This document shows, piece after piece, positions 1 to 22,022 of a DNA stretch of 22,022 nt. Origin of the DNA: a virus; IMG/VR virus record IMGVR_UViG_3300032287_000314, positions 1 through 22,022 of that record. The stretch is one strand, 5' to 3'. The position numbers and the translations under genes are program-made. Positions within the stretch are counted from its first letter, which is position 1, and each line of letters begins with the position of its first letter. Under the pieces are notes generated by a model, which saw only the letters and a list, made by a program, of their open reading frames with translations, was not told where the DNA came from and searched no databases.

Positions 1-119
1 ATGTGTGGCTCGTTCGAATCAGTATCATTAGCCATAGGAACCATAACATTATGAACACGACCGCGATTATTGATGTCATCTGTTCCGCGATTTTTTTTCT
101 TATACTTGCCCGTCGCCAT
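1..119 (-). CDS. Possible start of an overlapping downstream gene (partial)
   Basis: A second minus-strand frame opens with ATG at 119 (MATGKYKKKNRGTDD) and stays open to the window edge, about 39 codons. A weak ribosome-site-like AGGCGG lies a few bases upstream. It overlaps the membrane-helix end of the gene starting near 565, whose hydrophobic segment looks genuinely coding, so this frame is either the start of the next gene with a long overlap or chance. Both frames cross the run of eight A (minus strand) at 91-98. Only sequence beyond the window can decide. Confidence 0.22.
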   Translation of the reverse strand, partial: MATGKYKKKNRGTDDINNRGRVHNVMVPMANDTDSNEPH

Positions 120-565
120 ACTGCCGCCTGTTGCTTTAGTAATTCCTGACGCTGCACCTCTGCTCGTTCTACTTTCACCCTATCACGCATTGCTTCAAAT
201 TCTGTCCAGATTGCACCAAGTTCCTTGGGTGCTTGGTATACAAGGGTTTCGCGTAACTCCGTTTCTAACCTATTCATTTCTTTTACTGCCATGACTCTGT
301 TAAATGCTTCTTGATTTACAGACAGCTCAGGGTCACGCGACTTCTTTACCTTTAACTCTTCTTCGTGCACATGCTTCTCTAACTGCTCATGCGCTTTAAA
401 GAAGTTGCCAAGGTGCCCGCTTAAATCAGCAACGACATCCTTGGCCTGTCCATACGCATCTACCAACTCCATCCCCTGCGCCTTGTACTCTTGGTACATC
501 TCACAGCCTTTACGTATTGCAGCGGCTGCTGTTTTTGCTACAGCTAGGAGGGTGAGCGGATCAAT
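1..565 (-). CDS. Hypothetical phage protein with C-terminal membrane helix, 3'-truncated by window edge
   Basis: The reading frame is open for 188 codons from position 565 to the window edge, so the C-terminus is missing. The apparent N-terminus (IDPLTLLAVAK) matches how I remember related phage proteins beginning, but here it falls on an ATT codon. The only stop just upstream is the TAA of the preceding gene, in the same frame, 3 nt away. The first in-frame ATG is residue 23 (497-499). The protein has an Ala-rich N-terminal helix (about 5-18), a long charged helical middle (55-160) and a strongly hydrophobic segment at about 164-184 (SIIAVVFIMLWFLWLMILI) that reads as one membrane helix. Its place at the end of the tail-fibre cluster and its single membrane anchor would fit a lysis-related or membrane-bound accessory protein. 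This is inference, and I do not know its function. Confidence 0.68.
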   Translation of the reverse strand, partial: MDPLTLLAVAKTAAAAIRKGCEMYQEYKAQGMELVDAYGQAKDVVADLSGHLGNFFKAHEQLEKHVHEEELKVKKSRDPELSVNQEAFNRVMAVKEMNRLETELRETLVYQAPKELGAIWTEFEAMRDRVKVERAEVQRQELLKQQAAVWRRASIRKKIAEQMTSIIAVVFIMLWFLWLMILIRTSHT

Positions 566-568
566 GGT

Positions 569-871
569 TTAGATAGACTGCGAAGTTAAAAAGCTTAAGT
601 CGGCGCTAGTCAATGCAGGTATAGCTTCGCTAGACAACGCAGTTACATCAACTGTCTGAATTTCTTGCGGCGGTATGTACTCAACCCATTGCTCTGTTGA
701 TTGACTCCACGACCAATTACCCTCTGGCTTAGGGTCACGAATAACCCAACCCGGTGGATACCACCACACTACCTCTTTGCCTTCAGGACAGACTGGCTCA
801 TCAGGTACTTCAATCCAACCTTCTGTGCCATCCGTCTCTGCTTTAGGAATACTTCCATTTTTAGAATACAT
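569..871 (-). CDS. Small hypothetical protein of the tail-fibre cluster
   Basis: A 100-residue protein starting with ATG, with an AGGTG ribosome site about 5 nt upstream and 7 bp after the stop of the LamG gene. The first two-thirds are rich in Trp, Pro and Gly (VVWWYPPGWVIRDPKPEGNW, then a WSQSTEQWVEY segment). The C-terminal 25 residues form three copies of an eight-residue pattern: VTALSSEA (76-83), IPALTSAD (84-91), LSFLTSQS (92-99). Short repeats of the type AL(S/T)(S/T)xx(I/L) occur at the ends of small phage proteins encoded next to tail fibres. A fibre accessory or assembly role is therefore possible, but I cannot assign one. Its TAA stop is in frame with the long open frame that follows, so the two could be read as one protein only by stop-codon readthrough. 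Confidence 0.72.
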   Translation of the reverse strand: MYSKNGSIPKAETDGTEGWIEVPDEPVCPEGKEVVWWYPPGWVIRDPKPEGNWSWSQSTEQWVEYIPPQEIQTVDVTALSSEAIPALTSADLSFLTSQSI

Positions 872-878
872 ACGTCAC

Positions 879-2870
879 CTATAGAGTCGGGAAAGCTGCG
901 GTTGGAACTGTGTAAGTAGCGCCAGAATAAACAGCGTAACCTTTTGTTATTCTAAATTCATCAACGTAACCATTTAAGTAATAATTACCAGAATTTTCAC
1001 AAGCAACAAAAAGATTTGGAACAATAGAATAATTTGTTGTGTCTGTTCTTTGATAAACACGCGAACCATTTAAATAAACAGACGTATTATTTGACCCGCT
1101 ACCAGAACGAACAAAAGCCATATGATTCCATGTGTTTAATGCAAAAGATGTTGAAGCAGTTATATCAAGTGTAGTTCCAAAATTAACATAAAGAGTTGTT
1201 GAAGAACCAATAATATAAGAGCCTATGTATTGGCTTGTTTCACGTATATCAAACAAATATTGTATGCCAGTACCTGATGCGTAAAAAAATCCTTCTATTG
1301 TGTAATCACCGCTACCAATTGCATTAGTAAGCTTTACCTTTAAATTATCCCCTGTCCCATCAAACCCCATACTAGTTGTGCCAAACTTCGCCTGTGTTGT
1401 ACTTACCTGTGCATTGCCTACGGTTCTTAAATTATTCTTTGCAGCAGCGTCGTAGATGCCAGCGTTGGTAAAGTTGGCAAGCAGTTTAGTATTTGCGCTG
1501 TTAGTTACTAGTGCAGTTGGAACAGTAATCGTTGATGATGTTGCGTTATAACCGCCAGAACCAATTATGAATCTTAGGTTTGAAATGTATCCATCAAACG
1601 TATTTGCGTTACCAGTTGCATTAGAACCAATTGCTGGCAAATAAGTTGTAGAACCATTGTTAATGGCGCTTGTACCTAAACCTGTATTTGTTGCAACTTG
1701 AATTCCATTTAAAAACATACTGGCTGTTCCGCCTGTACGCGCAAAAACAACATGACTCCAAGCATTTAGTGGAGGAGCTGTAGTTGAAGCAAAGTTAGAA
1801 TTACCATTACCAATATATAGTTCTGTCGCTAAATATCCATTTGTACCGGTAAGTTGAAAATTATATGAACTACCAGTATATGATGCTCTATCTGATTGAC
1901 CACCAAAAACATAATTTGTAGTTCTACTTACAACATATATCCACGCTTCAAAACTAAAATCAGATGAACCAACATTGACACTATTGCCCGTCAAAGCTAA
2001 ATAATCAGTAGCACTTACAAAATACCCACTACCCCCCACTACAGCAGCGTCATAAGAAGTAGTGGGTAAGAACGGGCTGAAGGCTTGGACGGTAGGGGAA
2101 TTGGTTGGAGTAAGAGTTACTGCGCTTGAACTGTTATCAACAAAACGATTTGATTGACAAGTAAGTAATACGGTATTTGCTATATTAGTTAATGGTGTAG
2201 TTGGAACAGTTAATGTTGTTTGCGTTGGGTCGTAAACAGCAGACTTTACTACACGAAAGTTAGAAGCATATCCAATAAGAGGAAATCCTGAACTTTTATA
2301 CCCAATATAAGCAAAATTATTGTAAGTAACCGTATTTGCTAATGTTCCTGTAGATGACCTAACACCATCCACAAATACTGTCATAACAGACGCATTTCTA
2401 ACCACAGCGATATGATGCCATGCATTAGTAGACATTGATGCAACAGTAAACGATTGACTACCAACGCCACTTTTGTCAATTACAATTGTTGTTGCGTTAT
2501 TAATTTCAACAGAAATATCGTTAGCTGCTGCACTTCCATACATGTGTTGAATCGTTGAAAAACTTGGGACGTATATCCAGCCTTCAAATGTAAATTGGCT
2601 AGTGCCAATATTTATGCCAGTAAAACTAAAACCGCTATCACTACCCTGTAAATAATTACTCCACCCCGTCTGACTGAATGGCGTAAACGTACCCTGCGCT
2701 GGAGTGCCGTTTGTAGTAAGAGTTATCGGACTACTAGAACTATCTAAGAACGTATTGTTCTGCGCACCATTAGTCGAAGTTGTATTTAATAACAACGTGA
2801 CAAGGTTAAAAAAGCTACTTGCGGCTGCTGCCGCAGCATTACCAAGTAATCTACCTAAAATTCCAGACAT
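879..2870 (-). CDS. Triple LamG-like (concanavalin A-like) tail fibre or receptor-binding protein
   Basis: I chose the ATG at 2870 (MSGILGRLLG, 663 residues). It overlaps the stop of the preceding fibre gene by one base (TAATG), whereas the in-frame codon at 2900 is a GTG lying inside that gene. Three LamG/laminin-G-like lectin folds are visible. The first, about 85-225, has FTFEGWIYV, NAWHHIAVVR and FRVVKSAVYD. The second, about 298-450, has FSFEAWIYV, NAWSHVVFAR and LRFIIGSGGY. The third, about 505-655, has YTIEGFFY, NTWNHMAFVR and FRITKGYAVY. The linkers before domains 1 and 2 share a pattern (NNTFLDSSSSPITL; NRFVDNSSSAVTL), and domain 3 has a different linker. The N-terminus is Ala-rich and hydrophobic. 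Such proteins are typical glycan-binding adhesins of aquatic phages, so host-surface recognition is the likely role. Large parts of the gene look more AT-rich than its neighbours, which suggests exchange between phages. Confidence 0.9.
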   Translation of the reverse strand: MSGILGRLLGNAAAAAASSFFNLVTLLLNTTSTNGAQNNTFLDSSSSPITLTTNGTPAQGTFTPFSQTGWSNYLQGSDSGFSFTGINIGTSQFTFEGWIYVPSFSTIQHMYGSAAANDISVEINNATTIVIDKSGVGSQSFTVASMSTNAWHHIAVVRNASVMTVFVDGVRSSTGTLANTVTYNNFAYIGYKSSGFPLIGYASNFRVVKSAVYDPTQTTLTVPTTPLTNIANTVLLTCQSNRFVDNSSSAVTLTPTNSPTVQAFSPFLPTTSYDAAVVGGSGYFVSATDYLALTGNSVNVGSSDFSFEAWIYVVSRTTNYVFGGQSDRASYTGSSYNFQLTGTNGYLATELYIGNGNSNFASTTAPPLNAWSHVVFARTGGTASMFLNGIQVATNTGLGTSAINNGSTTYLPAIGSNATGNANTFDGYISNLRFIIGSGGYNATSSTITVPTALVTNSANTKLLANFTNAGIYDAAAKNNLRTVGNAQVSTTQAKFGTTSMGFDGTGDNLKVKLTNAIGSGDYTIEGFFYASGTGIQYLFDIRETSQYIGSYIIGSSTTLYVNFGTTLDITASTSFALNTWNHMAFVRSGSGSNNTSVYLNGSRVYQRTDTTNYSIVPNLFVACENSGNYYLNGYVDEFRITKGYAVYSGATYTVPTAAFPTL

Positions 2871-4114
2871 TATGTTAGCCCCGAGCCAGAAATAATCCAC
2901 GTTGTCGAAGTCATCTTTATTGCTGATGCCATACCGTACTGCGCTAATGTTCGGCTACCTGTTGTGCCTGTGCCAGCTAAATACATTGTGTCGGATGTGA
3001 TTGCAACCGTGACCACTTGGCTAGTCATGTTGATAAACGTCAGCACAGTACCTAGCGCATAAGCTACAGTAGCATTTGAATCGATAGTAAACGTCCTAGC
3101 ATTAGCATCTGTTGATGGATGCAATATAGCTTTGCCAGAGTCTGCTAGAACCGTTGTGTATGCCGCTGATTGACTGTTAATCGGCACATTTCTAAAACCA
3201 ACACCGTCAGTGCCATCAACCGTACAACCTGACAAAGTGCCTGAGCTTGGAGTACCAAGCGCCCCCGAAGGTGCAACGTAATCTGTACCAGCGGTAGCCA
3301 CAGTAAAGGCTGATGTGCCATTACCTTTAGCAATGCCAGTAAGCGTAGCCACTCCAATACCACCATTGCCAACAGGAAGCGTACCTGTTACGCCAGTAGT
3401 TAAAGGCAGACCCGTAGTATTAGTTAATGTGCCAGAGCTTGGAGTGCCTAACGCACCACCATTAACCACAGCAGCACCAGCCGAGCCTACATTGACCGCT
3501 AGAGCAGTTGCTACACCAGTTCCTAAGCCACTAACACCAGTAGATATTGGTAAACCAGTAGCGTTAGTCAAAGTTCCCGATGTAGGCGTACCTAAAATTG
3601 GTGTAACCAGCGTAGGAGACGTACTCAAAACCACGTTGCCAGAGCCTGTGCTAGATGTAACTCCAGTACCACCAGACGCTACTGGCAGCACAGTACCTAA
3701 CGTCAAAGAAGACAGATACGTTGTTACATCGACGACGTTTGTTCCGTTATTAAAGACAAGCATTGTCTTACCCGCTGCAACCGCAATGCCTGTACCACTG
3801 GAGTTCTTAACAGTTACGGCATCCGCCAAACCATTATTTACAATGTATTGTTTTTCAATTGCAGGAACAATTAAATTTCTTGCACCACCCGATGTGCCCG
3901 TCAAATTTAAACGCAAATTACGAGCAGTCTGTGTCGCGTTAGTATCGGTGAGCGTTAGGGTGACATCAGCACTAGAAAAGGACACATCCGCTGTGCCCGT
4001 AATAGCTTCTTCAATTGCTGTGCCTAAATTGGTATTGGTAGTAGCGCCCCACGTGCCTGACTGCTCACCCGTGGTGATTAATTCAATTTTGAGAGGGCTA
4101 AATGTACTTGCCAT
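2870..4114 (-). CDS. Tail fibre protein with Gly/Thr-rich repeats
   Basis: A 414-residue protein with ATG start and an AAGGAA ribosome site. The N-terminus (STFSPLKIELITTGEQSGTW) is a pattern widely found at the start of phage fibre proteins, where it probably attaches the fibre to the virion. The middle, about 140-310, has imperfect collagen-like/beta repeats: LGTPTSGTLTNATGLPISTG, LGTPSSGTLTNTTGLPLTTG, then LGTPSSGTLSG, interleaved with LPVASGGTGV and LPVGNGGIGV. These are hallmarks of trimeric phage fibres. The C-terminal about 100 residues (NVPINSQSAAYTTVLADSGK onward) form a separate beta-rich domain, probably the tip or a carbohydrate-binding head. It lies between two other fibre-like genes and shares a TAATG stop/start overlap with the LamG gene, so the two products may be made in matched amounts. 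Host recognition is inferred. Confidence 0.87.
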   Translation of the reverse strand: MASTFSPLKIELITTGEQSGTWGATTNTNLGTAIEEAITGTADVSFSSADVTLTLTDTNATQTARNLRLNLTGTSGGARNLIVPAIEKQYIVNNGLADAVTVKNSSGTGIAVAAGKTMLVFNNGTNVVDVTTYLSSLTLGTVLPVASGGTGVTSSTGSGNVVLSTSPTLVTPILGTPTSGTLTNATGLPISTGVSGLGTGVATALAVNVGSAGAAVVNGGALGTPSSGTLTNTTGLPLTTGVTGTLPVGNGGIGVATLTGIAKGNGTSAFTVATAGTDYVAPSGALGTPSSGTLSGCTVDGTDGVGFRNVPINSQSAAYTTVLADSGKAILHPSTDANARTFTIDSNATVAYALGTVLTFINMTSQVVTVAITSDTMYLAGTGTTGSRTLAQYGMASAIKMTSTTWIISGSGLT

Positions 4115-4123
4115 GGTTTTTCC

Positions 4124-4882
4124 TTATGCCACATTAATCTGGACCCAATTAGGGTCTTGGTAATCATCGACCACAGACCACCCACGAATAAGAATTACTC
4201 CTACTGACCCAGTGCCTGTGACTCCAACTGCATTTTCAACGTGAGTATAACTTAGCGCTATCGTGCCTATGCTGCCAATTGCGGCTATTCCAACAGGAAG
4301 AACGGAGTCTCCAACCGATACTCCAACTCCACCAACTGCAGAAACACCTTCTACGCCCGTTACTACAACTATTTCCTCAAATACCGGAATAACATCGCCA
4401 ACACTGCCTGTTCCCTGTACACCAACAGCGTTAATCGGTACAAATACAGTTCCTATTGAACCTGTTCCCTGTACCCCAGTAACCGTAACCGTGGGCGATA
4501 AAGCTACTGTTGTATCGCCTGCCGCGCCCGTGCCCGAAACGCCAGTTGGCACAAATACCAAGCCAAAGAAGAACGTAGGGGTGCCAATTGATCCGGTTCC
4601 CTGTACACCATCAGCCGTTATTACAACCTGCCTAGGTATAACTACTGTACCAATTGATCCTGTTCCTACAACTCCTACAGGATTTGCAGAAACAACCGGA
4701 TAAATACTTCCTACACTTCCCGTTCCTTCAACGCCTGTGGGGATGACTGCTTCAACAATACCGCCCCAAGCATTTTGTCCCCATGTGCCTGAACCCCAGC
4801 CAACCGTGTTGGTAGCAGGTATTCCACCCCACGTAGCATCATTCCATGCTCCTTCACCCCACGCTTTAACGAGGTTCGGCAC
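4124..4882 (-). CDS. Beta-repeat structural protein, probable tail fibre or spike component (GTG start)
   Basis: A 252-residue protein beginning with GTG at 4882. An out-of-frame ATG overlaps it (ATGTG), but only the GTG frame gives the repeat protein. A ribosome site AGGAAGAG lies 5-7 nt upstream. Residues 7-41 hold two Trp/Gly units (AWGEGAWNDATWGG, GWGSGTWGQNAWGG). Residues 49-230 hold nine copies of a Val-Gly-Val-x-Gly-Thr-Gly-Ser-(I/V)-Gly pattern spaced by about 17-23 residues, for example GVEGTGSVG, GVQGTGSIG and GVTGTGSVG. Copies 7 and 8 are degenerate. The unpatterned end (WSVVDDYQDPNWVQINVA) may be a capping element. Regular beta repeats of this kind suggest a beta-solenoid or stacked-sheet fibre. 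Its place beside the fibre genes fits, but the exact role is unknown. Confidence 0.8.
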   Translation of the reverse strand: MPNLVKAWGEGAWNDATWGGIPATNTVGWGSGTWGQNAWGGIVEAVIPTGVEGTGSVGSIYPVVSANPVGVVGTGSIGTVVIPRQVVITADGVQGTGSIGTPTFFFGLVFVPTGVSGTGAAGDTTVALSPTVTVTGVQGTGSIGTVFVPINAVGVQGTGSVGDVIPVFEEIVVVTGVEGVSAVGGVGVSVGDSVLPVGIAAIGSIGTIALSYTHVENAVGVTGTGSVGVILIRGWSVVDDYQDPNWVQINVA

Positions 4883-4894
4883 ATTCTCTTCCTA

Positions 4895-5359
4895 TTAAGC
4901 AATACGGATGATTGCAGTAGCCGCAACAGGCGCAGGAAATTGAATCTGGAAGTCTCCTGAACTAACCTGCTGATCACCACCAAAGCTCAACACCGCACAA
5001 GCTGGATCACCCGTTGCTGTATCGTTATAAATAATAGCGCCGCAACTAGTAAAAGTCGCACTAGACCATGTGGTATTGTCAAAGTCACACACGGCTGTGG
5101 TGCTACTCGCCACAGGAGTAACTGAAACAAGTGTATTACCGCCTGTGGTATAGCCACTACCATTAGCAACCTCATCCGAATTACTTGTAAGGTTGGTATA
5201 GCTAGTAGTTGCCGCACCATACGTTCCTGAGCCAGCAGCGGTTGCTTTCATCAAAGCAATCTTAAACGTATTGCCAGTGGAAGCCGTGAAATTGTGTACT
5301 GCCTTCAAGATTTCTACCTTAAAGGACGTAGGCATTGCTGTGGTTACGCTAATAGCCAT
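4895..5359 (-). CDS. Beta-rich virion protein of the tail region
   Basis: A 154-residue protein with ATG start and TGGAGAA ribosome site. Recognisable segments are a short N-terminal helix-like stretch (SFKVEILKAVHNFTASTGNT), a Thr/Ser/Gly-rich core with TTWSSATFTSCGAIIYND, and a terminal FPAPVAATAIIRIA strand that completes the fold. Small proteins with this order (ASTGxTFKIAL, TWSSATxTxxGAxIYN, FPxPxxxxAIIRI) recur in tailed-phage structural clusters just upstream of fibre genes. They are usually left unnamed or called structural proteins. A tail-tip, spike-base or fibre-attachment role is possible but not shown here. No signal peptide or membrane segment is seen. Confidence 0.77.
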   Translation of the reverse strand: MAISVTTAMPTSFKVEILKAVHNFTASTGNTFKIALMKATAAGSGTYGAATTSYTNLTSNSDEVANGSGYTTGGNTLVSVTPVASSTTAVCDFDNTTWSSATFTSCGAIIYNDTATGDPACAVLSFGGDQQVSSGDFQIQFPAPVAATAIIRIA

Positions 5360-5360
5360 T

Positions 5361-5648
5361 TTAATTCTCCAAAAGTTTAATTAGCTCGGGATGCCCTGCA
5401 TCGCGAAACTTGTTTGCCAGTGTGGTGTTATGAGAAGCAACCGCTTGTTTCATATACCGCACTAATACCACACGAATATCGTCCTTAAACGCTTCCGCTT
5501 GATCACGAATAGCTGGATGAGAACTTTCTCCGATGTATACGATTTTTTCCAACGCCATTTCGGCAACTTCTTCTGGAGTAAACCCTCTTCCAGATACCAT
5601 CACGGCCTTGATTTCGCCTAGTAAAGCTCCTCCAGAATTTCCCATCAT
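5361..5648 (-). CDS. Small helical phage protein, function unknown
   Basis: A 95-residue protein whose ATG overlaps the TGA of the preceding adaptor gene by four bases (ATGA), a translational-coupling arrangement. A second ATG directly follows, so the start could be one codon later. It is mostly helical and charged, with FTPEEVAEMALEKIVYIGES, a HPAIRDQAEAFKDDIRVVLV segment and an HPELIKLLEN tail. Proteins with this pattern occur next to adaptor genes in aquatic phages, but no role is established that I know of. Strict coupling to the adaptor suggests a partner or assembly aid in the head-tail joint, which is inference. Confidence 0.72.
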   Translation of the reverse strand: MMGNSGGALLGEIKAVMVSGRGFTPEEVAEMALEKIVYIGESSHPAIRDQAEAFKDDIRVVLVRYMKQAVASHNTTLANKFRDAGHPELIKLLEN

Positions 5649-6304
5649 GGCCCCGGTGTCTCCGATTTAAGACGTTGTCTAAGCATGCCATCCCGATATT
5701 CATCACGACGACGACGACCTTGCTGCTCAACTCCAAGTCCTTGTAACGCTTGTTTATACGAATTATCAAAGTACTGAAGCATTTCTAACGGACCTTTTGT
5801 ATAACTATACGCCTGTATTAAACAGGCATAAAGCAACGCTTCAGGAGCATTATTACTCACCCACGTTGTCGTATTTGTAGACGACAACTGCGCTGGTCGG
5901 TAAATGTATCCAAGCTCTACTGAAAAATTTGCATTCGGTGTAGGTGCTACATAAAAGGTGTCCTGATCCCAAACAGAATAGTACTTAGGCGTTCCTGTAG
6001 TAGCACCGTTGGGCCAAAACTCTTTCATAAACGACGTATCACGAAAATCTAAAAACAACTGCTCGTTAGCGGCACTTGTCAGAATTAAATAACGATGCGT
6101 CAAAATATTGCTAGGTGTGGTTAAAAACCTATTGCTAGAAGTCATCGTACCTGTGACCTCTAACTTAAACACGTCCAAATCAATGTCGCGAAGAATACGG
6201 TTCTCGGCCATCGTAATGAACGTGTTTATTACCGGGGCAGTGAAGACATTGCTTCCTACCTCCGTGTAATTCCTAATATTAGTGACCAGTTCGTCGTATG
6301 TCAT
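5645..6304 (-). CDS. Head-tail adaptor protein (phage adaptor family)
   Basis: A 219-residue protein whose ATG overlaps the stop of the preceding gene (ATGA at 6301-6304). The N-terminal helical part (TAPVINTFITMAENRILRDI) is followed by a beta-rich middle (FRDTSFMKEFWPNGATTGTP, KYYSVWDQDTFYVAPTP, VELGYIYRP) and a helical region (APEALLYACLIQAYSYTKGP, MLQYFDNSYKQALQGLG). This is the layout of the small adaptor proteins that ring the portal in podovirus-like phages. The end is strongly basic (QGRRRRDEYRDGMLRQRLK), which could contact DNA or the portal. Together with the related-looking protein at 6665-7330 it probably builds the connector between portal and tail. The family is recognised by eye; the exact ring position is inference. 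Confidence 0.8.
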   Translation of the reverse strand: MTYDELVTNIRNYTEVGSNVFTAPVINTFITMAENRILRDIDLDVFKLEVTGTMTSSNRFLTTPSNILTHRYLILTSAANEQLFLDFRDTSFMKEFWPNGATTGTPKYYSVWDQDTFYVAPTPNANFSVELGYIYRPAQLSSTNTTTWVSNNAPEALLYACLIQAYSYTKGPLEMLQYFDNSYKQALQGLGVEQQGRRRRDEYRDGMLRQRLKSETPGP

Positions 6305-6663
6305 GTTATTAGTATGGTTACGCTACCCACTGTCCCTATTCCAAGTATCGCTGTTTGCGCAGGAAACGGATTCATGTTTGTAAGGTTCACGGTAGAAGCT
6401 GCACTACCTATACTCTGAAACGCAGAATCTCCCGGCACTCCAACAAAAACAACTACAGGTTCAATTCGATCCGGACGCGGCTGCAATAGGGCAATTGAAT
6501 CTCCACGATAATGCAGTGGGTCTAACTGCGGCTCTTTCGGCTCATAGTCATCCGGACAAACTTTAAAACCTCGCCAGTTCTTTTTAAGTACATTGTATGG
6601 ATATCGCTGACCACAATAGTCGCACAACCCATAGGAGTACTTACCACTAGCGAATCCCGCCAC
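6301..6663 (-). CDS. Small Cys-motif virion-cluster protein (GTG start)
   Basis: A 120-residue protein beginning with GTG at 6663, AGGAG ribosome site 6 nt upstream. As at 4882, an out-of-frame ATG overlaps the GTG (ATGTG). The N-terminal part has Cys14-x2-Cys17 and Cys36 followed by Pro-Asp-Asp, then YEPKEPQLDP. This looks like a degenerate zinc ribbon and matches a short phage protein type in which the Cys are often replaced (RSGF-YP...W+G...D+EP). The C-terminal third is different: AILGIGTVGSVTI (105-117) reads like one copy of the repeat found nine times in the protein at 4124-4882. It lies between two adaptor genes, so a connector or tail-base role is plausible. Metal binding is unproven. 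Confidence 0.75.
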   Translation of the reverse strand: MAGFASGKYSYGLCDYCGQRYPYNVLKKNWRGFKVCPDDYEPKEPQLDPLHYRGDSIALLQPRPDRIEPVVVFVGVPGDSAFQSIGSAASTVNLTNMNPFPAQTAILGIGTVGSVTILIT

Positions 6664-6664
6664 A

Positions 6665-7330
6665 TCATGCTCCTAAATCGGGCACAAAATAGGTACTTGC
6701 AATGTCCCTATCCTCTGCCGCAGCCCTAGCAAACTCTTCCTCGTAAATTGCCTTGAGGCCCTGAGTACGCTCTGGCGCATACTTCAACGATAAGTAGTAC
6801 GAAAGCCCTGCTGCTATACAAGGCAAGAATCTAAAATTAATATCCGTCGTGTTGGTATAAGCACCCGCATCTTCAATTCGACGAATGTAGTAGTACCTTA
6901 ACTGATACGAACGATTTGGCGTAGGGTACAAAAACACTTTTGGTATGTTTGTTCTCTGCACATAATACTGCGCGGGTTGTGCCTGCGTAGTCTTATCCGG
7001 AACGTCTAAATACTGCTCTCGACTAATACGCTCAATGATGATGTCAGTGGCGGGCGTTTGATTAGTCAAACGTATAACTGCCGACAGCACATTTACCGTG
7101 TTCGTTGGCAAAGAGATTTCTGTGTCCCCTTGTACTAAACTGTACGTAGCTAATTCAATAGTCCAAAGATTTAAGCCACGGTTTGCCCACTCAAGGAACA
7201 TTAAATTCAAAGAACGACGAGCAGTTGAGAGTTGTTTGCCGTTGGTCATTTGCATGCCACAACGCTCAAACGCTTCCTCAACTAGTTCGTCAATCTCTAA
7301 ATTAAAAACTGTTGTTCCCGAAGTAGTCAT
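6665..7330 (-). CDS. Head-tail adaptor/connector protein
   Basis: A 221-residue protein with ATG six bases inside a TAAATG junction with the preceding gene and no strong ribosome site, so probably translated by coupling. The N-terminus is highly typical: LEIDELVEEAFERCG, then STARRSLNLMFLEWANRGLN and LWTIE. This is the start of a family of phage adaptor proteins found just after small head genes. A beta middle (VLYPTPNRSYQLRYYYIRRI-like stretch ending near residue 150) is followed by FRFLPCIAAGLSYYLSLKYA and a helical tail with an acidic end. In P22-like and related podoviruses a protein of this size binds the portal after packaging and seals the head. I infer the same here. Confidence 0.82.
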   Translation of the reverse strand: MTTSGTTVFNLEIDELVEEAFERCGMQMTNGKQLSTARRSLNLMFLEWANRGLNLWTIELATYSLVQGDTEISLPTNTVNVLSAVIRLTNQTPATDIIIERISREQYLDVPDKTTQAQPAQYYVQRTNIPKVFLYPTPNRSYQLRYYYIRRIEDAGAYTNTTDINFRFLPCIAAGLSYYLSLKYAPERTQGLKAIYEEEFARAAAEDRDIASTYFVPDLGA

Positions 7331-7843
7331 TTAGCAAGCGCCGCCTTTTTTATAACCCTTAACCATGCCGCCATTCATCATTTTCTTAGCTTTGCCTGTG
7401 CCCGATATCTTTTCGCCCATAGCCATGCGCTTGTGTTGATTGATAGCGCCTTTGTTTACAGAGCCACCTGCTTTGTAGCGCCCTGCTTCAGCAAGTATCC
7501 TTTCTTTTCTAAGGTCTCGTGCTGCCGCTCTCGTGCCCTCATTTCTGAGCCTTCTGCGCATTTCTTTTTCTGCTTCCTTGTCCAGCTGCTTGCCCTTTTC
7601 CGTCCCCGCTATACGTTGAATATCTTCGCCTACTTTTGTAACGCCTTCCATGTAGACATCCTTCAGGCCTTTACCAACACCTTTGATTTTTTCTATTACG
7701 CCTTCTTCTTCGACTTCTCCACCTTCAGCCATCATCACAGGGCCGCTGGTTTTTCTGTTTGGCGTAGAAATCATTTTATTACGGGGGCCTGATGAAACAG
7801 CACCGCCACCCTTAGTTGCCGCACCCATTCCTCTGCCAGCCAT
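7331..7843 (-). CDS. Lys/Gly-rich small virion-cluster protein with repeated Gly-Gly motifs
   Basis: A 170-residue protein, ATG with AAAGGGA ribosome site, starting just after the stop of the gene before. The ends are low-complexity and basic, and the middle (about 45-115) is a charged helix (EEEGVIEKIKGVGKGLKDVY, EKGKQLDKEAEKEMRRRLRN). A short motif recurs: AEGGEV (39-44), KAGGSV (124-129), MNGGMV (156-161) and the terminal KKGGAC (165-170). It also begins with MGAATKGGGAV, which echoes MGVATRGGGRA at the end of the neighbouring protein. I know of no assigned function. The composition suggests a flexible DNA- or head-interior-associated protein or an assembly peptide carrier. This is inference. 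Confidence 0.7.
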   Translation of the reverse strand: MAGRGMGAATKGGGAVSSGPRNKMISTPNRKTSGPVMMAEGGEVEEEGVIEKIKGVGKGLKDVYMEGVTKVGEDIQRIAGTEKGKQLDKEAEKEMRRRLRNEGTRAAARDLRKERILAEAGRYKAGGSVNKGAINQHKRMAMGEKISGTGKAKKMMNGGMVKGYKKGGAC

Positions 7844-7845
7844 GA

Positions 7846-8262
7846 TTATTTCCCTTTCATAAGTGCGCGGCCACCGCCACGTGTTGCAACGCCCATTGCC
7901 TTGCCCTTACCTGTTTTTTTAGCCACTGCGCCGCCTTTTTTAAACATTGGCGTTTTAGTCGCTCTAGCCTGCATCAATTTTCCTATGGGACCCATTCCTT
8001 TGCCCTGTTTTTTAACCATGGCAAGCATGCCGATAGAACCCGCTCCTAGCTTGTCCTTTGCTCGCATTGCTTCGTCTTTTGCTTTTGCTTCGTCTTTTGC
8101 CATGTTACCTGCTGCATTAGCTGCCATGGCTTTTGTAAGCGCTCCTGTAATCGCTCCTGATATACCGCTAAATTTGCCCGAGTTTTTAGCGCCCATGTAC
8201 CCTGCGGGTGCGTTAGCGGTTGCCGTAGCCACTTTTTTAAATGCTTTACCTAAAAGTCCCAT
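7846..8262 (-). CDS. Ala/Lys/Gly-rich hypothetical protein
   Basis: A 138-residue protein with ATG start and AAGGAG ribosome site about 9 nt upstream. The N-terminal half is small-residue rich and could form an amphipathic or membrane-active helix (ISGAITGALTKAMAANAAGN, 34-53), followed by a charged helix with repeated AKDEA/AKDK (55-71). The C-terminal 30 residues are strongly basic and carry FKKGGAVAKK (107-116) and MGVATRGGGRA (123-132), motifs shared with the next protein. The adjacent 170-residue protein may be a diverged paralogue sharing only these tails. Function unknown. Possible roles are binding packaged DNA or acting in genome delivery, with no direct evidence. Confidence 0.7.
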   Translation of the reverse strand: MGLLGKAFKKVATATANAPAGYMGAKNSGKFSGISGAITGALTKAMAANAAGNMAKDEAKAKDEAMRAKDKLGAGSIGMLAMVKKQGKGMGPIGKLMQARATKTPMFKKGGAVAKKTGKGKAMGVATRGGGRALMKGK

Positions 8263-8278
8263 GCTGATATCTCCTTAA

Positions 8279-8551
8279 TTAGGCTCGTTGTTGGATGAGC
8301 CGGTCAATTTTTTCTTCAAGCTTGTTAAAGCGCTGATCAATGTGATCCGAAATTTTGTCAATTTCTGCTTGAGTAACGTTATCACGGGCTACCTCTTCTC
8401 TTGTCTTGTTTAGGAGAATACCTAAGCGCTGTACTTCAGCCGCTTGCAGTTGTACTTTTTCAGCATTCTGCTTATAAACTATGGCGGTTAACCCCATAAT
8501 TACTGAAATTAAAGTGTTCCACCCAATTAAAACAATCGTAGACGTTTCCAT
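8279..8551 (-). CDS. Small membrane protein with coiled coil (holin-like candidate)
   Basis: A 90-residue protein whose ATG overlaps the preceding stop by one base (TAATG). Residues about 5-26 (TIVLIGWNTLISVIMGLTAIV) form a single membrane helix, followed by a long charged coiled coil to the C-terminus (DKISDHIDQRFNKLEEKIDR). This one-helix-plus-coil layout is shared by small phage proteins annotated as holin-like, spanin-like or unknown. The gene sits among structural genes and no endolysin is visible in the window, so a lysis role is only one option. An inner-membrane or delivery-channel protein is another. Confidence 0.72.
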   Translation of the reverse strand: METSTIVLIGWNTLISVIMGLTAIVYKQNAEKVQLQAAEVQRLGILLNKTREEVARDNVTQAEIDKISDHIDQRFNKLEEKIDRLIQQRA

Positions 8552-8853
8552 TACGCTGCTGCCCCACCTTCAAACAGGATAGTAATGCTTAAAATGGTTG
8601 CTCCAAGCTTAATGAAGGCACCATCTTTAAACAAAATTCCCTGATCAGGGATTACAAAGTTTTGAGAATCGGCCACCGTGGTAGTCGAGATTTTTAACAG
8701 TAAGGGATCGGTATCTGCATCCCCATCAAAAAACTCAGCCGTTGAGGGACCACCTACTCCATGCGTAAAATATATGCCTACCACACGGGTACGACCATTA
8801 ATAGCCTGCCCCGTAGCTGTCTTATATACCGCCGATATATTGCTGGCACTCAT
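8551..8853 (-). CDS. Small beta-rich structural protein, function unknown
   Basis: A 100-residue protein with a very strong ribosome site (GGAGG, 5 nt before ATG). Recognisable stretches are TRVVGIYFTHG, STAEFFDGDADTDPLLLKI, FVIPDQGILFKDGAFIKLG and the terminal SITILFEGG. The pattern (hydrophobic strand, EF-DG, LKI, IP--GILF, terminal strand) matches small beta-sandwich proteins seen after capsid genes in aquatic phages. These are usually unnamed and may be head decoration or head-tail proteins. It has no membrane segment. Translation is coupled to the membrane/coiled-coil protein that follows. Confidence 0.72.
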   Translation of the reverse strand: MSASNISAVYKTATGQAINGRTRVVGIYFTHGVGGPSTAEFFDGDADTDPLLLKISTTTVADSQNFVIPDQGILFKDGAFIKLGATILSITILFEGGAAA

Positions 8854-8897
8854 ACGCGCCTCCTATTTAAAGACTGATTTTTATAAGGAGCCGTTTA

Positions 8898-9371
8898 TTA
8901 AGCTGTACGAGTAAACACATACGCTGTGGCACTTGAAAACATTAAAGTGAAACGTGCCAAGCCTGTTACGCCTGCAGCAACGGTCAGGTCGCCAAACGAA
9001 CCCGGAGTATCCACAGCAGCACTAGAAAGAATGCCGTTTACGGCAACTACCATAGTCACCGTGCTTGCACCAGCGGTGTTGTCAATATACAAATCAAACA
9101 CAGTTCCCTTTGCGGCACCCAATGCTGCGCCCAACAAGGTTCCTGTAGGTAAAGTAATTGCGGTCGCTGCGGCAGAAGTAGAAGTGATGTAACCGGTAGC
9201 TACTTGGGTTGCAGTAGCGGTTGCTGTAGCGTTAATTGCAGCCGTTGTGGCGTGTGTAATGCGACCAGTGCCTGCAATATTGCCTGTAACGTTGCCTGTA
9301 ACGTTGCCCGTTAAGTTGCCAATAAAGCCATTGGTAGACGTAACTGGGCCGGAAAAGGTAGTAGATGCCAT
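8898..9371 (-). CDS. Repeat-containing small virion protein, possible head fibre or decoration
   Basis: A 157-residue protein with ATG start and GAGGAAA ribosome site. It is the first gene after the terminator and candidate promoter at 9436-9512, so it opens the second module. The N-terminal STTFSGPVTSTNGFIG is followed by four-residue repeats (LTGNVTGNVTGNIAG, about 19-33), then an Ala/Thr-rich region and a beta-rich C-terminal domain (GTVFDLYIDNTAG, LARFTLMFSSATAYVF). Proteins beginning FSGPVxSxxGF-G with GNVTGN repeats are common near capsid genes of aquatic phages. The repeat resembles the stalk of small fibres, so a capsid-surface fibre or decoration protein is the best guess. No direct evidence. 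Confidence 0.75.
   Translation of the reverse strand: MASTTFSGPVTSTNGFIGNLTGNVTGNVTGNIAGTGRITHATTAAINATATATATQVATGYITSTSAAATAITLPTGTLLGAALGAAKGTVFDLYIDNTAGASTVTMVVAVNGILSSAAVDTPGSFGDLTVAAGVTGLARFTLMFSSATAYVFTRTA
9270..9317 (-). repeat. Four tandem 12-bp units coding Thr-Gly-Asn-Val
   Basis: Four adjacent 12-bp units (plus strand gcctgcaatatt, gcctgtaacgtt twice, gcccgttaagtt) encode the N/G/T-rich repeat in the protein at 8898-9371. Two units are identical, so copy number could change by slippage without breaking the frame. Confidence 0.8.
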
Positions 9372-9435
9372 TTTAATTTCCTCACATGCGAGAAACTGGG
9401 CATATCTGTCTGCATGTCGTCAGCCGGGACTGTCA

Positions 9436-9464
9436 GATATACCGGGGACCCCGGAATAGTGCAA
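9436..9464 (-). promoter_or_regulatory. Candidate sigma70-type promoter with palindromic spacer
   Basis: On the minus strand, TTGCAC (9459-9464) and TATATC (9436-9441) are separated by exactly 17 bp. The boxes match the consensus at 3/6 and 4/6 positions, so the promoter is weak by sequence. The spacer contains a perfect inverted repeat, CCGGGG-T-CCCCGG (9442-9454), directly abutting the -10 box. A further 7-bp inverted repeat (ATATCTG 9402-9408, CAGATAT 9434-9440) overlaps the -10. The position between the capsid-gene terminator and the next gene makes a new promoter likely, and the palindromes suggest operator control or an RNA hairpin. Confidence 0.42.
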
Positions 9465-9481
9465 ATATACACGAACCACTA

Positions 9482-9512
9482 TAAAAGAAAAAGGGGGCCG
9501 AAGCCCCCTTTT
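9482..9512 (-). terminator. Rho-independent terminator after the capsid gene
   Basis: Read on the minus strand this is AAAAGGGGGC-TTCG-GCCCCCTTTT followed by a T-rich tail (TTTTTCTTTT). The 6-bp G:C stem (9493-9498 with 9503-9508) is extended by A:T pairs and closed by a UUCG tetraloop, an unusually stable hairpin. It lies only 2 bp beyond the capsid stop codon, so it would end the head-module transcript. The A-rich left flank could also let it work weakly on the plus strand. Confidence 0.93.
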
Positions 9513-9514
9513 GT

Positions 9515-10423
9515 TTACGCTGCGCCTTCGGAACCGAAGATACCGCGCCAATCAGAGAAGCCGAACGAATAACGCTCACGCGCTTTGTAGCGCACGTTAC
9601 CTGTGTCGAAATCACCTTCAAAGGCGGTCTTGATACCTACACGCTGGAACATCTTCATGCCGTTAGGTGCATCAGTCAAAATGAAGTATGCATCTGGATC
9701 GGTCAAGTAGTGGTTCACTGTGTAACCCTGTGGAACCATGCCCATGTTACGAATCGCGTTGATATCGTTATCTGCTGTACCAACACGCAGAGTCGATTTC
9801 AAAATACGATCAGCCGTAAATTGGAGTTCTTTAGGGATAACCAGTTTCAAGCCTTGAACAGCGATCTTCAAGTTACGCTCATCAACGAACGAAGCGATGT
9901 CAATCAACGCTTGTTCCAGTGAGGTTTCCGAAAGATCGGCTGCTGTTGCCAGCTTGTTTGCTTGGTTAGGGCCACCAATAATTGGATGGGCTGTTGAGCA
10001 CAAAGTAGCGCCGTCACCACCGATAGAGGTAGTAAAGGCACCATTCAGTACGCCTGCAGCTTTAATCTGCTTAGTGGTTGCCATTGAACGTGCCAAAGCA
10101 CGTGTGTAACGAGCGGAGAGACGGTCGTACAAGTTATCTTCTACTGCTTCTTCAGTCAGAGAGAATGCCAAAGCAATCGTCTCATGAGTGTAGCGAGCAG
10201 TATAGACTTCCTGAGCAGTGTCATAGTCTACGCCAGCGCCTTCAGTTTTGGTTGGAGCCTCACCGAAGCCGGACAGCATAACTTCTTCTTCAAAAGCACG
10301 ATCAGAAGACTCAATATCATAAATTTGAGCGTGTTCTTGTTCGTAACCCTTGTATTCCATGCCGAACAGAGCGTTCAGGCCGGGCTCCAACTCTTTGACT
10401 AGTTGTGCACGTGAAATTGCCAT
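9515..10423 (-). CDS. Major capsid protein (HK97 fold)
   Basis: A 302-residue protein with ATG and AGGAG ribosome site 8 nt upstream. It carries conserved stretches of a phage capsid family: PGLNALFGMEYKGYEQEHAQ and YDIESSDRAFEEEVMLSGFG in the N-arm/E-loop region, then YTHETIALAFSLTEEAVEDN, LYDRLSARYTRALARSMATT and KQIKAAGVLNGAF (about 95-130), and a C-terminal beta region ending in RERYSFGFSDWRGIFG. The size and the position after scaffold and decoration genes and before a strong terminator fit the main head subunit. I see no protease gene, and the scaffold is separate, so a P22-like assembly without protein cleavage is plausible. The terminator right after it may also stabilise this highly expressed message. 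Confidence 0.9.
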   Translation of the reverse strand: MAISRAQLVKELEPGLNALFGMEYKGYEQEHAQIYDIESSDRAFEEEVMLSGFGEAPTKTEGAGVDYDTAQEVYTARYTHETIALAFSLTEEAVEDNLYDRLSARYTRALARSMATTKQIKAAGVLNGAFTTSIGGDGATLCSTAHPIIGGPNQANKLATAADLSETSLEQALIDIASFVDERNLKIAVQGLKLVIPKELQFTADRILKSTLRVGTADNDINAIRNMGMVPQGYTVNHYLTDPDAYFILTDAPNGMKMFQRVGIKTAFEGDFDTGNVRYKARERYSFGFSDWRGIFGSEGAA

Positions 10424-10436
10424 GATTTAGCTCCTA

Positions 10437-11018
10437 TTAAGTTAGGCCAGCAACACCAATGCTGCTGTATTGATGCGCATTGATCTTTACAACCACTTGG
10501 GTGAAGTTTTCACCTAACGCATTGTTGGGCGCGTTATACAGGCCAACAATCTTTAGGACCAGAGTATTAGTAGTCGTAATGGTGGACGAATCCAGTTCCA
10601 TTGCAGAAAGACCATTAACCGTGCTGCCTGCAGTGGCGGTAACCGCTCCATTTTGACCAATATCAGCTTGAACAATGTCTTCATCAGCCTGAACTACATA
10701 AAGCTGACTAGGATCATCAAGCACTTCCGCCATAATTTGGCCTGAAGTGATGTTCACCGAACCCGGATAGTAGTTCTTCCAAGTTGGCTTGCCTGTAGTT
10801 GGATCAGTGTAGTTAACACCGTTAAATACACCAACTGCAGTAGCATGAGTACCACTAACATATTTAACAAGGTAACCAGCAACCAAAGTTACTAAGTCGC
10901 CTTGAAAGATAGCGCCAGCCTGATTATCCGCAATAACATATCCATACTGCTTCTGACCACCAGTAGCAGATAGATTGCCAAGAGGACGCAGACCATAGGC
11001 TTTATCAACGTTTGCCAT
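10437..11018 (-). CDS. Probable capsid decoration/head-stabilising protein
   Basis: A 193-residue protein, ATG with AAGGAA ribosome site, 13 bp before the capsid gene. The N-terminus MANVDKAYGLRPLGNLSATG is typical of phage proteins encoded next to the capsid gene. The rest is beta-rich with few charges (GYVIADNQAGAIFQGDLVTL, a VGVFNGVNYTDPTTGKP loop, LVLKIVGLYNAPNNALGENF). Abundant virion proteins of this kind usually bind the outside of the capsid as decoration or cement. No signal peptide or membrane segment is present. The role is inferred from pattern and neighbours. Another possibility is a minor capsid or head-fibre base protein. Confidence 0.78.
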   Translation of the reverse strand: MANVDKAYGLRPLGNLSATGGQKQYGYVIADNQAGAIFQGDLVTLVAGYLVKYVSGTHATAVGVFNGVNYTDPTTGKPTWKNYYPGSVNITSGQIMAEVLDDPSQLYVVQADEDIVQADIGQNGAVTATAGSTVNGLSAMELDSSTITTTNTLVLKIVGLYNAPNNALGENFTQVVVKINAHQYSSIGVAGLT

Positions 11019-11042
11019 TTGTCTATTCCTTAAAAAAGTTTA

Positions 11043-11522
11043 CTAATCAATTTTTGGACTTCCAAAAACCGTTTTAGACTGTCTAGTAGGTCGGTTAATA
11101 CGCATAGTGTCATGCGCATTCGACTTCATTAGATCATTGTCTACAGATTGCATTTGATCACGGGTGCGCGAGGCGTAATATGCATTTCGCTCCGCTACCG
11201 TCTCTTCTGGAATACGAGCAAGAAGCAAACTTCCCACGCCGATAATACCGGCATGTCGGTTTGTCTCATCACCGCCGTTCACGAAATCAGGATATTCATC
11301 TGCACGGACTAGTTCGTATCCTTCTCGTAGGCGAGAAGAAACATTGATACGATCATCTACTCCGCCAGCTTCGGCGCGAATCCAACGGTGTTTGTATCCC
11401 GGAGGCGCAGCAGGCGCATCCAATTTGGAAGGAGGAGCCCAAGGTCTACGACGCGTAGCCATCTCGCGAGTCTCAGACTTGCGTGAACTACGATTCAAAC
11501 TAGGTATGTCGATTTTGTCCAT
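11043..11522 (-). CDS. Conserved head-cluster protein, function unknown
   Basis: A 159-residue, strongly charged protein. The ATG at 11522 is preceded by AAAGGA inside the end of the scaffold gene. A second in-frame ATG at residue 21 (MATRRRPWAPPSKLDAP) could be the real start, since the best-conserved part begins there. The block RRPWAPPSKLDAPAAPPGYK followed by HRWIRAE is one I associate with aquatic phage head clusters. The C-terminal half is helical and basic. It lies between scaffold and decoration genes, which suggests procapsid assembly or internal-head function, but nothing in the sequence proves this. Confidence 0.74.
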   Translation of the reverse strand: MDKIDIPSLNRSSRKSETREMATRRRPWAPPSKLDAPAAPPGYKHRWIRAEAGGVDDRINVSSRLREGYELVRADEYPDFVNGGDETNRHAGIIGVGSLLLARIPEETVAERNAYYASRTRDQMQSVDNDLMKSNAHDTMRINRPTRQSKTVFGSPKID

Positions 11523-11526
11523 GGTC

Positions 11527-12441
11527 TTAATCCTTTACATATTTGGCATATTCCTCAAGCGGAACACCCAATTTTTTAGCAATAGCTACCTGACTCGGCG
11601 TAAGCCGGACAGAGCGGCGCGCATTATTTACTCCCGAAGAACGGGTTGCAGGTGCAACCGGATGCGCTGGCCGATTGACTCTGGAAGATTGTCGCGGTTT
11701 TCCTAGCTTATGCGGAAAGTACTCACTCATGCGATTATCGAGCTCATAATAATACTCATCGCTCTCCGGGTCAAACTTCTCCTGAACCACTAATTGCATG
11801 TGTACTGCCTGAACCGCATTTGTCATTACCGGATCAACGCCATACCACTCGTTTCGCTCTGCCCACTCCTCTGCTCGCGGGTCTGGCGCACGTGGTCGTT
11901 GTTGCGTTTGCTGCGGTTGTTCTTGCTGTCGCTGTTGCTGGGCAACGTAAACCTCAGTTTGTTGCTGGCGTTGGGCAGAAGCTGCAGCAATTTGACGCTG
12001 ATCCATCATGATAGAGGTCAAACGCTCTTGCGCCTCAGTCTCCGTATCAATATCGCCTTCTTCTCTTGCCTGCCTAATAACTGCCTTTAACGCAGCCGCT
12101 TGAGTCTCTACACGACCCCTTGCCTCAGTTAAACGCTCTGTATCCGTCACATGAAAGCGCCGCTCTAGCTCTTGAGCCTTCTGTTGAACACTCTTAGCGT
12201 ACTCCAGAGCCGCCGTTTCACGACGTTCTGTCTCACGTAGACGAGCAGTTAACTTATCTATGCGTTTTTTGACAGAATCGTTGTACTTATCCATCTCCAA
12301 CGACTGTTTATTGCCCTCTACCCTTACCTCAGGCGCTTCTTCGGTCCCCGTTACTTCGGCATTTGAACCATCTTCGTTCATCTCTACCGTAGTCGCTTCC
12401 TCATTGTCACCAATATCAAATTCAAGTTGTTCTGTGGACAT
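11527..12441 (-). CDS. Scaffolding protein
   Basis: A 304-residue protein. Its ribosome site (AAGGGG) begins at the stop codon of the co-chaperonin gene. The layout is classic for phage scaffolds: a disordered, highly acidic N-terminus (1-45), a long coiled coil (about 55-160) rich in Arg/Glu/Gln, a Gln-rich stretch (VYVAQQQRQQEQPQQTQQRP, about 168-187), a globular piece (EWAERNEWYGVDP) and a basic C-terminal helix (275-304, ending LTPSQVAIAKKLGVPLEEYA then KYVKD) that would bind the capsid protein. It lies between portal and capsid genes, the usual scaffold position. It would guide capsid assembly and then leave before packaging. No protease domain is visible. Confidence 0.86.
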   Translation of the reverse strand: MSTEQLEFDIGDNEEATTVEMNEDGSNAEVTGTEEAPEVRVEGNKQSLEMDKYNDSVKKRIDKLTARLRETERRETAALEYAKSVQQKAQELERRFHVTDTERLTEARGRVETQAAALKAVIRQAREEGDIDTETEAQERLTSIMMDQRQIAAASAQRQQQTEVYVAQQQRQQEQPQQTQQRPRAPDPRAEEWAERNEWYGVDPVMTNAVQAVHMQLVVQEKFDPESDEYYYELDNRMSEYFPHKLGKPRQSSRVNRPAHPVAPATRSSGVNNARRSVRLTPSQVAIAKKLGVPLEEYAKYVKD

Positions 12442-12450
12442 TTTTACCCC

Positions 12451-12921
12451 TTAGTACATGTGTAGGATATCTTTTGGGTCTGCTACAGTGCCCAAAATCT
12501 CATCATCGTTAAGAAACCGTATCTCGCCACCATCAATAGGGATACGAGAACCTGCATAACGACCGAAAATGACCCAATCACCCTCCTTGCACCACGGACC
12601 GTTAGGAAACTTGCTCTGATCCATGTAAGCTAAGTCGCCCATACGCAAAACATAGCCACACGTCGTAGCTAATTGCGTCTTCTTCTGGGTTTCTTCCGCT
12701 AATTCAATACCGCCTCTAGAGCGTTTAGCTCCGCGATAAGGCAAAAGGGCAACCCGCCATCCCGTTGGGGTCGGCAAGTGAGCCATGATGTCTTTTTCTA
12801 GCTTCTCGACATCAATATTTCCGTCTTCCGTAAACGCATTCTCAATAGAGGACGAGTTCTCCTCTTGTTCTTGCCATTTACGTTGTAATGCAGTCAGGTT
12901 TTCTTCCGCTACAGCTTCCAT
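12451..12921 (-). CDS. GroES-like (Cpn10) phage co-chaperonin
   Basis: A 156-residue protein with an ideal AAAGGAGG ribosome site. Residues about 50-148 match the Cpn10 fold: PTGWRVALLPYRGAKRSRGG, then IELAEETQKKTQLATTCGYV, the GDWVIFGRYAGSRI segment and the end GGEIRFLNDDEILGTV. The mobile loop that contacts GroEL is R63-K81, with GGIEL (70-74) in the place of the GroEL-binding hydrophobic tripeptide. A 50-residue acidic N-terminal extension (KWQEQEENSSSIENAFTEDG) is absent from bacterial GroES (about 97 residues). Phage co-chaperonins such as T4 gp31 replace host GroES to fold the capsid protein in GroEL. Location between portal and scaffold fits capsid folding. I am confident of the fold; the substrate is inferred. 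Confidence 0.88.
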   Translation of the reverse strand: MEAVAEENLTALQRKWQEQEENSSSIENAFTEDGNIDVEKLEKDIMAHLPTPTGWRVALLPYRGAKRSRGGIELAEETQKKTQLATTCGYVLRMGDLAYMDQSKFPNGPWCKEGDWVIFGRYAGSRIPIDGGEIRFLNDDEILGTVADPKDILHMY

Positions 12922-12936
12922 TAGTCCTCCTTTGGG

Positions 12937-13125
12937 TTAATCATCAGCAAAATGTTTGTTTGCCAACTCCTTGACAGCGTCAACTGCCAAATTCAAACCC
13001 TCCAGACGGCCCATGAGGAACTTGTAACGCTCCATATCTGGAATACTTCCAGACAACACATGACCCTTTGTGTCTTCTTGCAAAGTCTTCAGCTCTTTTA
13101 AGAGCGACTCTGTAAAAGTAAGCAT
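12937..13125 (-). CDS. Small helical hypothetical protein
   Basis: A 62-residue, mostly helical protein (LTFTESLLKELKTLQEDTKG, MERYKFLMGRLEGLNLAVDA, VKELANKHFADD). The ATG has only a weak GGGAAA upstream. The 56-bp gap before it contains interleaved inverted repeats that could form a pseudoknot in the RNA. Similar small proteins sit beside portal genes in related phages without a known role. A competing frame (12980-13162) is less protein-like and I treat it as a shadow. Possible roles are portal-assembly helper or dimeric scaffold-like peptide, neither supported directly. Confidence 0.66.
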   Translation of the reverse strand: MLTFTESLLKELKTLQEDTKGHVLSGSIPDMERYKFLMGRLEGLNLAVDAVKELANKHFADD

Positions 13126-13146
13126 GGTTATTTCCCATGAGAAGCA

Positions 13147-13176
13147 GACGGTATAAAGCCACCGTCAGGAGGGCTT
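13147..13176 (-). promoter_or_regulatory. Interleaved inverted repeats, candidate RNA pseudoknot
   Basis: In the minus-strand RNA, AAGCC (13172-13176) can pair with GGCTT (13156-13160), and GACGGT (13161-13166) with ACCGTC (13147-13152). The order is stem1-5', CTCCT, stem2-5', stem1-3', TAT, stem2-3', which is the order of an H-type pseudoknot. It begins five T after the stop of the gene at 13182-13430 and ends 21 bp before the next ATG. No T tract follows, so it is not a terminator. It may control translation of the 62-residue gene or protect the message. Stems are short, so chance is possible. Confidence 0.3.
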
Positions 13177-13181
13177 AAAAA

Positions 13182-13430
13182 TCAATAAATCTTAACTTTG
13201 TTAAAGGCATCCTTACGGTAAACCTCGCGCACAGGACCCATCACGCCACCTTTTCGCATAGGCTTTGTTTTCCCCGCACTCTCGTAAGCAATTGCCGCAG
13301 CTTGCTTGACAGCGGCTTTCTTGCTCTTGGGCGCACTTGTACCAATCTTCCCTGTTTTCTTAAACGTTCCGACCATCTCTCCAATGTTGGAGCTAATGGT
13401 CATCTTGCTTTTACCTTTTTTAAGTGGCAT
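13182..13430 (-). CDS. Small basic phage protein (DUF6496-like)
   Basis: I chose the ATG at 13430 (82 residues) because a GGAGG ribosome site lies 5 nt upstream. A longer frame from 13499 would run deep inside the portal gene without such a site. The start overlaps the portal stop by 11 bp. The protein is very basic: MPLKKGKSKM, ISSNIGEMVGTFKKTGKIGT, KSKKAAVKQAAAIAYESAGK. The ISSNI...KQAxAIAxxxAGK pattern resembles short proteins grouped as DUF6496, of unknown function. It also carries MRKGGVM (58-64), one of the Gly-Gly motifs shared by several proteins here. Its overlap with the portal gene suggests matched expression and a possible head-interior or DNA-binding role. Confidence 0.75.
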   Translation of the reverse strand: MPLKKGKSKMTISSNIGEMVGTFKKTGKIGTSAPKSKKAAVKQAAAIAYESAGKTKPMRKGGVMGPVREVYRKDAFNKVKIY

Positions 13431-15783
13431 TTGAGCCTCCGGGTGCCTTAGGTGGTTGTGAGAAGCGCTCACGCGTAACTTCTGCACGTAACTGTGCAAT
13501 ATCTTCTTGCGACTGAACGCGTTCTTGATTCGCCATACGCTGCTGTTTCATTTTCTCAGCATCTAACTGCAAGCGTTTATCATCCATTTGTAAACGTGCT
13601 TGGTCTATCTGACCACGTTGCTGAATTTCTGTTTCTTTCAACGCTATAAGCGGATCAGGACCTGCACCACTAAGTTGACTTTGTGTCTCTCTTAGCTTCA
13701 TCAAGCCTTGCGCAACAGCAACCGCTATCATGCCTTCGCGTTGGATGTCAGACACCATGCCATCAGGATCAGAGCCATACTGTTTGTATAGTTCTGCGGC
13801 TACGTCTTCTTCCGCTTGCATGTGCACGTGGTTTAATACATGCTTTTGAAGCAGAATTGCCGCCTGTGGATTTGCTTGTACAGTAGGTGCCATGCCCATA
13901 ATCAAGTGCGACAGGATATGTGCGTCATGCTGCTGACCTGCAAATACCTTTAACTCCATCATATCCATTACATCTGCATTTTCTAGTGCAGGGTCTTTTG
14001 GCATCTGATTAACTTGTGGCCGCAGAATACCATCAATGTCCCTTACGTTCATTGCAGCATACACGCGATAGTACGCTTCGTACATGTTGTGCATCTGCGG
14101 CGCACTCTGTGCCAACTGCAATTGAGTTTGCGCTAACGTAATGCGCTGTGCAGCTGAAAATATGTTGGGGTCCGCAACAGGCAAGACTGCAACCATGTTG
14201 TCGAAGTCTGCTTTCTTGATCCTGCGCGATGCTCCGGGAACATCATACGGATATTCATCTGGCAAGAACTCACCAAAGCCCTGTGCAAGTAACTGAAACT
14301 CCAGTTTCTGCGCATAGTGCATCCGCTTATGAATTGCGGACATGACTGCAGAGCCTTTTTCCAAGAGCGCAATGGTTGTACCCACTGCTGCCATCTGGTT
14401 GCCTTCACCAACCTGCATATCTGCAATGCTTGCCAAGCGGCGACCGGCTTCAACCAAGAAGCCCAACAATGAAAACAGCGTCTGACTTGGCTCTTTGTAC
14501 GGCAGAGGCATTAATGACGAAGTAAGCTCCGCGCCACCCGCATCGATATCGCGCCATTCACCCGGCTGGATAGGGTTTTCAGTGTCCGCGATCCGCGCGC
14601 CTTTGGCCTTGAAGCCTGCAGGCAAGTTTGACAGCGTTCCCGCGTCCAATAACTGACGCATTGCAGAGGTAGCCGCTTTCGTTAAGCCGCCAATCAGGTG
14701 AATCAAGCCTAAACCATACGCGCCCATGCCTTGGACAAACACATAATGCACGTAATAGTTTGTCTTACTCTTCTTTTCATCGCCTTCTTTCCAGTTGCGA
14801 CGAATTCCGACCACCTGACCACTGGTTTGATCTACTGTAATAACGTAGGGATGGCAGATTCCTGTGGGCTCGTTGTCTTCGTCAACATCCTCAAAGCCAA
14901 GAAGGTCCCAATCCACCGTAAATTCAAGCAAAAATACTTCTTCGTCCTGCTCCGAAGGATTTAAACCTGTCTGTTTGTTGGTTGCATCTTGAATTTGATC
15001 CGCGTCCGGCGGAGAACGCTCACCTTGAAGGTCAACATCAAGGTATTCACCGTCTGCTACCCGCTTTCTGAACTCATTAATCGGCATCGCGACAGCGTGT
15101 GTGATGCGATTACACTGCGACATGACTGACGAGCCGTTATACGGAATGAAAAGACTGTCAGGAAGTACTAACCGACTGACCATTCTTTGCAATTGACGGT
15201 CGTAATAGACCTTCTTGAACGCCGATCCACCGTAGCCAAGGTAGAAAAGCATCTGATCAAACTCCGGTGTGTACTCTTCCATCACCGTTGTGATCTGGTA
15301 ATTCATAAAGTCTTGCACACGCGAGGCTTGCTGTACCTTGTCCAGCGTTTCTTTGCCTACAATCTGTGTACGAACAGGGCCACCGGCAGGCAAAAGTTCT
15401 TTCAACGCCTGTGCTTGAAACTGCACAACGCCTTCCATTAGCAATGGATGCGCTGCACCGGCTGCGCCACGGAATGGTTTTGTGCGCTCTTCGATCTTCA
15501 TGCCTAACAGATCAAGGCCCTTGGCGTACATCTGCTCCCAATCTTCTCTAGAAGACTTATCCGCCTCAAACAATGCCATCAACTCACGCGAGATACGGCT
15601 GCGCTCGTCCTCTTCTACCAACTCAGCTAGGTTGGCATAGAAGTCCACTTCCATATCATCGTCGCCAATCTCAACCGTAGCACCACCGTCGTCTTCGAGA
15701 AATACCTCAACGTCCGGCATGTCTTCCATGTCTAGTTCAACACTAGTCCTTGGTGCTTCGTTAACGATTTTATCTACTGGCAT
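13420..15783 (-). CDS. Portal protein (P22-like)
   Basis: A 787-residue protein starting 2 bp after the preceding stop, with GGGGA ribosome site. After an acidic N-terminus (1-60) come hallmark stretches of podovirus portals: KPFRGAAGAAHPLLMEGVVQ then FQAQALKELLPAGGPVRTQI, MLFYLGYGGSAFKKVYYD, LVLPDSLFIPYNGSSVMSQC and AVGTTIALLEKGSAVMSAIH. The C-terminal 120 residues form a long Gln/Arg-rich coiled coil (RGQIDQARLQMDDKRLQLDA, EKMKQQRMANQERVQSQEDI), like the barrel of the P22 portal (about 725 residues). Twelve copies would form the DNA entry ring at one capsid vertex, binding the terminase during packaging and the adaptors afterwards. Gene order (terminase, portal, scaffold, capsid) supports the call. 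Confidence 0.9.
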   Translation of the reverse strand: MPVDKIVNEAPRTSVELDMEDMPDVEVFLEDDGGATVEIGDDDMEVDFYANLAELVEEDERSRISRELMALFEADKSSREDWEQMYAKGLDLLGMKIEERTKPFRGAAGAAHPLLMEGVVQFQAQALKELLPAGGPVRTQIVGKETLDKVQQASRVQDFMNYQITTVMEEYTPEFDQMLFYLGYGGSAFKKVYYDRQLQRMVSRLVLPDSLFIPYNGSSVMSQCNRITHAVAMPINEFRKRVADGEYLDVDLQGERSPPDADQIQDATNKQTGLNPSEQDEEVFLLEFTVDWDLLGFEDVDEDNEPTGICHPYVITVDQTSGQVVGIRRNWKEGDEKKSKTNYYVHYVFVQGMGAYGLGLIHLIGGLTKAATSAMRQLLDAGTLSNLPAGFKAKGARIADTENPIQPGEWRDIDAGGAELTSSLMPLPYKEPSQTLFSLLGFLVEAGRRLASIADMQVGEGNQMAAVGTTIALLEKGSAVMSAIHKRMHYAQKLEFQLLAQGFGEFLPDEYPYDVPGASRRIKKADFDNMVAVLPVADPNIFSAAQRITLAQTQLQLAQSAPQMHNMYEAYYRVYAAMNVRDIDGILRPQVNQMPKDPALENADVMDMMELKVFAGQQHDAHILSHLIMGMAPTVQANPQAAILLQKHVLNHVHMQAEEDVAAELYKQYGSDPDGMVSDIQREGMIAVAVAQGLMKLRETQSQLSGAGPDPLIALKETEIQQRGQIDQARLQMDDKRLQLDAEKMKQQRMANQERVQSQEDIAQLRAEVTRERFSQPPKAPGGSNAT

Positions 15784-15785
15784 TG

Positions 15786-18700
15786 TTATTCCCCGTCTTT
15801 ATTCTTGTACTTCAGGTAATCGGCGTACTCGTCGCCCCAGTTAACCATTGTGTCTTCTTTAAGTGAAGCACCTGTTCTATCTCTACTGTATTTTGTAGGT
15901 TGCATTGAAGAAGGGTTTAACTGATCAAATAGCGTAAAAATTGCGCGTTTTTGTTCCGCAGTGGGTTCACTATTAAACTTAGCTTGAATCTGCCTTGTCA
16001 CATTAAGTTCCCCATTAGGACGTGCCTCTATTTCTACGGTGACTTGAGGAATCCCTTTGTCATCCCGCAGGGAGTATATACGAGCACGGCCAGAATTGAA
16101 GGCGTCTTTTCCACCTAAGTTGTAACTATTGCTGGTTTTGTAGCCGCCAACAGAATGACGCATCGCAGCTCCTTCTAGCTCCACTGCATTAGGGCTGGTT
16201 ACCTGAACCCACTTCAAATTTTCGCCAACACTCTTTACTGGTTCCGTTCCATCAAAGTAAAGCTTCGTAGGGAGCGGTTTTCCATTCTCCGCCTTGTTTA
16301 AGACCTCTTGCCAATCCCGAGTCAACCTCATGTTCTTCGTGCCTTTGATCACGGCCTCGGGGAAGCTCATGCGCTGCAGGTCTTTTAGCGGTATAGAAGC
16401 GATACCTTCTGCAAGGTTAGCAGGTACCATGAAATCCAGATCAGGACGAGACATGTCATAAATAGGTTCGTTATTCCTATACGCATAGAGCATGTTCTCT
16501 ACGTCCTTAGGGAATTGCGAACGAAGTTCCGTAGGTGCTCCACCCGGCATAGATTCTTCGATTATGCGACCCATGTTATTTTGCGCTTCACCCGAGTAGC
16601 TTTTTGATAGGTCTTGAATATCTGTTGGAGTGGGGTACTCAATGTTTATAAGCTCATCCGGAACACCTTCTGCACGGAGCTTTTCACGAATCTGTTCTTC
16701 CACCTTATTTGCTAGTACATAACCTTCGTTACTAGAAGACTGCATCTCTGGTGGTTTTATTACCCTTGCACGAAGCTTAGTGGCTTTATCATAGGCTTTC
16801 TCTAAGTCAGCAATCGCCTCTGGGTCACCCATCAAACGTGCCAATGCTTCAGCCGCGTCGCCACCTTCTTCCGCCGCTTCTCCTGCTCCACGGCCCTCGC
16901 CTCTTGCGGCTTTTAATGCGTAACTACGGAAAGTCTCTTTGTCAGTTCCGTAACGAGGTAAGCGTCCTTCTACGAGTGCCTTGCGCAACGGATCATCTGC
17001 TGTCCCGTACTCAGTCGTCAAGTATTTGCGTCCCTTGTCGCGAATGAACTCAGCTACGCCCCCCGCATCTGATCCTGCCAATATGTCGGAACGTGATAGG
17101 TTGTTAACTACACTGTCCAAATAGTCATCCATACGCGAACCAAAGCTAGATGGATAGAACGTGCCGCCTTTTGGTTTTACCGCATACATAGGTTGTGCAG
17201 CTGGGGCGTACTTCATCGCTTTTTCAGCAACAGCAGGTCCCAACTCTTCCAATGCTTTTTTTGCTCCTGTCTTGGCTACCTTAGCTGTTTTACTGACAGC
17301 GCTTGAAGGAATGGGAAGAGGCATATAGGTGCCCACATTTTCAAACCCTCCCGCCTCTTTAGTTGGGCTGGTCAAACGTTTAGGCATATAGTCGCGCAAT
17401 ACTTCTTCTGTTGTTGCCAACTTGCGCGTCTTGTCACTGTCACGGAATAAGGATTCAATATCACCAAATGATCCGGGGACAGCGGCCACTGAGCCACGAA
17501 CTAGTGACTCAAGATTACTAACTCCTTCACCTGCAATGCGACTAAGCGCAGTTAATGCCTCACGTGCGAAGGACTGTCCCGTCTCTGGATTAATTGCGGT
17601 GGTCCGATCTCGAGACGTGGGGGACGACGAAGCAACCGCTTCACCGCCCCCCGCGAACTTTTTTAGCATGGCCTTGGACTTAGAATCCATGCCTTGATTC
17701 TTGGACCGCGATTGCTGGGCCACCATCCTTGCCACGGGGTTACTGATCTCCCCCTCTGGCGGTGACCCCTTCGCTCGACCCGGAATCTTATTGATGAACA
17801 TGTCAATGTCCGAATTGATTCGGTTCCGCTTGTCATTCTCTTTGTTAATCTTTTCACGTAACGCATCAGAGTAATAACCTACGCCGGTCTGGTCGCCGTA
17901 CTTAGAGATCGCTGTTTCCAACTCTCTAATGCTATTGTCGATGCCTGTAAGCGCGTTTTTAAATACACCGCGAACACCGTCTTCCGTAGTCTTTGCACTG
18001 ATGGCAATGTTTGGTGTGCTATACGCGCCGTAGTTCTTGTTGATAAACGCCAACGATGTATTAGCGTTGCTTTTCATCAAGTTTGCCTGATCCAGCTCTT
18101 GCTTCTGCGGATTTACCACGTCATTAAAGAAGTTCTTAGTAACGTCCGCTTTGTCGCCATACAAACCTTTAAGCTGGTTGTACGTTCCTAACGCCGCTTG
18201 GTAGTCGGCGTTCTGTCGCTGAATAAGCGGATCAAACGCCTGTGCTGCATTTAACTTAGAGTAATCCTGATCCGGCAAATCCAAGCCCGTAAAGCCTGTG
18301 ATCTTCTGAGCCGCCATCTGCTTGCCCAAGATCAAATCACGCATCGGATCAGGTTGCGCCTGATCAATAGCCGATTGTCGCGCACCACGGGCTTGATCTA
18401 ATCGAGAATTCTCTTTGTCCAACAACTGATTTAACTGCGACGCATAGCCGCCTAGACCTAACCTATCGGCTTGATCTCTTGCCGCCTGTAGTTTAGCTAC
18501 GTTGTCCTCATACGTTTTAATGGGTTGCGCGAACGCCGCAGTTGTCTGCGCCTCGTTACGTATCTCAGCTAATTTCAGCGGGCTGAAGTCTTTGTACGCT
18601 GCAGCACCTGAAATGGTTCCGTACAGATTTGCTTTGTTTACTCCACCGACTAGGTTATTCAAACGGTCGTACTGTTCTTTCTGTGGAGTTACGACGTCCT

Positions 18701-19949
18701 TTAAGTAATTCTTTGCGATGTCCGATGTCGCGCCAAATCGTGTTGACAGTTCGTTGTACAACGAGTTAGCTGCCGTGTATTCCTTTTGCTGCGTAATCAA
18801 GGCACTTGAAAAAGGATCAGCCTTGGTCTCAGGAGTAAAGCCAATGTCGCCAAGATTAATATCTGTATAGCCAGTGACGCCCTGCTGCTTTAACCAATCC
18901 GCCTCACGACGCGTTTGATATCCCGTAGGTAGTTCATACGCTCCACCCACACCTGTGAAGTACTTTGACGCGTTTGTGAAGTCAGTCTTAGACCGAAGGA
19001 CGTCCGCCTCTTGCTCTAGCAAAATACCATTCAACTGCCCAGCTAATCCCCAGTTACCTGTGGCTACCGCTTTGTTATATTCCAAACGAATTGCGTCCGC
19101 TTCAGATTGCTGTTGCTTGGTTGCGCCAGCAAACAACTCTGTCACTTGGGCCTTGGTCCCCGATATGTTTTCCGGATTAAAGGTCGCGTAGTTCGTGTAC
19201 TCGTAACCACCGGGAGTCTTTAGCACCGCTGGAGGTGTATACCCGCCACCACCGGTCGTGCCACCACCTCCAGTATCTTTGGTCCTCTCAATCCCATCCG
19301 GAGTCAAATAGGCGGCAAAGTCTTTTGGCCTGTCAAACGATACAACGGTAGGTTCTGACTTAGAAGTAGCATCACCCGTCGTTTTAGTACCGTAGCTTGT
19401 TAGGATGTCAGAAGGCGCTAGATTAATCTGCTGTGCTGGTAAATCCTTTAACTCTTTCAATACCGGTTTGGCTAAGGTAGGTGTATCCGTAACCTTTGAT
19501 GTTGGCATCGTCAATTTAGTCGAAGCAAACGTAGGAATGTTCGACAACATATCTGACGCTGACAGAGTAGTCGCCGCCTGAGGTTTTATTGGTGCTAAGT
19601 TCCCTGTAGTTAATGCCGCTTGTGGCTGCTGTAGCGTCGTTAACGCACTGGGCAATACAGGAGTTTTTAGCGTGTCCGTAACCGCCACACCTGTCGCTGG
19701 TACAGCCTCTGGGCCAACCGCAGGCTGAGTAATTATCGGGTTCGTGTACGCATTAGCCGCTGCTTCTCGTATCTTGAACTGATCAAACAACGGGTCGCCT
19801 ACTACCTCGCCACCCTCTGCAAACTCTTGAACTTGCTCGCCGTCATCTATCGGAGCGTATGCGCCATACTTTATAAAGTCCTGAAGCATGGTCGAAGAAG
19901 TGTCTCCGCCCGTAGACGCAAGATCGTCAACTGTCTGTTCGTTGTCCAT
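15786..19949 (-). CDS. Giant virion-cluster protein with internal duplications and PcfJ-like C-terminal motif
   Basis: A 1387-residue protein, ATG with AAGGG ribosome site, between terminase and portal. Residues 1-225 are low-complexity and include FAEGGEV (43-49). A Gly-rich linker lies near 226-236. Residues about 295-705 hold a duplicated unit of about 195 residues: DPFSSALITQQKEY...NYLKDVVTPQKEQYD from 378 matches FDPLIQRQNADY...NFFNDVVNPQKQELD from about 572. An associated helical piece occurs three times (AGQLNGILLEQE 303-314, ASQLNQLLDKEN near 503-514, SDALREKINKEN near 694-705). FAGGGEAV (765-772) and VAAVPGSFGDIESLF (821-835) follow. Near the end MRHSVGGY (1263-1270) and ARIYSLRDDKGIPQVTVEI (1289-1307) match the pattern of PcfJ-like proteins. 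No protease or lysozyme motif was seen. It may be an internal, injected virion protein; that is inference. Confidence 0.85.
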   Translation of the reverse strand: MDNEQTVDDLASTGGDTSSTMLQDFIKYGAYAPIDDGEQVQEFAEGGEVVGDPLFDQFKIREAAANAYTNPIITQPAVGPEAVPATGVAVTDTLKTPVLPSALTTLQQPQAALTTGNLAPIKPQAATTLSASDMLSNIPTFASTKLTMPTSKVTDTPTLAKPVLKELKDLPAQQINLAPSDILTSYGTKTTGDATSKSEPTVVSFDRPKDFAAYLTPDGIERTKDTGGGGTTGGGGYTPPAVLKTPGGYEYTNYATFNPENISGTKAQVTELFAGATKQQQSEADAIRLEYNKAVATGNWGLAGQLNGILLEQEADVLRSKTDFTNASKYFTGVGGAYELPTGYQTRREADWLKQQGVTGYTDINLGDIGFTPETKADPFSSALITQQKEYTAANSLYNELSTRFGATSDIAKNYLKDVVTPQKEQYDRLNNLVGGVNKANLYGTISGAAAYKDFSPLKLAEIRNEAQTTAAFAQPIKTYEDNVAKLQAARDQADRLGLGGYASQLNQLLDKENSRLDQARGARQSAIDQAQPDPMRDLILGKQMAAQKITGFTGLDLPDQDYSKLNAAQAFDPLIQRQNADYQAALGTYNQLKGLYGDKADVTKNFFNDVVNPQKQELDQANLMKSNANTSLAFINKNYGAYSTPNIAISAKTTEDGVRGVFKNALTGIDNSIRELETAISKYGDQTGVGYYSDALREKINKENDKRNRINSDIDMFINKIPGRAKGSPPEGEISNPVARMVAQQSRSKNQGMDSKSKAMLKKFAGGGEAVASSSPTSRDRTTAINPETGQSFAREALTALSRIAGEGVSNLESLVRGSVAAVPGSFGDIESLFRDSDKTRKLATTEEVLRDYMPKRLTSPTKEAGGFENVGTYMPLPIPSSAVSKTAKVAKTGAKKALEELGPAVAEKAMKYAPAAQPMYAVKPKGGTFYPSSFGSRMDDYLDSVVNNLSRSDILAGSDAGGVAEFIRDKGRKYLTTEYGTADDPLRKALVEGRLPRYGTDKETFRSYALKAARGEGRGAGEAAEEGGDAAEALARLMGDPEAIADLEKAYDKATKLRARVIKPPEMQSSSNEGYVLANKVEEQIREKLRAEGVPDELINIEYPTPTDIQDLSKSYSGEAQNNMGRIIEESMPGGAPTELRSQFPKDVENMLYAYRNNEPIYDMSRPDLDFMVPANLAEGIASIPLKDLQRMSFPEAVIKGTKNMRLTRDWQEVLNKAENGKPLPTKLYFDGTEPVKSVGENLKWVQVTSPNAVELEGAAMRHSVGGYKTSNSYNLGGKDAFNSGRARIYSLRDDKGIPQVTVEIEARPNGELNVTRQIQAKFNSEPTAEQKRAIFTLFDQLNPSSMQPTKYSRDRTGASLKEDTMVNWGDEYADYLKYKNKDGE

Positions 19950-19985
19950 AACAAACCCTTAAAAAGATTACGCAAGATTGTAGGG

Positions 19986-21446
19986 CTAATAGTACTCATG
20001 CACAAGCGCATCACTGGGCGTATCCTCGTCATCATCATCTGCCAAACTGATGAAGTTACCCGACCTAAATCGCATCATCGCTTGTGTTGTTGAATCGACC
20101 ATGTCGTCGTTGTCCCCATTGGGAAAGGCCGCGCATTCCTCTACAAGCTCCTCGGCCCAATCTGTCTCTGGCACCCAAACCATACCACTTTCAAATAACG
20201 GCGCAACGGAGTGCGCACGACTTACTTTATCCTGTCCCGCCCGCCTGCCGCCGGGGTTGTACATCGTCACAGGAATTCCCATTCTACGTAACTCCTGCTG
20301 CAGAGTCACGCCCGTCGCCTTCGCCTCAATCAATATGTTGTCCGGCTTCCAATAATCATGCTGTGCCTTGGCAATACGCTTTAGCTCAGGGAAGTCCCAA
20401 CGACCACGCTTTACATCCAACAAGACAATATTAGGGCCAGAATCCTGATCCGGCACAAACACTCCCCACGTCGTGATCACAGAATAGTCAGCCGTCTCTT
20501 TCTTGGAATACGCCGTATCGTAACTCTGGATCAAGTAGTCACACTGTGGTGGATCGTCATGCGGCCATATCTTCCACCACTCCCGCTTTAATATTGCACC
20601 CTCTTCCGATGTCGGCTGCTGCTGCCACTGTGCTTGCCACTTACGCAAGCCAATAGACATTTTGACCTTCTCTAACTCCTCAAGCTTCCAATACTCCGGC
20701 CACAAAGGTTTATTGTTAGGCAAAATGGCAGGGAACTCCAACACCTCCCACTGGTCCGTTTTCAACTGACCTTGCTGCTTGAGTAAGCGCCCACTCAAGT
20801 CATCCGTGCGCCAACGCGTGTTAATCAAGATGATCGAGCCGTTCGGCTGCAAACGCTGACGAGGACCTGACGTGTACCAATCCCACGTGTTCTCCATCGC
20901 GGTGTCCGACATGGCGTCTTGCTCGTCCAAAATATCATCAAGGATCACGACGTTACCACCACGGCCCGTCATTGCACCGCCCTTGCCGATGAAGAAGGCT
21001 TCCCCACCTTGGCTCGTGTCCCACCTGCCCGCAGCCTTGCTGTCTGCCGACAACGCCATCTCAGGGAACAGCTCCTTGTACCGCTCTTCCGATACAAGAT
21101 TTCTAATCATCCTGCCGAAACGCTGGGCTAATTCCGCTGTGTGGGAGCCAACAATAAGCTTAGATTGAGGCATCTTGCCCATTAGATAAGCGGGGAACAA
21201 GTAGCTACCCATCTGGCTCTTGCCGTGACGAGGAGGCATCGCGATCATCAGACGTTTGCACTCGCCAGACACAACGCGGTCTAGCGCCTTAGCGATCCTA
21301 CGGTGGTGCTCCCCGACAATCATTTCGGGCCACACGTACCTACAAAAGTCTAGGAAGGTGCTTGTTGCGCGCTCCTGTGCTTGAAGCTGCGCGAGCCGAT
21401 ACTCAAGCTTTAAGCGCTCTGATTCTACGTCGCTTGTAGGAGTCAT
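19986..21446 (-). CDS. terL: Terminase large subunit (packaging ATPase and nuclease)
   Basis: I prefer the ATG at 21446 (486 residues, MTPTSDVESERLKLEYR). The frame also runs up to an ATG at 21533 (515 residues), but those extra 29 codons consist of a parS site and AT-rich palindromes and look like a leader. Neither start has a good ribosome site. Numbered from 21446: Walker A MPPRHGKS (70-77), Walker B NVVILDD with D170/D171, coupling motif LINTRW (207-212). The RNase H-like nuclease has D310 (QSYDTAYS), E374 (LIEAKATG) and an acidic cluster D447/D448/D451 (NDDMVDS). All expected catalytic residues are present. It pumps DNA through the portal and cuts the genome to length. No small terminase subunit is recognisable in this window. 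Confidence 0.93.
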   Translation of the reverse strand: MTPTSDVESERLKLEYRLAQLQAQERATSTFLDFCRYVWPEMIVGEHHRRIAKALDRVVSGECKRLMIAMPPRHGKSQMGSYLFPAYLMGKMPQSKLIVGSHTAELAQRFGRMIRNLVSEERYKELFPEMALSADSKAAGRWDTSQGGEAFFIGKGGAMTGRGGNVVILDDILDEQDAMSDTAMENTWDWYTSGPRQRLQPNGSIILINTRWRTDDLSGRLLKQQGQLKTDQWEVLEFPAILPNNKPLWPEYWKLEELEKVKMSIGLRKWQAQWQQQPTSEEGAILKREWWKIWPHDDPPQCDYLIQSYDTAYSKKETADYSVITTWGVFVPDQDSGPNIVLLDVKRGRWDFPELKRIAKAQHDYWKPDNILIEAKATGVTLQQELRRMGIPVTMYNPGGRRAGQDKVSRAHSVAPLFESGMVWVPETDWAEELVEECAAFPNGDNDDMVDSTTQAMMRFRSGNFISLADDDDEDTPSDALVHEYY

Positions 21447-21485
21447 AGGTTTCAGATTTTTATAAAAATTTTTATCAAATTGCGT

Positions 21486-21512
21486 TTTATACGAAAGGGG
21501 GCCTATTTGCAA
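21486..21512 (-). promoter_or_regulatory. Candidate promoter for the terminase gene, next to parS
   Basis: Minus-strand TTGCAA (21507-21512) and TATAAA (21486-21491) match sigma70 -35 and -10 boxes at 4/6 and 5/6, with a short 15-bp spacer. It is followed by an AT-rich stretch containing two perfect palindromes (TTTTTATAAAAA 21457-21468, ATAAAAATTTTTAT 21462-21475) and then the preferred terminase ATG at 21446. The parS-like site starts 4 bp upstream of the -35 box, so ParB spreading from it could affect this promoter. Spacer length makes the call tentative. Confidence 0.35.
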
Positions 21513-21516
21513 GAAG

Positions 21517-21532
21517 TGTTTCACGTGGAACA
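21517..21532 (-). promoter_or_regulatory. parS-like ParB-binding centromere site
   Basis: The minus-strand sequence TGTTCCACGTGAAACA matches the bacterial chromosomal parS consensus TGTTNCACGTGAAACA at every fixed position. In the long terminase frame it encodes the characteristic MFHVKH. ParB of most bacteria loads on this site, clamps the DNA and spreads, which drives chromosome segregation. About 4e-5 matches to the 15 fixed bases are expected by chance in both strands of a window this size. The site lies at the edge of the GC-rich repeat island and just upstream of the terminase promoter. No parA or parB gene is in the window, so any partner would be encoded elsewhere in the phage or by the host. 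Confidence 0.82.
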
Positions 21533-21645
21533 TGCCAAACTAGAAACTAGGGGCTAAACACTTTTATCTACATATCGTATGGCAAAAATCGGGCTATGGC
21601 ATGCGCAGCTTGAGCTGGGGGCCGAAAAACCTGCCCCGCCTCGGA

Positions 21646-21704
21646 GTAAGTGCTCACTATCGCCAAATCACGCACAGGTACCCTTTAGGTGTAAGCGCTC
21701 ACTA
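21646..21704. repeat. Pair of operator-like direct repeats
   Basis: GTAAGTGCTCACTA (21646-21659) and GTAAGCGCTCACTA (21691-21704) differ at one base and start exactly 45 bp apart; both are followed by (T)CGCC. The core GTAAGCGCTCAC is a near-palindrome around AGCGCT, as expected for a dimeric regulator's binding site. The intervening sequence is not repeated, so this is not part of the tandem array. Confidence 0.6.
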
Positions 21705-21842
21705 CGCCCACGGCCCGCGAACCATGGCCCACGGCCTGCAGTGTATGCAATGCGCGCCACATACCACGGCCAGCGGATCACATACACCGATTAACGGCCC
21801 ACGGCCCGCCCGCTGGGCGCTGGTAACGTCCGCCAGCTGGGC

Positions 21843-22022
21843 ACGGCCAGCGGCCCAGCCGGTAGCGGATCGCGGCCAGCGGCCCAGCCGGTAGCGGATC
21901 ACGGCCAGCGGCCCAGCCGGTAGCGGATCACGGCCAGCGGTCCAGCCGGTAGCGGATCGCGGCCAGCGGCCCAGCCGGTAGCGGATCACGGCCAGCGGCC
22001 CAGCCGGTAGCGGATCACGGCC
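21843..22022. repeat. Tandem 29-bp repeat array with one GATC per unit
   Basis: Six complete 29-bp units start at 21843, 21872, 21901, 21930, 21959 and 21988, and a seventh begins at 22017 and is cut by the window end. Each unit starts (A/G)CGGCCAGCGG and ends CCGGTAGCGGATC; the central CCCAGCC is TCCAGCC in unit four only. Units differ at the first base in the order A, G, A, A, G, A, A, which hints at a three-unit (87-bp) higher-order period. About 22 of 29 bases are G or C. GATC recurs exactly every 29 bp, and GGCC occurs twice in most units. There are no unique spacers, so it is not a CRISPR array. Confidence 0.95.

Follow-up and report, generated by a model that had tools for sequence, protein, structure and literature searches.

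A 29-bp tandem array beside terL is one version of a fast-changing repeat zone in aquatic phages related to DSL-LC04

The window analyzed here, an entire virus record of 22022 bases, ends in a tandem array of 29-bp units with a GATC in each. What is such an array for, and is it the array itself or the place where it stands that matters? A sequence-only reading had seen in the GATC phasing a possible target for Dam-type methylation or SeqA-like binding, or an iteron array, and in the order of the unit variants an expansion by blocks of three units. We examined the array in the window, its distribution among viral contigs, and the corresponding place in related phages.

Results

TRF placed the array at 21842-22022 on the plus strand (period 29, 6.2 copies, 96% matches, score 341). 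The array and its extent had been described correctly from the sequence alone, with a start at 21843 that belongs one base earlier. Six full units, each with at most one mismatch to the consensus, were present, compared with 0 matches in 100 dinucleotide shuffles, and a chance origin was rejected on the basis of these shuffles. The GATC words lie at 21868, 21897, 21926, 21955, 21984, and 22013, with a spacing of exactly 29. These results confirm an array of six full units with a GATC every 29 bp that continues past the edge; because the window is the entire virus record, the array is truncated by the contig end. A period of 29 shifts the reading frame; the array is therefore noncoding, as had been supposed, a protein-coding array was rejected, and the overlying ORFs are mechanical only. 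The units differ by a G at unit position 2 in units 2 and 5 and by a T at position 13 in unit 4. The order A-G-A-A-G-A-A had thus been read correctly, and expansion in three-unit blocks is possible but not significant: two G units among seven are three apart in 4 of the 21 arrangements, and the T variant breaks the exact identity of the blocks, so the order is weak evidence for them. The array strand folded no better than shuffles (z +1.95). Elsewhere in the window, a 12-bp tandem repeat at 9269-9320 (4.3 copies, 85% matches) has a period divisible by three and lies within an ORF.

The array stands 5' of terL, the terminase large subunit gene (19986-21446, minus strand; PHROG 38, 7.2e-118). 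The mechanical ORF extends from 19986 to 21533 on the same strand, and its start falls at a parS site; we infer that translation probably begins at 21446, and 576 bases then remain as noncoding DNA. This parS site of the chromosomal type (21517-21532, minus strand) has 0 mismatches to TGTTNCACGTGAAACA. It is followed, going away from terL, by a block conserved in alignments (approximately 21584-21662, minus strand) and by degenerate words in a 7-bp phase between the block and the array (approximately 21705-21841, minus strand), where CCG recurs at spacings of 7, 21, and 35. Outside the array, this stretch of the window gave z values of 5.9 at lag 7 and 8.2 at lag 21. An imperfect inverted repeat at 21741-21787, whose arms (21741-21755 and 21773-21787) are 80% complementary, occupies the position where relatives have GTGTTTGTG...CACAAACAC. 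On the other side of terL, a 1387-amino acid ORF without a PHROG match lies between terL and the portal gene (15786-19949), and phage DSL-LC04 has a gene annotated as PcfJ-like at its place.

The unit itself is rare. An 18-mer of it was found in one other viral contig (L002) among 2.9 million others, as a single copy without the 29-bp array. A comparison with plasmid iterons and host genomes had been proposed; the array gave no match in genomes and plasmids, and the whole region gave none in phage records. The closest comparison is L003, whose TerL is 99% identical to that of the window: its flank can be aligned, and at the corresponding place it has a 14-bp array of 3.7 copies with a GATC every 14 bp. 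The 29-mer of the window is a 14-mer of the L003 type plus 15 bp, and on the terL strand it reads CCGTGAT-CCGCTA-CCGGCTGGG-CCGCTGG. L109, which shares its metagenome number with L003, terminates in identical 14-mers approached from the far side; its far flank holds further words, a terminator-like hairpin, and a DUF932 gene and, further out, a gene for a Terminase_2 small subunit (TerS). Because L003 and L109 meet in shared 14-mers from opposite sides, the assembly broke within the array. Seven contigs (the window, L003, L031, L048, L052, L065, and L109) end inside arrays 5' of terL, which bears out the earlier remark that such arrays break assemblies. A join of unrelated contigs is not supported, since L003 shares the flank and has its own array next to it.

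The place, by contrast with the unit, is shared. The carriers form a group of aquatic phages to which DSL-LC04, a phage assembled from a metagenome, is related; the relatives compared are the best 80 of 218 TerL relatives, and counts refer to these with near-duplicates included. In loci with enough sequence, TRF found arrays 5' of terL in 60 of 77, compared with 0-3 of 77 per shuffle in five shuffles (61 of 77 when TRF was run on whole loci). The comparison with related phages that the sequence-only reading had called for thus reveals an array hotspot at the corresponding site. The units are unrelated between relatives, with lengths of 7, 12, 14, 15, 21, 28-31, and others. When the 400-bp stretches of seven long genomes or contigs were ranked by self-repetitiveness, the region 5' of terL came first in the window, G002, G003, and G011 and second in G012, G015, and DSL-LC04. 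A control region just 3' of terL had arrays in 40 of 83 loci. Within 6 kb on that side, 176 of 177 array periods are divisible by three, compared with 85 of 187 on the 5' side, indicating that the 3' arrays are coding repeats.

Away from terL, the region is hypervariable, with G+C-rich words and repeatedly growing arrays of unrelated units; close to terL, it consists of a conserved block, in many cases accompanied by parS. Conservation of the block adjoining terL was seen in an alignment for which motif filters kept 41 of 81 sequences, some misassigned. On the side away from terL, 47 of 67 loci have a terminator-like hairpin, compared with 8 of 67 for the opposite strand; estimates of the noncoding length from conserved ORFs were unreliable because spurious ORFs interfered. 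RNAalifold found no consensus structure in the conserved block, from a poor alignment of 39 sequences including misassigned ones, and an Rfam search gave no match. In L005, L010, L011, L060, and L079, the word region and terL are separated by a small ORF, judged by eye to be of the homing-endonuclease type, which stands at or close to the position that parS has in relatives.

A 7-bp phase runs through the words. A circular HMM, applied to 11 chosen of 17 regions that come mostly from one clade, gained only at period 7 (BIC +331; periods 5, 6, and 8-11 were negative) and gave the consensus NCCGYGG. Over the 76 regions with enough sequence, the median z peaked at lags 7, 14, and 21 (3.2, 3.8, and 4.6), and z values of at least 4 at these lags occurred in 34, 36, and 46 regions, respectively; the next-best lags were 15 (20/76) and then 12 and 23 (10/76 each). 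The words are also oriented relative to terL: the strand counts are 208:25 for CCGTGG, 234:19 for TGGCCG, 336:83 for CCTGGT, and 44:9 for GTGTTTGTG. Their preference for palindromes is weak (3.5% versus 2.2%). An exact 23-mer of the L003 words occurs in five viral-contig stretches (L003, L109, L107, L108, and L111), in the last three of which it adjoins a TerL only 53% identical, which argues against pure noise. L016 and L017 (TerL identity 76%) have neither the words nor the 7-bp phase, and the region of L015 (78%) is not G+C-rich and has a lag-7 z of only 4.9. The Chi recombination hotspot has the sequence GCTGGTGG. In one clade the most frequent word, CCTGGTGG, differs from this octamer by a single base and is comparably strand-biased (130:4), but the Chi octamer itself is rare here (5:0), and the other clade uses other words. 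From these comparisons, the 29-bp repeat is a transient form of a repeat zone that changes fast and is composed of 7-base words: a single lineage-specific tandem expansion in noncoding DNA between the upstream transcription unit and terL.

The proposal that GATC phasing marks a Dam or SeqA target was not supported. The phasing is not kept in relatives, of which 13 of 77 have no GATC in the region and L003 has it every 14 bp, and neither a Dam-type methylase (MethyltransfD12) nor a C5 methylase was found in 16 records. The GATC count of the window equals the Markov expectation (73 versus 71.9) and exceeds that of dinucleotide shuffles (73 versus 52). Summed over 77 regions, GATC occurs 349 times compared with 151 in shuffles, with a few lineages carrying 15-27 copies; this regional test raises the count of any repeated word, as with GGCC (2.15x), CCWGG (4.8x), and CAGCTG (9.0x). 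The GATC phasing looks incidental, and we infer that it and the unit length of 29 are by-products.

CCWGG is the Dcm/EcoRII site. It is nearly absent from the window (0 observed versus 31 expected), G002 (1 versus 118), and G003 (0 versus 99) and occurs at normal frequency in G011, G012, and DSL-LC04. The scarcity extends over the whole window, G002 and G003 (L088-L094), L003, and L109, and in this clade CCTGG is also missing from the repeat words. This pattern looks like restriction avoidance in one clade.

The parS site is not peculiar to the window. Near terL, 27 of 81 loci have it with no more than one mismatch and 36 with no more than two; 45 loci have no site within two mismatches. Twenty scrambled palindromes, allowed two mismatches, gave 0 hits in 1620 tests, and elsewhere in those loci only 2 sites were found in 753,548 bases. 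Passages of PMC5450999 give TGTTNCACGTGAAACA as the canonical chromosomal parS and also a form for Pseudomonas, of which L043 has an exact copy. When viral contigs were scanned, parS appeared in at least 120 stretches; among the matches listed, 28 contained a TerL homolog, with parS located at the start of terL in 8 of these and no more than 800 nt beyond terL in 4. Searches for a ParB_N domain in 15 and in 16 records, many of them fragments, found none. Five copies of parS stand close to a distant TerL homolog (27% identity) in both L177 and L134, and L015, L191, and L211 (77-78%) have a perfect parS 3' of terL rather than 5'. None of the papers found on parS with phages or terminases describes the region in its title or abstract opening; parS was looked up in passages of PMC10197239, PMC5450999, and PMC12207404 and, without a match, in PMC5002424.

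Discussion

We propose tentatively, with a probability of about 0.4, that the region is a pac-like packaging-initiation locus whose repeats turn over by slippage. The Terminase_2 TerS, encoded some 4-6 kb away, would bind the repeat part through numerous phased contacts, each of them weak, and the cut by TerL would fall within the conserved block or close to it. What is recognized would be the path of the DNA, phased or bent, and not its exact letters, and for this reason slippage and unequal recombination could renew the repeats. Such a locus would fit the arrays of unrelated units in 60 of 77 loci with their 7-bp phase and conserved orientation, the array swap in L003 with an alignable flank, and the 23-mer beside a TerL of 53% identity. 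Of 17 records, 13 had a Terminase_2 TerS at E <= 0.01 (7 above the cut-off); the window record, which is a fragment, gave none. Contig ends may also point this way: 17 of 80 fall no more than 500 nt 5' of the TerL match, compared with 2 of 80 in the equivalent 3' interval. G002 is a unit of 63,628 bp whose ends overlap by 4,367 bp; its start lies in the conserved block, and the four mismatches of the overlap are confined to a single 48-bp segment at the margin of the words. G010 has TerL and TerS at opposite ends of a 62,477-bp contig. These ends and layouts fit a packaging start and fit plain assembly breaks at repeats as well. Further points against a pac-like locus are L016 and L017, which lack words and phase, L015, which is not G+C-rich, and the array strand, which folds no better than shuffles.

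In SPP1, pac is located at the terS gene, and this also counts against a pac-like locus here, where the region adjoins terL. Likenesses to SPP1 and SF6 are found in passages of PMC4737164: both pac sites hold direct repeats, the SPP1 boxA repeats are absent from SF6 although other features are conserved, and the DNA-binding domain of SF6 TerS makes weak, non-specific contact with DNA. The phages here resemble this system in having direct repeats that vary between relatives beside a conserved sequence, and a Terminase_2 TerS; with contacts of the SF6 type, letters could change while phase and direction stay. They differ in the distance of the region from terS and in the 7-bp phase and oriented words, and binding and cutting by TerS and TerL are here conjectural. 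The region is not described in titles and abstract openings of the papers found on repeats at pac or terL, and the main text of the DSL-LC04 paper contains neither "repeat" nor "parS" (PMC10611076).

Neutral slippage would make the words remnants of 7-bp duplications with a spacing role only, the conserved block alone being of consequence. It would explain unrelated units, the replacement of the array between relatives as close as the window and L003, and the bare regions of L016 and L017; it seems rather unlikely to us, given that the words face one way even in divergent phages and that a 23-mer turns up unaltered at the corresponding place beside a TerL only 53% identical. A late-operon leader, that is, a promoter or RNA control region serving the block of terL and head genes, would suit a region lying between a terminator-like hairpin and terL with a conserved block adjoining the gene. 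The lack of an Rfam match and of an RNAalifold structure, on an alignment itself poor, speaks against it, and we consider it distinctly unlikely. A replication origin with iteron-like repeats is very improbable: direct repeats do adjoin an A+T-rich tract near terL, but the skew extrema lie elsewhere in both circular genomes examined, and the repeat letters are not conserved.

The parS site raises two further explanations. It differs from chromosomal parS, the ParB/Spo0J site, in that the same 16-bp palindrome stands here in phages, beside terL, and without a detected ParB, so that only a host ParB could act. The region may be a partition or localization site: the orphan parS would be bound by host ParB, and the phased words would assist in assembling or placing the complex. 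The frequency of parS near terL against its rarity elsewhere and in scrambled controls, the exact Pseudomonas form in L043, and the sites at the terL start in 8 of the 28 listed TerL-bearing stretches all speak for such a site; the 45 loci without one, the missing ParB_N, and the absence of RHH_1, a centromere-binding-type protein, from 16 records make it unlikely. Passages of PMC9499535 describe the parS of pSM19035, bound by the Omega protein, as contiguous 7-bp repeats; the likeness is in period only, because the phage word is CCGYGG-like rather than WATCACW and no RHH_1 was found in the 16 phage records. Quite improbable, in our judgment, is a packaging locus that uses host ParB via the orphan parS: host ParB would load beside the oriented, 7-bp-phased words and place or mark the phage DNA for packaging. 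In a variant, the oriented Chi-like words would shield the newly cut packaged end from host RecBCD-type nucleases.

The repeat region accounts for the frequent stops of contigs just before terL in this phage group. A parS site beside terL without a detected ParB offers a way to test whether phage packaging is connected with the segregation of the host chromosome. If the region is a packaging signal, these phages hold a large natural series of pac-like sites in which the letters change and the phase and direction are kept, and this series would directly test whether small terminases read sequence or DNA path.
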